A stretch of 64,000 nucleotides of DNA. Source: Flavobacterium limnosediminis JC2902. GTDB lineage: Bacteria > Bacteroidota > Bacteroidia > Flavobacteriales > Flavobacteriaceae. Made by a program: the position numbers and the translations under genes. Positions 1 through 64,000 of this stretch are shown here, one piece after another (the first letter of the stretch is position 1; each line of letters begins with the position of its first letter). The notes beneath the pieces are model-generated. The model made no database searches. It was not told the DNA's origin and saw nothing but the letters and a program-made list of their open reading frames with translations. The stretch spans positions 124,001 to 188,000 of the forward strand of contig NZ_AVGG01000003.1 in NCBI RefSeq assembly GCF_000498535.1, in the 5' to 3' direction.

Positions 1-717
1 CGCGCCATTGAAAACGGTGTGCCGCAACGTCCCATATTAGTTGGTTCTGCCAATCCGAATTACACGCCGTTAAATCAGATTTCACCCTATCTGGAAAAAG
101 CGGTTTTAACTAATGAAGATCCGTCCTTTTTCCGTCACCGCGGCTTTATTAACGAAGCTTTCAAACAGTCGATTGTAAAAAACATAAAAACCAAGAAATT
201 TTCCCGTGGTGCGAGTACCATCAGCATGCAATTGGTCAAAAATGTGTTCCTGACGAGAGAAAAAACGCTTTCGCGGAAACTGGAAGAAATCCTGTTGGTG
301 TACATTTTGGAAAACAACCGCATCGCTTCCAAATCGCGTATGCTGGAAGTGTATTTCAACGTAATCGAATGGGGTCCGAACGTGTATGGTATCGCCGAAG
401 CGGCACAATTCTATTTCCAGAAAAGACCGGGTGACTTAACCCTGAACGAATGCTTGTATCTGGCTTCCATCGTACCAAAACCGAAGAAATTCATGTGGCA
501 ATTCGACAACGAAGGAAATCAGAAACCGTATGCACGAAAAAATCAGAACTTTATTAAAAACCTGATGCTGCGTCGGGCGTTAATTTTTCCTGAGGACACG
601 GTGGGACAATCGGTTCCGATAAACATTTCCGGTCATGCCCGTTCGTTTTTAAAACTGAAAGTCGTTCAGGATTCGATTCCGACGGAAACGCAATTGGCGG
701 ATGAGTTTGATTTTTAA
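1..717 (+). CDS. Peptidoglycan glycosyltransferase (GT51) domain protein, 5' truncated by window
   Basis: The reading frame is open from base 1, so the true start lies upstream. It matches the family 51 glycosyltransferase domain of class A penicillin-binding proteins, which polymerises lipid II into glycan strands in the periplasm. Visible motifs are the catalytic-Glu region EDPSFFRHRGF, then RGASTISMQLVKN, RKLEEILLVYILE and YFNVIEWGPNVYGIAEAA. The protein ends about 80 residues after the last motif with no transpeptidase domain, so this is a transglycosylase-only protein, as is common in Flavobacteriia. I cannot see the membrane anchor or upstream neighbours. The next gene is convergent. 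Confidence 0.88.
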   Translation, partial: RAIENGVPQRPILVGSANPNYTPLNQISPYLEKAVLTNEDPSFFRHRGFINEAFKQSIVKNIKTKKFSRGASTISMQLVKNVFLTREKTLSRKLEEILLVYILENNRIASKSRMLEVYFNVIEWGPNVYGIAEAAQFYFQKRPGDLTLNECLYLASIVPKPKKFMWQFDNEGNQKPYARKNQNFIKNLMLRRALIFPEDTVGQSVPINISGHARSFLKLKVVQDSIPTETQLADEFDF

Positions 718-720
718 GGA

Positions 721-757
721 AAGGTGCTAAGGCGCTGAGAGGCTAAGGTTCTAAGGT
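721..757. repeat. Short-period (about 8-nt) degenerate repeat after the transglycosylase stop
   Basis: Directly after the stop codon come tandem variants of a GCTAAGGY/CTGAGAGG unit (ctaaggcgctgagaggctaaggttctaagg). The same vocabulary recurs at 11153-11196 and 11260-11309. No ORF uses it. The rest of 718-860 is a convergent intergenic gap with one more weak copy near 812-830. Confidence 0.6.
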
Positions 758-860
758 TTTATAGGTACTTTATGTGAAAATAATTTAGCCACAAAGCGCA
801 CTAAGAAGTTGTAAGGTTCCAATGTGTGTTTCTTAAAACCCCGTTATCAGCATACCATTA

Positions 861-1610
861 TTATTTAAAATTTCGGAGAAAATCATCCTTATAAGTCGGA
901 GAAACTTCAATTTCCGCACCGTCATTCAGCATAATCGAACCACCTTTATTGTACGATTTTACGAAGTTGATGTTGATGATATGCGATTTGTGTACGCGTA
1001 AAAATGGAAAAGGCAATATCTCCGAAAAATGCTTCAGAAAACGACACACCATTTTCTTGCTTCCGTCGGATAAATACAAATCGGTGAAATTCCCGTTTCC
1101 GCGCAAGCGTACAATTTCTTCCATTTTCACCACTTCAAAACCTTCTAAGGTAGGCAAAATCACCTGTTGTTTTTCGGGTTTGGTTTCGCGGAAATTCTCT
1201 ACGATGATTCGGTTCCGATTGAAGAGTTCGTTGTTTAAGATATGCTGCTGTACTTTATTGACCGCGACTATCAATTCTTCGATACTGATCGGTTTCAACA
1301 GATAATAGGCCGCACTTTGGTTTAAGGCTTTCAGCGAATATTCCGAGAAAGCGGTCACGAAAATCGTTTCGAACTGCAAATCCTTACAGGCTTCCAACAC
1401 GTCAAAGGCATTTCCGAAAGGCATCTCCACATCCAGAAAAACCAATTGTGGCGATACTTCATGTAACAACGGAACGGCTTCTTTAATGTTTTGCGCTTCA
1501 CCGACAATTTCCACCTGTGGGCAGTATTTACTCAAATAATTTTTAAGTACTTCGCGGGCAGCCACTTCGTCTTCCACAATTACGGCGCGTATTTTCTGTA
1601 AGGTCATCAT
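861..1610 (-). CDS. LytTR-family DNA-binding response regulator
   Basis: An N-terminal receiver domain (about residues 8-125) has the acidic pair ED in IVEDE, phospho-acceptor Asp60 in VFLDVEMP, Thr in FVTAF and Lys in LLKP. A C-terminal LytTR domain (about 150-249) carries the conserved RGNGNFTDLYL and FLRVHKSHIININ signatures. It should bind DNA as a dimer when phosphorylated by the kinase encoded just upstream, whose stop overlaps this start by 4 bases. The translation begins MM, so either Met could be the start. A 9-bp direct repeat at 3488-3517 has the spacing expected for its binding site (inference). Confidence 0.93.
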   Translation of the reverse strand: MMTLQKIRAVIVEDEVAAREVLKNYLSKYCPQVEIVGEAQNIKEAVPLLHEVSPQLVFLDVEMPFGNAFDVLEACKDLQFETIFVTAFSEYSLKALNQSAAYYLLKPISIEELIVAVNKVQQHILNNELFNRNRIIVENFRETKPEKQQVILPTLEGFEVVKMEEIVRLRGNGNFTDLYLSDGSKKMVCRFLKHFSEILPFPFLRVHKSHIININFVKSYNKGGSIMLNDGAEIEVSPTYKDDFLRNFK

Positions 1611-3430
1611 GGTTTATCAAGTAAAGGAAACGTGATTTCTACTAAAGTTCCGGTCGTTCCGCTGTTTTTCTCGGTGACAGAAAAAGCGATATTCGATTTG
1701 TACAATTCGTTCAGCAGGCTGATGCGCTCTTTTGTATTGGTCAAACCACGTGACTGGTGCACTTTCTGGTTTCGGGTTTTGAGTTCGGCGCTTTTGGTTA
1801 AACCGATGCCGTCATCGTCTATCACAACCGAAATTTTATTGTTCTTTACACCGAAGCGCAACTGCAACATCCCTTTTGTTTCCCTATAACGCAAACCGTG
1901 CCAGATCGCATTTTCAAGATGTGGCTGAATGAGCATGTTCGGAACAAAAGTCGTTTCGGTATCGAGATGCTCATCGACTATAATTTCATAATCGAATTTA
2001 TCCTGAAAACGCAAATGTTCCAAGTCCAGGTATTTCTTCAGTTGTTCTATTTCACTGTTCAGACTGATGAAATCCTTATTGGAGTTTTCCATCATGTTGC
2101 GCATCAGGTGCGAATATGAAGTCAGGTACTTATTGGCTTCCAGTTCCTTATTCTGCGAAATGAATTGATTGACACTGTTAAGACTGTTGAAAATAAAATG
2201 CGGATTCATCTCTCGGCGTAACGACTGCAGCGCAATTTCCTTGTTTTTGGTTTTGATGGAATACAGCGCTTTGACAATCAATCCGAAAAGCAACAATAAT
2301 AGACCGATAGATCCCATCAGAAAATAATTGAAGGTGTTTTTCTTGGAAATCAGTTCGTCTTTCAGGGCTTTTTCTTTCTCTAACTGTCGGATTTTTTCTT
2401 CCGTGACTTGGAAGGTTTTCCCATCAATCAGCGAACTGTCGTTTTTGATCAGCTTATCGAAATTCTGAAAAAACTGTTCGTACAAGGCGATGCTTTCCTT
2501 GTCTTTTCCGTTCGATTTATAATAGTGAAGTAATTGTGTCAGGCTGTTTTTAACCTCAGCGGTTTTGCCTTGTTCTGTTGCCAAAGCGTAGGCTTGCTTT
2601 AGAGCTGAAATCGCTTTTTCGGGTTCATTTTTCTTGAAATAAATTGTCGCTAACTCCTGCAATTGCTTTATTTGCGTATCAAAATCGTTTTTATCCTGAG
2701 CTTCCGTCAGTAATTTTTGGTTGATAGCAATCGCCTTGTCAAACTGATTGTCGGAGGCATAGACTTTCGCAATTTCGCTTTTCAGTTTTACGACTTCTTC
2801 CGGCTTGTCTTTCGAATAGGAAATCGCTTTTTCATAGCTCTCGATGGCGACTTCCTTGTTCTTCTGTTGCAGACTTACCTCGGCCTGTTGCACATACGCA
2901 TCGGCAACTTCGGCTTTCTTATCTTCTTTCTCCAATAGCTGGATATTCGATTTATTGTAGGCCGCCTGTGCCGCAGGGTTGTTCGCGCTGCGCAAACGGT
3001 TCGCATCATTTTGGTTAACCTGCTCGTAACTTTTATCCATAGAAGCTGCACTGGCCGCTTCATAATTTTTAATGGCAGAACTGACTTTATTCTGCGCTTC
3101 CTGAACTTTCGCTAAATTTCGGGTAACACGGGTTTTATCTGCCTTTCGGTTTAATTTGGTATAACTGACCAATGCTTTTTTCAGATACTCTTCACCTTTG
3201 GCATAATCTCCCTTATCGATAAATCCCTGCGCGAGATTTTCATAATTTTTGGCAATTTTCAGTTCGTCATTGGCATCTAACGATTCTTTTAAGTCGTCTG
3301 CCGCTTTACTGATTTTGGAAACCGAAGCTTTTTTGCTTTTTGAAACAGGTTTAATGGTGTCCTGAGCCGAAGCTTCCATACCGAAAGCCAGCATCAAAAT
3401 CCATCCTAAAACCATTCCTTTCAACCGCAT
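1607..3430 (-). CDS. Sensor histidine kinase with TPR repeats (LytS/His_kinase type)
   Basis: Residues 1-22 are a signal peptide or N-terminal anchor. About 60-330 are helical TPR-like repeats, presumably periplasmic. A transmembrane segment follows at about 366-390 (FLMGSIGLLLLLFGLIV), then a His_kinase domain with phospho-acceptor His411 in REMNPHFIFNSLNS and a HATPase domain (IDDDGIGL, SRGLTNTKERI). It is the cognate kinase of the overlapping downstream LytTR regulator. The periplasmic TPR face suggests sensing of a peptide or protein partner (inference). It is divergent from the operon starting at 3582. Confidence 0.92.
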   Translation of the reverse strand: MRLKGMVLGWILMLAFGMEASAQDTIKPVSKSKKASVSKISKAADDLKESLDANDELKIAKNYENLAQGFIDKGDYAKGEEYLKKALVSYTKLNRKADKTRVTRNLAKVQEAQNKVSSAIKNYEAASAASMDKSYEQVNQNDANRLRSANNPAAQAAYNKSNIQLLEKEDKKAEVADAYVQQAEVSLQQKNKEVAIESYEKAISYSKDKPEEVVKLKSEIAKVYASDNQFDKAIAINQKLLTEAQDKNDFDTQIKQLQELATIYFKKNEPEKAISALKQAYALATEQGKTAEVKNSLTQLLHYYKSNGKDKESIALYEQFFQNFDKLIKNDSSLIDGKTFQVTEEKIRQLEKEKALKDELISKKNTFNYFLMGSIGLLLLLFGLIVKALYSIKTKNKEIALQSLRREMNPHFIFNSLNSVNQFISQNKELEANKYLTSYSHLMRNMMENSNKDFISLNSEIEQLKKYLDLEHLRFQDKFDYEIIVDEHLDTETTFVPNMLIQPHLENAIWHGLRYRETKGMLQLRFGVKNNKISVVIDDDGIGLTKSAELKTRNQKVHQSRGLTNTKERISLLNELYKSNIAFSVTEKNSGTTGTLVEITFPLLDKP

Positions 3431-3487
3431 ATGATTCGTATTTATTTCTAAATGTAAAGTAAATTATTTTAAAACGCTTTTCCTAAT

Positions 3488-3517
3488 CGTTTCACCAAGT
3501 CAAAACCCCGTTTCACC
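3488..3517. promoter_or_regulatory. Putative LytTR operator: two perfect 9-bp direct repeats, 12-bp spacer
   Basis: CGTTTCACC occurs at 3488-3496 and again at 3509-3517, a 21-bp period. LytTR regulators such as AgrA are known to bind 9-bp direct repeats about two helical turns apart. The pair sits in the divergent gap between the kinase/LytTR operon and the operon beginning at 3582, about 32 bp upstream of a TAnnTTTG element that has no good -33 box, as expected for an activator site. Assignment to this regulator is inference. Confidence 0.55.
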
Positions 3518-3548
3518 CATTCTGCAAAAAACGCAGGCTTTCTCTGAA

Positions 3549-3556
3549 TAATTTTG
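3549..3556 (+). promoter_or_regulatory. Bacteroidota -7 promoter element (TAATTTTG)
   Basis: Exact match to TAnnTTTG, 25 bases before the ATG of the toroid-protein gene. No TTTG is seen about 19 bp upstream, so the promoter may need an activator. Confidence 0.5.
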
Positions 3557-3581
3557 AGATATAATCATAAAACGTAAAGCC

Positions 3582-4886
3582 ATGAAAACGGAAAATCTTT
3601 TAATAGCATTGAGTGCAACCGCATTAGTTTCGGGTGTGATTCTGAAAGACAAAATCATGCCGAATAACAAATACATCATGAACTATGAAAAACCCGCCAC
3701 CGAAGAAAAACCCTGTGTATTTATGTCGGTCATGGGCGAACAATCGGTGACCGGTTACAACACTTACAAAAAGGATTCCAAAAATACATCGGCCATAACC
3801 CAAGGGGAAAACTGGCTGATTAAAGCACAAAACAAAGACGGTGGTTGGGGTGCCGGTTCGCACAGCAATCAGGGAGAAATGAATCCGCATGCCGTAAGCT
3901 CGGATCCCGCTACAACAGCAATGGCAGCGATGGCATTGTACCGTTGCGGTTATACCGTGGAAAAAGGTGCTTACAAGCAAAAACTTTCCGAAGCACTACA
4001 CTTCTTATTGAATGAAGTCGAAAAAAATAAAGACAACGAATTCATAACACAAGTACGCGGCACGCAAATCCAAACCAAATTGGGTCAGAATATCGATGCC
4101 GTACTTACCCTTCAATTCTTAAATCAGGTGGTTCCGACCTTATCGGATAAAAAATTGACGAAAAGAGTCGAAAACGCTATTCAGATTTGCGTCGACAAAA
4201 TCGAAAAATCCTATGAAGGTAGCGGAAAAGTTTCCGGCGCGGGATGGGCAGGCGTATTGCAATCGTCGTTTGCTAATTCCGGTTTGGAACAGGCAGCCAA
4301 AAACAAAAACATCAAAGTAAGCAAAGACAAAATGGAGGCCGCGCGAAATTATCAGAAAAGCAATTATGATGCGGACAACAATACCGCAAAAACCGAAGAC
4401 GGCGCTGGAATCATGCTGTATGCCGTGAGCAGTTCCGTAAGAGGAAGTGCCGCCGAAGCCAAAGAAGCGGAAACCGTGTTTGAAGAGGCAAAAGCATCGG
4501 GTAAAATTGATAAAAAAGCGACCTTAAACCGTGCTAATTTAGAGAAAATCGGCGTTCCGAAAGAAAAAGCGGCCAGTTATGAAGTAGCCGATAAAGTGTA
4601 CAAAGCCGCAAAAGTAAAGGCGATGGACAACAACGTGATGAATGGGTTCGGAAACAACGGCGGGGAAGAATTCCTGAGTTTCCTTCAGACCGGCGAATCG
4701 ATGATCGTAAAAAAAGACAACGACTGGAAAACCTGGTACGACAACGTTAGCGGTAAAATGATAAAAATCCAAAATCAGGACGGTAGCTGGAACGGACATC
4801 ACTGTATTACGAGTCCGGTCTTCTGTACTGCCACTTCCCTACTGATTTTAACCATAGAAAACGATATCAAAACATTGCAGCAATAA
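3582..4886 (+). CDS. Terpene-cyclase/prenyltransferase-fold repeat protein, function unknown
   Basis: A short N-terminal hydrophobic segment is followed by QW-type motifs of the alpha/alpha toroid fold: WLIKAQNKDGGWGAG at about 80-95 and IQNQDGSWNGHH near the C-terminus. These repeats build squalene/hopene cyclases, protein prenyltransferases and complement-like domains. At 434 residues it is shorter than a cyclase, and I see no DXDD catalytic motif, so a binding or structural role is as likely as an enzyme. The segment at about 250-350 is Lys/Ala/Glu-rich and probably helical. It is first in a tight operon: the VWA gene follows after 18 bases. Function not known to me. Confidence 0.7.
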   Translation: MKTENLLIALSATALVSGVILKDKIMPNNKYIMNYEKPATEEKPCVFMSVMGEQSVTGYNTYKKDSKNTSAITQGENWLIKAQNKDGGWGAGSHSNQGEMNPHAVSSDPATTAMAAMALYRCGYTVEKGAYKQKLSEALHFLLNEVEKNKDNEFITQVRGTQIQTKLGQNIDAVLTLQFLNQVVPTLSDKKLTKRVENAIQICVDKIEKSYEGSGKVSGAGWAGVLQSSFANSGLEQAAKNKNIKVSKDKMEAARNYQKSNYDADNNTAKTEDGAGIMLYAVSSSVRGSAAEAKEAETVFEEAKASGKIDKKATLNRANLEKIGVPKEKAASYEVADKVYKAAKVKAMDNNVMNGFGNNGGEEFLSFLQTGESMIVKKDNDWKTWYDNVSGKMIKIQNQDGSWNGHHCITSPVFCTATSLLILTIENDIKTLQQ

Positions 4887-4904
4887 CCCTAAAATACCAT
4901 ACCT

Positions 4905-6080
4905 ATGAAAACTACATTCATTATTTCCACCCTTTTTGCAACTGCACTCTCTTTTGCGAACTGCACTAATGCCAACAGTAACGCTAAAAATTACAGTATT
5001 ACAACATCAACCGCAGTTACAAAACCGACCAAAACCGAAAACACTAAGATTCAGGTAGCGATTCTTCTGGACACATCCAACAGCATGGACGGTTTGATCG
5101 AACAGGCAAAATCCCGTTTGTGGAATATCGTCAATACGCTAACCACACTGAAATATCATGGCAAAACACCTGATATTGAAATCGGTTTGTACGAATATGG
5201 GAATGACGGGCTTTCACAACAATCCAATTACATCCGACAAGTAGCACCGTTGACAACCGATCTGGATCTGATTTCCGAAAAACTGTTCTCCTTACGCACC
5301 AACGGTGGTTCCGAATACTGCGGTGCCGTAATTACCGATGCGACCAAACAACTGAATTGGGGCAAAGACAAGTCGAGCATGAAACTGATTTACATTGCCG
5401 GAAATGAACCGTTTAATCAGGGCGGCATCAATTACAGGGAAGCCATCAGCGATGCGGTACACAATGACATTTACATCAATACCATTTTCTGCGGAAATCA
5501 GGAAGAAGGGATTCGAACCTTCTGGAAAGACGGCGCCGATGCCGGAAAGGGAAAATACTTCAACATCGATTCGAATCGGGCGGTATTGTACATTGCCACG
5601 CCTTATGATGTTCGTATTTCGGAATGCAATGCCAAAATCAACGAAACCTATATCAGTTACGGTGTCAAAGGTGCGGAAAAGAAGAGAAATCAGGAAATGC
5701 AGGACAGTAATGCACAAGGGGTTTCCGCTGCCAACTATACCGAACGCGCGGTGAGTAAATCGAAAGCAGCCTATAAAAATGACAGTTGGGATCTGATCGA
5801 TAAAGTAAAAGAAGACAAAGAAGCGGTTACCAAACTGAAAAAAGAAGAATTGCCAAAGGAACTGCAAAACAAATCAGCAGCCGAAATAAAAGCCTATGTA
5901 GAGAAAAAAGGTAAAGAACGTGAAGCCATCCAGAAAGAAATCGGCGAACTGGCCAAAAAACGTCAGGCGTATATTGATGCCGAAACTAAAAAATCAAAAT
6001 CACAGGACGATTTGGGAAATGCCATCAGCACTTCGGTGATTGCTTTTGCGAAAGTTAAGGGATATACGGTGGAAAAGTAA
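4905..6080 (+). CDS. VWA-domain protein, exported
   Basis: The N-terminus looks like a lipoprotein signal (SFANCTN, candidate lipid-anchored Cys at about 20). A von Willebrand A domain follows (about 48-240) with an intact MIDAS start DTSNS (DxSxS) and later Thr/Asp residues (LRTNGGSEYCG, IYIAGNEPF). The C-terminal third is a long charged coiled-coil-like segment rich in Lys/Glu/Ala. VWA domains bind metal and partner proteins, so with the toroid protein before it and the DUF4139 protein 39 bases after it this may be a periplasmic or surface assembly (inference). Confidence 0.8.
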   Translation: MKTTFIISTLFATALSFANCTNANSNAKNYSITTSTAVTKPTKTENTKIQVAILLDTSNSMDGLIEQAKSRLWNIVNTLTTLKYHGKTPDIEIGLYEYGNDGLSQQSNYIRQVAPLTTDLDLISEKLFSLRTNGGSEYCGAVITDATKQLNWGKDKSSMKLIYIAGNEPFNQGGINYREAISDAVHNDIYINTIFCGNQEEGIRTFWKDGADAGKGKYFNIDSNRAVLYIATPYDVRISECNAKINETYISYGVKGAEKKRNQEMQDSNAQGVSAANYTERAVSKSKAAYKNDSWDLIDKVKEDKEAVTKLKKEELPKELQNKSAAEIKAYVEKKGKEREAIQKEIGELAKKRQAYIDAETKKSKSQDDLGNAISTSVIAFAKVKGYTVEK

Positions 6081-6119
6081 AAGCAAATTCTTACTTTTAT
6101 CACAACAAAATTCATTTAT

Positions 6120-7922
6120 ATGAAACAGTATTTTTCAGCATTGCTGATTTTAGCTACAGGAACCCTATTTGCCCAGAAACCGATTTTTACCAATGCCAAA
6201 GTAAAATCGGCCACCGTTTATTTTAATGCGGCGGAAATTTCGCAAAACACGACTGTAAATCTTCCCGCAGGGACCAGTGAAATTGTGGTGAAAAATGTGG
6301 CAAATTTCCTCAACGAAAGTTCGGTGCAGATTGGCGCACCGTCAACCATAACCGTGCTTTCGGTGCAGTTTACGAACGATTATATTTCCGAATATGATGC
6401 TGATGGAAACTCTCCGGCGATTAAAACGGTAAAAGACAGTATACTGTTGGTGGAAAAAGAGATTGACAAAGTCATTAACATGAAAAATTCCGAAAACAAA
6501 ACCATTGAACTTTTGGACAAAAACCAACAGGTCTTCGGTCAAAATTCAGGTTTAAGTGTAGCAGAACTGATGAAAATGGTCGAATACTACAAAGCCAAAC
6601 GTACCGAAATCAGTAACAATGTAAATACGCTAACTGAAAAAGAGGAAAAACTGAATAAAACATTGGAACGTTTAAATAACAAACTGGAAATCAATACCGA
6701 AAAAGAAGAAAAAACATCGACAGGAAAATTGGTATTACAAGTAATGAATACCGTTGCCGGAAACGTTCCTTTGGAAATTTCGTATCTGACTAATAACGCG
6801 GGTTGGACACCCTTTTATGATTTGAGAGCGGACAATGTTGCCTCACCCATCAACATGATGTACAAGGCGCAAGTAATTCAAAATACGGGTGTCGACTGGA
6901 AAAAAGTAAAACTGACCTTGTCGAGTGGCATGCCCAATCAGAACAATCAGGCGCCGACCGTGAATCCTTGGTTTTTAAGATATTTAAACCCTCAGGCCGC
7001 AAATCCGAATGTAGTCCAATCTTTAAACGGAAGCGTGGCCGGATTGCAGGTGAATGCTCCTACCGGCCAGAAGACAAAAATCGTTTTGAGAGGCAATCGC
7101 TCTATTTCAGGAAACAGTCAGGCTTTAGTTGTTATTGACGGACAAATATCCACCGCTGAAATATTACAACAACTTCCACCCGAAACAATTAAGAGTACAA
7201 ACATTTTAAAAGGAGCACAAGGAGCTGCATTGTATGGCGATCAGGGTGTAAACGGAGTAATCGTGGTGACCACAAAACAAGGCATGGGTGATTACACCTC
7301 CATTTCTGAAAACCAACTCAACATTTCTTTCGACATCGACATTCCTTACGACATCGTATCCAACGGAAAGAAACACAGTGTGGCACTGAAAGAAATCAAA
7401 TTACCGGCTTCCTACAAGTATTATGCGGCACCGAAACTAGATAAAGAAGCCTTCCTTCTATCGGAAATTACAGATTACGGAAAATACAACCTCCTGAAAG
7501 GCGAAGCGAATATCATTTTTGAAGGTATATACGTTGGTAAAACATGGGTAAACCCGGGACAGACTTCCGATACGTTGAATCTGAGCATGGGGCGCGATAA
7601 AAAGGTGTCCATCAAACGGGAGAAAGTAGCGGATAAATCGGGAACGAAATTTTTATCATCTAAAAAAGAACAAACCTTCACTTACGATATTATTATCCGA
7701 AACAATAAAAAGGAAACTGCTTCCATTAAGGTAGAAGACCAGATCCCATTGAGTACCGATAAGGAAATTGAGATTGAAGTAAAAGACAAAGACGGAGCTA
7801 AAATGAATTCGGAAACCGGCTTACTTATTTGGGAGATCAGTTTAAAACCCAACGAAACCAAAAAAATCCGTTTGAGTTATCTGGTGAAATACCCGAAAGA
7901 CAAAACGATAGAAAATTTATAA
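6120..7922 (+). CDS. DUF4139 / mucoidy-inhibitor A-like protein with inserted TonB plug-like segment
   Basis: A signal peptide (to about 20, ending LFAQ) precedes an N-terminal DUF4140-like region, a coiled coil (about 100-205), and a DUF4139 beta region (ISYLTNNAGWTPFYDLRA). That region is interrupted at about 302-390 by a segment resembling the plug domain of SusC/RagA receptors: SLNGSVAGLQV, LVVIDG, STNILKGAQGAALYGDQGVNGVIVVTTKQG. DUF4139 sequence resumes (FDIDIPYDIVSNGKKH to the end). MuiA-type proteins are poorly characterised. The plug-like block may be a docking surface, since no barrel follows (inference). Last gene of the operon, with a terminator just after. Confidence 0.82.
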   Translation: MKQYFSALLILATGTLFAQKPIFTNAKVKSATVYFNAAEISQNTTVNLPAGTSEIVVKNVANFLNESSVQIGAPSTITVLSVQFTNDYISEYDADGNSPAIKTVKDSILLVEKEIDKVINMKNSENKTIELLDKNQQVFGQNSGLSVAELMKMVEYYKAKRTEISNNVNTLTEKEEKLNKTLERLNNKLEINTEKEEKTSTGKLVLQVMNTVAGNVPLEISYLTNNAGWTPFYDLRADNVASPINMMYKAQVIQNTGVDWKKVKLTLSSGMPNQNNQAPTVNPWFLRYLNPQAANPNVVQSLNGSVAGLQVNAPTGQKTKIVLRGNRSISGNSQALVVIDGQISTAEILQQLPPETIKSTNILKGAQGAALYGDQGVNGVIVVTTKQGMGDYTSISENQLNISFDIDIPYDIVSNGKKHSVALKEIKLPASYKYYAAPKLDKEAFLLSEITDYGKYNLLKGEANIIFEGIYVGKTWVNPGQTSDTLNLSMGRDKKVSIKREKVADKSGTKFLSSKKEQTFTYDIIIRNNKKETASIKVEDQIPLSTDKEIEIEVKDKDGAKMNSETGLLIWEISLKPNETKKIRLSYLVKYPKDKTIENL

Positions 7923-7928
7923 ATCAGC

Positions 7929-7957
7929 AATCCCGGCCAAGTGTCGGGATTTTTTTA
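7929..7957 (+). terminator. Rho-independent terminator of the three-gene operon
   Basis: AATCCCG/CGGGATT stem (7929-7935 with 945-951) followed by a T-run, seven bases after the DUF4139 stop. Confidence 0.85.
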
Positions 7958-7986
7958 TAAATTTATGACAATCAAACCCTTAAGCT

Positions 7987-9384
7987 ATGAAAACAATACT
8001 TCTTTTTATTGCTTTGGTCTTTATCCAATGTACGCAACATTCCCAAACTCCCACCTCATCCGTCATTGGATTACAGAGTTTTGCCACGGGTTTTTCTTCT
8101 CCTGTAGAAATCACCCATTGCGGTGACAGCCGGCTTTTTGTGGTGGAACAGGACGGACTCATCAAAATCCTGAATACCAACGGAACAATAAACCCCACTC
8201 CTTTCCTAAACGTTACCACTTTAACTAACGGCGGAGGGGAACAAGGATTATTAGGACTGGCGTTTCATCCCAATTATGCATCCAACGGTTATTTTTACAT
8301 TAATTATACAAGGATTAGTGACGGCGCTACGGTCATTGCCCGATATTCCGTTAACACAGGTAATCCCAATACTGCTAATCCATCCGGAACTGTATTGTTA
8401 CTCATTCCGCAACCCTATTCTAATCACAATGGCGGCACTTTAAAATTTGGTCCTGATGGTTATTTATACATTGGCATGGGCGATGGCGGAAGCGGTGGCG
8501 ACCCAGGAAACCGTGCGCAAAACATCAATGAGCTGCTCGGAAAAATGTTGCGCATCGATGTTAATTCGGGTTCCCCTTACGGAATTCCTCCAAACAATCC
8601 GTATGTGGGTGTGGCAGGAGCGGATGAAATCTGGGCCATAGGACTTCGGAATCCCTGGAAATTCTCCTTCGACCGACAAAACGATGATTTATGGATAGCC
8701 GATGTGGGCCAGAATCAGTACGAAGAAATCAACCGTGCCGGCGGTACGGAAGCCGGACTCAATTACGGCTGGCGATGTTACGAAGGGAATACCGCTTACA
8801 ACACCACTGGTTGTCCGCCACAGGCTTCGCTGAAAGCACCTTTAGTTGTTACTACTCATTCCTCGGGATCCTGTTCCGTAACGGGAGGTTATGTTTATCG
8901 CGGAACAAATTACCCCAATTTTCAGGGGAAATATTTCTTTTCCGATTACTGCAAAGCACAGATTGGCATGGCCGACAGCTCAGGAAACGTAACCTATTCC
9001 CAGACATTTACCGGCAACAATTTTGTGACTTTTGGGGAAGATGTGAATGGCGAGATGTATGTCGGCTCTATCAATAACGGGGTCATTTACAAATTGGTCG
9101 ACAGTTCGCTGAATGTTTCGAAAAATGACAAAAAAGCGTTTCTTATTTATCCGAATCCTGCAAAATCTGAGATTTTTGTTCAGAGTAACGATGACGGGAA
9201 TTTTGCCACTGCCATAACCCTTTTCGATTGCAACGGAAAAAAACTACTTTCCCAGAAAACGGAAAGCCAACCGATACATTCCGTGAACACCGGAAACTTA
9301 GCTTCGGGATGGTATCTTCTGAAAATAAAAGACAACGCGGGACAAGTGTACACCCATAAACTCATAGTGAACGATAAACTCTAA
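7987..9384 (+). CDS. Secreted PQQ-type sugar dehydrogenase (GSDH family) with T9SS sorting domain
   Basis: A hydrophobic leader with CTQ suggests a lipoprotein or short signal. The six-bladed glucose/sorbosone dehydrogenase propeller spans about 30-360, with LFVVEQDGLIKI, EQGLLGLAFHPNY, NHNGGTLKFGPDGYLYIGMGDGGSGGD and NYGWRCYEG. These proteins oxidise sugars with PQQ; the cofactor is assumed from the family. The last 80 residues are a type A T9SS sorting domain (FLIYPNPAKSEIFV ... SGWYLLKIKDNAGQVYTHKLIV), which targets the protein through the outer membrane. The next gene starts 3 bases later. Confidence 0.9.
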   Translation: MKTILLFIALVFIQCTQHSQTPTSSVIGLQSFATGFSSPVEITHCGDSRLFVVEQDGLIKILNTNGTINPTPFLNVTTLTNGGGEQGLLGLAFHPNYASNGYFYINYTRISDGATVIARYSVNTGNPNTANPSGTVLLLIPQPYSNHNGGTLKFGPDGYLYIGMGDGGSGGDPGNRAQNINELLGKMLRIDVNSGSPYGIPPNNPYVGVAGADEIWAIGLRNPWKFSFDRQNDDLWIADVGQNQYEEINRAGGTEAGLNYGWRCYEGNTAYNTTGCPPQASLKAPLVVTTHSSGSCSVTGGYVYRGTNYPNFQGKYFFSDYCKAQIGMADSSGNVTYSQTFTGNNFVTFGEDVNGEMYVGSINNGVIYKLVDSSLNVSKNDKKAFLIYPNPAKSEIFVQSNDDGNFATAITLFDCNGKKLLSQKTESQPIHSVNTGNLASGWYLLKIKDNAGQVYTHKLIVNDKL

Positions 9385-9387
9385 GTG

Positions 9388-10044
9388 ATGAAAATAGCAG
9401 TAATGGGAACCGGTATGGTAGGAGATGCCATCGGTTCAAAATTAATTTCTTTGGGACACTCCGTTATGATGGGCAGCCGGACCAAAAACAATGAAAAAGC
9501 GCTTGCCTTTGTAAGCAAAAATTCAGACAACGCGAGTGAAGGCACCTTTGCAGAGGCAGCCCGTTTTGGCGAAATTATTTTTAACTGTACCAAAGGAGAA
9601 CATTCATTGGACGCTTTAAAATCAGCCGGTGATGCCCTTAACGGAAAAATACTTGTGGATATCGCCAATCCGTTGGATTTTAGTCAGGGCATGCCACCAA
9701 CATTGCTTCCTGCTTTGAGTAATTCCAATTCATTGGGTGAAGAAATCCAGAAAGCGTTTCCCGATACGAAAGTGGTAAAAACACTAAATACAATGTGGAA
9801 CGGTTTGATGGTAAACCCTAACCTGATTGGAAACGGTGACCACATCAATTACATTTGCGGGAACGATGCGGATGCGAAATCTAAAGTAATCTCTATACTC
9901 AATGAAGTGGGCTGGAAAAAAGAAAACATCCTTGATCTTGGCGATATTTCCGCCGCGAGAGGAACAGAAGGCTACTTACCGTTATGGCTGCGAATTTATG
10001 GTGCTACCGGCAGTGGCGCCTTTAATTTTAAGTTGGTGAAATAA
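9388..10044 (+). CDS. NADP-binding oxidoreductase, F420-dependent NADP reductase-like
   Basis: The N-terminal Rossmann motif is intact (IAVMGTGMVGDAIGSKL). The protein continues with the FNCTKGEHSLDALKSA and VVKTLNTMWNGLMVNP segments typical of the COG2085/F420:NADP oxidoreductase-like family, about 215 residues. Bacteroidota are not known to make F420, so the substrate is probably different. I chose ATG 9388; a GTG at 9385 would add one residue. It lies 3 bases after the dehydrogenase stop and is likely co-transcribed. Confidence 0.82.
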   Translation: MKIAVMGTGMVGDAIGSKLISLGHSVMMGSRTKNNEKALAFVSKNSDNASEGTFAEAARFGEIIFNCTKGEHSLDALKSAGDALNGKILVDIANPLDFSQGMPPTLLPALSNSNSLGEEIQKAFPDTKVVKTLNTMWNGLMVNPNLIGNGDHINYICGNDADAKSKVISILNEVGWKKENILDLGDISAARGTEGYLPLWLRIYGATGSGAFNFKLVK

Positions 10045-10107
10045 AAACAGGTTTCTTTCAACAAATCCCTCAACTTCCGGCCTTTAAAAGAGATACATTT
10101 TAACTTT

Positions 10108-11148
10108 TTAAGGCGCCGGATTCGGAATCAGTTCCTGTATTTTGTTGATTTCGGCTAAAACGGCATCGGTTAAAACCACATCGAAGGCATTGATATTTTC
10201 CTCCAATTGACTTAAAGTTGTAGCCCCGATAATCGTGGACGTTACAAACTTTTGATGATGTACGAAAGCGATGCCCATTTCGGTTACGGTCATACCACAA
10301 TCCTTTGCCAAATCCTGGTATAATTTGGTTGCTTTATGGCAATTTTCGTTCGTATATCGAGTGAAATGCGGGAACAAATCCAAGCGGGAATTCGGCACAA
10401 TACCCTTTAAATGTTTTCCGGTAATGAAGCCGAAACCGAGTGGTGAGTAGGCCAGTAAACCGACATTTTCCCTCATGCAAATTTCAGACAATCCCACTTC
10501 AAACAAACGGTTCAACAGGGAATACGGGTTTTGAATCGTGGCGATTCGCGGCAGGTTGTGTTTCTCGCTTTCGTTTAAAAACTTCATCACACCCCACGGA
10601 TTTTCATTGGAAACACCAATATGCTTGATTTTTCCTTCCTTGATTAAACCGTCAAAAACCGTCAGTACTTCTAAAATATTATCCTGCCATTGGTTATCGA
10701 TTTCCGAAACTCCGCGTTTTCCGAACATATTCATAACACGCTCCGGCCAATGCATCTGATACAAATCGATATAATCCGTTTGCAGGTTTTTCAGACTCAG
10801 ATCTACCGCTTCATGCAGACTCTTTTTCGAGAAATCCAACGGTTGGCGAATATATCCCATGCCACGGTTCGGACCGGCAATTTTGGTAGCCACAACCAAT
10901 TTTTCCCTTTTCGATTTTCCTATTTTGTTGAGCCACGTTCCTATGAAACGCTCAGTACTTCCAAAAATATGCTCGTTCCCACCAATAGGATACATTTCGG
11001 CCGTATCGATAAAATTGATACCGCGTTCCGTGGCATAGTCCAATTGGGAATGGGCTTCAGCTTCCGTATTCTGATTGCCGAAGGTCATTGTTCCAAGGCA
11101 TATTTTGCTAACTTGTAAATCGGTATTGGGTAAGGTGATATAGTTCAT
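10108..11148 (-). CDS. Aldo/keto reductase
   Basis: A classic AKR TIM barrel of 346 residues: TDLQVSKICLGTMTFG, FIDTAEMYP (catalytic Asp/Tyr), a Lys in VVATKI, and YQMHWPE (catalytic His). It reduces carbonyls with NADPH; the substrate is unknown. I place the start at ATG 11148 (MNYITLPNTD). The 18 codons that can be read upstream (LRTSEPQNLRTSEP) are an in-frame reading of an 8-bp tandem repeat. A TAnnTTTG element on this strand at 11200-11207 would start the mRNA at about 11193, making the 5' UTR consist of that repeat. Confidence 0.92.
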   Translation of the reverse strand: MNYITLPNTDLQVSKICLGTMTFGNQNTEAEAHSQLDYATERGINFIDTAEMYPIGGNEHIFGSTERFIGTWLNKIGKSKREKLVVATKIAGPNRGMGYIRQPLDFSKKSLHEAVDLSLKNLQTDYIDLYQMHWPERVMNMFGKRGVSEIDNQWQDNILEVLTVFDGLIKEGKIKHIGVSNENPWGVMKFLNESEKHNLPRIATIQNPYSLLNRLFEVGLSEICMRENVGLLAYSPLGFGFITGKHLKGIVPNSRLDLFPHFTRYTNENCHKATKLYQDLAKDCGMTVTEMGIAFVHHQKFVTSTIIGATTLSQLEENINAFDVVLTDAVLAEINKIQELIPNPAP

Positions 11149-11152
11149 ATTT

Positions 11153-11196
11153 GAAGGTTCTGAGGTTCTGAGGTTCTGAGGTTCTGAGGTTCTGAG
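11153..11196. repeat. 8-bp tandem repeat (TGAGGTTC), about 5 copies, in the aldo/keto reductase leader
   Basis: Four perfect TGAGGTTC units at 11161-11192, with imperfect ends (gaaggttc before, tgag after). It lies 4 bases before the start codon of the leftward gene and so forms most of its predicted leader. Confidence 0.9.
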
Positions 11197-11199
11197 AGG

Positions 11200-11207
11200 C
11201 AAAGGTA
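11200..11207 (-). promoter_or_regulatory. -7 promoter element for the aldo/keto reductase
   Basis: CAAAGGTA on the plus strand reads TACCTTTG leftward, an exact TAnnTTTG, 52 bases before the start codon. No convincing -33 box. Confidence 0.45.
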
Positions 11208-11245
11208 AAATTTAGTTGACAGCTACACTAACGGTTAACATTTTT

Positions 11246-11284
11246 TTAAAAACAAAAAGGCCCTAAGAATTACCTTAGAGCCTT
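11246..11284 (-). terminator. Terminator of the OmpA gene, overlapping a short-period repeat
   Basis: On the minus strand AAGGCTCTAAG pairs with CTTAGGGCCTT (plus 274-284 with 257-267, one G-U) and is followed by TTTTTGTTTTT. The adjacent 11285-11309 holds further CCTTAG/CCTCA units, complementary to the array at 11153-11196. Confidence 0.75.
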
Positions 11285-11311
11285 AGCAACTCAGCACCTT
11301 AGTACCTCATC

Positions 11312-12277
11312 TTAAATATCGTTCAGCATCTTCGTGATTTCATCCAATTTTGGAGTCAGGATGATTTCGATACGACGGTTTTTCGCTTTTCCTTCAGCCG
11401 TTTCGTTGCTCATTAAAGGCGAATATTCTCCGCGACCTGCCGCTGTCAGGTTTTCTTTTCTAACCGAAGTGTTTGACGTTAGGATATTCACGATTGCAGT
11501 AGCACGCTTGGTAGATAAATCCCAGTTGTTTTCCACACCACCACCAATGGTTCCGGTAATTTTATCATTATCCGTATGTCCTTCGATTAACACGGAAATA
11601 TCCGGATTGTCACCCAATACTTTTCCGACTAAGTCCACCGCTTTTTTACCGTCCGGATTTACTACCCAGCTTCCGGATTCGAAAAGTAGTTTGTTTTCCA
11701 TGGAAACGTATACTTTCCCGTCTTTTTGTTGTACCGTCAATCCTTTTCCTTCAAACGCACGCAACGATTTTGAAAGGGTTTCTTTCAGTTTGTTCATGGC
11801 CGCTTCTTTGGCTGCGATCATGCTTTCCAATTCGTTTACACGATCGGAACGGTCTTTCAAGTCTTTGTTTAATTTGTCCAGACGCGATCTTTCGGCAGCC
11901 AGGGCTTTTTCTTTAGCTTCCAGTTGCGCTAACAGATCACGGTTTTTATCCATGTTGCTTTTTAAAGCTTCGTCGCTGTTTTTTTCCAAAGCGTTGTACG
12001 AAGACTGCAATGTTTTTAAATTGTTGCTTGCCGCTGCATAATCCGAAGCCAGCTTGTCTCTCTCAGCTTTCAGTTTATCCAATTCCGATTGTAACGTGGC
12101 TTTTTCGTTTTCCAACTGACCTTTAGCGGTTGATAAAGCAGTGTTATCATCAGCTAATTGGCGGTTTTCTTTCTTTAAATCGGCGAATTTGGTTTCTAAA
12201 TCGGTATACATTTTTTTAGAAACGCAAGAGGTGGTTAAGGCTAACGCCAAAATTCCTGCAGATACATGTTTTATCAT
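11312..12277 (-). CDS. OmpA-family outer-membrane lipoprotein
   Basis: The start at ATG 12277 gives a lipoprotein signal with lipobox LTTSC. A long coiled coil (about 25-165, Leu/Lys/Glu/Ala rich) leads to a C-terminal OmpA peptidoglycan-binding domain: LLFESGSWVVNPDGK, VLIEGHTDND, DLSTKRATAIVNIL and KNRRIEIIL. It anchors the outer membrane to peptidoglycan through its Asp/Arg pair. An upstream TTG at 12304 would add nine residues before the signal and is unlikely. Monocistronic. Confidence 0.92.
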   Translation of the reverse strand: MIKHVSAGILALALTTSCVSKKMYTDLETKFADLKKENRQLADDNTALSTAKGQLENEKATLQSELDKLKAERDKLASDYAAASNNLKTLQSSYNALEKNSDEALKSNMDKNRDLLAQLEAKEKALAAERSRLDKLNKDLKDRSDRVNELESMIAAKEAAMNKLKETLSKSLRAFEGKGLTVQQKDGKVYVSMENKLLFESGSWVVNPDGKKAVDLVGKVLGDNPDISVLIEGHTDNDKITGTIGGGVENNWDLSTKRATAIVNILTSNTSVRKENLTAAGRGEYSPLMSNETAEGKAKNRRIEIILTPKLDEITKMLNDI

Positions 12278-12382
12278 TTTTTCGAGGTATTTATTATTAT
12301 TCAATTTCTCCTTTATACTTGTTTTTATTCTTTACTGAAAGTCCATTTTTCACAACTAAACTTCTGTTTCCGCCAAATCCCT

Positions 12383-12473
12383 AGCCCCGATGGGAGTGGC
12401 ATCCTTTTCTTGTCTCGTCTTTTTTGACGAGACAAGAAAAGATAGAACGTCCCGATAGCTATCGGAAAGCGGG
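12383..12473. ncRNA. Structured intergenic element, copy A (conserved flanks, variable hairpin)
   Basis: AGCCC-C-G plus the 15-mer GATGGGAGTGGCATC (12389-12403) abuts a perfect 16-bp hairpin (12404-12419 with 12426-12441, loop of six T), then ATAGAACG (12442-12449). An outer helix CCCG/CGGG (12386-12389, 12470-12473) closes it. Copy B at 43989-44072 has the same layout with an unrelated hairpin. A 15-nt palindromic insert sits at 12450-12464. It may be an RNA (the Flavo-1 motif is one candidate I could not test) or a bidirectional terminator. It lies between the stop of exonuclease III and the OmpA gene. Confidence 0.6.
12450..12465. repeat. Dispersed palindrome TCCCGATAGCTATCGG nested in copy A
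   Basis: CCGATAGCTATCGG is a perfect palindrome. The full 18-bp version TCCCGATAGCTATCGGGA occurs at 39544-39561. Copy B of the surrounding element lacks it. Confidence 0.75.
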
Positions 12474-12489
12474 AAACAGCTCCTGAAAG

Positions 12490-13251
12490 CTATTCTATTT
12501 CCACCAGTACCGGACAATGATCAGAATGTTTGGCTTCCGGTAAAATCACGGCACGTTTTAAACGGTTTTTCATGGGTTCGCTCACCAGATTGTAATCGAT
12601 TCGCCAGCCCTTATTATTTCCTCTCGCTCCGGCGCGGTAACTCCACCAACTGTAATTGTGCGGCTCCTTGTTGAAATGACGGAAGCTGTCCACAAAACCG
12701 CTTTTCATGAAATTGTCCAGCCAGGCGCGTTCTTCGGGTAAAAATCCGGATACTTTTGCGTTTCGGATGGGATCGTGAATGTCGATTGCCTCATGACAGA
12801 TGTTGTAATCGCCACCGATAATCAGATTCGGAATCTCCTTTTTCAGGTTGTTGATGTACGCCTGAAAATCGTCCATGTACTGAAACTTGTGATCCAGTCG
12901 TTCGATGTTGGTCCCGGATGGCAAATACAGGCTCATCACCGAAAAATCATCGAAATCGACTCTCAGATTACGCCCTTCCTTATCCATGTAGTCGATTCCG
13001 GTACCGTAGACCACATTTTTCGGCTGTACTTTCGATAAAATCGCCACACCGCTGTATCCTTTCTTTTCGGCCGGAAACCAATAATGATAAGGATAACCGG
13101 AAAGTTCGATGTCCAGGGTAGGAATTTGTTCGGGTGTCGCTTTGATTTCCTGCAGGCAAATCACGTCAGGATCAGCACTTTGCAACCAGTCGAGAAACCC
13201 CTTTGTTATGGCCGCACGTATTCCATTGACATTGTAGGATATAATCTTCAT
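12490..13251 (-). CDS. xth: Exodeoxyribonuclease III
   Basis: Endonuclease/exonuclease/phosphatase fold, 253 residues: MKIISYNVNGIRAA, DVICLQEIK (metal-binding Glu), GDYNICHEAID, the WRIDYNLVS segment and the terminal SDHCPVLVEIE catalytic Asp-His. It repairs AP sites. The ATG at 13251 gives the standard family start; the 13 upstream codons are not conserved in kind. A TACATTTG promoter element on this strand lies 20 bases upstream. Confidence 0.95.
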   Translation of the reverse strand: MKIISYNVNGIRAAITKGFLDWLQSADPDVICLQEIKATPEQIPTLDIELSGYPYHYWFPAEKKGYSGVAILSKVQPKNVVYGTGIDYMDKEGRNLRVDFDDFSVMSLYLPSGTNIERLDHKFQYMDDFQAYINNLKKEIPNLIIGGDYNICHEAIDIHDPIRNAKVSGFLPEERAWLDNFMKSGFVDSFRHFNKEPHNYSWWSYRAGARGNNKGWRIDYNLVSEPMKNRLKRAVILPEAKHSDHCPVLVEIE

Positions 13252-13270
13252 TCTCAGATAATCTTTTTCC

Positions 13271-13278
13271 CAAATGTA
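13271..13278 (-). promoter_or_regulatory. -7 promoter element for xth
   Basis: CAAATGTA on plus reads TACATTTG leftward, an exact TAnnTTTG, 20 bases before the ATG. Confidence 0.5.
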
Positions 13279-13411
13279 TAGAAAAAACAATCATATTTAA
13301 AACACAACCCTCAATTACTTATAAACAATTAGTCTTCAAACAAATAACAATGAAACCATCAGATTTTACATTTATACTTCACAAACATTTTAACGATTAG
13401 AGTATTATTGC

Positions 13412-13419
13412 TATCTTTG
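13412..13419 (+). promoter_or_regulatory. -7 promoter element for the acyltransferase gene
   Basis: TATCTTTG, an exact TAnnTTTG, 27 bases before ATG 13447. Confidence 0.5.
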
Positions 13420-13446
13420 TTTTTCGCTCAAAAAAACCAAAACTAA

Positions 13447-15255
13447 ATGGGTTTAGTCACCGCTAAAGAAGTTGCAAAAGCAATAAATGCTGATAAATAC
13501 GGTTTTTTAGGAACCTTTTCAGGCTGGTTACTGATGAAGGCGCTTAAAATATCGACACTCAACAAAATTTACAATAGGAACAAGCATTTAAAAGATGTTG
13601 AGTTCCTGAATGCCATATTGGATGAATTTCAGATCAAGTTCGAGATTCCGGAAGCCGACCTGAAACGATTGCCCAAAGACGGTGCTTACATTACGGTTTC
13701 CAACCATCCGCTGGGCGGAATTGACGGTATTTTACTTTTAAAATTAATGCTCGAAAGGGAACCGAATTTCAAAATCATCGCCAATTTCCTGCTGCACCGC
13801 ATCGAACCGATGAAACCGTACATCATGCCGGTGAATCCTTTCGAAAACCACAAAGACGCTAAGTCAAGTGTTATCGGCCTTAAAGAAACGCTTCGTCATT
13901 TAAGTGACGGAAAACCATTAGGAATGTTCCCTGCCGGCGAAGTTTCCACCTACAAAGACGGCCAGCTGGTGGTAGACAAACCCTGGGAGGAAGGCGCTAT
14001 CAAAGTCATCCGCAAAGCACAGGTTCCGGTGGTTCCGATTTATTTCCACGCCAAAAACAGCCGCTTGTTTTATTTCCTTTCCAAAATAAACGACACACTG
14101 CGTACGGCTAAATTACCTTCAGAATTACTGACACAAAAAGATCGTGTAATTAAGGTTCGTATCGGAAAACCAATTTCCGTGGCCGAACAGAACGAATACG
14201 AATCCATAGAAGCATATTCCGAATTTTTACGCAGGAAAACATACATGCTGGCCAATCCTTTCGAAACCGAAAGCAAACTGTTGCCAACGCCAAACTTAAA
14301 ACTTCCCAAGAATCCGAAACAGATTGCCAAACCGGCCAATCAGGACAAAATTCTGGAGGAAGTCACTAGCATCAGAAAAGGAAACTATCGTCTTTTGCAA
14401 AGTAAAAACTACGAGGTTTTCTTTGTCACAGCCGATAAAATCCCGAACATACTTCATGAAATCGGGCGTTTGCGTGAAATTACCTTCCGTGAAGTGGGCG
14501 AAGGAACAAATGAAGCCATCGACCTGGATCAGTACGACAATTACTACCACCACATGTTTTTGTGGGATGACGACACCCAGCAGATTGCAGGAGCCTACCG
14601 TATGGGATTAGGTACTGAAATTTATGCCAAATACGGCATCAATGGTTTTTACCTTCAGGAATTGTTCCGCTTTGAACCGGAACTGTTTGACATGATGAGC
14701 AAATCCATCGAAATGGGACGCGCGTTCATCATCAAGGAATACCAGCAGAAACCTATGCCATTATTCCTGCTTTGGAAAGGAATCGTACACACGACCTTAC
14801 ATTATCCGGAACACAAATTCCTTATCGGCGGGGTGAGCATCAGCAATCAGTTTTCGGAATTTTCGAAATCACTGATGATTGAATTCATGAAATCGAATTA
14901 CTACGATCCGTATATTGCCCAATACGTACATCCTAAAAAGGAGTACAAGGTAAAATTAAAAGACGCGGATAAGGACTTTATTTTTGATGAAGCCGAATCC
15001 GATCTGAACAAATTTGACAAAATCATTGACGAACTGGAACCGGGAAGCTTGCGTTTACCTGTACTGATTAAAAAATATATCAAACAGAATGCCCGAGTGG
15101 TTGCCTTTAATGTAGATCCTTTATTTAACAATGCCGTTGACGGATTGATGTATATCCGTATCGCCGACATCCCCGAAAGCACCATGAAACCGGTTATTGA
15201 AGAATTTCAGGCAGAATTGGAGCGTAAACTTGCGGAAAAAGGAGAAAACATTTAA
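13447..15255 (+). CDS. Two-domain acyltransferase, OlsF-like (ornithine/amino-acid lipid synthesis)
   Basis: The N-terminal PlsC-type acyltransferase (about 75-260) has the NHPLGGID catalytic block (NHxxGGxD) and FPAGEVS. The C-terminal half (about 310-500) is a hemolysin/OlsB-like GNAT N-acyltransferase (LREITFREVGEGT, ELFRFEPELFD, EMGRAFI). The same order is known for OlsF, where the C-terminal part N-acylates ornithine and the N-terminal part O-acylates it, giving ornithine lipids. The substrate here is inference; glycine-serine type aminolipids of Bacteroidota are an alternative. It is followed 26 bases later by a DUF805 gene. Confidence 0.82.
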   Translation: MGLVTAKEVAKAINADKYGFLGTFSGWLLMKALKISTLNKIYNRNKHLKDVEFLNAILDEFQIKFEIPEADLKRLPKDGAYITVSNHPLGGIDGILLLKLMLEREPNFKIIANFLLHRIEPMKPYIMPVNPFENHKDAKSSVIGLKETLRHLSDGKPLGMFPAGEVSTYKDGQLVVDKPWEEGAIKVIRKAQVPVVPIYFHAKNSRLFYFLSKINDTLRTAKLPSELLTQKDRVIKVRIGKPISVAEQNEYESIEAYSEFLRRKTYMLANPFETESKLLPTPNLKLPKNPKQIAKPANQDKILEEVTSIRKGNYRLLQSKNYEVFFVTADKIPNILHEIGRLREITFREVGEGTNEAIDLDQYDNYYHHMFLWDDDTQQIAGAYRMGLGTEIYAKYGINGFYLQELFRFEPELFDMMSKSIEMGRAFIIKEYQQKPMPLFLLWKGIVHTTLHYPEHKFLIGGVSISNQFSEFSKSLMIEFMKSNYYDPYIAQYVHPKKEYKVKLKDADKDFIFDEAESDLNKFDKIIDELEPGSLRLPVLIKKYIKQNARVVAFNVDPLFNNAVDGLMYIRIADIPESTMKPVIEEFQAELERKLAEKGENI

Positions 15256-15281
15256 CCATCTACAACCAAAACAAAAAAAGT

Positions 15282-15683
15282 ATGAAGTACTATTTAGAAG
15301 TATTGAAAAAGTATGCCGAATTCAGCGGAAGAGCAAGAAGGAAAGAATATTGGATGTTTCTTCTGTTCAATATGATTTTTGCAGTAGTAGCAATGATTCT
15401 TGATAACCTATTTGGAATCGCTTTTGGAAATATTGGTTATGGACCTCTATATATAATTTATGCGATTGCAATGTTTATTCCAGGATTAGCAGTAGGCATA
15501 AGAAGATTACACGACATTGGAAAAAGCGGCTGGATGACATTAATTGTGTTTATTCCGCTTATTGGCCCAATCTGGCTATTAGTATTATTGGTTTCAGAAG
15601 GAGACAGAGGAGCCAATAAATACGGAAAAGATCCAAAATATTTTGGTGACGAAATAAACGAAATAGGTATTCCGCAAGAATAA
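15282..15683 (+). CDS. DUF805 inner-membrane protein
   Basis: 133 residues with the DUF805 hallmarks: an N-terminal KYAEFSGRARRKEYW block, hydrophobic helices (FLLFNMIFAVVAMIL; YIIYAIAMFIPGLAVGIRRLHDIGKSGW; LIVFIPLIGPIWLLVLL) and a polar tail EGDRGANKYGKDP. The function of the family is unknown. Probably co-transcribed with the acyltransferase; a terminator follows directly. Confidence 0.9.
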   Translation: MKYYLEVLKKYAEFSGRARRKEYWMFLLFNMIFAVVAMILDNLFGIAFGNIGYGPLYIIYAIAMFIPGLAVGIRRLHDIGKSGWMTLIVFIPLIGPIWLLVLLVSEGDRGANKYGKDPKYFGDEINEIGIPQE

Positions 15684-15691
15684 ATAAAAAC

Positions 15692-15717
15692 AAAGCCCCG
15701 AAATTCCGGGGCTTTTT
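15692..15717 (+). terminator. Rho-independent terminator after the DUF805 gene
   Basis: AAAGCCCCG (15692-15700) pairs with CGGGGCTTT (15707-15715) and runs into T residues. Confidence 0.92.
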
Positions 15718-15933
15718 CATATAAAAGAGAAAAACAACACCCCTATTTCTTTTTCAACCCTGTTTTCCTTAGCAATTTAAATCCCTACGTATTTCACGGA
15801 TTCAACAAAAACGAACACATCTGAAATACTAAACTTATAATTTTAAATTACAAGTTCTTAAAACGCGCACAACAAGCCCACAATAATAAAATAATATTTT
15901 TAAACAAAAACAAAAACTGTCGTGATATTCTCC

Positions 15934-15941
15934 TATTTTTG
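15934..15941 (+). promoter_or_regulatory. -7 promoter element for the T9SS type B protein
   Basis: TATTTTTG, an exact TAnnTTTG, 27 bases before ATG 15969. The gap 15718-15933 is AT-rich and otherwise shows nothing. Confidence 0.5.
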
Positions 15942-15968
15942 TGAACCCTAAAAAACAACCACCACAAA

Positions 15969-18900
15969 ATGAGATTATTACTCCTTTTATTACTGATTGG
16001 CTACAACATAGCGAATGCCCAATTAAGCAAAAAACACTGGATACCTCCCATTCACGCAAGAGGAGGGGAAAACTATGTCGCAGACCATTATGTTTATCTG
16101 TCAACACCGGAACCAATCCCTTTTCAGGTTAACATTACCACTGGTGACGGAACCCCACTTTCAGGCTCTCCTTTTACAATTTCAAGCGGAAACCCGGCTA
16201 GGGTCACCGTAGGAAACAGTCAGCCTTCTGCAATTTTCATCGCACCCAGTGATCTTAACATAGTTAAACAAAACAAGGGCTTGATATTAGAAGGAAGCAA
16301 AGAGTTTTATGCAACTTTTAAAGTCCGGGCAGACAATCATGCGGAAATCTTAGTTGCAAAAGGTTACCAAGGAATCGGAACCGAATTCAGGCTTGGCAGT
16401 TTACCCCAAAACATGGATGGCAGTCTCAGGAATTTTTTCGCCAGTTTTATGGCTACCGAAGACAATACAACGGTAACACTTTCCGATTACGACCCATACG
16501 TTGAATTTCAAGTAAACGGAACCACTATAAGTCCGGCCACACAAACCTTTACCGTAGACACGGGAGAGACGGTCACCGTTTCAGGTTATGCTAATATCCT
16601 TCCAAATTTAACCGGTTTCATAGGTGCATTGCTAACATCAGACAAACCCGTTGCCGTAAATACCGGAAATGCGCTTGCCGGAATGTCAGACCCTAATGAC
16701 GGGCAGGATTTTACCTTTGATCAGATTGTTCCAAAAGAAGAAGTAGGCACGGAATATGTTGTTGTAAAAGGTAACGGAAGTGACAATGTAGAACATCCCT
16801 TAGCCATCGCAACAGAAGACAATACTGATATTTTCATTAACGGTTCAACAACAGTTTACACAACCATCAATGCGGGAGACTATGTTCTGATTCCTGCGTC
16901 AATGTACCAGGGAACGAACAATAAAAACATGTATATCACCTCATCCAAACCCATATACATGTATCAAATACTGGGTGGTTCTCAATCAGATGCAACATCT
17001 GGTTTGAATTTCATCCCCCCTTTAAGTTGCTTTTTTCAGAAAACCGTGGATCTTATACCAAGTATTAATGCCATAGGCCCATTCACATACAACAGCGAAA
17101 TCATTGCATTAACCTACACCGGCTCAACCGTAAAAATAAACGGAAACAACATTACGGCACTACCGGAACCTGTTTTAGGCAATCCGCAATGGGTTACCTA
17201 CAGAATTCAGGGGTATACCGGAAACGTAAAAGTTGAATCAACTGGACCGCTAGCAGCCGGTTTGTTCGGTTCAGGTGGCAATAACGGCGCCGTTGGGTTT
17301 GCGGGCTACTATTCCGGTTTTGGGTCAGAACCCAGAGATACAGATGTCACGGTCTGCTCTAATACAACAACCGACCTGTTCCCGAAAATTGAAGGAAATC
17401 CCGATCCGGGTGGAGTATGGACACCACCACTAGCCAGTGGTACAGGTGTTTTCAATCCAGACGTTGATATGCCGGGAGTTTACAATTACAATTTTACCGG
17501 GCTGTGCGAAATTGTAAATGTTCAGGTTACCGTTTCCATACAACAGGCACTGAATCCGGGAAACAACAACCAAAGAGAGGTTTGCATAAATGATTCCTCG
17601 TTTGATTTGTTCGCACTGCTTGGATCTGGCGCAAGTACCGGCGGAACATGGTCTCCCGCCTTGGCCAGTGGGACCGCTATTTTTAATCCTGCTGTAGACG
17701 TATCTGGCACCTACACCTATACACTGGCTCCGGACAATGCCTGTACAGAAGTTTCCGCCACCGTGGAAGTAACGGTGAACCCAGTACCAACAGTTGCACC
17801 GATTACCGATTATATCATTTGCGACGATGCTCTAGACGGTGACGACGCTAATGGATTTGCACTCTTCGATTTCAACACAAAAACAACCGAAATCCTGAAC
17901 ACACAAACAGGAATTCAGGTTAGCTATCATGTAAACCAAAATGATGCCGACAGCGGAGCAAATCCTCAAAACACATTACATACTAACAACAGAATAGCAT
18001 ACGTTCGTTTAACAAATACAGCAACGAACTGCTACATCACATCATCTTTTAATCTGATTGTAAATCCCATTCCGGTAATGAACAGCAGTGTCACCCTAAA
18101 ACAATGTGATGACAATCAGGACGCCATTACTGGCTTCAATCTTACCGAGGCAAACGGACTGATCAGTACAGATCCGAATGTTCAGTTCAGTTATTTTACA
18201 TCCAATATTAATGCAACTACAAACGCAAACCCGATAACCAATTATACGAATTATACTTCCGGAGGCGAAATCATCTGGGTAAGAGTAACCAATCCCAACG
18301 GATGTTTCAAGATCGCAACCACAACCCTGATCGTTTCAGCCACTCAGATAACCGTTTCCAACATGCAAACGCTGAATGAATGCGACACATACATCGATGC
18401 AAACGATCCGGATAATGATGGTTACGCTTATTTTAATTTTGACACGGCAACAGCGGCGATTTTAAATTCATTCGTGAACAACCAGAATCTGACCGTTACC
18501 TATTACGAAAGTTTAGCCGATGCTCTGACAGAAGAAAATGCGGTTACCGGAACTACCGCAAACCCGTACAGAAACATCATTGCTGATGCACAAACTCTTT
18601 ACATTAGGGTTGACAGTAACATGAACAATGACTGTGTCGGATTAGGACCGTTTTTAAACCTTGTCGTAAATCCGATTCCGAAAACAGAACTGGGTGATAA
18701 CTTTACACTTTGTTTAGACCCTACAACCGGTTTAGGTTCTCAAAACATCGACGCCACACCTTCAAATCCGGGAAATTTCAGCTATTCCTGGACCCCGACA
18801 AATCCTGATGTCGACGCAAACGGAAACCAAAATGCCGTTTTCAATGTGGCACAGGCAGGCACCTATTCCGTTGTGGTAACAGAAACCACCACCAACTGCA

Positions 18901-19427
18901 GCAATACAGACACCATTACCATTGACGCCTCCTCAGAACCCCTTTCCGTAACGGCAATTCTCATCTCACCATTGTTTTCAAGTGGTCTTGCCACCATACA
19001 GGCTACGGCTCAGGGAGGTTACGGAACATACGAATACAGCATCGACGGAAGCTACTGGCAATCAAGCAACACCTTCTCAGGACTTACCAACGGGGAGTAT
19101 GTCATTTCTGTAAGAGACACCGCCAGCTGTGGCGTAACGGTTTCAAATACTGTTTACACCGTCACCTACCCGAATTTCTTCACTCCCAACGGCGACGGTT
19201 TTAATGACACCTGGAAAATTGACAATTTACAACCCTCATACGAAGCTGTTATTTATATTTTCGACCGATACGGAAAACTGATCAAAGAAATCAGTCCGAA
19301 CGGATCCGGCTGGGACGGTACTTTCAACGGGAATCAACTTCCTGCAACCGATTATTGGTTCAAAATCGAATACACGATAAACAACGCACGAAATCAATTC
19401 AGAAGTCATTTCTCCCTGAAACGATAA
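15969..19427 (+). CDS. Large secreted adhesin-like protein, IgGFc-binding-like N-domain and T9SS type B (CHU_C) C-terminus
   Basis: 1152 residues with a signal peptide (ends NIAN-AQ). About 25-450 resembles the IgGFc-binding N-terminal domain (HWIPP, AGYYSGFG). Two GGxW/ASGTxxFNP beta repeats follow (about 475-600). Three roughly 90-residue repeats then begin with a C-D dyad (IICDDALDGDD, LKQCDDNQDA, LNECDTYIDA) and end in VNPIP or similar. A SprB-like repeat precedes the gliding-motility-associated C-terminal domain (FFTPNGDGFNDTWKI ... DYWFKIEY), a type B T9SS signal usually attached at the surface. The role as adhesin or matrix protein is inference. Monocistronic with its own terminator. 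Confidence 0.88.
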   Translation: MRLLLLLLLIGYNIANAQLSKKHWIPPIHARGGENYVADHYVYLSTPEPIPFQVNITTGDGTPLSGSPFTISSGNPARVTVGNSQPSAIFIAPSDLNIVKQNKGLILEGSKEFYATFKVRADNHAEILVAKGYQGIGTEFRLGSLPQNMDGSLRNFFASFMATEDNTTVTLSDYDPYVEFQVNGTTISPATQTFTVDTGETVTVSGYANILPNLTGFIGALLTSDKPVAVNTGNALAGMSDPNDGQDFTFDQIVPKEEVGTEYVVVKGNGSDNVEHPLAIATEDNTDIFINGSTTVYTTINAGDYVLIPASMYQGTNNKNMYITSSKPIYMYQILGGSQSDATSGLNFIPPLSCFFQKTVDLIPSINAIGPFTYNSEIIALTYTGSTVKINGNNITALPEPVLGNPQWVTYRIQGYTGNVKVESTGPLAAGLFGSGGNNGAVGFAGYYSGFGSEPRDTDVTVCSNTTTDLFPKIEGNPDPGGVWTPPLASGTGVFNPDVDMPGVYNYNFTGLCEIVNVQVTVSIQQALNPGNNNQREVCINDSSFDLFALLGSGASTGGTWSPALASGTAIFNPAVDVSGTYTYTLAPDNACTEVSATVEVTVNPVPTVAPITDYIICDDALDGDDANGFALFDFNTKTTEILNTQTGIQVSYHVNQNDADSGANPQNTLHTNNRIAYVRLTNTATNCYITSSFNLIVNPIPVMNSSVTLKQCDDNQDAITGFNLTEANGLISTDPNVQFSYFTSNINATTNANPITNYTNYTSGGEIIWVRVTNPNGCFKIATTTLIVSATQITVSNMQTLNECDTYIDANDPDNDGYAYFNFDTATAAILNSFVNNQNLTVTYYESLADALTEENAVTGTTANPYRNIIADAQTLYIRVDSNMNNDCVGLGPFLNLVVNPIPKTELGDNFTLCLDPTTGLGSQNIDATPSNPGNFSYSWTPTNPDVDANGNQNAVFNVAQAGTYSVVVTETTTNCSNTDTITIDASSEPLSVTAILISPLFSSGLATIQATAQGGYGTYEYSIDGSYWQSSNTFSGLTNGEYVISVRDTASCGVTVSNTVYTVTYPNFFTPNGDGFNDTWKIDNLQPSYEAVIYIFDRYGKLIKEISPNGSGWDGTFNGNQLPATDYWFKIEYTINNARNQFRSHFSLKR

Positions 19428-19451
19428 CTAATTATAACCATATCAAAAATT

Positions 19452-19485
19452 AAAAACGGGACAGCTTCAACACTATCCCGTTTTT
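19452..19485 (+). terminator. Rho-independent terminator
   Basis: AAAAACGGGA (19452-19461) pairs with TCCCGTTTTT (19476-19485). Confidence 0.9.
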
Positions 19486-19529
19486 AATTAAATTTGATTT
19501 TCGTACCAATTCCGACATCCCAACAGAAA

Positions 19530-19706
19530 ATGAAACCATTACTTCTTTTGCTTCAAAGCACAAACATCAATGAAAAAATAAACAATGCTCCGGATTCCGG
19601 TTATCAGATTGGAGTATTCATAGGAACTTTTCTGCCTTTTGCCGTTTTGGCCGGCATTGCCTACTGGATGTATTACCGCGCCAAAAAAAGAGAAAACAAA
19701 CCATGA
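19530..19706 (+). CDS. Small single-pass membrane protein, unknown function
   Basis: 58 residues from ATG 19530. It has a hydrophilic N-half (STNINEKINNAPDSG), one clear transmembrane helix (GVFIGTFLPFAVLAGIAYWMYY) and a basic tail (RAKKRENKP), so N-out/C-in is likely. A longer reading from 19494 overlaps the terminator zone and lacks a good context. It is convergent with the oxygenase gene, 3 bases apart. I do not recognise a family. Confidence 0.6.
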   Translation: MKPLLLLLQSTNINEKINNAPDSGYQIGVFIGTFLPFAVLAGIAYWMYYRAKKRENKP

Positions 19707-19709
19707 CGA

Positions 19710-20333
19710 TTATCTCGTTTTCAGCCAACCGGTAATACTCAATCGCGGTTGACGTACCGGCTTGACCTCATGCTCAAGAACCTGGCTTTCAAATATCACC
19801 ATTCTTCCCTGAACCGGTACAATATTCAACTCGGTTTCCTGGTCGCCCTCGTTTTGATAAATTGTAAGTTCGCCCCCAAAATCCATCTGCCAGTGTTCTT
19901 CATTCAAATAACAAACCATTGAAAGTTTACGGCGACTGTCATTTTGGAAAGTATCCAGATGACGCTTATAAAAAGTCCCCTCAGGGTACAACGCATAATG
20001 AAATTCTTTGTCCTGAATCCCTAAAAAACAAGTCCGGTTCAGATAGTTTACAAAATCATTGATGCGATCAAAATATACGGTTTCGGCTTCATCCGCATTT
20101 ACTTCATCCAGCCAAAGAATAAAATCACCGCGAACGGCATCTACAATCTGCTCATTTGCCTGATTCCCTATGGCCGATTTTTTAAAATTGTTTTCTTCAA
20201 ACTTTTTCAAGAGATTTTTTCGCAATAAGACAACCTCTTCAGTCGTAAAAAAATTATCGGCAATACTGTATTTTTGACGCATCAGATCATCAATAATCTG
20301 CTCGTATTTCGGATTGATTTCAAAATCACTCAT
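19710..20333 (-). CDS. 2-oxoglutarate/Fe(II) dioxygenase, prolyl-4-hydroxylase type
   Basis: 207 residues. The double-stranded beta-helix motifs are present: FYKRHLDTFQND (HxD iron ligands), LSMVCYLNE, QMDFGGELTIY, then VLEHEVKPV (distal His) and the 2OG-binding Arg in RLSITGWLKTR. Family members hydroxylate prolines or similar residues; the target is unknown. Start ATG 20333 is preferred over a TTG three codons earlier. A TATCTTTG element lies 20 bases upstream. Confidence 0.9.
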   Translation of the reverse strand: MSDFEINPKYEQIIDDLMRQKYSIADNFFTTEEVVLLRKNLLKKFEENNFKKSAIGNQANEQIVDAVRGDFILWLDEVNADEAETVYFDRINDFVNYLNRTCFLGIQDKEFHYALYPEGTFYKRHLDTFQNDSRRKLSMVCYLNEEHWQMDFGGELTIYQNEGDQETELNIVPVQGRMVIFESQVLEHEVKPVRQPRLSITGWLKTR

Positions 20334-20352
20334 AAACTTCAAAATTATACTT

Positions 20353-20360
20353 CAAAGATA
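20353..20360 (-). promoter_or_regulatory. -7 promoter element for the 2OG dioxygenase gene
   Basis: CAAAGATA on plus reads TATCTTTG leftward, an exact TAnnTTTG. Confidence 0.5.
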
Positions 20361-20399
20361 AGATGAAAAACCCGAAATGTGTTGCTCGATTTTATTTAC

Positions 20400-20407
20400 T
20401 AAATTTG
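20400..20407 (+). promoter_or_regulatory. -7 promoter element for queD
   Basis: TAAATTTG, exact TAnnTTTG, with TTG at 20382-20384 upstream (15-bp gap, slightly short). Confidence 0.5.
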
Positions 20408-20425
20408 TCCTCTAAATAAAGTACG

Positions 20426-20875
20426 ATGAGCAACATCAGAATCACAAAACAATTTTCTTTCGAAACCGGCCATGCCTTATACGGTTATGACGGGAAATGC
20501 AAAAACGTTCACGGTCACAGTTACAAACTTTCGGTTACCGTAATCGGAAAACCCATAACCGACACGTCGAATGTAAAATTCGGAATGGTGATTGATTTCG
20601 GAGATCTGAAAAAAATCGTAAAAGAAGAAATTGTTGATGTTTTCGATCATGCAACGGTGTTTAATCAAAACACGCCACACATCGAATTGGCAAACGAGCT
20701 GAAAAACAGAGGACATCACGTTATTTTAGTCGATTACCAACCCACAAGCGAAAACATGGTGGTTGATTTTGCGGCGAAGATAAAAAGCCGATTACCGGAT
20801 AATATTCAACTACATTCCTTAAAACTTCAGGAAACCGAGTCTTCTTTTGCCGAATGGTATCAATCAGACAATTGA
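20426..20875 (+). CDS. queD: 6-carboxytetrahydropterin synthase
   Basis: 149 residues of the PTPS/QueD fold. Zinc-binding histidines are visible in FETGHAL and NVHGHSY, followed by GMVIDFGDLK, the FDHATVFNQ catalytic Asp-His region, PTSENMVVDFA and the final Glu in LQETESSFAEW. It converts dihydroneopterin triphosphate to carboxytetrahydropterin for queuosine synthesis. There are no queuosine partners nearby. Confidence 0.92.
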   Translation: MSNIRITKQFSFETGHALYGYDGKCKNVHGHSYKLSVTVIGKPITDTSNVKFGMVIDFGDLKKIVKEEIVDVFDHATVFNQNTPHIELANELKNRGHHVILVDYQPTSENMVVDFAAKIKSRLPDNIQLHSLKLQETESSFAEWYQSDN

Positions 20876-20930
20876 TTTTCAGCAACGGATAAAAAAAGTC
20901 ACCTTTACAGCCGCTATCGAGTCACAAATA

Positions 20931-20988
20931 CGGATTCGGAAGATGCTTTATAACATACATCTCTTTTAATTGACTTTAAACGAATCCG
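20931..20988. repeat. 8-bp inverted repeat CGGATTCG...CGAATCCG upstream of lpxH
   Basis: Arms at 20931-20938 and 20981-20988 with a 42-bp spacer, between queD and the lpxH promoter. It could be a weak hairpin or operator; there is no other support. Confidence 0.3.
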
Positions 20989-21012
20989 AATCGAAAAGTA
21001 ATTTACATTCCC

Positions 21013-21020
21013 TATATTTG
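21013..21020 (+). promoter_or_regulatory. -7 promoter element for lpxH
   Basis: TATATTTG, exact TAnnTTTG, 20 bases before ATG 21041. Confidence 0.5.
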
Positions 21021-21040
21021 ATACCTCATTTATTTTTTAT

Positions 21041-21799
21041 ATGAAACTCCCTGGAGCTAAGAAAGTTTATTTTGCATCCGATCAGCATTTTGGGGCGCCC
21101 ACCGCTGAAAAAAGTTTTCCCAGAGAACAAAAGTTTGTAGCCTGGCTTGACGAAATCAAGAAGGATGCCGATGCCTTATTTCTTTTAGGCGACTTGTTTG
21201 ATTTCTGGTTTGAATACAAAACGGTTATCCCTAAGGGCTTTGTGAGGGTTTTGGGTAAACTTGCCGAACTTCGCGACAGTGGCATTCCCATCTTCTTCTT
21301 CGTGGGAAATCACGATTTGTGGATGTACGATTATTTTGAAAAGGAACTGAATATACCGGTATACCATAAACCGAAACATTTCACGATTAATGGCAAAGAA
21401 TTTTTTATCGGACACGGTGACGGATTAGGTCCCGGCGATGTGGGTTATAAACGAATGAAAAAAGTTTTTACCAACCCGTTTTCAAAATGGCTCTTCAGAT
21501 GGCTTCATCCGGATATCGGAGTTAAATTAGCCCAATACCTTTCGGTGAAGAATAAATTGATTTCGGGAGACGATGACGTTAAATTTCTTGGCAAAGAAAA
21601 CGAATGGCTGTACCAATACGCCCTGAAAAAACTGGAAACTAAACATTATGATTTTTTCGTATTCGGACACAGACATTTGCCCCTTGAGATTTTACTAAAA
21701 GGAGACTCCCACTATTTCAATCTTGGTGACTGGATAGGTTATTTTTCCTACGGCGTGTTTGACGGAACCAATTTTGAACTAAAACGATTCAATCACTAA
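21041..21799 (+). CDS. lpxH: UDP-2,3-diacylglucosamine diphosphatase
   Basis: 252-residue calcineurin-like metallophosphoesterase with all metal motifs: FASDQHFGAP, LLGDLFDFWFEY, FVGNHDLWMYD, FIGHGDGLGPGD and FVFGHRHLPLE. LpxH hydrolyses UDP-2,3-diacylglucosamine to lipid X in lipid A synthesis at the inner membrane. The FDFWFEY signature favours LpxH over other phosphoesterases. It converges with the next gene, 5 bases apart. Confidence 0.88.
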   Translation: MKLPGAKKVYFASDQHFGAPTAEKSFPREQKFVAWLDEIKKDADALFLLGDLFDFWFEYKTVIPKGFVRVLGKLAELRDSGIPIFFFVGNHDLWMYDYFEKELNIPVYHKPKHFTINGKEFFIGHGDGLGPGDVGYKRMKKVFTNPFSKWLFRWLHPDIGVKLAQYLSVKNKLISGDDDVKFLGKENEWLYQYALKKLETKHYDFFVFGHRHLPLEILLKGDSHYFNLGDWIGYFSYGVFDGTNFELKRFNH

Positions 21800-21804
21800 A
21801 GGCG

Positions 21805-22263
21805 TCAGACGTCTGTGTAATGTTCCTTTTTCGGGATTTTTCCATGCCAATATTGCATCAGTAACAAACTGCCGACAAGAGAAGAAGCGATACCTTCAAA
21901 CAGTAATCCGATGCAATATTCGTTAATACGGGCTTTTCCTCCTGCGAATATAAATCCATCGGAAAGCGAACTCAGATATTCTTCTCCACCGCGAGCGTGA
22001 ATATACACCATTAACCCGAAAACGCTAAGAACCACACCAACTACACATGTCAGGATGCTAGCCATAAAATTGTTCATGTATTCGTAATTACCCTCTGCAT
22101 AATTATCCTTAATGGTTCTGCTGGCACCATAAAGAACAATAAAAATATTAAAGAATCGCAAATACAACTGATCGGCCAAACCCAATACTTCCATTAACAG
22201 AAAATACAGTCCGATTCCAAGAAAAATAATAACCCCGTTTTTAAATTCTTTTCTGCTGAACAT
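21805..22263 (-). CDS. Four-helix membrane protein, unknown
   Basis: 152 residues with about four hydrophobic helices (GVIIFLGIGLYFLLMEVLGL; LRFFNIFIVLYGA; MASILTCVVGVVLSVFGLMVYIHA; GLLFEGIASSLVGSLLLMQYW) and short basic loops. I do not recognise the family. DUF-type inner-membrane proteins of this size are common in Flavobacterium. It stands alone between a convergent lpxH and an upstream HTTM gene on the same strand. Confidence 0.65.
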   Translation of the reverse strand: MFSRKEFKNGVIIFLGIGLYFLLMEVLGLADQLYLRFFNIFIVLYGASRTIKDNYAEGNYEYMNNFMASILTCVVGVVLSVFGLMVYIHARGGEEYLSSLSDGFIFAGGKARINEYCIGLLFEGIASSLVGSLLLMQYWHGKIPKKEHYTDV

Positions 22264-22364
22264 AATGGTAAATTTTTAAATTAAACAAGAAACCATTGGA
22301 AATACAAAAGACTAATTTCCAAACACTTACTAAGTTACAAAAATTTACGATACGAATTCAAAAA

Positions 22365-23690
22365 TCACATTCCAATCGCTTTGCTGTCATCGGGAAGCAG
22401 CACCCAGTCATTGTGCCAAAAGTAATCCCAATTCACCGCTGCCAAATCCACTTTGGGGTCGATCAGGGGCTGCAATGGCTTTCTGTTAACGGAGACGTGG
22501 CAATTCACATAAACACTTACCTCGGTTCCTTTTTGCAGATAGTCCGCCTTGATACGTTGTGCCATTTGCCAGATCATATCCGGTTTGGCGGCCATCCCAT
22601 GAAATTGTCTTTGTGACATATGCTTATCCACAGGATAATAAAGAAGATTACCGTTTTCTTTGTCGATTACCCGGAAGGTCACCAGTCCGTATCTGTCCCG
22701 CAACATCATGCGCCAGCTCAAACGATGGCCTTCTTCTGTCCACAAAACATCGCCTTTTATTAGCCAATGTCGCAGGGGCAAAGCCAGTTGAATCAAAAAA
22801 TACGGAATAAACAACCAATAGAACACTGATTTGCCGGAAGCGACTTCAGTTCGAGGAACATCTGTCGGTTTGCGCTTAAAAAAAACAGCGCGGATAGACT
22901 CCGGCGGGTAGAAAAAAACAGCGAAACTCAAAGCAAAATAGGGGAATATTCCGATTTGAAGAAAAACGGAATTAAAAATATGGAACAAAAGCGAGGCTAT
23001 AACTGCCAATGTCCGTGTGCGCTTCCAAAGCAGTAAAGGAACGATGAGTCCGTCAAAGGCAATACCGGCATAAGCGATAAACACATGAAACGTCGGATTC
23101 TGAAACACCTTTTCTATCTGAGGCAGGGTCTTAATTTCGGAAAACAAAATCCCTGTATAGGTACCGTCCAACCAATCGGGATAGAATTTGGCAACCGTTG
23201 CGAAAAAATAAACGATGCCCATTTGCAGTATCATCACCCAGGAACACCAGGCCGGCATGGACAGCCGCTTCAAACCCGGGTTTTGTTTTGCGTCTACCGA
23301 GGCATAGCTGTCGGCAGGAAGGAAAAGCATTATAAACGCTATGAGCAGCAACAAATAATAGTGATTGTTATAGGAGGTCTTCTGCATGAAATAAGCACCG
23401 GCCCAAAGTACGGTAAGCAAACCCAGACTCAAACGGTATCGGTAGCCCAGCATTACCATCAAAGACAAACACCCCATGACTACGAAATACAAATACATCC
23501 CGTATCCCGGTAGCGGCTGCAGCCACTCCAGACCAATGTGCGAAAAGGTAAATTCCGGTGAGATAAAATTTTCCCTGACCCATCCTGTTGCTATCGCACC
23601 AAAAGATTCGCAGGCAAAAAGGAATCCGAAAAATATTCTGAAAAGAATTAACGGAGCATTGTCTATAGGCCTGAACAATCGGGAAATCAT
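22365..23690 (-). CDS. HTTM-domain protein, vitamin K-dependent gamma-carboxylase-like
   Basis: 441 residues with about six or seven membrane helices in the first 300, including the ATVAKFYPDWLDG block that aligns with the catalytic-Lys region of gamma-glutamyl carboxylase. A soluble C-terminal region contains VNRKPLQPLIDPKVDLAAVNW, also typical of the carboxylase family. In animals this enzyme carboxylates Glu using vitamin K hydroquinone; bacterial substrates are unknown, and flavobacteria do have menaquinone. Its start overlaps the ribF stop by one base, so the two are translationally linked. Confidence 0.85.
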   Translation of the reverse strand: MISRLFRPIDNAPLILFRIFFGFLFACESFGAIATGWVRENFISPEFTFSHIGLEWLQPLPGYGMYLYFVVMGCLSLMVMLGYRYRLSLGLLTVLWAGAYFMQKTSYNNHYYLLLLIAFIMLFLPADSYASVDAKQNPGLKRLSMPAWCSWVMILQMGIVYFFATVAKFYPDWLDGTYTGILFSEIKTLPQIEKVFQNPTFHVFIAYAGIAFDGLIVPLLLWKRTRTLAVIASLLFHIFNSVFLQIGIFPYFALSFAVFFYPPESIRAVFFKRKPTDVPRTEVASGKSVFYWLFIPYFLIQLALPLRHWLIKGDVLWTEEGHRLSWRMMLRDRYGLVTFRVIDKENGNLLYYPVDKHMSQRQFHGMAAKPDMIWQMAQRIKADYLQKGTEVSVYVNCHVSVNRKPLQPLIDPKVDLAAVNWDYFWHNDWVLLPDDSKAIGM

Positions 23691-24625
23691 TATAAAAAAC
23701 GATTGGCAATATATGCAGTTGACGTATCCTGATCTTTCCCCAATTGCAATTTCAATTCATCCACCGAAGCAAACTTTTGTTCGTCACGGATTTTTTCATG
23801 AACTGCAATTGTGATTTTCTTTCCGTACAAATCCCGGTCAAAATCAAAAAAATGCGCTTCGATACTTTGCGTCGTACCCCCAACCGTGGGATTAACACCA
23901 ATATTCATCATTCCGTAAACCGTTCTGTTATCGATTTCGGAAGAAACGATATAAACACCATTTTTAGGGATTAACTTACAAGCATCTTCCATTTTTATAT
24001 TGGCTGTCGGGTAGCCGATAGTCCGCCCTAGTTTTCGGCCTTCGGCAACGATTCCGGAAAAGAAATAATCATATCCAAGGTATTGATTGGCCAAAACGAT
24101 ATTGCCCTGATCCAATGCTGTCCTGATTTTTGTGGAACTGACAGAAACCGCATCTACCTCCTGCGCCGATATCTGCTCGACTTCAAAATCATACTGTTCT
24201 CCAAACCGAATCAGATCTTCAATAGTAGCGGTTCGGTTTCTTCCAAAACGATGATCATATCCGATGATGATTTTTCTGATATTGAATTTATCCACTAAAA
24301 TATTTTTAACGAATTCTTCAGCGGTAAGTTGCGAAAAAATCTGATCGAAAGGATGAATCACCAAATTATCAATTCCGGCTTTTTCAAGCAAAACTGCTTT
24401 TTCTTCAATCGTATTTAAAAGTTTGATTTCCGACTCGTGCTGCAGGACCATTCTCGGGTGCGGAAAAAAGGTAAGCACCAGACTTTCACAGCCCAGTTTT
24501 TTGCTCGAAGACGTTACCTTATCCAATATGCTTTGATGCCCTATATGAACGCCGTCAAAAGTACCTAAAGTAACAACGGTCCCTACTGACGTATTGAATT
24601 CCTGTATGGATGAAACTATTTTCAA
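23690..24625 (-). CDS. ribF: Bifunctional riboflavin kinase / FAD synthetase
   Basis: The N-terminal FAD synthetase nucleotidyltransferase has TLGTFDGVHIGHQ, LTFFPHPR and GYDHRFGRNR. The C-terminal riboflavin kinase has GRTIGYPTANI, GVYIV and NIGVNPTVGG plus EAHFFDFDRDLYG. It makes FMN and then FAD. No ATG is available. I chose TTG 24625 (reading M/L-KIVSSIQEF, the usual family start) because the only longer TTG start, 24643, lies inside a good promoter (24641-24670). Confidence 0.92.
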   Translation of the reverse strand: MKIVSSIQEFNTSVGTVVTLGTFDGVHIGHQSILDKVTSSSKKLGCESLVLTFFPHPRMVLQHESEIKLLNTIEEKAVLLEKAGIDNLVIHPFDQIFSQLTAEEFVKNILVDKFNIRKIIIGYDHRFGRNRTATIEDLIRFGEQYDFEVEQISAQEVDAVSVSSTKIRTALDQGNIVLANQYLGYDYFFSGIVAEGRKLGRTIGYPTANIKMEDACKLIPKNGVYIVSSEIDNRTVYGMMNIGVNPTVGGTTQSIEAHFFDFDRDLYGKKITIAVHEKIRDEQKFASVDELKLQLGKDQDTSTAYIANRFL

Positions 24626-24640
24626 GTGATAATGTTTGCG

Positions 24641-24670
24641 CAAAGGTAATTATTGTAATCCTATTACAAA
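24641..24670 (-). promoter_or_regulatory. Promoter of ribF-HTTM operon (-33 TTTG, -7 TACCTTTG)
   Basis: On the minus strand TTTG (plus 24667-24670) is separated by 18 bases from TACCTTTG (plus 24641-24648). Predicted start about 24634, giving a leader of only about 9 bases to TTG 24625. Confidence 0.65.
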
Positions 24671-24759
24671 AAAAAGATATACCATTGTTTTTAAATACCA
24701 ACTCTCTTTCTAAAAATATATAAAATATAACATTTATGTTAAAAATGTAAAAAAAAATG

Positions 24760-24767
24760 TATTTTTG
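24760..24767 (+). promoter_or_regulatory. -7 promoter element for metalloprotease 1
   Basis: TATTTTTG, exact TAnnTTTG, 29 bases before ATG 24797. The -33 region (tttatg) is weak. Confidence 0.5.
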
Positions 24768-24796
24768 AAACCTTAACCGAAAATACTAACTAAAAA

Positions 24797-27700
24797 ATGA
24801 AAAAAATCTTACTATTCTCATTTGTAGCTTTTCTGGGCACTTTAGCCTCGGAAGCACAAACTGAAAAAGTCTGGAAACCCAGTCCAGACCAAAAAATTGA
24901 GTCCTCAAAAAAAGTGAAACGATCCTCTTTTCCCTCGGAATACAAACTTTTTCAATTGGATCTTCAGTTACTCCGATCAACACTGAATCAAGCACAAAGC
25001 CGATTCGACAAAAACCCGAAAGGCATTATCATTTCAATCCCTAACGCGGAAGGCAATCTGGAACGATTCGAAATGTTCGAAGCCTCCAACTTTGACGCGG
25101 ACTTACAGGCGCAATTCCCAAACATCAGAGCCTATGCAGGTAAAGGGATTGATGACAGAACCGCTCAAATCAGACTGAGCATTTCACCCGAAGGAATCCA
25201 AACCATGGTCTTCAGAAATGACAGGGAAAACGAATTCATGGAACCCTACTCAGCTGACGGAAAAATACATGCTGTATATACTTCCGACAGAAATAAAGGA
25301 GGATTACCTTTCACATGCACCACCGATGACAAAAAAATGTTCTCCGAATTAAAATCATCAGTCGAATCAAAATCAAGCTCCGGTAAACTTCTCAATTTCA
25401 GACTGGCCATGTCCTGTACAGGAGAATATGCCGCATATCACGGGGGAACTCAGGCTGCGGTTGTAACGGCATTCAACAACACGATGACAAGGGTAAACGG
25501 CGTTTTCGAAAAAGATTTAGCCATTCACATGACGTTAATCGCTTCCACAACAAACGTAATTTACCTCAACAGTGCCACTGATCCATACGGAAATACCGAT
25601 GCCAACTATAACGCGAACTTACAAACCACACTGACCAATGTAATCGGAAATGCCAACTACGATATTGGCCATTTGGTTTCTGCAATCGGAAACAACGGAA
25701 ATGCCGGATGTATAGGTTGCGTATGCGATAACGGAAAAGGAAGCGGTTACACTACGAGCACTGCTCCAATTGGCGACAATTTCGATATTGACTTCGTCGC
25801 TCACGAAATGGGACACCAGTTTGGGGGCAACCATACCTTCTCAAACAACAATGAAGGTGCCGGCGTGAACGTGGAAGTCGGATCAGGTGTAACAGTGATG
25901 GGCTATGCCGGAATCACTCCTTATGACACACATCTTCACTCCATTGACGTGTTCCATGCCGCGAACATCAATCAAATCCAAAACAACATGTTATCCAAAA
26001 CATGTCCTACGGTCACCATATTAACACATGGCGCACCGGTAGTGAACGCTGGATTAAACTACACCATCCCGAAAAGCACACCGTTTATCTTAACAGGTTC
26101 CGCTACAGACCCTAACGGAGACACCTTGAATTATGTGTGGGAGCAAAATGATGACGGTAGTACACAAACAGCTGCCAACAGTGCTGCCCGCGCCAATAAA
26201 ACAATAGGACCGAACTGGGTAAATTACGTTCCAAGTACCACACCATCAAGATATTTTCCTAAATTGAGTTCTGTCATTGCCAATCAGGCCACTACTGCAG
26301 GCTTAGATGTTGTTGCAGAAGCTTTGAGCTCTGTCGGAAGATCATTAAATTTCAGATTAACAGCAAGAGACAATAATGTTTTAGGCGGACAAACAGGTTA
26401 TGATGACACTGTAGTTACTGTCAATGTGGTTGCCGGACCATTTACGGTGAACACCCCAAACACCTCTGTATCATGGAACGTAGGTACCAATCAAACTGTT
26501 ACATGGGCCGTTGCAGGAACGACTGCAAATGGTGTGAACTGCAACTATGTAGATATTTATTTATCGACCAACGGAGGATTGACTTATCCGATTCTTTTAG
26601 CCAACAAAGTTCCGAATGACGGAACGGAAACAATAACAGTTCCTAACAATATCGGAACCGCAAACCGAATTATGGTAAAAGGAAACAATCATATTTTCTT
26701 CGATATTTCAAATACAAACTTTACCATAGCAGCACCAACCTCCTCCTTTGCTGTAGGCTACAATGGGGTTGCTGGCGAACAATTTAAATCCGCTTGTCAG
26801 GGCGCAAATCTTTCATATGTTATCGACTATAAAGCATTGGCAGGTTTCAGTGGCACTACCACTTTCAGCGCAACCGGAAACCCAGCAGGCTCAACCGTTA
26901 GCTTTTCCCCGACTTCCATGAGCAACACAAACGGAACCGTCACCATGACAATCAGCAACACTGCAGGAAGTACGGCCGGCATTCACAATATTATTGTCAC
27001 CGCAACTTCTGGAGCCACAAGTAAAACTGTTCCGTTTTATTTTGAATTATTCAATTCAAACTTCGGAGCAATGTCACTATCCACACCGGCCAACAATGCC
27101 GTGGGGCAAAACGTAAGTCTGAACTTAACATGGGCAGCAAACAGCAATGCTTCATCGTATGATGTCCAGGTTGCTACAGATCCTGCATTCACGAACATCA
27201 TCCGTTCAGGAAACTCCACTACGACCTCTTACAGTGTATCCGGTTTATCACAAGCTGCAAACTACTACTGGAGAGTGCTTCCTAAAAACGTTTCCTGCAG
27301 TGGGACTTATAGTACTGGCTTCAAATTCACAACCGGAAATTTGGTTTGCTCAACCACCAACTCCACTAATATCCCGATTACGGTTCCGGACAATGGAACG
27401 GGTACTTCTACCATCACCATTGCCGCCGGAGGAACAATTTCCGATGTAAATGTTACCATGAATGTAAATCACACATGGATTGGTGATACGGTAGGAACAC
27501 TAACAAGTCCAACCGGAACTGTGGTTCAATTATACAACAGACCATGCGATTCAGGGTCGACCAATGCAAATATAAGTGCTACATTTGACGACTCAGGCGC
27601 TACTCCTATCTGTCCTGGAATTTCAGGGACTGTTACACCTTCGTCACCTTTATCCGCATTTAACGGACTGACTTCAACAGGGACATGGACCTTGAGGATA

Positions 27701-28039
27701 ATCGATCAGGCAACTAACGACTCGGGAACCATAAATAGTTGGAGCTTAAACATCTGTACGGTACAAACGGCAGGAGTTGCGGAAAACAACCTTAAAAATT
27801 TCGTGATTTACCCCAATCCAAACAACGGTGCTTTTAATGTACAGTTCGAATCAACGTCAGGAAACGACATTAAAATTAATGTATATGACGTAAGCGGAAG
27901 AATTATCTTTGAAAAATCATATCCAAACACGGATATTTTCAATCAAAACCTGCAATTGAACAACCCACAAGCCGGTGTTTATTTAATCACGGTTCAGGAC
28001 GGAAGCTACAAAACAACAAAACGGATTATTATAAAATAA
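24797..28039 (+). CDS. Secreted reprolysin-like (M12B-type) metalloprotease 1, T9SS cargo
   Basis: 1080 residues: a signal peptide (ends ASEAQ), a propeptide-like domain (about 45-190, FEMFEASNFDADLQAQFPNIRAYAGKGIDD), and a metzincin catalytic domain with HEMGHQFGGNH and Met-turn VTVMGYAGI. PKD/Ig-like regions follow, then a fibronectin III-like domain (about 755-850) absent from its two neighbours, a proprotein-convertase P-like domain (about 860-990) and a type A T9SS sorting domain (FVIYPNPNNGAFNVQF). It is probably secreted to degrade proteins extracellularly. First of three tandem paralogues; own promoter and terminator. Confidence 0.92.
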   Translation: MKKILLFSFVAFLGTLASEAQTEKVWKPSPDQKIESSKKVKRSSFPSEYKLFQLDLQLLRSTLNQAQSRFDKNPKGIIISIPNAEGNLERFEMFEASNFDADLQAQFPNIRAYAGKGIDDRTAQIRLSISPEGIQTMVFRNDRENEFMEPYSADGKIHAVYTSDRNKGGLPFTCTTDDKKMFSELKSSVESKSSSGKLLNFRLAMSCTGEYAAYHGGTQAAVVTAFNNTMTRVNGVFEKDLAIHMTLIASTTNVIYLNSATDPYGNTDANYNANLQTTLTNVIGNANYDIGHLVSAIGNNGNAGCIGCVCDNGKGSGYTTSTAPIGDNFDIDFVAHEMGHQFGGNHTFSNNNEGAGVNVEVGSGVTVMGYAGITPYDTHLHSIDVFHAANINQIQNNMLSKTCPTVTILTHGAPVVNAGLNYTIPKSTPFILTGSATDPNGDTLNYVWEQNDDGSTQTAANSAARANKTIGPNWVNYVPSTTPSRYFPKLSSVIANQATTAGLDVVAEALSSVGRSLNFRLTARDNNVLGGQTGYDDTVVTVNVVAGPFTVNTPNTSVSWNVGTNQTVTWAVAGTTANGVNCNYVDIYLSTNGGLTYPILLANKVPNDGTETITVPNNIGTANRIMVKGNNHIFFDISNTNFTIAAPTSSFAVGYNGVAGEQFKSACQGANLSYVIDYKALAGFSGTTTFSATGNPAGSTVSFSPTSMSNTNGTVTMTISNTAGSTAGIHNIIVTATSGATSKTVPFYFELFNSNFGAMSLSTPANNAVGQNVSLNLTWAANSNASSYDVQVATDPAFTNIIRSGNSTTTSYSVSGLSQAANYYWRVLPKNVSCSGTYSTGFKFTTGNLVCSTTNSTNIPITVPDNGTGTSTITIAAGGTISDVNVTMNVNHTWIGDTVGTLTSPTGTVVQLYNRPCDSGSTNANISATFDDSGATPICPGISGTVTPSSPLSAFNGLTSTGTWTLRIIDQATNDSGTINSWSLNICTVQTAGVAENNLKNFVIYPNPNNGAFNVQFESTSGNDIKINVYDVSGRIIFEKSYPNTDIFNQNLQLNNPQAGVYLITVQDGSYKTTKRIIIK

Positions 28040-28047
28040 AGAACCAC

Positions 28048-28077
28048 AAAAAAAGCGTCAAATATGACGCTTTTTTT
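28048..28077 (+). terminator. Terminator of metalloprotease 1
   Basis: GCGTCA/TGACGC stem (28055-28060, 28065-28070) flanked by A-run and T-run, so partly bidirectional. Confidence 0.9.
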
Positions 28078-28150
28078 ATTCATATTATTGAAAATACATT
28101 TAAATAACAAAATAATTCGTAAATTCGAAAAAAATTAACTTTACTAAAAA

Positions 28151-30847
28151 ATGAAGAAAACTTTACTTTTAACCTTAGCAGCCGCGGCGTTGATGTTCAC
28201 AGAAGGACATGCACAAACAGACCGCTTTTGGAAGCCTGCCGAAAACGGTAATGTGACCGTATCTAAAACGGCATCCAGAGAGAGCTTCCCAAAAAACTAT
28301 ACGCTGTATAGTCTAGACCTGAACACCCTAAAGCAAACCTTGCTTTCTGCTCCAAACAGAACAGAAAAGGGAAAAAGTGGGGTTATCATTTCCCTTCCCA
28401 ACACAAATGGTAAAACAGAACGTTTCGAAATGTTTGAAGCCTCCAACTTTGACCCTGAATTACAGGCACAGTTTCCGGAGATCAGAGCGTATGCAGGAGT
28501 TGGTATTGACGACAAATATGCTCAGGTACGTTTAAGTATCGACCCGAAAGGAATCCAAACAATGGTTTTCAGAGCTGACAAAAAAAATGAGTTCATGGAG
28601 CCATATTCTGCTGACGGAAAAGTATATGCGGTTTTCTCCTCAAGCAGAGAAAAAGGAAAACTCCCTTTCACTTGTTCAACACCCGACCAAATTTTAATTA
28701 ATGACCTATCCGGAAAAGCCGCTACGTCAAGATCAAGTACAGGAAACTTACTGACATTCCGATTAGCCCTTTCCTGCACGGCTGAATATGCAAACTATTT
28801 CGGTGCCTCTAGCGCTGCTCAGGTCGCATTAGTTAACGCTGCTTTCAATGCTACAATGACACGTGTAAACGGAGTATTTGAAAAAGACTTCGCGATTCGC
28901 ATGAATATCATTGCAGCAAACAACAATGTTATTTTTTACAATCCTGCCACAGATCCATACTCCCCATCTGCAAGTATGAACAACTGGAACGCTGAATTAC
29001 AGAGCACCCTAACAACTATAATCGGTGAAGCCAACTACGACGTAGGACACTTATTCGGTGCAGACGGTGGCGGCGGTAGTGCCGGGTGTATCGGGTGTGT
29101 TTGTACAGACGGAATCAAAGGACGCGGAATAACCTCCCCAGCTGATGCAGTTCCCGCAGGTGACACATTTGACATTGACTACGTAGCACACGAATTGGGC
29201 CACCAATTTGGAGCAAACCACACCTTCTCACATGGATCAGAACCGTACAACGTTAATGTCGAACCGGGATCAGGATCAACAATTATGGGTTATGCCGGAA
29301 TAACATCATACAATGTACAAATGAATTCTGATGACTACTTCCATGCTGCAAGTATTGCTCAGGTTCAGGCGAATATGGTAGGAAAAACATGTCCCACATC
29401 AACAGCCATAACACACGGAACTCCCACAGTAAATGCCGGAGCAGATTATACAATTCCAATCAGCACTCCATTTATGCTTACCGGTTCGGCCACAGATCCA
29501 AACGGAAACCCATTAGTTTATACATGGGAACAAATGGATTCAGCCACAACCCAAACAGGTGCAAACAGCGTTGCTTCTCCAACAAAAACAGGCGGCCCTA
29601 ACTGGAGATCTTTTGAACCAACCACATCTCCAACAAGAATTTTCCCTGTAATGAGTGCAGTTCTAAATGGCCAAACAACATCTACCGGACCCGGAGGAAT
29701 TGTAGTTGAGGCATTAAGCTCGGTAGCAAGAACCCTAAACTTCCGATTGACCGCAAGAGACAATATTGCAGGAGGAGGTCAAACAAATTTTGACAACGTA
29801 CTGGTAACTGTTGACGCTGCAAAAGGCCCTCTTACAGTGACATCTCAGGCAACGTCCGGGATTTCATGGACCCAAGGCTCAACGCAAACCGTTACCTGGA
29901 CTGTTAACAACACCAACACAAGTCCCGGCGGAGCAAATGTGGATATTTTATTATCTACGGATGGCGGCCAGACATTCCCGACAGTTTTACTGGCGAACAC
30001 CCTTAACGACGGAACGCAAACCATTACGGTGCCAAACATTGCCGCACAACAATGTAGAATTATGGTAAAAGCATCGGGTAATGTTTTCTTCAATGTGAAT
30101 GCTGCTTATTTCGCAATCGGATATACTATCACTACCACATGTAACACGTACTCCAATACTACTCCACTTGTAATTCCTGATGCAACAGCAGGTGGCCCCG
30201 GCGCAGTAGTAAATAACACAATCAGTGTACCTGTTATTACTGGAACCATATACGATGTAGATGTTAATCTTAATGTAAACCATTCTTGGCCTTCAGACTT
30301 AGTAATCGCTCTTAATCATCCCGACAATACTCAAGTGACTTTATGGGGAAGAGCTTGTGCCGGAAATGACAATTTCAACATAACACTGAGCGACGGCTCC
30401 CCTGCTTTCACTTGTGTAGCCAATATGACAGGAACTTTTGCCCCGTCTTCTCCTTTATCAGCGTTTAACAATAAGCCGAGAAATGGAACATGGACACTAT
30501 TGGCCAGTGATTTTGCCCTTCAGGATACGGGACAGATCAACTCATGGTCAATCAATGTATGTACACAAACATTCACGTTAGCAACTGAAAGTTTCGGTTT
30601 ACAGGATTTCACGTTATACCCGAATCCGAACAATGGAAACTTTAATGTTCAATTTTCTTCCGACACACAAAACAACGTTAAAATTGGAGTTCATGACATG
30701 AGAGGCCGATTGGTTTTTGAAAAAGAATATCAAAACGCGGGCATATTCAATCAAAACATCCAACTTACCAACGTACAATCCGGCGTTTACATAGTAACCG
30801 TTCAGGATGGAGACAGAAAAGAAGTTAAGAAAATTTCTATAAAATAA
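28151..30847 (+). CDS. Secreted reprolysin-like metalloprotease 2, T9SS cargo
   Basis: 898 residues with the plan of the preceding paralogue minus the FnIII-like domain: signal peptide (ends GHAQ), propeptide (FEMFEASNFDPELQAQFPEIRAYAGVGIDD), zinc motif HELGHQFGANH, Met-turn STIMGYAGI, Ig/PKD-like modules, a P-like domain (VNHSWPSDLVIAL ... FNNKPRNGTWTLLASD) and the sorting domain FTLYPNPNNGNFNVQF. The Ig module (VDILLSTDGGQTF) is closer to paralogue 3 than to paralogue 1. The upstream -7 candidate (TAAATTCG at 28120) has one mismatch. Confidence 0.92.
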   Translation: MKKTLLLTLAAAALMFTEGHAQTDRFWKPAENGNVTVSKTASRESFPKNYTLYSLDLNTLKQTLLSAPNRTEKGKSGVIISLPNTNGKTERFEMFEASNFDPELQAQFPEIRAYAGVGIDDKYAQVRLSIDPKGIQTMVFRADKKNEFMEPYSADGKVYAVFSSSREKGKLPFTCSTPDQILINDLSGKAATSRSSTGNLLTFRLALSCTAEYANYFGASSAAQVALVNAAFNATMTRVNGVFEKDFAIRMNIIAANNNVIFYNPATDPYSPSASMNNWNAELQSTLTTIIGEANYDVGHLFGADGGGGSAGCIGCVCTDGIKGRGITSPADAVPAGDTFDIDYVAHELGHQFGANHTFSHGSEPYNVNVEPGSGSTIMGYAGITSYNVQMNSDDYFHAASIAQVQANMVGKTCPTSTAITHGTPTVNAGADYTIPISTPFMLTGSATDPNGNPLVYTWEQMDSATTQTGANSVASPTKTGGPNWRSFEPTTSPTRIFPVMSAVLNGQTTSTGPGGIVVEALSSVARTLNFRLTARDNIAGGGQTNFDNVLVTVDAAKGPLTVTSQATSGISWTQGSTQTVTWTVNNTNTSPGGANVDILLSTDGGQTFPTVLLANTLNDGTQTITVPNIAAQQCRIMVKASGNVFFNVNAAYFAIGYTITTTCNTYSNTTPLVIPDATAGGPGAVVNNTISVPVITGTIYDVDVNLNVNHSWPSDLVIALNHPDNTQVTLWGRACAGNDNFNITLSDGSPAFTCVANMTGTFAPSSPLSAFNNKPRNGTWTLLASDFALQDTGQINSWSINVCTQTFTLATESFGLQDFTLYPNPNNGNFNVQFSSDTQNNVKIGVHDMRGRLVFEKEYQNAGIFNQNIQLTNVQSGVYIVTVQDGDRKEVKKISIK

Positions 30848-30861
30848 ATTAGCAATACAGC

Positions 30862-30894
30862 AAAAAAAGGTGTCAATTTTTGACACCTTTTTTT
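30862..30894 (+). terminator. Terminator of metalloprotease 2
   Basis: AAAAAAAGGTGTCA pairs with TGACACCTTTTTTT (30862-30875, 30881-30894). Confidence 0.92.
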
Positions 30895-30910
30895 ATTTAA
30901 TTCATTGAAA

Positions 30911-30941
30911 TTTGGAATTTTACAAAAAATCTCTAATTTTG
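30911..30941 (+). promoter_or_regulatory. Promoter of metalloprotease 3 (TTTG, 19 bp, TAATTTTG)
   Basis: TTTG at 30911-30914 and TAATTTTG at 30934-30941 with a 19-bp gap, the Bacteroidota consensus, 22 bases before ATG 30964. Confidence 0.7.
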
Positions 30942-30963
30942 ACACAAACTTAACATTACTAAA

Positions 30964-33780
30964 ATGAAAAAAAATCTACTCCTGGCCATTGCTGCATTTG
31001 CACTATCTACCGGATATGCTCAAAATGACAAGTTTTGGTCTGCCTTCAAAGGTGAAAGCAGCAAGCTTGCTACCGACAAAGCAGTAGCGCGAGTTTCTTT
31101 CCCAAAACAGTTTGATTTGTTTGAACTGAATCTGAATCACATCAAACAAACATTACTGGCTGCGCAAAACGCATCACCTAACCAAAAAGTAATCATAACG
31201 ATACCAAACGCCGATGGTGCTTTGGAGGAATTTGAGATGTACGAGGCTTCAAACTTCGAGGCTGATTTACAGGCACAGTTCCCGGAAATCAGAGCCTATT
31301 CAGGAAAAGGGATTACGGACAAATACGCTACGTTAAAATTAAGTATTTCTCCTCAAGGAATACAGACTATGGTATTCAGAGCTGACAAACCAAATGAATT
31401 CATTGAGCCGTATTCTCAGGACCATAAAATATATGCAGTTTTCAAATCTCAAAGAGAAAAAGGAAAACTACCTTGGACTTGTTCTACAGCGGATGCTGAG
31501 ATGTTCGACGGAATTTCTCCAAAAGCCAAAAATTTTGCCGGAAAATTCAGTGACGGGAAACTACGTACAATGAGATTAGCGCAATCGGTAACGGCTGAAT
31601 ATTCCAATTATTTCGGAGCCAGCAGTGCGGCTCAGGTAAATTTGGTTTTGGCTGCTATCAACAATACTTTAACACGCTGTAACGGCGTTTATGAGAAAGA
31701 TTTAGGCTTACACTTAAACCTGATTGCACAATCCACAAACGTAATTTTTTACAACCCATTAACTGACCCGTATTCTGCTGCTGCTACCGGATCTCAAGGA
31801 GCATGGAATACCGAATTACAAAACACTTTAAGTACACGTCTTACAGGTACAGGAACGACTTTACTGGCAAACAATAACGCTTATGACATCGGTCACTTAT
31901 TTGGAGCATCAGGCGGAGGCGGAAATGCAGGTTGTATCGGATGTGTATGCGTGAACGACACTGCATCCTCTGCAGACAAAAACAAAGGGAGTGGGTACAC
32001 TTCTCCTGGAGACGGAATCCCTCAGGGAGACAATTTCGACATTGACTATGTAGTTCACGAAGTTGGACATCAGTTAGGAGCAAACCACACTTTCTCTCAC
32101 GGGAATGAAGGTACAGGAGTAAATATGGAAGTAGGCTCCGGAATAACCATCATGGGGTATGCGGGTATCACCAACCAGAATGTTGCTGCTCACTCCATAG
32201 ATGTATACCATGCGGCATCCATAGCTCAGATTCAAGCGAATTTAACCGGAAAAACATGTCCTGTAATATCTACAATCAACAATGCTACTCCGGTAGCTAA
32301 CGCCGGTGCAGCAAGCTACACTATCCCAAAAAGCACCCCTTTCAAACTAACAGGATCGGCTACTGATGCAAACGCAGGAGACGCCCTTACTTATATGTGG
32401 GAACAATACGATAATGATTCTGCTGCACAAACCTTAGCGAACAGTGCGGCTTCCGCAACCAAAACTATCGGCCCTAACTTTAGGGATTACACCCATTCTA
32501 GTTCTCCGGTACGTTATTTCCCTACAATGAACTCTATTCTGAACGGATCAACCACAACTCAAGGTGATGCTATTCTTGTTGAAGCATTAAGCTCAGTTGC
32601 AAGAACATTAAACTTCCGACTGACAGTTAGAGACAACGTTGCTTACAGCGGTACGGCACCAATAAAAGTTGCACAAACCAATTTTGCCAATACTGCTGTT
32701 ATTATTGATGACACAAGAGGTCCTCTTACCGTTACTTCACAAAATACAGACGGTATCGTTTGGGCACCTGCTTCGACACAAACTATTACCTGGGATGTGA
32801 ACAACACCAATGGAAGTGCAGGTGGAACTAACGTAGATATTTTATTATCTACCGATAATGGCGCTACTTTCTCAACAGTACTTTTAGCGAACACTCCAAA
32901 TGACGGAACTCAATCAATAACTGTCCCTGCTGTTAGTTCTGCTAATTGTAGAGTAATGGTAAAAGCCTCCGGAAACATTTTCTTTAATGTTAACACAAAA
33001 AACATTGCCGTTGGTAACTATACTTATGTAACACAAAACCAATGTTCTGATTACACTTTTAACTTAAACGCTGCCATAACAGAGAGCGCAGACAATTCGT
33101 ATCCAGGTATTTCATTAACTGTTGCTGATTCTTTCACCATTACAGACGCTAATTTTTATGCCAATGTAACACATCCGAATATTGGTCAGTTCAACCTATT
33201 ACTTATGGCTCCTTGGCAAACGGCTCTGAATACTGCCTTGTGGTATAACAACCCTACTTGTACCGGTGCAAATTTGAATAAATGGTTTGACACTTCAGGT
33301 GCTGCCCTAAACTGTGCAACAACGACAGACAGTAATTTCGCAAGTGCATTCTTGCCTTTCTCAACTACCAACATAAATGGCTTTAACGGTAACAATAGTG
33401 CAGGTACTTGGAAAATTTATTTCAAGGATAACGTTGTAGATTCAAATATTGCCACTGCAAGATTTAACACATTTACAATTCAGTTATGTAAAACTGTATC
33501 AGTACCGGTACTTTCTACTGAAAACTTCGGCTTAGAGAATTTCTCAATCTATCCTAACCCGAACAACGGTAATTTCAACGTTCAGTTTACATCAAATTCA
33601 TCTAATGAAATTAAAATTGGTGTTCACGACTTGAGAGGCCGTTTAGTATTCGAAAACGAATATCAAAACACCGGAACATTCAATCAGAATCTACAGTTGA
33701 ACAAAGTTCAAACTGGGATTTACATCGTAACAGTTCAAGACGGTGAGCGTAAAGAAACTAAGAAAATCGTTATCGAGTAA
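30964..33780 (+). CDS. Secreted reprolysin-like metalloprotease 3, T9SS cargo
   Basis: 938 residues with a signal peptide (ends GYAQ), propeptide (FEMYEASNFEADLQAQFPEIRAYSGKGI), zinc site HEVGHQLGANH and Met-turn ITIMGYAGI. Ig-like modules follow, then a P-like domain more diverged than in the neighbours (TITDANFYANVTHPNIGQFNLLLMAP) and the sorting domain FSIYPNPNNGNFNVQF ... GIYIVTVQDGERKETKKIVIE. It was probably produced by tandem duplication. The diverged P-like domain suggests altered substrate or surface attachment (inference). Confidence 0.92.
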   Translation: MKKNLLLAIAAFALSTGYAQNDKFWSAFKGESSKLATDKAVARVSFPKQFDLFELNLNHIKQTLLAAQNASPNQKVIITIPNADGALEEFEMYEASNFEADLQAQFPEIRAYSGKGITDKYATLKLSISPQGIQTMVFRADKPNEFIEPYSQDHKIYAVFKSQREKGKLPWTCSTADAEMFDGISPKAKNFAGKFSDGKLRTMRLAQSVTAEYSNYFGASSAAQVNLVLAAINNTLTRCNGVYEKDLGLHLNLIAQSTNVIFYNPLTDPYSAAATGSQGAWNTELQNTLSTRLTGTGTTLLANNNAYDIGHLFGASGGGGNAGCIGCVCVNDTASSADKNKGSGYTSPGDGIPQGDNFDIDYVVHEVGHQLGANHTFSHGNEGTGVNMEVGSGITIMGYAGITNQNVAAHSIDVYHAASIAQIQANLTGKTCPVISTINNATPVANAGAASYTIPKSTPFKLTGSATDANAGDALTYMWEQYDNDSAAQTLANSAASATKTIGPNFRDYTHSSSPVRYFPTMNSILNGSTTTQGDAILVEALSSVARTLNFRLTVRDNVAYSGTAPIKVAQTNFANTAVIIDDTRGPLTVTSQNTDGIVWAPASTQTITWDVNNTNGSAGGTNVDILLSTDNGATFSTVLLANTPNDGTQSITVPAVSSANCRVMVKASGNIFFNVNTKNIAVGNYTYVTQNQCSDYTFNLNAAITESADNSYPGISLTVADSFTITDANFYANVTHPNIGQFNLLLMAPWQTALNTALWYNNPTCTGANLNKWFDTSGAALNCATTTDSNFASAFLPFSTTNINGFNGNNSAGTWKIYFKDNVVDSNIATARFNTFTIQLCKTVSVPVLSTENFGLENFSIYPNPNNGNFNVQFTSNSSNEIKIGVHDLRGRLVFENEYQNTGTFNQNLQLNKVQTGIYIVTVQDGERKETKKIVIE

Positions 33781-33803
33781 TTAGTTTACAGCACATAAAA
33801 AGC

Positions 33804-33830
33804 AAAAGCGCCTTTAGGGGCGCTTTTCTT
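33804..33830 (+). terminator. Terminator of metalloprotease 3
   Basis: AAAAGCGCC (33804-33812) pairs with GGCGCTTTT (33819-33827), then T-rich. Confidence 0.9.
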
Positions 33831-33877
33831 TTACAATAAGGTCACAATCCAAACATTGCGACAGTATCAGCAAAATA

Positions 33878-34156
33878 TTAAAACCAAGGTCTCTTATTCA
33901 TCTGATAGGTTTCATAAAATTCCTGATCTGTCTTTGTCAAATACACTATCCCTTCAATAAAGCCAACCAAACTCCCCACTCCGCAGGTTATAATGGTGAT
34001 GACAATCTGAAGGATGCCTTCCTGGACATATCCCAAAATGAATTTATGAACACCTAATCCTCCAAATAAAATACCCATGACCCCTGCAATCACTTTTTTA
34101 TTCTCTTGTTGCGGCTGGGGCTGATTCCAGTCCTCTCTTGGTTTAGTAACCTCCAT
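33878..34156 (-). CDS. TM2-domain membrane protein
   Basis: 92 residues. A Pro/Gln-rich N-terminus (DWNQPQPQQENKK) leads to two transmembrane helices of a TM2 domain with the characteristic GGLGVHKFILGY turn between them and CGVGSLVGFIEGIVYL after it. The family has no settled function. Co-directional with the VOC gene 44 bases upstream. Confidence 0.9.
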   Translation of the reverse strand: MEVTKPREDWNQPQPQQENKKVIAGVMGILFGGLGVHKFILGYVQEGILQIVITIITCGVGSLVGFIEGIVYLTKTDQEFYETYQMNKRPWF

Positions 34157-34200
34157 ATTTTTAGTTTTTGATTAATTACTGCTTTTCAAATTATACTTCA

Positions 34201-34599
34201 CTACAGGAACGCCTTATCGACAGGCTCCCAAAGTTCAATCTTATTACCTTCCGGATCGAGAATCCACCCGAATTTTCCATACTCATACGACTCCATTTCA
34301 CCCACAACAGTTACACCCTCTTCCTTTAAGACTTCCAGAAGCGCTTCCAAATTGTCTACCCGGAAATTCATCATGAATTGTTTCTGACTCGGTTCAAAGT
34401 ACTTGGTTTCTGCCGGAAAAGGCGACCATTGCGTGGAGCAATCGTTCCCTGCCTTATCTTTCCACCAAAACGTCCAGCCGTACTGATCCACCGGAATGCC
34501 CAAATGATTTTTATACCAGTCTTTGGTCGCGTTAGGATCATCGCATTTGAAGAAAAAACCACCCAGTCCGGTCACTCTCTTGATATCCTTATTACTCAT
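34201..34599 (-). CDS. VOC-family (glyoxalase-like) protein
   Basis: 133 residues from ATG 34599 (MSNKDIKRVTGLGGFFFKC). One glyoxalase/bleomycin-resistance module is followed by a second half motif: DPNATKDWYKNHLGIP, MMNFRVDNLEALLEVLKEEG, GWILDPEGNKIELWEP (metal-binding Glu). The substrate is unknown. Its start overlaps the stop of the upstream membrane protein by 8 bases, so translation is coupled. The longer reading from 34662 lies inside that upstream gene and is not the start. Confidence 0.88.
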   Translation of the reverse strand: MSNKDIKRVTGLGGFFFKCDDPNATKDWYKNHLGIPVDQYGWTFWWKDKAGNDCSTQWSPFPAETKYFEPSQKQFMMNFRVDNLEALLEVLKEEGVTVVGEMESYEYGKFGWILDPEGNKIELWEPVDKAFL

Positions 34600-35002
34600 G
34601 ATTATTGATATTGTTGATTTTAAAGAAAACAGTCGTCGCCAATAGCAGCAAAACGCCTTCAACTGTGAAGAAAAATAAATGATTAAACAATTCGTTGGCG
34701 ACGTAACTGCATCCCATTCCGAAAAGAATCAATCCTAAAGACAATAACAAACCCTGAAGTCGTGCCGATGGATTCCCGTTTTTAATGGGCTTCGCCAAAA
34801 AAAACATCCAGATGCCGGACAACAACATCATAATGGACGAATACAACCAGATCATCTGCATGCCCTGGGCGGCGGGTTCCCTTATTTCGCCTTTGGCAAT
34901 ATGTTCCAATACAGCAGGAAAACCCAAAAAGGCGTGGGGAATAAACTGCAGGCAGGTGATTGCCGCCACAAAAAGGGTCAGGTAAAACGCAATTTTATTC
35001 AT
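34592..35002 (-). CDS. Small four-helix membrane protein, unknown
   Basis: 136 residues from ATG 35002 (MNKIAFYLTLFVAAIT), with four hydrophobic helices, including MIWLYSSIMMLLSGIWMFFLA and LQGLLLSLGLILFGMGCSYVA. No family is recognised with certainty. The N-terminal extension readable to 35128 lies in AT-rich leader sequence and is not convincing. Overlaps the VOC gene by 8 bases, so the two form an operon. Confidence 0.7.
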   Translation of the reverse strand: MNKIAFYLTLFVAAITCLQFIPHAFLGFPAVLEHIAKGEIREPAAQGMQMIWLYSSIMMLLSGIWMFFLAKPIKNGNPSARLQGLLLSLGLILFGMGCSYVANELFNHLFFFTVEGVLLLLATTVFFKINNINNHE

Positions 35003-35236
35003 CTTCGTTGTTTTGGTTGATAAATATATTAAAATATTTGTTGGTTTTACAACCGAATTCTTACAGTATGATTTTTTTTCTATATTCGCAATGCGAGATA
35101 AAACAGCAAATCGGAACTTGTGTTCCAAACGGAGCGTATTCGGTCAACAGAGAATATTTACCGATTTACAGCACCTGACAAATAAACTTAAATAAAACAA
35201 CCAACGTTATACTAAACTTACCAATAAAAAAACCCC

Positions 35237-35875
35237 ATGAAAAAAAACCTGTTAACACTCACTTTACTATTATGTTCCTTTGCCCTTTTTGCGCAATCAA
35301 CCACAACCACTTCCGAAAATCCAACAAACAAATTCGAGGTACTTGTCATAGCGAAATTAGGATCCGGAATAATTCAGGAAACGGGGAGCGCACCAACCAA
35401 CGGAAACATTAATGGTGGCGATTTTTTACTATCGATGAAATTGGGTAAGGCTTTTAACCTCGCAACGGGTTTGGGGTATTACGAATTTTACGGAAACAGA
35501 ACCCTGGACGGAAACACCGCCAGCATAAAAAACGCCTATTTACGTTTTCCTCTAATTGCACATGGCAACGTAAGCATTTATAAAAACAAACCGGAAAACC
35601 AGCGCATCTTTTTAACCGCCGGCTTAGGATTTTACGGAAACCACCAGTTTAAACAGGAAACAGAAACGATTGCAGGTAACTACAGTGATTCCAATCTGGG
35701 ATGGAATTTAGGCTTTTCAACACAGCTCGGCGTTAAATTTGAAGTTACCGATGTTTTAAATCTGGGCATCGGATACGAAGTGCAGAGTGACCTGACAGAT
35801 ATGAAAAAAGACGGTGTCGACCGAAAAATGGCCAGTATGAACACCCTCAATTTTACTTTGGGATTTAAGTTGTAA
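35237..35875 (+). CDS. Outer-membrane beta-barrel protein
   Basis: 212 residues: a signal peptide (CSFALFAQ), then alternating amphipathic strands ending in the aromatic-free but typical MNTLNFTLGFKL terminal strand. Strands such as FNLATGLGYYEFYG, IFLTAGLGFYG and LNLGIGYEVQSDLTDM fit an OmpW/porin-like small barrel. The role is unknown. The upstream gap 35003-35236 is AT-rich and shows no exact TAnnTTTG element. Confidence 0.78.
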   Translation: MKKNLLTLTLLLCSFALFAQSTTTTSENPTNKFEVLVIAKLGSGIIQETGSAPTNGNINGGDFLLSMKLGKAFNLATGLGYYEFYGNRTLDGNTASIKNAYLRFPLIAHGNVSIYKNKPENQRIFLTAGLGFYGNHQFKQETETIAGNYSDSNLGWNLGFSTQLGVKFEVTDVLNLGIGYEVQSDLTDMKKDGVDRKMASMNTLNFTLGFKL

Positions 35876-35903
35876 AAACCATTCTTATCGACTATTTTAA
35901 GCA

Positions 35904-35938
35904 AGAGGGCCTTAAGGGAAAGCCCAGGGCCCTTTTTG
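35904..35938 (+). terminator. Probable terminator of the beta-barrel gene
   Basis: AGGGCC (35906-35911) pairs with GGCCCT (35928-35933), an inner AAGGG/CCC adds pairs, and TTTTT follows. Confidence 0.6.
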
Positions 35939-36027
35939 TATATTTGATTTCACGCACACAAAACACATATAATTCAGCCACTTTAAGTTAGAGTACTACC
36001 AAAAACATAAATACCAAAAACTACCCT

Positions 36028-37593
36028 ATGAAAATAATCATCTCCTCTATTGCCTTACTGACCGTTTCACTCAATACTGCCTATGCCCAGGAAACCTCAG
36101 CTAACGCTTTTAAGTCTTCTGACCTGAACTGGCATAACACTGATCTGAAAGACAACCAGATCATGGGCACCAGTGTCGATAAAACTTATAAAGAATTACT
36201 TGGCAGCAAAAAAGTAAAGAAAACAATTATAGTGGCCATCATAGACAGCGGGGTTGACATTAACCATGAAGACCTGAAAGGAAAAATATGGCTCAACGAG
36301 GATGAAATCCCAAACAATAATATCGATGATGACCGCAATGGATACGTAGACGATTTGTATGGATGGAACTTCATCGGCAATAACAAAGGAGAGAACATCA
36401 ATTATGAGAATCTTGAATACACCCGGGTATATAAATCCGGAGCCGATGCCAAAGATTATAAGGCAGCTAAAAAACTATATGAAGCAGAATTAGACAAGAA
36501 AACCAAAGAAAAAGAAAATCTGATGCGGTTTTCCGAAAAATACACCAATGCCAAAACTTTTGTAAAGGAAAAGACTGGCATAGAAGTAACAAAGTTGGAT
36601 GACCTCACCACTATCACTCCTACTGACAATGCTTTATCAGAAGCGCTTGCTTTTTTAAAAAGAATCTATGGCAACGGTTTTTCCGAGCAATCATTAACCC
36701 GCTCCAAAAAAAGGAATGCCGAATTTTTAGACAGCTATCTGAATGTTAATTTTAATCCGCGAGCCCTTACCGGCGATAATCCGAATGACATCAACGACAA
36801 CCATTATGGCAATCCTGATGTTATTGGTCCAAGGGCCAGCCACGGTACCGCGCTGGCAGGTATAATAGCCGGAACAAGAGATAACGGGATAGGTATAGAC
36901 GGCATCTCCACCAACGTCAAACTGATGATCTTAAGAACCACTCCCAACGGAGATGAAAGAGATAAAGACGTGGCACTGGCCATCAGATATGCCGTTGAAA
37001 ATGGGGCCGACATCATTAACATGAGTTTTGGAAAGGCCTTTTCTCCTCAAAAGAATTTCGTCGATGATGCCATAAAGCTGGCTGAGAAAAAAAATGTCTT
37101 ACTGATACACGCCGCAGGGAATGATGGCGAAAACATTGATGAATTTGTACATTATCCAAGTGATTGTTATAATGACACATCAGAGGCCACTAATTTCATC
37201 AATGTGGGTGCCACCGGAAAAACGGTAGACAATTCCCTAGTTTGTATCTTTTCAAACTATGGACAAAAGCATGTTGACATTTTTGCTCCCGGGGAAGATA
37301 TCGTGACCACAGATGTAAAGAACACCTACAGCATGCACAGCGGAACCAGCGAAGCGGCTCCCGTGGTAAGTGGCATTGCTGCGCTTATATTGTCATACTA
37401 TCCCGAATTGACACCACAACAACTGATTAGCATATTGCTTGATTCTTCCACCAATCTGAAAAATCAAAAGGTTCTTATACCGGAATTAAAAAAAGACAAC
37501 AGGGAACAGGTGACTTTCGGCAAACTATCTAAAAGTGGCGGCATCGTTAATGCCTTTGAAGCCATGAAATTGGCGGAAAGCAGAAAGCGCTAA
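36028..37593 (+). CDS. Secreted subtilisin-like serine protease (S8) with large Asp-His insertion
   Basis: 521 residues: a signal peptide (ends AYAQ), then catalytic Asp73 (AIIDSGVD), His272 (RASHGTALAGI) and Ser441 (HSGTSEAAPVVSG). The Asp-to-His distance is about 200 residues rather than the usual 35-40, because of a charged helical insert (about 130-250, KKLYEAELDKKTKEKENL). There is no C-terminal T9SS domain, so it probably stays in the periplasm or envelope. The function may be general proteolysis. Monocistronic. Confidence 0.92.
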   Translation: MKIIISSIALLTVSLNTAYAQETSANAFKSSDLNWHNTDLKDNQIMGTSVDKTYKELLGSKKVKKTIIVAIIDSGVDINHEDLKGKIWLNEDEIPNNNIDDDRNGYVDDLYGWNFIGNNKGENINYENLEYTRVYKSGADAKDYKAAKKLYEAELDKKTKEKENLMRFSEKYTNAKTFVKEKTGIEVTKLDDLTTITPTDNALSEALAFLKRIYGNGFSEQSLTRSKKRNAEFLDSYLNVNFNPRALTGDNPNDINDNHYGNPDVIGPRASHGTALAGIIAGTRDNGIGIDGISTNVKLMILRTTPNGDERDKDVALAIRYAVENGADIINMSFGKAFSPQKNFVDDAIKLAEKKNVLLIHAAGNDGENIDEFVHYPSDCYNDTSEATNFINVGATGKTVDNSLVCIFSNYGQKHVDIFAPGEDIVTTDVKNTYSMHSGTSEAAPVVSGIAALILSYYPELTPQQLISILLDSSTNLKNQKVLIPELKKDNREQVTFGKLSKSGGIVNAFEAMKLAESRKR

Positions 37594-37675
37594 ACAATGG
37601 AATCCTTCCTTGAAAAACCGCTACCACTAATAACAACAACATGCATTGCCACCACTTTTTAAACCACTACCAAAC

Positions 37676-38125
37676 ATGACATTCCGCGAAGCAACAATTG
37701 AAGACATCAAACAGATTCAGGTCGTAAGAAATTCGGTAAAAGAAAATACCTTATCCAATCCCGCTTTGGTTACGGATTCCGATTGCGAGGAATTCCTAAC
37801 CCAACGCGGCAAAGGCTGGGTTTGCGAGGTTAACAATCAGATTGTTGGATTTGCGATTGCCGACCTTAAAGAAAACAATATCTGGGCGCTGTTCTTACAA
37901 CCCGAATTCGAGGGCAAAGGCATCGGCACAAAACTTCAGCAAATCATGTTGGACTGGTATTTCTCCACCGGAAAAGAAAGTGTTTGGCTCGGCACCGCTC
38001 CCGGAACCAGAGCTGAAGCATTCTACCGAAAATCGGGGTGGACACAAAACGGCATGCATGGCGGTAACGAAGTGAAATTTGAAATGTCGAAAGAGCAATG
38101 GAAAAAGAACCGATTAAGTTATTAG
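37676..38125 (+). CDS. GNAT-family N-acetyltransferase
   Basis: 149 residues from ATG 37676 (MTFREATIEDIKQI). The acetyl-CoA-binding stretch is clear: LFLQPEFEGKGIGTKLQQ (Q/RxxGxG/A loop). A C-terminal TAPGTRAEAFYRKSGW completes the fold. The substrate is unknown. The ten codons upstream (from 37646) are a possible but unlikely extension. Confidence 0.9.
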   Translation: MTFREATIEDIKQIQVVRNSVKENTLSNPALVTDSDCEEFLTQRGKGWVCEVNNQIVGFAIADLKENNIWALFLQPEFEGKGIGTKLQQIMLDWYFSTGKESVWLGTAPGTRAEAFYRKSGWTQNGMHGGNEVKFEMSKEQWKKNRLSY

Positions 38126-38202
38126 CGGCCGGTTTTGTCTGTCCGATGCAATTTCACATTGATAACCAATTGCATTTAAAAGTTAAAGTATTTCGATAGC
38201 TT

Positions 38203-38628
38203 TCAGGACCGCGCCTCAAACCCATATCGTATTGCCGCTTCAAGTATTTCTAGGTTTATATCTTTCAGCGTTTTGAACTTAATGCAATACCCTGTTACGC
38301 TCGCCTTGCCGATTTTTTCTCCATACGCTTTGGACAAGCAGGTCTTATCATCAATCCCAAGGATATAGACAGAGATTCCGGTTTTGTTTGCACTGATACC
38401 AATCTGATAAAATTCTCTGGTTGTACCATCTGCATAGTGTATGGTGTGAAGTCCATATCCTATATTAGGGTTGGAAACCGTTTTACCTTTATCGTCTTTA
38501 CCATCCAAAAACCATAATTTACATCCTGGTTTTACTTCTAAAATGAGGCAGTGCAGCGCTTGCATGTCGCTGCGTTTTGGTTCGGGCTGACTGGTAATAT
38601 ACGTTTCGATTTGTTCTTCTACGTTCAT
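38203..38628 (-). CDS. DUF1801 (YdhG-like) protein
   Basis: 141 residues. The DUF1801 pattern is present: IETYITSQPEPKRSDMQALHCLILEVKPGCK near the N-terminus, YADGTTREFYQIGIS and CIKFKTLKDINLEILEAAIRYG at the C-terminus. The family is compact, cytoplasmic and of unknown function. It is followed on the plus strand by a small ATGCAATT/AATTGCAT pair (about 38151-38173) that may end transcription. Confidence 0.82.
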   Translation of the reverse strand: MNVEEQIETYITSQPEPKRSDMQALHCLILEVKPGCKLWFLDGKDDKGKTVSNPNIGYGLHTIHYADGTTREFYQIGISANKTGISVYILGIDDKTCLSKAYGEKIGKASVTGYCIKFKTLKDINLEILEAAIRYGFEARS

Positions 38629-38692
38629 ATAAAATCACCTTTAAATTTTGCCTTAAATTCCCGCTTGCTCAAAACCGACTTTAGCAGTAGTT

Positions 38693-39334
38693 CTAATTTG
38701 GTAATGATAATTCTAAACTTGCTTCTTCAAAAGATTTTAATATGTATTTTACTAATCCGTTTTCAGAAATCGCAGATGTGACCAATCCTGGTTTGACATA
38801 ATTTAGTTCAGTGATGAACTCCGTAGGATGTAAACAAGTAAAACGAAACAGAGGAAATAAATTAAGATCTGAATTTAAAATCTTTAATTCAAAATTTTCA
38901 TATGGTTTGGTTTTGGATTTGTTTTTATAAAAAGTCAATTTGACAGTTTCAATATCATTTTCTGCTGAAACTTTTTCAAAATTAAAATGCACATTTTTTG
39001 CCTGTGACGGATGAGGAAAATAACTACTATAAGAAATAGTATTTGAGTGTACAAATTTAAATTCGCCACTTTTATTATTAGATTTTTCCTCTATTACATT
39101 GAACTCATATTTTTCTTTAGATTTTAAATCATAAACATGAGCAGTTTGACTTCCATCATGATTATTTAAGATTTGCATTATGTAATTGCTATTTGTAGAT
39201 ATTCCATAAATACTTCTCTCAGAATTGGATCCATTTCGTGAAATAGAATATTTAACCATTACATCGAACTTCAAATTTTGCCCAAATAATGCAGTTAATC
39301 CGAATAATAGAATTATTGTAATAGTATTTTTCAT
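38693..39334 (-). CDS. Secreted protein, unknown, AT-rich
   Basis: 213 residues from ATG 39334, with a clean signal peptide (MKNTITIILLFGLTALFGQ). The mature part is Ser/Asn/Lys-rich and probably beta-strand rich, with no motif I recognise. Codon use is visibly more AT-rich than in its neighbours, which suggests recent acquisition. The longer reading (to 39448) runs into a repeat element (39361-39490) and is not a real N-terminus. Confidence 0.6.
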   Translation of the reverse strand: MKNTITIILLFGLTALFGQNLKFDVMVKYSISRNGSNSERSIYGISTNSNYIMQILNNHDGSQTAHVYDLKSKEKYEFNVIEEKSNNKSGEFKFVHSNTISYSSYFPHPSQAKNVHFNFEKVSAENDIETVKLTFYKNKSKTKPYENFELKILNSDLNLFPLFRFTCLHPTEFITELNYVKPGLVTSAISENGLVKYILKSFEEASLELSLPN

Positions 39335-39360
39335 TTCGTCATGTTTAAAATTACTGCTAA

Positions 39361-39490
39361 CGCAGCTCCGCAAAGTCGGGAGACTTTGCGGACTCATCAA
39401 GTATAAATTCATAAACCTACCCAAAAAGCTGCAACAATTTACCGTCACAACTTTTAGCTCAAAGTCGGGAGACTTTGCGCAGCGGGGTAT
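39361..39490. repeat. Dispersed element with hairpin ends, copy 1
   Basis: It begins cgcagctccgcaaagtc and ends gactttgcgcagcgg. Each end contains a hairpin GCAAAGTC-GGGA-GACTTTGC, and the outer sequences form imperfect terminal inverted repeats. The middle matches copy 2 (40154-40290), including GGACTCATCAAGTA, AAACCTA, CAAAAAGCT and TTACCGTCACA. The two lie in the same orientation on either side of an SRPBCC gene. Identity is by eye. Confidence 0.8.
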
Positions 39491-39543
39491 GCGGGCGCTG
39501 TTATAGGCTGTGTTTACTTCTTTGTGTTTTTAAGATATTCCTG

Positions 39544-39561
39544 TCCCGATAGCTATCGGGA
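39544..39561. repeat. 18-bp perfect palindrome TCCCGATAGCTATCGGGA
   Basis: It lies 3 bases downstream of the SRPBCC stop. A 16-nt version is nested in the structured element at 12450-12465. Confidence 0.85.
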
Positions 39562-39564
39562 TTG

Positions 39565-40023
39565 TTATTTTTCACAAAGTTCTTTCAGCTTATCGAGCGC
39601 TTTTGGGTAGTTCTCGTTCATATAATCTAAAAAATCTTCAGCGGTGTCTAAGTCAACAATAACGGTTGTAGTGCCGTTGTTTTCTTCGAAGGTGTAGTTT
39701 TCAAATCCGTTTGCCCATTTTTCTACTTCCGGTCCTTCGGTAATTTCCTTATTCGCTTTTAAAAGACCATAATGTTGAATCGAAACAAATTGGTTGGGAA
39801 TGATTTCAGCGATCCTGGAAACCATACCTCCCTTTTCTCCATTCTCATCTACTCCGACAAATAGCATTTTACTTCCCTTATCCCAACTTCCTTCATAGGT
39901 CGATGTCGGGTTAAACAAAGAAGTCCATTGCTCATACGTTGATTTACTGCTGATGCCAAGCATAAAATCATAAATCTTGGTCACAGGTGCATTGATGCTT
40001 ACTTTGAATTGTAACTTTTTCAT
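39565..40023 (-). CDS. SRPBCC/START-type protein
   Basis: 152 residues: N-terminal FKVSINAPVTKIYDFMLG, then GSWDKGSKMLFVG and RIAEIIPNQFVSIQHYGLLK, a curved beta-sheet hydrophobic ligand-binding fold (polyketide cyclase/AHSA1-like). The ligand is unknown. The gene is bracketed by two copies of the hairpin-ended repeat in the same orientation, and a palindrome follows its stop. Confidence 0.85.
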   Translation of the reverse strand: MKKLQFKVSINAPVTKIYDFMLGISSKSTYEQWTSLFNPTSTYEGSWDKGSKMLFVGVDENGEKGGMVSRIAEIIPNQFVSIQHYGLLKANKEITEGPEVEKWANGFENYTFEENNGTTTVIVDLDTAEDFLDYMNENYPKALDKLKELCEK

Positions 40024-40065
40024 ACTAATACTATTTGTTTAATTAATCTTTCGAGTTGTTATTTT

Positions 40066-40100
40066 CCCCGATGCTAGTGCAAGCGGGGGACTTTTGTCCC
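40066..40100. repeat. Two adjacent hairpins upstream of the SRPBCC gene
   Basis: CCCCG (40066-40070) pairs with CGGGG (40084-40088), and GGGAC-TTTT-GTCCC occupies 40087-40100. The two overlap, so they are mutually exclusive. This lies in the SRPBCC leader region. The rest of the 380-base gap 40024-40403 holds copy 2 of the repeat and a terminator. Confidence 0.5.
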
Positions 40101-40153
40101 TTCTGTTTGTTTATTAGTAAAGCTAAATATACAAAAAGAAGTTAGAGTTTTAG

Positions 40154-40290
40154 CAGCTCTGCAAAGTCTCCCGACTTTACGGACTCATCAAGTAAAAATC
40201 ACAAACCTATTCAACCAAAAAGCTACCACATGTTACCGTCACAGCTTGTATTTAAAGTATAGCTCAAAGTTGAGAGACTTTGCGCAGCGG
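40154..40290. repeat. Dispersed element with hairpin ends, copy 2
   Basis: It matches copy 1 but with loop TCCC in place of GGGA in the left hairpin, i.e. the hairpin is inverted, and with about 12 extra bases in the middle. The right end gactttgcgcagcgg is identical. Confidence 0.8.
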
Positions 40291-40328
40291 AGGGATGTGT
40301 GAGGTAAGCAACACGCTTTATGCTTGTA

Positions 40329-40366
40329 ATAAAAACCCCTAAAGCAGTAAAATTCCTTAGGGGTTT
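40329..40366 (-). terminator. Terminator of the cupin gene
   Basis: AAACCCCTAA (40333-40342) pairs with TTAGGGGTTT (40357-40366). On the minus strand it is followed by a TTTTTATT tail. Confidence 0.8.
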
Positions 40367-40403
40367 AATTGTAATAAGTACTTTTCAATTTTGTATACCA
40401 TCT

Positions 40404-40772
40404 CTATTTAATTTCGGACACAATTGCGGTAAAGGGCTTCTTTCCTATGTTTGTGGTTTTATGGGTTACTGCCGGTGAATATCCCGCCTGACCGGGTTTC
40501 ATTTCAACAACGGTGTCTTCTTTACCCTTTACTTCTACCTTCATTTTCACATTGGTTACTGCATAAACCGTATACTGCGGGTGTTCGTGCCAGTCCGCAA
40601 CGGCTCCGGGAGCAAAAGTCACTTCCGATACGTTAACTTTATCGTTATCTACTAAAACTTTCTTAGTTACGCCAGGCCATGGTTCACTCTTATCCTGAGC
40701 ATTTACGGTCTGCACGTTTACGAATGCCACAAGCGTAACTACTAATAGCATCATCAAAATTGATTTTTTCAT
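40404..40772 (-). CDS. Exported single-domain cupin
   Basis: 122 residues with a signal peptide (ends NVQTVNAQ). The cupin motif 1 has WHEHPQYTVYAV (metal-ligand His pair) and motif 2 has PGQAGYSPAVTHKTTNIG. It probably binds a metal in the periplasm; the substrate is unknown. Monocistronic, with its own terminator. Confidence 0.88.
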   Translation of the reverse strand: MKKSILMMLLVVTLVAFVNVQTVNAQDKSEPWPGVTKKVLVDNDKVNVSEVTFAPGAVADWHEHPQYTVYAVTNVKMKVEVKGKEDTVVEMKPGQAGYSPAVTHKTTNIGKKPFTAIVSEIK

Positions 40773-41267
40773 AGTATTCTAATTTTAATTTCGCCTACTC
40801 TATTTGGTTTTCGGCTTTCCCTCATTTTCTCTCAAGGCTAATTACCTGTAATTGCGGTATTTTTAAAATACTTCCATGCCATAGGATGACACATAAAGTC
40901 CAGTAAGTTTTTTGGAGAGGGGGGAGAATTAACGAAGTGGTATTCAAATTTCCATTTGTAAAATCGACATTAAAGTTACAAAAAAACTACCGAATTAATG
41001 ACCAGGAAAGCCAAAAGCGATGGGGAGTAAACTTCAGCATCCCTCTCACAAACCAACTATGATCAAAAAAAGCCATAAATGCTATAATATGGTAAATAAT
41101 TAACTATATTTGGGACAAATGAAAAAAATAAAACAGTTTTTATGTTAATTTTTTTACGTATAAACAATAATTAAATATGCCTATTCAGAACAGAATTTCA
41201 TAAAAAAGCAACCCTTTCAGGCTTTAAACAATCATAGCTAATTATAAAAAACCAAAACCTACCAACT
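40773..41267. other. 495-base gap, AT-rich, with one promoter candidate
   Basis: Divergent gap between the cupin and the HELMH protein. Apart from TATATTTG at 41105-41112, followed by a nine-codon ORF (ATG 41120), I see a G-run (aggggggag near 40917) and no repeat or gene. Confidence 0.5.
41105..41112 (+). promoter_or_regulatory. -7 promoter element upstream of the HELMH protein gene
   Basis: TATATTTG, exact TAnnTTTG, 155 bases before ATG 41268, implying a long leader. Confidence 0.4.
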
Positions 41268-42563
41268 ATGAAACTAAAACTACCCCTTCTCTTTTCTTTG
41301 TTTCTGCTGGCACAAAACGGAAAGTCACAGACGCACCCCATAGAAATCCACCCCAACAACCGCGTCGCATCACTTCAGATGACACCCACCGAATACAACA
41401 ACTGGAAAGTGAACGATCAGTTTAATAATACTGCAATCCGTCAGGCCCTTTTCCAGGATATCTACGTCAAATTCCAGGATCATTTCGATTTCATTTTTTT
41501 AATTCTGAATGAAGATACCAGACCTTCTAACCTGCCCTCGGGCCAGTTAATGAAAGTTTCCAATAATATATCGGGTATCGGAATGTCAAATTTCAATGAC
41601 TGCAGCAGTTATGGGTCGGCCGGAAAACTGAAAGCCGTGCTGCATTTGGCCCGAAGAGACTATTTGAGAGCAGGGCCTTCCCTACACGAATTAATGCACA
41701 ATTGGGGAAATTTCGTCCTGCAAACCGAATCCGTCCCAGGTTACGGAACCGGTTTAACTTCCTTCGCCTACCTACCGCATTGGGGGTTTACCGGAGGAAG
41801 CACAAAGGGGCAACTGGGCGGTTTTCAGCAAAGCACCCTCGTTAACAACGGTGGCGGTTCCTATACTGTAGGCACTTTCGGACCGAACGCCAATGGCGGA
41901 AATTCCGTTCCGTACAGCCAATTCGAATTGTATTTGATGGGAATGATTCCGCTTTCAGGTGTCAGTAACTTTGATGTGTTCAAAGGGATTACTGCACTGA
42001 GTACCAATAGCACTACGGATACATTCACGGCCACTACCAGAATTACCTATACACCGGCTTCTTTACAAACGTTAATGGGAACCAGAAGTCCTTCTTCAGC
42101 GACGTCACAAAAGAACTTCAAATTACTGGTGATTTGTTTAACCGACACCCCACTTACCACCTCTCAATGGAGTTTGTTGGATGATTATTCTGAAAAGTTC
42201 GGCCGAACAGCCTCTGATGGTTCATCGTCCTATAATTTTTGGGAGGCCACAAATGGTTTAGGCACCATGGAAACCGGTAACCTGCAAAACAGTCTTGGTG
42301 TTGATGAGAATCTTTTTACCGAAGACATTCTGGTATATCCAATTCCTTCGAAAAACTACGTAACGGTTGAAATCAAAAACAATATCGCCATAGCCGAATT
42401 GTCGGTTTACAATCTGCTCGGACAAAAACTGGAAAATATTACAGTACGACAAAACGACAACAAGATCGAAATCAATATGAATGACTGTCCGAAAGGGATC
42501 TATCATCTGTCTGTCAAAAAAGACGACGGGCAGTTATTCACAAAGAAAATCATTCTTGAATAA
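41268..42563 (+). CDS. Secreted putative metallopeptidase (HELMH) with T9SS sorting domain
   Basis: 431 residues with a signal peptide (ends NGKSQ). A zincin-like motif HELMHNWGNF starts at His140 (HExxH, then G147 as in metzincins, but with Val where the third ligand of HExxHxxGxxH would be). His171 in LPHWGF and Glu220 in FELYLMG are candidate third ligands. The C-terminus is a type A T9SS sorting domain (ILVYPIPSKNYVTVEI ... GIYHLSVKKDDGQLFTKKIILE). I do not recognise a named family; peptidase function is inference from the motif. Confidence 0.75.
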   Translation: MKLKLPLLFSLFLLAQNGKSQTHPIEIHPNNRVASLQMTPTEYNNWKVNDQFNNTAIRQALFQDIYVKFQDHFDFIFLILNEDTRPSNLPSGQLMKVSNNISGIGMSNFNDCSSYGSAGKLKAVLHLARRDYLRAGPSLHELMHNWGNFVLQTESVPGYGTGLTSFAYLPHWGFTGGSTKGQLGGFQQSTLVNNGGGSYTVGTFGPNANGGNSVPYSQFELYLMGMIPLSGVSNFDVFKGITALSTNSTTDTFTATTRITYTPASLQTLMGTRSPSSATSQKNFKLLVICLTDTPLTTSQWSLLDDYSEKFGRTASDGSSSYNFWEATNGLGTMETGNLQNSLGVDENLFTEDILVYPIPSKNYVTVEIKNNIAIAELSVYNLLGQKLENITVRQNDNKIEINMNDCPKGIYHLSVKKDDGQLFTKKIILE

Positions 42564-42595
42564 AAGCATCTGCGGCTAGAATGCTTATAATTTTT

Positions 42596-42653
42596 GCCAC
42601 AGATTTTAGGATAAGCACGGATTTTACCCTGTGTAAATCCTAAAATCTGTGGC
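42596..42653. repeat. Long hairpin of the GCCACAGATT repeat family
   Basis: A perfect 17-bp stem (42596-42612 with 42637-42653), convergent between two genes, so it probably also terminates both. Related wording recurs at 43800-43840. Confidence 0.75.
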
Positions 42654-42671
42654 TTACAATTATAATAAAAT

Positions 42672-43646
42672 CTACCGATACAATTGTACAATCTTATCCA
42701 CGATAGTCTGTGCCAGTTTGATTTTGCTTTCCACTGTCCATCCGGCGATGTGTGGGGTAAGCAGAACATTCTCGGCTTGCAGTAAATACTCGAAAGCAGG
42801 GGGTTTTTCGTCTTCAAACAAATGTTCGAACGAGAGTTTTTCGTATTCCAGCACATCCAGTCCGGCGCCCAGGATTTTTTCGGATTGCAGGGCGGCCACC
42901 AAATCGGCGCTCACTACGCTGTTGCCTCGGGCGGTGTTGATGAACCAGAACGGTTTGACAAAGGCATTGATAAAATCGGTATTGATCATTTTATCGGTTC
43001 CGGGCGTCCAGGGCGTGTGCAGGCTCACCACATCGACTTTCTGCTGAAATTCAGCCAAACTCACCTGACGCGCATTTTCATCGCTTACATCCTCTAAAAT
43101 ATCGTAACACAACACCTCCACATCAAAGCCGCGGAGTTTTTTGGCAAACGATTTTCCCATGTTCCCGTACCCGATGATACCCACGGTTTTGCCGTCGAGT
43201 TCGTGCCCGCGGTTGCTTTCGCGGTTCCAATGCCCGGTGCGTACTTCCCTGTCGGCCTTATTCAGGTTATTGAAAAGCGACAACAGCATTCCGAGTGCGT
43301 GTTCCCCCACCGCATTGCGATTGCCTTCGGGCGCGGCGATTAAGGCAACACCTAAGCTTTCGGCATACTCGCAGTCGATGCTTTCCAGCCCGGCGCCCAC
43401 CCTAGCGATAAATTGCAGGTTGGTGGCTTTGTCAAGAAAGTTGCTGTCGATTTTAAAACGGCTGCGGATAACAATGCCGTGGTACTCATGGATCTTAGCT
43501 TCGATGTCCTGTCTGGAAGATTTAAAATCTTCGAAATTCTGAAAACCGGCTTGTTGTAATTGCTCCCACAACAACGGATGGTTACTGTCGATATGAAGGA
43601 TTTTGGTTTCGGTAACGGGTTGCAGGGTGCGTTGTGCGGTGGCCAT
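42672..43646 (-). CDS. D-2-hydroxyacid dehydrogenase (3-phosphoglycerate dehydrogenase-like)
   Basis: 324 residues from ATG 43646. The NAD-binding GIIGYGNMGKSFA (GxGxxG), catalytic Arg in NTARGNSVV, Glu in VLEYE and His in LTPHIAGW are all present. It oxidises a D-2-hydroxyacid such as 3-phosphoglycerate; it lacks an ACT domain. Family members often start near ETKILHIDSNHPLL, so a later start is possible. The reading from 43748 is too long. Confidence 0.9.
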   Translation of the reverse strand: MATAQRTLQPVTETKILHIDSNHPLLWEQLQQAGFQNFEDFKSSRQDIEAKIHEYHGIVIRSRFKIDSNFLDKATNLQFIARVGAGLESIDCEYAESLGVALIAAPEGNRNAVGEHALGMLLSLFNNLNKADREVRTGHWNRESNRGHELDGKTVGIIGYGNMGKSFAKKLRGFDVEVLCYDILEDVSDENARQVSLAEFQQKVDVVSLHTPWTPGTDKMINTDFINAFVKPFWFINTARGNSVVSADLVAALQSEKILGAGLDVLEYEKLSFEHLFEDEKPPAFEYLLQAENVLLTPHIAGWTVESKIKLAQTIVDKIVQLYR

Positions 43647-43799
43647 AGCGTTGAAATAAAAAATAAAGATAGGGATTTCGGTGACATCAAAAAAATCGGC
43701 TTGACAACAACCGGTCACCAGAAACTTTTTCATTAGCTTTAAAAGCACTTAAAACCATACACTACTGTAGATTTCGTTTTCAGTTTCTAAAAATAGTTT

Positions 43800-43840
43800 A
43801 GCCACAAATTACACAGATTTTCACAGATCAATCCGTGCTG
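43800..43840. repeat. GCCACAGATT-family repeat fragment
   Basis: agccacaaattacacagatt..tcacagatcaatccgtgctg shares wording with the hairpin at 42596-42653 (gccacagatt, agcacggatt). Confidence 0.55.
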
Positions 43841-43988
43841 ACTGATACAATTTATCGCAAAAAACAAAAACATACTAATTGTTTGGATATTTTATTTAAG
43901 GTTATGCATTTCACGCAGATTGTTCGGATTTTTGCAGATTTTCAGGTACTGGATGGGTCACAGCAAATACAAAAACGGTTTTCTTACC

Positions 43989-44072
43989 AGCCCTGATGGG
44001 AGTGGCATCTTTTACACCTGACAGTCACGCCTTGGCGTGACTGTCAGGTGTAAAAATAGAACGGACAGCAGG
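43989..44072. ncRNA. Structured intergenic element, copy B (conserved flanks, variable hairpin)
   Basis: AGCCC-T-G plus GATGGGAGTGGCATC (43995-44009) abuts a perfect hairpin of at least 20 bp (44010-44029 with 44036-44055), then ATAGAACG (44056-44063). An outer helix CCTG/CAGG (43992-43995, 44069-44072) is CCCG/CGGG in copy A, a covarying pair. The hairpin shares no sequence with copy A. As in copy A, its end faces the 3' end of a leftward gene, here mgtE. Confidence 0.6.
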
Positions 44073-44118
44073 AACATGGATTGCAAAGAAACCCAAGCCA
44101 TTCGCTTCAAAAAAAAAA

Positions 44119-45471
44119 CTAAAACCCTAAGATGACTCTGGCGATATTTAAGTAAATTAAAATCCCGAGAATATCGTTACTGGTGGTAATAAAGGGTCCG
44201 GTCGCCAATGCGGGGTCGATACCGTATTTGTTCAGGACTATGGGAATAAAGGTTCCGATCAGGGAAGCAGTGATGATTACCGTAATTAAGGCAATGGCAA
44301 CAACTTCACCAATAGCAAACTCAAAGCCCAACAAAAAATGACTGCCTAAAAACAAAATGACTGCCAAAATAAAACCATTAAGCAAACTCAGGGAAAGTTC
44401 TTTAAGCAAACGCTGCGCTAAGGTTCCGGTAATGGCATTGTTCGCCAGACCCTGTACGATAATCGCCGAGGATTGCACGCCCACATTTCCGGCCATCGCG
44501 GCAATAAGCGGAGTAAAGAAAAACAGTTTGCCGTGTTCTTTCATGACGGCTTCAAAAAGCCCCATTACATGAACGGTGACAAAACCACCAAACAAAGCCA
44601 AAACCAACCACGGCAAACGCGCACGGGTGAGTTCGAGGATGCTGTCATCCGCTTCCACGTCCTGCGAGATACCGGCTGCTAACTGGTAATCCTTGTCGGC
44701 TTCTTCCTTGATTACGTCGATAATATCATCAATGGTGATACGGCCCACCAATCGGCCCATTTCGTCCACCACGGGAATGGCTTCCAAGTCGTATTTCTGC
44801 ATGATACGGGCTACTTCCACATCGGGAGTATCCACTTTCACGTAATCTACTTTTTTGATGTAAACTTCACTGATGGGAGTTTTGGTAGAGGTAGTCAGTA
44901 AGTCTTTCAACGATAAACGGCCTTTTAGGCGGTCTTCGTCATCCACCACATAAATGGAGTGCACGCGGGTTACGTGCTCGGCCTGCTGACGCATTTCCTT
45001 TACGCAGGTGAGTACGTTCCAGTTTACGTTGACTTTCACCAACTCTTTTCCCATCAAACCTCCGGCGGTATCTTCGTCGTAACGCAACAAATCGACAATG
45101 TCTTTGGCGTGTTCAACGTCTTCCAGCTCGGAGATAACCTCTTCCATTTTGGACTGCGGAAGTTCGGCGATAATGTCGGCCGCGTCATCGGTATCCAACT
45201 CATCGAGCTCTTCGGCAATTTCTTTGGCTGAAAGGCGGCGTAAGATATTTTCCCTTAAATCGTCTTCCAGTTCCAGCAGGATTTCCGCCGTTTTCTCGGA
45301 ATCCAGCACTTTGAAAATATAGGTAGCTTCGTCGAAATCCAGTTCGTCAAGGATTTCGGCAATATCAGCATGGTGCAGGTCATTCAGCAATACTTCCAGT
45401 TGCTGGTCGTTTTTACTTTGAATGAGTTGCTCTAATTGTTGAATTAGGTCTTTGCTGATTTTAAACTCCAT
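44119..45471 (-). CDS. mgtE: Magnesium transporter MgtE
   Basis: 450 residues. The N-terminal MgtE_N helical superhelix (about 1-130, Asp/Glu/Leu rich) is followed by paired CBS domains ([60 protein letters not shown]) and five membrane helices with [23 protein letters not shown] and [17 protein letters not shown] pore motifs. It imports Mg2+ and closes at high internal Mg2+. The start overlaps the rsmA stop by 11 bases. Confidence 0.95.
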
Positions 45472-46240
45472 CGGCTCCTATTTTTATGGTAAGTTCTATA
45501 AATTGTTCCACCGAAAGTTGTTCCGGACGGAGGTCAAAGATACTATCTAATCTTAAATTATCCGACAGGTTCATCGATTTTAAGCTGTTACGCATGGTTT
45601 TTCTGCGCTGATTGAAGGATGTTTTTACCACGGTGAACAGTAATTTTTCATCACAAGGCAATTTGTAGTTTTCCTTACGGATCATGCGCATCACACCGGA
45701 CTTCACTTTTGGTGGTGGTGTAAACACGTGTTCATCTACAGTGAAAAGGTACTCCACATCGTAAAAGGCCTGTGCCAATACGGATAGAATCCCATAAACC
45801 TTGCTTCCTTTTTTAGAACAGATACGCTCAGCCACTTCTTTTTGGAACATACCTGAAAATTCCGGAATCTGGTCACGCAGTTCCAGTGTTCTGAACACGA
45901 TTTGGGTTGAAATATTATACGGGAAGTTTCCGATGATGGCGAACGGCTCGTCGTTAAAAACTTCTTTGATATTGTATTTTAAAAAATCTTTAGAGATGAT
46001 TTTTCCGTGCAGTTTCGGGTAGTGCGCATCGAGATAGGCCACCGATTCGGTATCGATTTCGATGACATAGGTATCGACGGGCTTTTCCAGTAAGTATTTG
46101 GTAAGCACTCCCATTCCCGGACCGATTTCCAATACGTTTTTATAACCCTGCAATGTCAAAGCATCGGCTATGTTTTTGGCAATGCTTTCGTCGTTAAGGA
46201 AATGCTGCCCAAGGTGTTTTTTTGCTGTTACTTTATCCAT
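45461..46240 (-). CDS. rsmA: 16S rRNA dimethyladenosine transferase
   Basis: 259 residues: [21 protein letters not shown]-binding [19 protein letters not shown], and the catalytic [10 protein letters not shown] (NLPY-type), then [14 protein letters not shown]. It dimethylates two adenosines near the 3' end of 16S rRNA. First in an overlapping pair with mgtE. A short-period repeat array occupies its leader. Confidence 0.96.
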
Positions 46241-46410
46241 TGTTTAGATTGCTTAGATTGTTAGACTTCTTAGATTGCTAAATTTTTAGACTGACTTAGA
46301 CTTCTTAGAAAATTAGATTATTAGACATCTTAGACTAGGGCTATTTAAAAACAGCATTAATCCAAAAAAATCTAAGTAGTCTAAATCAGTCTAAAAATCT
46401 AAAAAGTCTG
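46241..46410. repeat. Inverted short-period arrays (TTAGAYT ... ARTCTAA) between rsmA and the DUF4286 gene
   Basis: The left arm (46243-46337) has repeated TTAGATT/TTAGACT units. The right arm (46368-46410) has repeated AATCTAA/AGTCTAA units, their complement. The core ctatttaaaa is at 46341-46350. The left arm ends at the rsmA start codon and the right arm at the DUF4286 stop. Confidence 0.75.
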
Positions 46411-46412
46411 AC

Positions 46413-46724
46413 TTAATATTCTGAAATCAGTTCCAATTCGGTGCGGAAAGCCAGCATTTTATCGCCAAAAAGACGTAATCCTTCTTCACGAAGTCTTGGT
46501 GCGTCTTCCTGGTAATAACGTTCTAAGGTTTCCTTGGAATCGGTGGTGTACTGAATGGAATAGGTTACTCCACCCATTTCTTCTTCTATCAATACTTTTA
46601 CCAAACGCGCCGAGGTGAATTTCCCGGTATTTAAAACGTCTTGAATGTGTTTTTCCTGCATCCATTGCATCCACTGTTCGTGCACGCTTTCGTGTATATT
46701 TATGGTTACGTTGTAGATTATCAT
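46413..46724 (-). CDS. DUF4286 protein
   Basis: 103 residues: MIIYNVTINIHESVHEQWMQWM, HIQDVLNTGKFTSARLVKVL, YSIQYTTDSKETLERYYQEDAPRLREEGLRLFGDKMLAFRTELEL. It matches the DUF4286 ferredoxin-like small protein family of Bacteroidota, function unknown. It sits between two repeat arrays. Confidence 0.88.
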   Translation of the reverse strand: MIIYNVTINIHESVHEQWMQWMQEKHIQDVLNTGKFTSARLVKVLIEEEMGGVTYSIQYTTDSKETLERYYQEDAPRLREEGLRLFGDKMLAFRTELELISEY

Positions 46725-46727
46725 TTT

Positions 46728-46857
46728 TAGATTGTTAGATTATTAGACTGACTTAGATTATTAGACTGACTTAGATTATTACTATTTAAAATTTTCTGCT
46801 TCTTCTGAAAGTTCTGAAAATCTAACTTTCCAAGATGTCTAACCTTCTAAAATGTCT
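46728..46857. repeat. Inverted short-period arrays between the DUF4286 and TPR genes
   Basis: The left arm (46728-46780) is TTAGATT/TTAGACTGAC units. The right arm (46818-46857) is aatctaac..gtctaac..tctaaaatgtct. The core ctatttaaaa is at 46782-46791, the same core as the array before rsmA. Confidence 0.7.
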
Positions 46858-46858
46858 A

Positions 46859-48637
46859 TCATAAATTCGTATCGCCCCGCAGCTTCCTGTAATTTGTTCG
46901 GGCATCAACAAAATGAATACTGTCCTGATGGTTGAAAATCACTTTTTCGTAAAGTGCTTTTGCCTTTTCGGCATCCTGCAAATTCTTGCGGTAGATTTCT
47001 GCCGAGTAAAACAGGGCTTCATCGGTATAGACACTTTCTTTATGGTTATCCAGAATCTGTTGATAGAATGTCAGTGCCTGCGCATAATCGTTTTGCTTCT
47101 CATACAATTGTCCGACCCGCAGCAGGGTTTCGTCTTCCACACCCTGACCTTTGTGCTGTTCCAAAATACTTTTAAAAGCGTTCAGCGCTTCGGTGTTTTT
47201 GTTCTGATAAAGCAGGAAGTCGGCGCGTGAAAATTTCTTTAAGGCTACCTGCGTACTGTCTTCCACAGTATTATCACTGATCAACAGAAATAATTCCAAA
47301 GCGTCATTCGCAATCAATTGGGAGGAGGACGATTTCAATACCTTAAACTGTTTCTGTGCCCAATCGAAATCTCCTTTGAAATAACTCGCTTTGGCCATTT
47401 TTAAACTGGCCTGGTGTCCGATTTCATCGTTTTTCAGATCGTCTTCAATCTGAGCGTAATAGATAATTGCCTGATTGAATTTTTCATCTAACAATAAGAT
47501 ATCAGCCAATTCGTCTTTCACTTCCGCTTTCTGATAATTGTTCAGCGGCAATTCCAAAGCTTTACTCAATGTAAGTTTTGCCGGTTCAAATTGCTTTAAA
47601 TAGAAGGCATCAAAATGAGCAGACTGGATTTGCAATTGCAGGGAATAGGGAGAAATACCATATTTCTTCAATAACAGATTGAGTTTTTCTTTTAGTGTCG
47701 GATAGTCTTTAGCCGAAGCTTTCTCAATTTCCATTGCCAACAACTGATGATGCGCTTCCATCTGCAATTCCAGATCTTGGGTGTTTTCGAGAATGAAATT
47801 CAATATTTCGGTGGCGGTTTCCGTTTCGTCTTCCTGAATGGCGAGTTTGGCCAGGTTGATAATCGTAAAGAAATTATCCGGTTCGCGTTTGAAAATCGCT
47901 TTCTCCTGCATGAACGCTTTGCCATACTCCTTTTGCTGTACAAAATACCAACTCAGAAACCGGTTCCAGAAAATATCCTGTGTTTTTTGGGTTCGGATAA
48001 GCAGGGCTTTTTTCAGATAGGCGTTGAAACTTTCGCTGGCGTCTTCGGTTATGAAACGCGTTAGCTGGTTTTGCACCATCGGCAGGTTCAGCGGATTGGA
48101 AAAGGCAAAATCGAGCAACTTGTCGGTCATCAGTTCCATATTCCCCAATTGTCCCTGCAACAAGGCCAGTTGGTAATCAAAATTTAAATTCGGATTGGCA
48201 GTTTTCCCGATTTCGTAGGCCTGAATAGCTTTCTCTACCAACACCTTTTGTTCGAAAGCATAGGCAATACCGTAGACATTGTTTGGATTTTCCTTTATTT
48301 TTTCCAGGGCAATGGTGTAATTCTTATCCGCTTTCTCCTGATTCTTCTGCAACTGATAATTGTACCCCAACTCGACATAGAGGTTGTCCAGTTTCATTTT
48401 CTCAATACGGTTTTGAATCAGTTTTTCGGCTTTATCGTATTGCTTTAATTGCTGGTAGCAGGCAATTGTCTTTTGCAAAACCGCATAATTGAAGGGTTGG
48501 ACTTTTAAAACATCTTCGTAAACCACGATGGCTTTTTCGAATTCGCCACGGTCAAAATAATTCTGCGCCAACTGTTCGTTTTGCGAAAAAACGGTTAGCG
48601 AAAAGAAGAGCAGTATGTAAACGAAGTTGATTTTCAT
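46859..48637 (-). CDS. Exported tetratricopeptide repeat protein
   Basis: 592 residues with a signal peptide (ends LTVFSQ) and TPR repeats across nearly the whole length (for example YFDRGEFEKAIVVYEDVLKVQPFNY; QKNDYAQALTFYQQILDNH; KNLQDAEKAKALYEKVIFNHQDS). It is probably a periplasmic scaffold; its partner is unknown. Ends near a short-period array. Its own promoter is not obvious. Confidence 0.9.
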   Translation of the reverse strand: MKINFVYILLFFSLTVFSQNEQLAQNYFDRGEFEKAIVVYEDVLKVQPFNYAVLQKTIACYQQLKQYDKAEKLIQNRIEKMKLDNLYVELGYNYQLQKNQEKADKNYTIALEKIKENPNNVYGIAYAFEQKVLVEKAIQAYEIGKTANPNLNFDYQLALLQGQLGNMELMTDKLLDFAFSNPLNLPMVQNQLTRFITEDASESFNAYLKKALLIRTQKTQDIFWNRFLSWYFVQQKEYGKAFMQEKAIFKREPDNFFTIINLAKLAIQEDETETATEILNFILENTQDLELQMEAHHQLLAMEIEKASAKDYPTLKEKLNLLLKKYGISPYSLQLQIQSAHFDAFYLKQFEPAKLTLSKALELPLNNYQKAEVKDELADILLLDEKFNQAIIYYAQIEDDLKNDEIGHQASLKMAKASYFKGDFDWAQKQFKVLKSSSSQLIANDALELFLLISDNTVEDSTQVALKKFSRADFLLYQNKNTEALNAFKSILEQHKGQGVEDETLLRVGQLYEKQNDYAQALTFYQQILDNHKESVYTDEALFYSAEIYRKNLQDAEKAKALYEKVIFNHQDSIHFVDARTNYRKLRGDTNL

Positions 48638-48767
48638 CTGTATTAATAAGCTATAAATTTAAACATTGAATTTGTATTAAAAGCATATTCCTTTGTTAAT
48701 TTACAGTTGGAGCGCCGCAGAACCATCATCGGAAAGATTCAAATCCGTTACCAGTTGCCGCCTATTA

Positions 48768-48800
48768 TAAAAAAAGTCCCGATTTCTCGAGACTTTTTCC
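48768..48800 (-). terminator. Terminator of atpD-atpC
   Basis: AAAAAGTC-C-CGA pairs with TCG-A-GACTTTTT (48771-48782, 48787-48798, one C-A mismatch); T-rich leftward. It is downstream of the atpC stop. Confidence 0.75.
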
Positions 48801-48845
48801 TTTTATTTTATTGCGTACAGTTCGCTACGCTCGGATCCAATTGTC

Positions 48846-49127
48846 TTAGTCGGCTAAAACAATTACTTTATTGTCATTCATTTCAATCGTTCCCGATGAA
48901 ACAGGCAACCAGTAGGTTTGCTCATTAATCTTGTTGAACTTGCTTACAAACTCTTTAGCAATCTTAATGTTGGAACCAACTATTTTCACGTTACCTTTTC
49001 CTAACAACGACACGATTGGCGCGTGGTTGTTCAGCATCTGAAACTCGCCGTTTACTCCCGGAACCGCTACCGAGGTAACTTCTCCTGAAAATAAAGTAGC
49101 TTCTGGTGATACAATTTCTACAATCAT
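48846..49127 (-). CDS. atpC: ATP synthase F1 epsilon subunit
   Basis: 93 residues forming only the N-terminal beta-sandwich (MIVEIVSPEATLFSGEVTSVAVPGVNGEFQMLNNHAPIVSLLGKG). It lacks the C-terminal helical pair present in most bacteria, as is usual for Bacteroidota. It couples the rotor in the F1 complex. It is downstream of atpD across a 70-base gap that holds a tandem repeat. Confidence 0.95.
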   Translation of the reverse strand: MIVEIVSPEATLFSGEVTSVAVPGVNGEFQMLNNHAPIVSLLGKGNVKIVGSNIKIAKEFVSKFNKINEQTYWLPVSSGTIEMNDNKVIVLAD

Positions 49128-49136
49128 TTTTGTTTA

Positions 49137-49190
49137 GTTTACAGTCTCAGTTTACAGTCTCAGTTCTGAATACTGCGACTGATAACTGAA
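49137..49190. repeat. 13-bp tandem repeat GTTTACAGTCTCA in the atpD-atpC gap
   Basis: Two perfect units (49137-49149, 49150-49162) followed by related wording and a possible complementary segment (tcagtt ... aactga). The unit is unlike those at other boundaries. Confidence 0.8.
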
Positions 49191-49197
49191 TACTAAA

Positions 49198-50712
<1,515 letters not shown>

Positions 50713-50770
50713 TTATGTATTTATTAAACAGCTATTTACGTTTCTTGAAAAAACCTCTTTTTTCAGAGCG

Positions 50771-50778
50771 CAAAGATA
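50771..50778 (-). promoter_or_regulatory. -7 promoter element for atpD
   Basis: CAAAGATA on plus reads TATCTTTG leftward, exact TAnnTTTG. Confidence 0.5.
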
Positions 50779-50820
50779 GTTTTTTATCTGCTAAAAAAGA
50801 AAATTAAATTTTGAATTTTT

Positions 50821-50854
50821 TTAAATAAAAAAGCGGACCGTTAAAATCCGCTTT
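50821..50854 (-). terminator. Terminator of the glmS operon
   Basis: AAAGCGGA (50830-50837) pairs with TCCGCTTT (50847-50854); the leftward tail is TTTTATTTAA. Confidence 0.85.
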
Positions 50855-50859
50855 AAATA

Positions 50860-52707
50860 TTATTCCACAGTAACCGATTTTGCTAGGTTTCTGGGCTGAT
50901 CGACATTACATTCGCGCATCACCGCAATGTGATACGAAAGCAATTGTAATGGGATGGTCGTTAACAACGGCGTTAAAGCCTCAGACGTATCCGGAATTTC
51001 AATTACATGATCCGCCAACGCACGCACCTGAGTATCACCTTTGGTTACCACCGCGATGATTTTTCCGCTTCGCGCTTTGATTTCCTGAATATTACTCACC
51101 ACTTTATCGTAATGATTTTGTTTTGGCGCAATCACCACTATCGGCATGTGCTCGTCAATTAGGGCAATTGGCCCGTGTTTCATTTCGGCAGCCGGATAAC
51201 CCTCTGCATGTATATAGGATATCTCTTTTAATTTCAAAGCACCTTCAAGCGCCACCGGGAAGTTATAACCACGTCCTAAATACAAACAGTTAGGCGCATC
51301 TTTATAAATTCCTGCAATGGTTTTTGCCACTTCATTGGTCTGTAATGCCTCTTCCACTTTTTCCGGAATCAACTCCAATTCCAATAAATAACGCTGATAA
51401 TCGGAATTATTCATCGTTCCTTTAGCCTTAGCCAAACGAAGTGCTATCATGGTCAACACAGTAATCTGAGTCGTAAATGCTTTTGTGGAAGCCACTCCGA
51501 TTTCCGGTCCGGCATGCGTATAGGCTCCGGCATGTGTTTCACGCGAAATAGACGAACCCACCACATTACACACTCCGAAAACAAATGCTCCTTTTTCCTT
51601 AGCCAACTTAATCGCCGCCAAAGTGTCTGCCGTTTCTCCCGATTGTGAGACAGCAATTACCACATCATCAGGGTAGATGATCGGATTTCGGTATCTGAAT
51701 TCGGATGCATACTCCACTTCAACAGGGATACGTGCAAACTCTTCAATAACATATTCTGCCACTAATCCGGCATGCCATGATGTACCACAGGCAATGATCA
51801 GGATTCGATTCGCATTGGTGAATTTCTCAAGATTATCTTCCACCCCTGCCATCTGAACAATTCCTTTATCGGCATGAAGACGACCACGGTATGTATCCTT
51901 AATCACACTCGGTTGCTCGTAAATTTCCTTCAACATGAAATGATCGTAACCCCCTTTTTCAATCTGCTCCAGATTCATCTGAAGTTGCTGAATGTTCGGA
52001 TTAACTAAAGCATTGTCTTTGATTTTACGAACTTTCATAGGCTTGTTCAAACGAACGATTGCCATCTCTTCATCCTCAAGATAAATAGCATTGGTTGTAT
52101 ATTCAATAAAAGGAGAAGCATCGGATGCGATAAAATATTCACCTTCACCGATTCCGATAGCCAATGGACTTCCTAAACGCGCCACAACAATTTCGTTCGG
52201 TGATTTTGTATCCATAACCGCAATGGCATAAGCCCCGATTACCTGATTTAAAGCCACCTGAACAGCTTTCCCTAATTTTAAATTATCCTTTTTCTGTACT
52301 TCTTCAATCAAGTTTACCAACACTTCGGTATCGGTATCCGAATGAAAAACATAACCGCGGTTGATTAACTCTTTCTTAAGCGGCTCATAATTTTCAATAA
52401 TTCCGTTATGGATAATCACCAATTCTCCGGAATTCGAAAAATGAGGATGTGAGTTAACATCATTCGGCACACCATGCGTGGCCCAACGTGTATGCCCCAT
52501 ACCCATCGTTCCTTTTAACGATAACTCTTTTTCAGCTTTGGCTTCCAGATCAGAAACTTTTCCTTTCGTTTTGGAAAGGTTAAATATTCCATCTTCACTC
52601 AAAACCAAACCAGCACTGTCATACCCACGGTATTCCAATCTTTTTAATCCTTTAATGATTACAGGATATGCCTCTCTGTAACCTATATATCCAACTATTC
52701 CACACAT
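50860..52707 (-). CDS. glmS: Glutamine-fructose-6-phosphate aminotransferase
   Basis: 615 residues. Cys2 (MCGIVGYIG) is the N-terminal nucleophile of the glutaminase domain (about 1-230), with GHTRWATHG. Two SIS domains follow (IIACGTSWHAG; AVSQSGETADT; LYLGRGYNFPVALEGALKLKEISYIHAEGYPAAEMKHGPIALI), and the terminus AKSVTVE is standard. It supplies glucosamine-6-phosphate for peptidoglycan and lipid A. Third gene of an operon with the glycogen synthase and DUF4270 genes (2-base gap). Confidence 0.98.
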   Translation of the reverse strand: MCGIVGYIGYREAYPVIIKGLKRLEYRGYDSAGLVLSEDGIFNLSKTKGKVSDLEAKAEKELSLKGTMGMGHTRWATHGVPNDVNSHPHFSNSGELVIIHNGIIENYEPLKKELINRGYVFHSDTDTEVLVNLIEEVQKKDNLKLGKAVQVALNQVIGAYAIAVMDTKSPNEIVVARLGSPLAIGIGEGEYFIASDASPFIEYTTNAIYLEDEEMAIVRLNKPMKVRKIKDNALVNPNIQQLQMNLEQIEKGGYDHFMLKEIYEQPSVIKDTYRGRLHADKGIVQMAGVEDNLEKFTNANRILIIACGTSWHAGLVAEYVIEEFARIPVEVEYASEFRYRNPIIYPDDVVIAVSQSGETADTLAAIKLAKEKGAFVFGVCNVVGSSISRETHAGAYTHAGPEIGVASTKAFTTQITVLTMIALRLAKAKGTMNNSDYQRYLLELELIPEKVEEALQTNEVAKTIAGIYKDAPNCLYLGRGYNFPVALEGALKLKEISYIHAEGYPAAEMKHGPIALIDEHMPIVVIAPKQNHYDKVVSNIQEIKARSGKIIAVVTKGDTQVRALADHVIEIPDTSEALTPLLTTIPLQLLSYHIAVMRECNVDQPRNLAKSVTVE

Positions 52708-52709
52708 AA

Positions 52710-54410
52710 TTAGTCAGGTTTTGTATAGTAAATCTCTAATTTAAGTCTTTTTGTCGGGTCCTCACTAGTAGGACTGTATAAAATCGTTCCAAGAGGATTG
52801 ATTACCGATGAAAGCGGAATCATTGCACTAGGCTGCTGTCCGCTTGCAGGTTTGAGATACGCATTGGTTGTTAAATTTATACTTTCAGAAACCGCTATCC
52901 CCAATCTGTAGTTCGTCGAATCCTTGTGTTTAATTACATTTTTTAAATACTCGGTAATTCTGATTTTATATTTAACCATATCCCCATTGGCATCTTTTTC
53001 AATAATTCCACCAAATCCTCTTTTGTTGTATTTAGGATTGGCACTGTTAGTGGAACCATCGGCCAAATAATCCAAAATAGGCTTTTTGTTTTTGTAATCA
53101 TACAGATAAATTCTGTTCGGCGCCAATTCCTCTGTATTAGGATTACCATCTGACCTCATCGAGGTTTTATCAATATAAAATGTCAGATTGGCCTCATTGA
53201 TCATCCAACCACTGGCACGTAACACTTCCAAATCTTCCGGAACATTGTCTAAATCCGACACGTCGTCCGCACCGAAAAGATCAACATAAGCCATCGACCC
53301 GTTTCCTCCTTTTAAATGAATTCTGTTTGGATTCGAAGGCAAGCTATAGCTGGTATCAAAGAAATTAATGCAATTCCCTCCCAGTTTAAGCTGCAGAGTC
53401 CTCTTTAATCGTATTTCTGTAGCCGTTGGCGAACTGAGAACATTATCTGTGTTATAAGTTATCCTTATGTAGCCTTTGGAAAAATCCAACGACGCCATGG
53501 CACCTTGTCCCGCAATGGCTTCTACCTGAAAATACAACCCTCGGAAATAATTCTTAAACGTATTATTGTTCGCAAGCTGGTCTGCCGGCGCCTTTAATAT
53601 CCTCTCCGCGAAATACGCTTTGTTAAGATTCAACCAGATTCCGGGAGCGAAACGTTCCTGAACTACCCGGTCTCCAATATCACCCTGATCCGTCAAAACC
53701 ACTCCAGATGCGTCCACATACTCTCCTTCACCATTCGTTTTATAAATAATCCGCTCTTCATCATTGAAGAAAAACTCATCGTTTTCAGCCAACGAACCAT
53801 TATTCAACGGCAATCCGTTAACCATCGATGCAGGATTATCAATAGCGGTAGCCCCGCGCTTATTCACTTCAACTTTATCTTTATCATCTGAATAATGTCG
53901 TTGTGTACCATTGGTATTATTAGGATTGTAATTCCCTAAATAATAACCATTCTCATATACTTTCAACTTAAACTTCTGATCTTCCAAATCCGCACCGTTT
54001 TCATCTCCACTAATGGAATCCAGCTCGTACTGACGTATGCCATCAGCATCTGTTCCGGTTTGGGTACTAAAAAAAGGCACATAAACCCATACCGAGTCAA
54101 CTACAGGATTAGAATTCACGATAACATTTGAAACCGGCAATTCTGCCTGTGTTACAAAATGAGAAGTAGTTGAACCTAAATCTGTAACCGGGTTATTATA
54201 GACTCCAAGCGAATTCAGAGGCAAATTATTGGTTTGTACCGGACCTGTTGGAAAATTATAAGCAGTGACTTCCTGCTCCGTTTTTGTAAAATCAAAATAA
54301 TCCTCACCGACTATGTCAGATCCGATGGTATTAAAATCTTTATCACAAGAAGCAAAGAAAATAACGGAAACCAACAACAGAAACCTCTTAACCAAAGCTA
54401 TTTTATTCAT
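52710..54410 (-). CDS. DUF4270 lipoprotein
   Basis: 566 residues with a lipobox (FFASCDKDFNTIGSD). The C-terminal half matches DUF4270 wording (SPTATEIRLKRTLQLKLGG, DKTSMRSDGNPNTEELAPNRIYLYDYKNKKPI, RITEYLKNVI). It is a Bacteroidota-restricted surface or outer-membrane lipoprotein family of unknown function. It lies between the starch synthase-like gene (21-base gap) and glmS (2-base gap), so it is probably linked to envelope glycan metabolism only by position. Confidence 0.88.
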   Translation of the reverse strand: MNKIALVKRFLLLVSVIFFASCDKDFNTIGSDIVGEDYFDFTKTEQEVTAYNFPTGPVQTNNLPLNSLGVYNNPVTDLGSTTSHFVTQAELPVSNVIVNSNPVVDSVWVYVPFFSTQTGTDADGIRQYELDSISGDENGADLEDQKFKLKVYENGYYLGNYNPNNTNGTQRHYSDDKDKVEVNKRGATAIDNPASMVNGLPLNNGSLAENDEFFFNDEERIIYKTNGEGEYVDASGVVLTDQGDIGDRVVQERFAPGIWLNLNKAYFAERILKAPADQLANNNTFKNYFRGLYFQVEAIAGQGAMASLDFSKGYIRITYNTDNVLSSPTATEIRLKRTLQLKLGGNCINFFDTSYSLPSNPNRIHLKGGNGSMAYVDLFGADDVSDLDNVPEDLEVLRASGWMINEANLTFYIDKTSMRSDGNPNTEELAPNRIYLYDYKNKKPILDYLADGSTNSANPKYNKRGFGGIIEKDANGDMVKYKIRITEYLKNVIKHKDSTNYRLGIAVSESINLTTNAYLKPASGQQPSAMIPLSSVINPLGTILYSPTSEDPTKRLKLEIYYTKPD

Positions 54411-54431
54411 TTTTTTATCTAAATCAATTTA

Positions 54432-55238
54432 TTATAAAACCTGCGTTTTGTAGAAATTAGTATATACTTCCGCAAATTTTTCTTTCGGCACGAAAGGTAA
54501 AAAAGGTTTGTCTGAATTTTCTATAAATTTTGTTAAACTTGGCGACACTTCTTCAGAAGCAATAATGACCGCATCCGAATGCATAATGGACGCTTTCATG
54601 ATGTTTTCAAAATTCGGCACTGCCAAATCACTTACCTGGTCTTCCGGCACATTGTCGAAAGTCACTTTTTTAAGCATTTCCATATCCAACGTTCCGTCAA
54701 AAGACTGGCTGTAAACAGAAGTTACGATTTTAGTATCAGCAAAAAGCGCCTCGTTTTTGTAGAAATGCTTCATGTACACTGGCAACATGGCCGCCATCCA
54801 ACCATGAACATGGATAATATCCGGCACCCAGTTTAATTTCTTAACGGTTTCCACCACTCCTTTTGCGAAGAAAATGGCGCGCTCGTCATTATCGGGATAC
54901 ATTACGCCTTCTTCGTCCGTAAACGTGGCTTTGCGTTTGAAATATTCGTCGTTGTCAATAAAATAAACCTGAATGCGTTCTTTCGGAATCGAAGCAACTT
55001 TAATAATCAGAGGCATGTCCATATCATTCACCACCAAATTCATTCCCGACAACCGAATCACCTCATGCAATTGATGTCTGCGCTCATTAATATTTCCGTA
55101 TCTCGGCATGAAAATGCGTATTTGCCCTCCCTGATCGTTAATCATTTTCGGCACGTCATACGACATTAAAGAAACCTCATTTTCAGCCAAGTAAGGCACT
55201 ACTTCAGATGATACATACAATATCCTCTTATCCTCCAT
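54432..55238 (-). CDS. Glycogen/starch synthase-like protein, catalytic N-domain only
   Basis: 268 residues from ATG 55238 (MEDKRILYVSSEVVPYLAE). It resembles the GT5 N-terminal domain: SYDVPKMINDQGGQIRIFMPRYG, PDIIHVHGWMAAMLPVYM, FDGTLDMEML. Full glycogen synthases have about 480 residues, and the usual N-terminal KTGGL glycine loop is replaced by AENEVSLMS, so it may not be a catalytic glycogen synthase. A short form in this position is common in flavobacteria. A TAATTTTG element lies about 39 bases upstream. Confidence 0.8.
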   Translation of the reverse strand: MEDKRILYVSSEVVPYLAENEVSLMSYDVPKMINDQGGQIRIFMPRYGNINERRHQLHEVIRLSGMNLVVNDMDMPLIIKVASIPKERIQVYFIDNDEYFKRKATFTDEEGVMYPDNDERAIFFAKGVVETVKKLNWVPDIIHVHGWMAAMLPVYMKHFYKNEALFADTKIVTSVYSQSFDGTLDMEMLKKVTFDNVPEDQVSDLAVPNFENIMKASIMHSDAVIIASEEVSPSLTKFIENSDKPFLPFVPKEKFAEVYTNFYKTQVL

Positions 55239-55276
55239 CTGTATTTTATTTTTAAAAATTGGGTACAAAAAACATG

Positions 55277-55284
55277 CAAAATTA
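55277..55284 (-). promoter_or_regulatory. -7 promoter element for the starch synthase-like operon
   Basis: CAAAATTA on plus reads TAATTTTG leftward. It shares a 108-base divergent gap with the panC promoter. Confidence 0.45.
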
Positions 55285-55315
55285 CAAAAATTTATGCAGT
55301 TATTTGACAAAATAG

Positions 55316-55323
55316 TAAGTTTG
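55316..55323 (+). promoter_or_regulatory. -7 promoter element for panC
   Basis: TAAGTTTG, exact TAnnTTTG, 23 bases before ATG 55347. Confidence 0.5.
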
Positions 55324-55346
55324 CAGTCAATTTAAACACGAAGAAA

Positions 55347-56195
55347 ATGTTAATCTTCAATAAAAAAGCAGATTTAACGGCACATTTAACAGCAGTTCGC
55401 TCTCAAAAAACCAAAATCGGCTTTGTTCCCACCATGGGTGCTTTACATCAGGGTCACCTGTCACTGATAAAAGAATCCACGAAGCACAATGCAATTACGG
55501 TTGTGAGTATTTTTGTGAATCCGACACAGTTTAACAATGCGGAAGATCTGACCAATTATCCGCGTACGCTGGAACGCGATGTAGAGAAAATCAGCACCCT
55601 TTCGGATGAAATCGTTATCTACGCTCCCGCCGTGGAGGACATTTACGAAGGCGACACCAAATCGACTGCCTTTGATTACGACGGATTGGAATTTCAGATG
55701 GAAGGCGCGCACCGACCGGGACATTTTGATGGCGTAGGCACCATCGTAAAAAAACTGTTTGAAATAGTTACCCCCACCAATGCCTATTTTGGGGAAAAAG
55801 ATTTTCAGCAATTGCAGATTATAAAAAAGATGACCGAAAAACATAAGCTTCCGGTAACCATTCACGGCTGCCCGATACATCGTGAACCCAACGGCCTGGC
55901 TATGAGTTCCCGTAACGAAAGGCTTTCCGAAGAAGCGCGAAACGAAGCGGCCCTCATCTACAAAACCTTAAAAGCAGCCAAAATAAAATTCGGAAAACAA
56001 ACCGCAAAAGAAGTCATCGCTTTTGTAACCAAGGAATTCGAAAAATCCCCGAACTTCCAGCTGGAGTATTTTGAGATTGCCGATGAAGCCACTTTATTAC
56101 CCTGCAAAAGGAAAAGCAAAACCGGAAAATACCGAGGCTTTATCGCTGTTTTCATAAACAACATCAGATTAATAGATAATATTTCACTAAATTGA
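55347..56195 (+). CDS. panC: Pantothenate synthetase
   Basis: 282 residues. GFVPTMGALHQGHLSLI and SIFVNPTQFN (nucleotide-binding), YFGEKDFQQL and the MSSRNERLS loop are all present. It joins pantoate and beta-alanine with ATP. panD, which makes the beta-alanine, follows after 14 bases, so one operon runs both steps. Confidence 0.97.
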   Translation: MLIFNKKADLTAHLTAVRSQKTKIGFVPTMGALHQGHLSLIKESTKHNAITVVSIFVNPTQFNNAEDLTNYPRTLERDVEKISTLSDEIVIYAPAVEDIYEGDTKSTAFDYDGLEFQMEGAHRPGHFDGVGTIVKKLFEIVTPTNAYFGEKDFQQLQIIKKMTEKHKLPVTIHGCPIHREPNGLAMSSRNERLSEEARNEAALIYKTLKAAKIKFGKQTAKEVIAFVTKEFEKSPNFQLEYFEIADEATLLPCKRKSKTGKYRGFIAVFINNIRLIDNISLN

Positions 56196-56197
56196 TA

Positions 56198-56205
56198 TAA
56201 CTTTG
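56198..56205 (+). promoter_or_regulatory. TAACTTTG just before panD ATG
   Basis: Exact TAnnTTTG only 4 bases before ATG 56210. If used, it would give a leaderless mRNA; it may be chance. Confidence 0.25.
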
Positions 56206-56209
56206 CACT

Positions 56210-56560
56210 ATGCAAATTCACGTTGTTAAATCCAAGATTCACCGCGTAAAGGTGACTGGAGCCGATTTAAACTACATCGGCAGTATTACTATTGACGAAG
56301 CTTTAATGGAAGCTTCCAACATTTATGAAGGCGAAAAAGTATCCATTGTAAACCTGAATAATGGGGAACGCTTGGAGACTTACGCAATTACCGGACCAAG
56401 AAATACCGGTGAGATAACCCTGAACGGACCGGCCGCACGAAAAGTCCACAAAGGTGATATTATCATCATTATTGCCTATGGAATCTTAACCTGCGAAGAA
56501 GCCAAAGATTTTAAACCGGCTTTGGTGTTCCCTAACGAACATGATAATTCACTGACATAA
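56210..56560 (+). CDS. panD: Aspartate 1-decarboxylase
   Basis: 116 residues. The self-cleavage site Gly24-Ser25 (NYIGSITID) that yields the pyruvoyl cofactor is intact, with ENIYEGEKV-like and [21 protein letters not shown] segments. It converts aspartate to beta-alanine for the PanC reaction encoded just upstream. Confidence 0.96.
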
Positions 56561-56562
56561 AC

Positions 56563-57525
56563 TTGAACGAGAAAATCAAAAAATCGATCAGTATCGGACT
56601 CCCGCTTTTGTTGGGAGTTTTTTTGGTTTTTTACACTTACAACAAGTTTACCGACCAGCAGTTGGAAGAAATGAAAGGCTATTTTAAAAATGCCAACTAT
56701 AGCTTCATCGCTATTTCATCTTTCTTTTCCATCGTAAGTCTGGCTGCCCGAGGCTATCGTTGGCGCTACAGCCTGGAGCACATGGGCTATCTTTCCAGTT
56801 TCCCGAATAATTTTTCCGCAGTCTGCATCGGATACCTAATGAACTATACGGTTCCCCGTTCAGGCGAAGTATCTCGTGCTCTGGTACTGAAAAAATACAA
56901 TGACATCCCCTTTGACAAAGCTTTCGGAACCATTATCGCCGAAAGGGTAATCGATTTATTCATACTTATCGGATTCATCCTTACCGCCCTCATTTTACAA
57001 TTTAACCAACTGAAATCATTTCTGGAAACAATTATTCCGGTGGAAAAATTAGTATACGTAGGCTTCATCGGCATATTGGGATTCCTGTTCACTGTCCTGC
57101 TTTTCATTTACTCAAACTGGAAACCAATACTCTTCATCAAGGAAAAAATCGCCGGTTTGGCAGAAGGCCTTTTTAGCGCCTTTAAAATGCCTCATCGCGT
57201 TCCGTTTATGGTTCTTACGGCAGTTATCTGGATTTCCTACGTGCTGACTTTTTATTCCGCCATATTCGCATTACCCGAAACCACTAACATCGGTTTTGGT
57301 GTAATCGTCACTGCTTTCGTGGTAGGAAGCCTTGCCGTAACGTTTACCAATGGTGGTTTTGGCGCTTTCCCGTTGATGATTGCACAGATCCTGGTACTTT
57401 ACAACATTCCGGAAACAGCAGGAACCGCTTTCGGATGGATTTTGTGGACCTCACAAACCGCTTTGGTAGTGCTTTTGGGCGGACTTTCGTTTTTACTTTT
57501 ACCTGTATTCAATCCGAAAAAATAA
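56563..57525 (+). CDS. LPG synthase-type transmembrane (YbhN/AglD-like flippase) protein
   Basis: 320 residues with about eight hydrophobic helices, the RGYRWRYSLEHMG loop, YTVPRSGEVSRALVL and the terminal TNGGFGAFPLMIAQ of the LPG_synthase_TM (PF03706) family. Members move or modify lipid-linked molecules. It begins at TTG 56563, 2 bases after panD; no in-frame ATG fits. It is probably co-transcribed with panCD, but a functional link is not clear. Confidence 0.85.
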   Translation: MNEKIKKSISIGLPLLLGVFLVFYTYNKFTDQQLEEMKGYFKNANYSFIAISSFFSIVSLAARGYRWRYSLEHMGYLSSFPNNFSAVCIGYLMNYTVPRSGEVSRALVLKKYNDIPFDKAFGTIIAERVIDLFILIGFILTALILQFNQLKSFLETIIPVEKLVYVGFIGILGFLFTVLLFIYSNWKPILFIKEKIAGLAEGLFSAFKMPHRVPFMVLTAVIWISYVLTFYSAIFALPETTNIGFGVIVTAFVVGSLAVTFTNGGFGAFPLMIAQILVLYNIPETAGTAFGWILWTSQTALVVLLGGLSFLLLPVFNPKK

Positions 57526-57573
57526 TTTACTATATTGCTGTTCTTTTTTAACAGTTAAATACAGATAAGTTAT

Positions 57574-58863
57574 ATGAAACTAAAATTGCTCCTACTCTTC
57601 ACGTTTTTAACAGGTTCTTTGTTCGCACAACGCTTTGATGAACCGTTTGAATCACAAAAACTGGGTGTAGCACGCGACATCAGCATCATCCTTCCACCTT
57701 CTTACGAATCCGCAAAAGATAAAAAATATCCTGTTTTCGTAGTTTTAGACAGCGAGTTTTTACTTGACCCGGTATTGGGTACCATGAAATACGGTGCCTA
57801 TTGGGATGATCTTCCGGAAGTGATTATCGTGGGTATCGGCCAGAATAAATCGAATGAACGTGAATACGACTCACAGTTTGACGAAGACGGACTCCCGACT
57901 GAACAGGCTGCAAAATTCTTCGAATTCATCGGTATTGAATTGCTGCCGTACATCGAAAAGAAATTCCGAGTAGCACCTTTCCGAATGATTGCCGGTCACG
58001 ATTTAACCGCTGGTTTCCTGAACGCATACCTGTATAAAGACAATCCTGTTTTCAATGCTTATCTATGTTTAAGCCCTGAATTGCCAGCCGAAATGGAAAC
58101 ACGTATTCCGGAACGACTTAAAATTGCCCAAAAACCCATTTTCTTTTATCTGGCTACAGCCGATGGCGATTTGAAACCGATGAGAGACCGCATCAAGATA
58201 TTGGACGAAGGCGCCAAGGCTGTAAAAAATGATTTTGTGAAATACACTTTCGACGATTTTAAAAACACCGGTCATTATGCCTTGGTACCACCAGCCATTA
58301 ACAGTGCCATTACAGCCATTTTTGACGGTTACCAACCCATTTCGATGAATGAATTTCAGGAAAAACTGGGCAAACTGGAAAAAGGACACACACAATATCT
58401 TGTTGACAAATACACCAACATCCAAAAGAAATTAGGCTATATGCCAAAGATTCGTCTTACCGATTTTAAGGCCATCGAAGCAGCTATCATGAAGAACAAA
58501 AATTACGAAGACTTACTGCCTCTTTCGGAATTAGCGAAGAAAAACTACCCTAAAACCATGTTGAGCGAATACCACAAAGCCATGTATTACGACAATATGG
58601 GAGAACCGGCCAAAGCACAAAAAGCATTTATGACGGCCTTCGGTTTATCACCGATTCGTGATCTGACGAAAGACATGATGCTGGAACGTGCCGACGCCAT
58701 TAAAGGGCAACTGAAAAAAGGAAAAGACCGCAAAAATGAAGCAACGGAGGAACAACCAACGGATGCTCCAGCAGAAACACCAACAGAAACACCAACAGAA
58801 ACACCAACGGAAACACCAACGGAAACACCGACTGAAACCCCAACAGAAGAACCCAAACAATAA
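57574..58863 (+). CDS. Secreted alpha/beta-hydrolase-fold pseudo-esterase with TPTE tail
   Basis: 429 residues with a signal peptide (ends GSLFAQ). The esterase-D-like fold is clear (KKYPVFVVLDSEFLLDP, EVIIVGIGQ, FNAYLCLSPELP), but the nucleophile elbow GHSxGG reads GHDLTAG, so the catalytic Ser is Asp; His is kept in NTGHYALVP. It is therefore probably not a standard esterase. A TPR-like pair follows (about 310-365), then a low-complexity (TPTE)6 tail encoded by a 12-bp repeat. It ends 2 bases before radA. Confidence 0.85.
   Translation: MKLKLLLLFTFLTGSLFAQRFDEPFESQKLGVARDISIILPPSYESAKDKKYPVFVVLDSEFLLDPVLGTMKYGAYWDDLPEVIIVGIGQNKSNEREYDSQFDEDGLPTEQAAKFFEFIGIELLPYIEKKFRVAPFRMIAGHDLTAGFLNAYLYKDNPVFNAYLCLSPELPAEMETRIPERLKIAQKPIFFYLATADGDLKPMRDRIKILDEGAKAVKNDFVKYTFDDFKNTGHYALVPPAINSAITAIFDGYQPISMNEFQEKLGKLEKGHTQYLVDKYTNIQKKLGYMPKIRLTDFKAIEAAIMKNKNYEDLLPLSELAKKNYPKTMLSEYHKAMYYDNMGEPAKAQKAFMTAFGLSPIRDLTKDMMLERADAIKGQLKKGKDRKNEATEEQPTDAPAETPTETPTETPTETPTETPTETPTEEPKQ
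58776..58850 (+). repeat. 12-bp minisatellite encoding (TPTE)n
   Basis: About six in-frame copies of a unit like acaccaacagaa in the 3' end of the pseudo-esterase gene. The count may vary between strains. Confidence 0.85.
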
Positions 58864-58865
58864 TA

Positions 58866-60227
58866 ATGTCGAAAATAAAAACCGCTTTTTTCTGCCAGAG
58901 TTGCGGTACGCAGTTTGCCAAATGGCAAGGCCAGTGTACCGCCTGCAAAGAATGGAATACCATTGTAGAAGAAGTCATTCATAAAGAAGAAAAAGTAGCC
59001 TGGAAGACTGAATCTTCATCGGTTAAAAAGGCAGCCAAACCTTTAAAAATAAACGAAATTGATTCTGCGGAAGAAATCCGCATGGACACCACAGACGGCG
59101 AGTTGAACCGGGTTTTGGGCGGCGGATTGGTCCCGGGCTCCTTAACGCTTTTGGGTGGCGAACCGGGTATCGGAAAAAGTACGCTCCTGCTACAAATTTC
59201 ACTGAAACTGCCTTACAAAACGCTTTATGTGTCGGGAGAGGAAAGTCAGAAACAGATAAAAATGCGCGCCGAACGGATTACTCCCAACGGCGACAACTGT
59301 TATATCCTGACCGAAACCAAAACCCAGAACATTTTCCGTCAGATTGAGGAAATCGATCCGGAAATTGTGATTATCGATTCGATCCAAACCTTGTACACCG
59401 ATTATATCGAATCATCGCCGGGGAGTATCTCCCAAATCAGGGAAACCACGGCCGAACTGATCAAATTTGCCAAGGAAACCAACGTTCCCGTTATTCTGAT
59501 CGGACACATTACCAAAGACGGAAACATTGCCGGGCCTAAAATTCTGGAACACATGGTCGATACCGTCTTGCAGTTTGAAGGCGACCGGAATCACGTGTAC
59601 CGTATTTTGCGTTCACTCAAAAACCGATTTGGCTCTACGGCCGAATTGGGTATTTACGAAATGCTGGGTTCCGGATTACGTGAAGTTGCCAATCCGTCTG
59701 AAATTCTGATTTCTCATAAAGACGAAGAACTTTCGGGCACCGCCATCGCCTCTACTCTGGAAGGCATGCGCCCTTTGATGATAGAAATACAGGCTTTGGT
59801 TTCCACGGCTGTGTATGGAACGCCACAACGCAGCACCACGGGTTACAACGCCAAACGACTGAATATGATTTTGGCCGTATTGGAAAAACGCGCCGGATTT
59901 CACTTGGGTTCGAAAGACGTATTCCTGAACGTCACCGGTGGGATTTCCGTAGACGATCCTGCAATTGATTTAGCAGTAATGGCCGCGATACTATCGTCTA
60001 ACGAGGATATTCCGGTAGGAAAGAATTTTTGTTTTGCAGGCGAAGTGGGACTTTCAGGAGAAATCCGTCCCGTGAACCGCGTGGAACAACGCATACAGGA
60101 AGCTGAAAAATTAGGATTTTCGACCATTTTCGTATCCAAATACAACAAAATCGCACTCAAAAACACGCTGATTGAGATTAAATTGGTGGCAAAAATTGAG
60201 GATGTGGTTGCGGAGTTGTTTGGGTAA
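58866..60227 (+). CDS. radA: DNA repair protein RadA (Sms)
   Basis: 453 residues. A four-Cys zinc finger (C10, C13, C24, C27), Walker A GGEPGIGKST, the RadA-specific KNRFG in RSLKNRFGST, and a C-terminal Lon-like domain (LNVTGGISVDDPAIDLAVMAAILSS ... EVGLSGEIRPVNRVEQRI) are present. It drives branch migration of recombination intermediates. It is separated by 2 bases from the upstream pseudo-esterase. Confidence 0.97.
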   Translation: MSKIKTAFFCQSCGTQFAKWQGQCTACKEWNTIVEEVIHKEEKVAWKTESSSVKKAAKPLKINEIDSAEEIRMDTTDGELNRVLGGGLVPGSLTLLGGEPGIGKSTLLLQISLKLPYKTLYVSGEESQKQIKMRAERITPNGDNCYILTETKTQNIFRQIEEIDPEIVIIDSIQTLYTDYIESSPGSISQIRETTAELIKFAKETNVPVILIGHITKDGNIAGPKILEHMVDTVLQFEGDRNHVYRILRSLKNRFGSTAELGIYEMLGSGLREVANPSEILISHKDEELSGTAIASTLEGMRPLMIEIQALVSTAVYGTPQRSTTGYNAKRLNMILAVLEKRAGFHLGSKDVFLNVTGGISVDDPAIDLAVMAAILSSNEDIPVGKNFCFAGEVGLSGEIRPVNRVEQRIQEAEKLGFSTIFVSKYNKIALKNTLIEIKLVAKIEDVVAELFG

Positions 60228-60267
60228 TCCGAAATACTGAAAAACAATTACTTAAATAACACTAAGT

Positions 60268-60732
60268 ATGACTATAAAAACATTATTCCTGATCAGCCTC
60301 ACAGCACTTTTGGTTTCCTGCAACAAAGCGGACATTTACAGTAAATTGGATAAAGATTTTTCCGATAACCGATGGGGCCAGACCGATGCAAAAACCTACA
60401 ACTTCACAATTACCGATGACACGAAATCATACGATCTGATTTTCAGATTCAGTCACGTGTACGACTATCAGTTTGCATCTGTTCCGTTGGATTTCACAAT
60501 TACGGATCCGTCCGGAAAAAAAGAAAATTTTACCGTTGACTTGAAAATAAAGGACAGTTCCGGGAAAGAATTAGGCGATTGTCTTGGGGACATTTGCGAT
60601 TTGCAGTTCAAAATCAAAGAAAAAACAAGACTCATAAAAGGAAATTACAAACTGACCGTTTCCAATACTTTTCCGGGCCCTTATTTACCAAATGTTTTGG
60701 GTGTCGGGTTGGATGTTGCCACAGTTGAGTAA
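60268..60732 (+). CDS. Lipoprotein, GldH-like
   Basis: 154 residues with a lipobox (ALLVSCNKADIY). The core (NRWGQTDAKTYNFTI, YDLIFRFSHVYDYQFASVPL, GNYKLTVSNTF, LPNVLGVGLDV) is reminiscent of gliding-motility lipoprotein GldH, but that gene usually sits in another context, so this may be a paralogue or an unrelated lipoprotein. Followed by a bidirectional terminator shared with serS. Confidence 0.6.
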   Translation: MTIKTLFLISLTALLVSCNKADIYSKLDKDFSDNRWGQTDAKTYNFTITDDTKSYDLIFRFSHVYDYQFASVPLDFTITDPSGKKENFTVDLKIKDSSGKELGDCLGDICDLQFKIKEKTRLIKGNYKLTVSNTFPGPYLPNVLGVGLDVATVE

Positions 60733-60754
60733 AAATAAAACCCACTATAAAAAC

Positions 60755-60780
60755 AAAAGCAGGCCTCTCAGCCTGCTTTT
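60755..60780. terminator. Bidirectional terminator between the GldH-like lipoprotein gene and serS
   Basis: AAAAGCAGGC (60755-60764) pairs with GCCTGCTTTT (60771-60780), symmetric on both strands. Confidence 0.9.
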
Positions 60781-60800
60781 GCATTATAACACAAATCGTA

Positions 60801-62072
60801 TTAATCAATAATATCGAATCCGGTGTACTTACGCAACACTTCGGGAATCACGATTCCTTCCGGTGTCTGGTAATTTTCCAAGATTCCCGCCAATACACGC
60901 GGTAAGGCCAATGAACTTCCGTTTAGGGTATGTGCCAACTGGGTTTTTCCGTCTTTTCCTTTAAAACGCAGTTTCAAGCGATTGGCCTGAAAGGTTTCAA
61001 AGTTCGATACTGATGAAATTTCCAACCAACGGTCCTGCGCTGTGGAGAACACCTCAAAATCGTACGTTAAGGCGGATGCGAAGCCCATATCACCACCACA
61101 AAGACGTAAAATTCGGTACGGCAATTTCAGTTCCTGTAATAATACTTTCACGTGTTCCACCATGCCGTCTAAAGCCTCGTGTGATTTATCCGGATGTTCG
61201 ATGCGAACGATTTCCACTTTATCAAACTGATGCAAACGGTTCAGTCCGCGAACGTGCGCGCCCCAAGAACCCGCTTCTCTTCTGAAACAAGGCGTATATG
61301 CTGTTGCCAGAACCGGCAATTCGTTTTCCTGTAAAATCACATCCCTGAAAATATTTGTCACCGGCACCTCAGCGGTTGGAATCAGGTACAAATCGTCTTT
61401 GGCATCATGATACATTTGTCCTTCTTTGTCAGGCAATTGTCCCGTTCCGTATCCTGAAGCTTCATTTACCAAATGAGGCACCTGATACTCGCGGTAACCG
61501 GCATCGGTATTTTTATCTAAGAAATAAGAAATTAAAGCGCGTTGCAACTTTGCTCCTTTTCCTTTGTATACCGGAAATCCGGGTGCGGTTATTTTCGTAC
61601 CCAATTCGAAATCAACGATATCATATTTTTTAATCAGATCCCAATGCGGTAAAGCACCTTCATGTAAAACCGGGATATCGCCTTCCTGAAAAATATTCAG
61701 GTTGTCGTCCGGTGTTTTCCCTTCCGGAACGATATCCGCAGGTGTATTGGGCAATTTGTATAACTCCTGTGTCAGTTCTTCTGAAACCGTGTTCAATGCC
61801 TCGGTAAGTTCTTTCCCTTTTTCACGCAGTTGTGTCGATTTTTCCTTTAAAATCTCCGCTTTGGCTTTTTCGCCACTTTTCATCATCGAACCAATGTCTT
61901 TGGATAGTTTATTCGATTCTGCCAAAATGTTATCCAATTCCACTTGGGTTGCACGACGTTTTTCGTCCAATGCCACCACTGTCGCCACCATTTCTTTAGC
62001 ATCTAAATTTCTTTTTGCCAAAGCCTGGATTACTTGTTCCTGGTTTTCCCTGATAAAAGCTATCTGTAACAT
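60801..62072 (-). CDS. serS: Seryl-tRNA synthetase
   Basis: 423 residues. An N-terminal coiled-coil arm (about 30-105) binds tRNA-Ser. Class II motifs follow: motif 2 TPCFRREAGSWG, ELSxxSN-type SSVSNFETFQANRLKLRF, and motif 3 HTLNGSSLALPRVLAGILENYQ. It charges tRNA-Ser. A TAAATTTG promoter element lies about 23 bases upstream. Confidence 0.98.
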   Translation of the reverse strand: MLQIAFIRENQEQVIQALAKRNLDAKEMVATVVALDEKRRATQVELDNILAESNKLSKDIGSMMKSGEKAKAEILKEKSTQLREKGKELTEALNTVSEELTQELYKLPNTPADIVPEGKTPDDNLNIFQEGDIPVLHEGALPHWDLIKKYDIVDFELGTKITAPGFPVYKGKGAKLQRALISYFLDKNTDAGYREYQVPHLVNEASGYGTGQLPDKEGQMYHDAKDDLYLIPTAEVPVTNIFRDVILQENELPVLATAYTPCFRREAGSWGAHVRGLNRLHQFDKVEIVRIEHPDKSHEALDGMVEHVKVLLQELKLPYRILRLCGGDMGFASALTYDFEVFSTAQDRWLEISSVSNFETFQANRLKLRFKGKDGKTQLAHTLNGSSLALPRVLAGILENYQTPEGIVIPEVLRKYTGFDIID

Positions 62073-62094
62073 ACGTTTTGATTTTTAAAGAGAG

Positions 62095-62102
62095 CAAATT
62101 TA
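62095..62102 (-). promoter_or_regulatory. -7 promoter element for serS
   Basis: CAAATTTA on plus reads TAAATTTG leftward, exact TAnnTTTG. Confidence 0.5.
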
Positions 62103-62208
62103 AGGAATTGTTTGATTAATTGAACAGCAAACCGCGAAAGTTGAACAGAATGCGTTTCAACCCTCTGTCAATATCCGGAAAACCACACTCAGGAATTAAA
62201 TTATTTCC

Positions 62209-62216
62209 TAAATTTG
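62209..62216 (+). promoter_or_regulatory. -7 promoter element for the M1 aminopeptidase
   Basis: TAAATTTG, exact TAnnTTTG, 19 bases before ATG 62236. Confidence 0.5.
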
Positions 62217-62235
62217 ATAAATTTCCGATTATCCG

Positions 62236-64000
62236 ATGAAAAAAATCACCCTGTTCATAGCGCTCCTGATATCCGTACTTGGTTTTTCACAAGAAAACGA
62301 AAATAACCACCCTGCTTTGGTTCACGCTGAAATGAAAGCGGCTTCGGGAAAAATGAATTTCAGAAAAAACCCCAACACCCAAAACTACGACATCACTTAT
62401 CACAAACTGGAATTTACGGTTGATCCGGCCGTATATTTCGTTGAAGGAAGAGTCACCACAACTTTTACGGCGCTATCGGACATGCAAACCGTAACCTTTG
62501 ATTTAACCAATCGATTAACAGTAAGTAGTGTAATGCTGGGATTGACAAACCTCTCCTTTACACAAAACACAAATCACGAATTGATCATAACTCTCCCGAC
62601 TACCGTAACAACGGGAAATTCGGAGACTGTTGCAATTACATATTCCGGAGCACCGTCAACTGAAGAGCAGGCCTTCACAACGCACACGCACAACGGCATA
62701 CCCGCATTATTCACGCTATCCGAACCTTACGGAGCCAAAGACTGGTGGCCTTGCAAACAGGATCTGAATGACAAAGTGAACAATATTGACGTGTACATAA
62801 CGGCGCCTTCGCAATATACAAGTGTTTCAAACGGTATGGAGCAATCGCAAACCATAAACGGCACGAACAAAACCACCCATTTTCACCATGGCTATCCCAT
62901 TCCGGCTTATCTTATTGCCATAGCGGTGACAAATTACCAGATATACAACCAACAGGGAGGCTTAGGAACAGCGGCAAGTCCCTTTTTCCCAATCGTCAAT
63001 TACATTTATCCCGAATCGGCTGCATCCACACAGAGCAGTTTGTCCGTTACCCCGGGAATCATGAATACCTTCGAATCTCTTTTCATACCTTACCCGTTCC
63101 GGAATGAAAAATACGGACACGCACAATTTGGATGGGGCGGTGGTATGGAACACACAACCGTTTCCTTTATGGGCGGATGGAACAGGGATTTGATTTCGCA
63201 TGAAATGGCACACCACTGGTTTGGAAACAAGGTTACCTGCGGCAGTTGGAAAGACATCTGGCTGAACGAAGGTATTACCGAATATTTATCGGGACTGATC
63301 ATTGAAAACATGGACGGTCCAGCCAGTTTCTTAACCTGGAAGACCAATAAAACCAGTCATATCACATCTCAACCCGGCGGGAATTTATATCTGACCGAAG
63401 AGCAACTAAACAATGTCAACCGGATTTTTGATTACAGACTCACATACAATAAAGGTTCTATGGTAACCAATATGATACGGTTTAAAATGGGTGATGCTAA
63501 TTTCTTCCAGGCCATGCGCAATTACCTGAACGACCCGGTTTTAGCTTACGGGTACGCAACAACACCTCAATTAAAAACCCATCTGGAGGCAGTTTCAAAC
63601 ATGGATTTTACAGACTTTTTTAACGATTGGATCTACAAAGAAGGCTATCCGATTTACGCAGTCACAGCCGAAAACTGGGGTGCCGGTCTGGCAAAAATAA
63701 TCATCAGTCAGACCACTTCGCATCCTTCTGTTCCGTTTTTTGAAATGCCGGTTCCCGTAAGATTATTCGGCGAAGAAGGACAGACACAGGATCTCATTCT
63801 GGACAACACGACAAACGCCCAGGAATTCATTATCAACGTACCATTCAGAGTTATCCGGATACAGTTCGATCCCGAAAAGAATATCATTTCCAGAAACAGT
63901 ACCGCAGAAGTAAAACCGGACAATATTGGCTTTTCAATTTATCCGAACCCTTGCAAAGACTTAATAACCATAAAACTTCCTGTAAACACAGAATTGGAAA
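62236..64000 (+). CDS. Secreted M1-family aminopeptidase with T9SS sorting domain, 3' truncated
   Basis: The frame is open from ATG 62236 to the window end (588 codons), so the stop is outside. A signal peptide (ends VLGFSQ) is followed by the M1 beta-domain and the catalytic domain: exopeptidase motif GGGMEH (for GAMEN) at about 300, zinc motif HEMAHHWFGN with the downstream Glu in LNEGITEYLSG. At about 570 a type A T9SS domain begins (FSIYPNPCKDLITIKL). It releases N-terminal residues from peptides outside the cell, fitting the neighbouring secreted proteases. Confidence 0.93.
   Translation, partial: MKKITLFIALLISVLGFSQENENNHPALVHAEMKAASGKMNFRKNPNTQNYDITYHKLEFTVDPAVYFVEGRVTTTFTALSDMQTVTFDLTNRLTVSSVMLGLTNLSFTQNTNHELIITLPTTVTTGNSETVAITYSGAPSTEEQAFTTHTHNGIPALFTLSEPYGAKDWWPCKQDLNDKVNNIDVYITAPSQYTSVSNGMEQSQTINGTNKTTHFHHGYPIPAYLIAIAVTNYQIYNQQGGLGTAASPFFPIVNYIYPESAASTQSSLSVTPGIMNTFESLFIPYPFRNEKYGHAQFGWGGGMEHTTVSFMGGWNRDLISHEMAHHWFGNKVTCGSWKDIWLNEGITEYLSGLIIENMDGPASFLTWKTNKTSHITSQPGGNLYLTEEQLNNVNRIFDYRLTYNKGSMVTNMIRFKMGDANFFQAMRNYLNDPVLAYGYATTPQLKTHLEAVSNMDFTDFFNDWIYKEGYPIYAVTAENWGAGLAKIIISQTTSHPSVPFFEMPVPVRLFGEEGQTQDLILDNTTNAQEFIINVPFRVIRIQFDPEKNIISRNSTAEVKPDNIGFSIYPNPCKDLITIKLPVNTELE

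What the first reader, a model, noticed from the sequence alone, without database searches (positions are those of the whole stretch)
12383..12473. Structured element copy A: conserved flanks with a hypervariable perfect hairpin
A 15-nt block GATGGGAGTGGCATC and the block ATAGAACG sit exactly at the two feet of a perfect 16-bp hairpin. The second copy (43989) has the same blocks at the same positions but a hairpin of unrelated sequence. Pairing is conserved while sequence is not, which is stronger evidence for selection on structure, or for a copying mechanism that rebuilds the arms, than sequence identity would be.
Basis: partly seen in the sequence, partly recalled or inferred. Interest (0 to 1): 0.68.

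Follow-up and report, generated by a model that had tools for sequence, protein, structure and literature searches.

The report
Flavo-1 RNA repeats with swapped hairpins
Both copies belong to a known, scattered family of folded bacterial RNA elements with no known job, and comparing neighbouring species suggests that the outer hairpin is often exchanged while the base of the fold stays in place.

Summary
Both copies carry the stated blocks at the feet of perfect hairpins. They match Rfam RF01705 (Flavo-1): copy B 57.7 bits against a cut-off of 42; copy A 39.2, its 3' foot interrupted by an 18-nt palindrome. The host is a Flavobacterium with at least 76 matches (63 over the cut-off); 58 of 61 sampled genomes of the genus have the family.

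The foot covaries: one pair is Watson-Crick in 144 of 144 parsed copies with all four pair types. At the same sites in a relative (flanks 86% identical), 24 of 33 parsed hairpins (26 by the automatic measure) are replaced, while foot pairs are kept more often than between random copies. In a second species pair (92%) 3 of 32 are replaced. Inside hairpins G-T and A-G mismatches (16, 11) outnumber A-C and C-T (2, 0), so the fold of one strand, probably as RNA, is maintained.

One arm family also occurs as a free palindrome, one orthologous pair shows a loop inversion, and some sites carry a full cap in one species and a stub in another. Function stays unknown; I favour a shape-read, cis-acting RNA element, although gene context shows no tie to transcription. 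New member of a known kind.

The parts
12379..12480 (+). Flavo-1 copy A, whole element (interrupted copy)
   Evidence: Rfam RF01705, 39.2 bits, E 3.2e-7, below the gathering score of 42; the copy beside the same gene in relatives scores 68.1 (L088) and 43.4 (L087)
12389..12403 (+). copy A 5' foot GATGGGAGTGGCATC (lower stem with purine-rich internal loops)
   Evidence: exact match; foot covariation in the family
12404..12419 (+). copy A apical hairpin, 5' arm (16 nt)
   Evidence: read; perfect inverted repeat
12426..12441 (+). copy A apical hairpin, 3' arm (16 nt); loop 12420-12425
   Evidence: read
12442..12449 (+). copy A 3' foot ATAGAACG
   Evidence: read
12450..12467 (.). palindrome TCCCGATAGCTATCGG(AA) interrupting the 3' foot of copy A
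   Evidence: 16-bp core CCCGATAGCTATCGGG has 26 exact sites in the own genome, 0 for the reversed control (copy A's own copy is one of the inexact ones); a like insert is in the G079 orthologue L087 and absent from the G172 orthologue L088
43985..44079 (+). Flavo-1 copy B, whole Rfam match
   Evidence: RF01705, 57.7 bits, above the gathering score
43995..44009 (+). copy B 5' foot GATGGGAGTGGCATC
   Evidence: exact match
44010..44031 (+). copy B apical hairpin, 5' arm; its TTTTACACCTGACAG resembles, by eye, the arm family TTTTA(T/C)ACCTGACAGG
44034..44055 (+). copy B apical hairpin, 3' arm
44056..44063 (+). copy B 3' foot ATAGAACG
   Evidence: read
44080..44108 (+). outer 'type 2' tail ATTGCAAAGAAACCCAAGCCATTCGCTTC, shared in form by many copies
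   Evidence: flanks of the 76 copies printed, by eye
12490..13290 (-). neighbour: Exo_endo_phos protein (exonuclease III-like), stop 9 bp from copy A
   Evidence: Pfam PF03372, E 2.5e-31
11312..12304 (-). neighbour on the other side of copy A: OmpA-family protein
   Evidence: Pfam PF00691, E 1.5e-16
44119..45471 (-). neighbour: MgtE divalent cation transporter, stop 39 bp from copy B
   Evidence: Pfam PF01769 and PF03448
42672..43748 (-). neighbour on the other side of copy B: D-2-hydroxyacid dehydrogenase family (start codon uncertain)
   Evidence: Pfam PF02826 and PF00389

Best explanation
Both sites are copies of the Flavo-1 element. SHOWN: a dispersed, mostly intergenic element made of a covarying lower stem with purine-rich internal loops, capped by a hairpin in which pairing is kept and sequence is not. 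SHOWN by comparison of species: at one chromosomal site the cap can be replaced while foot pairs are kept more often than chance, and the mismatches that are tolerated show that one strand (plus, in Rfam's orientation), as a single folded strand, is what is maintained at resident copies. PARTLY SHOWN: cap sequences are shared with free palindromic repeats (one arm family; the direction of transfer is not shown) and can be altered by template switching (one loop inversion). INFERRED: the maintained strand is RNA; a protein or nuclease reads the foot and the presence of a double-stranded cap in whatever transcript runs through the site, and changes processing or stability of that RNA, much as REP/BIME hairpins do in enterobacteria (recalled).
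For: Family: RF01705 hits. Foot covariation: N3 pair 144 of 144 WC (TA 68, CG 56, GC 18, AT 2; shuffles mean 56.0, max 73), N7 155 of 160 with four types (shuffles mean 53.3, max 70), and N3 and N7 exceed all shuffles in each of four genomes alone. Strand asymmetry: GT 16 / AC 2 and AG 11 / CT 0 inside helices, one hairpin per cluster (looser count GT 22 / AC 4, AG 38 / CT 1); lower stem GT 12 / AC 1 (related copies counted apart); changes between orthologous hairpins WC-GT 15 / WC-AC 2; plus strand folds more stably than minus as RNA in 152 of 226 copies. Cap replacement: 26 of 33 parsed same-site pairs between G000 and G079 fall below the 95th percentile of random pairs; by eye two of the 26 are not replacements (L040/L340 the same cap with an insert beside it, L070/L332 a shortened relative), leaving 24. 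17 of these 24 also resemble each other in the 45 nt beside the element beyond 95% of random pairs on at least one side, 3 on both. Foot pairs N3 and N7 are each the same in 12 of the 16 with parsed feet (random 0.39 and 0.34; binomial p 0.004 and 0.001). Six same-site pairs were dropped because a hairpin did not parse; two of them show a full cap against a stub (L310/L069 and L035/L334).
Against: No transcript was seen here. Orientation to neighbouring mechanical ORFs looks random: antisense to both 20, convergent 16, divergent 13, sense to both 12 of 61 classified, so 33 of 61 have no co-directional upstream neighbour. Weinberg et al. rate Flavo-1 probably an RNA but probably not cis-regulatory (PMC2864571, table passage). 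A F. psychrophilum study found hits in sense and antisense of transcribed regions and many outside them (PMC9723704, passages). No enrichment of the promoter-like TAnnTTTG upstream (plus strand 28 of 226, minus 47 of 226). G-T and A-G are also well tolerated in single-stranded DNA (recalled), so RNA is not proven. For the two window copies the minus strand folds as well as the plus. 16 WC-to-other changes in kept hairpins show that pairing is often broken. In arms-replaced pairs all five foot pairs are the same in only 3 of 17, and Y12 is kept no better than between random copies (0.41 against 0.35), so the foot changes too. In G286/G119, at similar divergence, only 3 of 32 caps are replaced. 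A permissive parse of the foot gave GT-type 10 against AC-type 8; I take the difference from the strict parse to be misplaced rows, not checked one by one. 15 of 226 copies have no regular cap.
Confidence: 0.48

Rival explanations
1. Mobile DNA repeat: Flavo-1 is a REP/MITE-like element moved as single-stranded DNA by a transposase that recognises the foot; the fold of one strand matters for mobilisation, not as RNA.
For: Strand is not even everywhere: 50 of 76 listed copies plus in G038 (p 0.008) and 12 of 14 on contig C1 of the own genome.
Against: The one Y1_Tnp gene lies among other repeats and no Flavo-1 match falls in its 3.2-kb locus. 19 of 61 genomes have no Y1_Tnp at the threshold, and 10 of these 19 hold 30 or more Flavo-1 matches. 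No switch of orientation along two complete chromosomes (50 of 76 and 41 of 74 listed copies plus; origins not located, lists cut). Sites are shared: 39 of 76 copies have a same-site partner in G079, and resident copies keep pairing. No clean empty site was found; the element-free xth locus L089 lacks more than the element.
Confidence: 0.23
2. Mutation alone: template switching and palindrome insertion keep the arms complementary without selection on the fold.
For: Cap replacement; loop inversion in L273/L293, whose inner 16 nt match the reverse complement (0.94) better than the direct sequence (0.81) (1 of 24 changed but homologous hairpins); an arm family also found as free palindromes; foot changes between orthologues are WC-to-WC double changes 18, WC-GT 1, WC-AC 1, other 13. 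Template switching can make and repair RNA hairpins (PMC8794818, abstract and opening read).
Against: Strand-symmetric copying should not give GT 16 / AC 2 and AG 11 / CT 0 or WC-GT 15 / WC-AC 2. It does not explain the shared foot letters of the copies.
Confidence: 0.13
3. A set of independent small RNAs in which the cap is the variable, target-specific part.
For: Rfam files it as 'Gene; sRNA'; caps differ between copies.
Against: No enrichment of a promoter-like motif upstream, and a T-run within 45 nt downstream in only 29 of 226; caps are self-complementary and are replaced between relatives.
Confidence: 0.08
4. Ordinary terminators of neighbouring genes that share feet, perhaps acting on the minus strand.
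For: Copies A and B lie 9 and 39 bp after stop codons of minus-strand genes. On the minus strand TTTTT lies within 45 nt beyond the element in 74 of 226 copies, 40 of 76 in the own genome, largely the type-2 upstream tail.
Against: 13 of 61 classified copies lie between divergent ORFs; on the plus strand a T-run follows within 45 nt in 29 of 226; the feet covary, which a terminator does not need.
Confidence: 0.06

Closest known systems
Flavo-1 RNA, Rfam RF01705 (Weinberg et al. 2010, PMC2864571: table row seen in a passage)
   Same: Copy B scores 57.7 bits (cut-off 42); same foot and capped hairpin; 58 of 61 genomes of this Flavobacterium genus have matches, 0 of 14 control genomes. Range outside the genus was not searched.
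   Different: Copy A is interrupted by a palindrome and scores 39.2. The passages seen give no function, no cap replacement and no strand-asymmetric mismatches.
REP/BIME elements with RAYT (Y1 transposase) (PMC3733652, passages; otherwise recalled)
   Same: Many short, dispersed intergenic hairpins with a conserved foot.
   Different: The genome's RAYT-like gene sits with other repeats; many Flavo-1-rich genomes show no Y1_Tnp at the threshold.
Template-switch-made RNA hairpins (PMC8794818, abstract and opening read)
   Same: Stems changed in one step; double changes; one loop inversion here.
   Different: There studied in RNA genes such as rRNA; here a repeat family where caps are exchanged at many sites.

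Membership tests
Flavo-1 (RF01705) | score at or above the curated gathering score, copy B | tested here: met
   57.7 against 42 bits
Flavo-1 (RF01705) | score at or above the curated gathering score, copy A | tested here: not met
   39.2 against 42 bits. I therefore call copy A an interrupted copy, placed in the family only through the copies beside the same gene in relatives, L087 (43.4 bits) and L088 (68.1 bits), which pass
Flavo-1 (RF01705) | found in Bacteroidetes | tested here: met
   58 of 61 genomes of the same genus, 0 of 14 control genomes; nearest named MgtE relatives are Flavobacterium species
Flavo-1 (RF01705) | expressed as RNA | not testable with these tools
   no transcript data held; PMC9723704 reports mixed sense/antisense and many hits outside transcribed regions (passages)
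REP element with RAYT | copies beside a Y1_Tnp/RAYT gene | tested here: not met
   the single Y1_Tnp locus of the genome (L085) carries other repeats and no Flavo-1 match
REP element with RAYT | GTAG or CGTC tag at the foot | not tested
   not scanned; tags taken from the title and passages of PMC3733652
intrinsic terminator | T-run directly after the stem | tested here: inconclusive
   TTTTT within 45 nt beyond the Rfam match: plus strand 29 of 226, minus strand 74 of 226; exact distance from the stem not measured
independent sRNA | own promoter upstream | tested here: not met
   TAnnTTTG (motif recalled) within 120 nt upstream in 28 of 226 on the plus strand, 47 of 226 on the minus strand: no enrichment; other promoter types not covered

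The most novel reading that the evidence does not exclude
The Flavo-1 cap is a cassette position: whole hairpins are swapped in, out and down to stubs in situ by palindrome capture and template switching, and selection then keeps those that fold on the plus strand. RNA stems here evolve largely by replacement of the hairpin, not by successive compensatory point mutations, at dozens of parallel sites per genome.
Probability: 0.45. Interest if true: 0.75.

Novelty: new member of a known kind. Interest (0 to 1): 0.5.

Why it matters
Flavo-1 is abundant (73 to 114 matches in the six genomes searched closely) and the papers found here give it no function. The strand asymmetry of mismatches is a reason to treat it as a working single-stranded fold and names the strand to look at. 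Cap replacement at the same site, seen at some two dozen loci between two species, offers a large natural data set for how RNA hairpins arise and keep pairing.

Tried and rejected
Replication-strand bias: no orientation switch seen along two complete chromosomes, but origins were not located and G038 has an overall plus excess (p 0.008). RAYT mobilisation as sole driver: not supported. Promoter of its own: no enrichment; terminators: few on the plus strand, more on the minus. Foot counts: the permissive parse gave GT 10 / AC 8, the strict parse (160 of 211 copies with a parsed hairpin, 226 held) 12 / 1. Arm counts: an unrefined parse gave GT 65 / AC 13, superseded. The hairpin parse asks for some pairing, so it cannot by itself show that caps are paired; 15 of 226 copies failed it, among them copy A (because of its insert) and five stub caps. 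It also misplaced the cap in L308, L344 and L345; those three pairs differ by eye all the same. Pairing G286 and G119 copies by offset alone mispaired several loci; flank BLAST replaced it (33 of 40 by 40). The automatic foot flag for free palindromes was unreliable, so contexts were read by eye: of 18 exact sites, 7 in Flavo-1 caps, 8 without Flavo-1 feet, 1 with a degenerate 5' foot, 2 not read. Clean empty-site analysis was not possible with the loci held. Of the 30 loci beside xth, 9 were scanned with Rfam; the rest were only read by eye. Of the 80 MgtE loci, 5 were scanned; the printout of the others was cut.

Full report
What is there. The two blocks and hairpins are as described: a 16-bp perfect hairpin in copy A and 22 complementary positions in copy B. 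Such inverted repeats lie at three places in the window and in none of 10 first-order Markov windows. Rfam identifies copy B as Flavo-1, RF01705, 57.7 bits against 42, and copy A as the same family at 39.2 bits, below the cut-off. Copy A's 3' foot is interrupted by the palindrome TCCCGATAGCTATCGG(AA); the 16-bp core of that palindrome has 26 exact sites in the genome and none for the reversed control.

The family. The own genome (3.47 Mb, 56 contigs) has at least 76 matches at E of 0.001 or better, 63 over the cut-off; only 150 of 922 candidates were scored, and one further copy (C37:6818) was seen. 58 of 61 sampled genomes of the genus have it, 0 of 14 controls. The nearest named MgtE protein is from Flavobacterium saliperosum, 97%. 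Most of the 76 copies share a foot of the form AGCCC[C/T]GATNNNAG[T/C]GG..ATCC / GATNNA[A/G]CGGANAGC[G/A]GGA, and by eye three outer frames: a short one ending in AGCTCC, a longer one with a tail like ATTGCAAAAAAGCCCAAGCCATTCGCTCC, and one with GCGTTAGGGAT..AGCCCGACCC..ACGCCC.

Gene context. With mechanical ORFs of 180 bp or more on both sides, 61 of 76 copies could be classed: antisense to both neighbours 20, convergent 16, divergent 13, sense to both 12. There is no visible tie to the direction of transcription. In two complete genomes the listed copies are 50 of 76 (p 0.008) and 41 of 74 on the plus strand, without a switch along the chromosome (lists were cut, 86 and 81 matches exist, origins were not located).

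Covariation of the foot. In copies whose foot could be parsed without assuming any pairing (160 of 211 with a parsed hairpin, 226 held), the pair called N3 is Watson-Crick in 144 of 144 (TA 68, CG 56, GC 18, AT 2; the 16 type-3 copies have no N3), N7 in 155 of 160 (GC 72, TA 40, AT 35, CG 8), Y6 in 158, R11 in 154 and Y12 in 140 of 160. Shuffles reach at most 73 of 144 and 70 of 160 for N3 and N7, and N3 and N7 exceed all shuffles in each of four genomes alone. Copies in related genomes are not independent.

The cap is replaced in situ. Between the own genome and G079, 39 one-to-one pairs of copies share both flanks (76 and 70 copies held; median flank identity 85.8%). In 33 pairs both hairpins parse, and in 26 of these the caps fall below the 95th percentile of random pairs. 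By eye two of the 26 are not replacements (L040/L340, L070/L332), leaving 24. 17 of the 24 also resemble each other in the 45 nt beside the element on at least one side beyond 95% of random pairs, 3 on both; for the other 7 an independent element in the same gap cannot be excluded. Where feet parse (16 of 24), N3 and N7 are each the same in 12, against 0.39 and 0.34 for 2704 random pairs; but all five foot pairs are the same in only 3 of the 17 counted, so the foot changes too. Two of the six dropped pairs have a full cap in one species and a stub in the other (L310/L069, L035/L334). In G286/G119 (median flank identity 91.8%) only 3 of 32 caps are replaced and 12 hairpins are identical; turnover differs between lineages.

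Copies A and B in relatives. Beside the same gene, G000, G079 and G172 have the same 5' foot with different caps. The caps are not wholly unrelated: the outer nine bases of the stem in G079 (CTTTGCTTG) match copy A's (CTTTTCTTG) at eight, the difference being a paired T-A to G-C change, while the inner part differs; G172's cap differs beyond CTTTT and is imperfect. G225 (L089) and G009 (L091) have no element there. At copy B's site F. saliperosum (L116) carries a copy, read by eye, with a different, imperfect cap and a palindrome insert; Rfam did not report it at the cut-off, and reported none in L117 and L118.

Where caps come from. The palindrome CCTGACAGGT..ACCTGTCAGG has 18 exact sites in the genome: 7 are Flavo-1 caps, 8 stand free, 1 has a degenerate foot, 2 were not read. 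The direction of transfer is not shown. Another cap family (GAGATTGC..GCAAGCTCGCAATGACAGA, up to 3 mismatches) has 11 distinct sites, 10 inside Flavo-1 and all ten in the element's orientation, which fits exchange between Flavo-1 copies better than random palindrome insertion. One orthologous pair, L273/L293, differs by inversion of the loop region, a known outcome of template switching (PMC8604942, start of abstract seen; PMC8794818, abstract and opening read). That is 1 of 24 changed but homologous hairpins.

Which strand matters. If the palindrome were kept only as DNA, G-T and A-C mismatches, or A-G and C-T, would be equally common, since each turns into the other on the opposite strand. 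Counting one hairpin per 75% cluster (76 clusters of 211 hairpins) and only positions with Watson-Crick pairs on both sides, G-T is 16 against A-C 2 and A-G 11 against C-T 0. The foot gives 12 against 1 (a permissive parse had given 10 against 8), changes between orthologous hairpins 15 against 2. The plus strand folds more stably than the minus as RNA in 152 of 226 copies, though not in the two window copies. So resident copies appear to be held to a fold of the plus strand. RNA is the simplest carrier; single-stranded DNA is not excluded.

What it is not, as far as tested. A T-run follows within 45 nt on the plus strand in 29 of 226 copies, on the minus strand in 74 of 226; the promoter-like TAnnTTTG (recalled motif) lies upstream on the plus strand in 28 of 226, on the minus strand in 47. 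The single Y1_Tnp gene of the genome sits among other repeats; 10 of the 19 sampled genomes without Y1_Tnp at the threshold have 30 or more Flavo-1 matches.

Literature. Searches for 'Flavo-1 RNA' (0 papers), for the 104-RNA paper title or Flavo-1 (117 papers, 30 listed, most of these only citing that title), for RF01705 (4 papers), for Flavobacterium with palindromic and 'intergenic repeat' (0) and for Bacteroidetes with REP and RAYT (2) showed no functional study and no description of cap replacement; the library lacks most subscription papers, and papers other than those named were seen only as listings. Weinberg et al. rate Flavo-1 as probably an RNA and probably not cis-regulatory (table passage), which stands against my cis-acting reading. 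The F. psychrophilum transcriptome paper found no functional clue (passages).

Verdict. What is added is same-site cap replacement and the strand asymmetry, which together say that a folded plus strand is kept while the sequence of its cap is largely free.

Noticed in passing
L085 1250-2450 (own genome C17 near 119111): A RAYT-like Y1_Tnp gene lies among repeats of the form CCCGATAGCGCGGATTTGCAATCCGTGCCCACAAAG and CCCGCTAGCGCGAGCATCTTGCTCGCACCCACAAAG, possibly its own REP units.
   Followed up: partly
L245 and L288, 5' foot of Flavo-1: A separate sequence containing ATTTGATATTAAGAGGAG is inserted at the 5' foot of Flavo-1 copies in two genomes, with foot letters (CTAGCCC...) on both sides, as a small insertion element might leave.
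   Followed up: no
window 39543-39560 and other sites: The palindrome TCCCGATAGCTATCGGGA (16-bp core at 26 exact sites in the genome) often lies inside Flavo-1 feet or tails but also free, as here in the window.
   Followed up: partly
L069, L072, L079, L334, L339: Flavo-1 copies whose cap is only a stub of a few bases around a tiny loop, some with a full cap at the same site in the other species.
   Followed up: partly
window 39361-39490: Two nearby copies of a hairpin containing CAAAGTCGGGAGACTTTGCG, another repeat.
   Followed up: no
L061, L062, L064 (ends of contigs C1, C17, C18): Three Flavo-1 copies with nearly identical short caps (CCCGCAGCGCAGCGGAGGAAT) lie near contig ends; two share a long upstream sequence, suggesting a longer repeat that broke the assembly.
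   Followed up: no
L124, L139, L156: MgtE genes 80-88% identical to this Flavobacterium protein in records titled Candidatus Nitrotoga, Limnohabitans and Rhizobium: probably misbinned contigs.
   Followed up: no
window 30862-30894: The third perfect inverted repeat of the window (15 bp, loop 3), just after a large plus-strand ORF, looks like an ordinary terminator.
   Followed up: no
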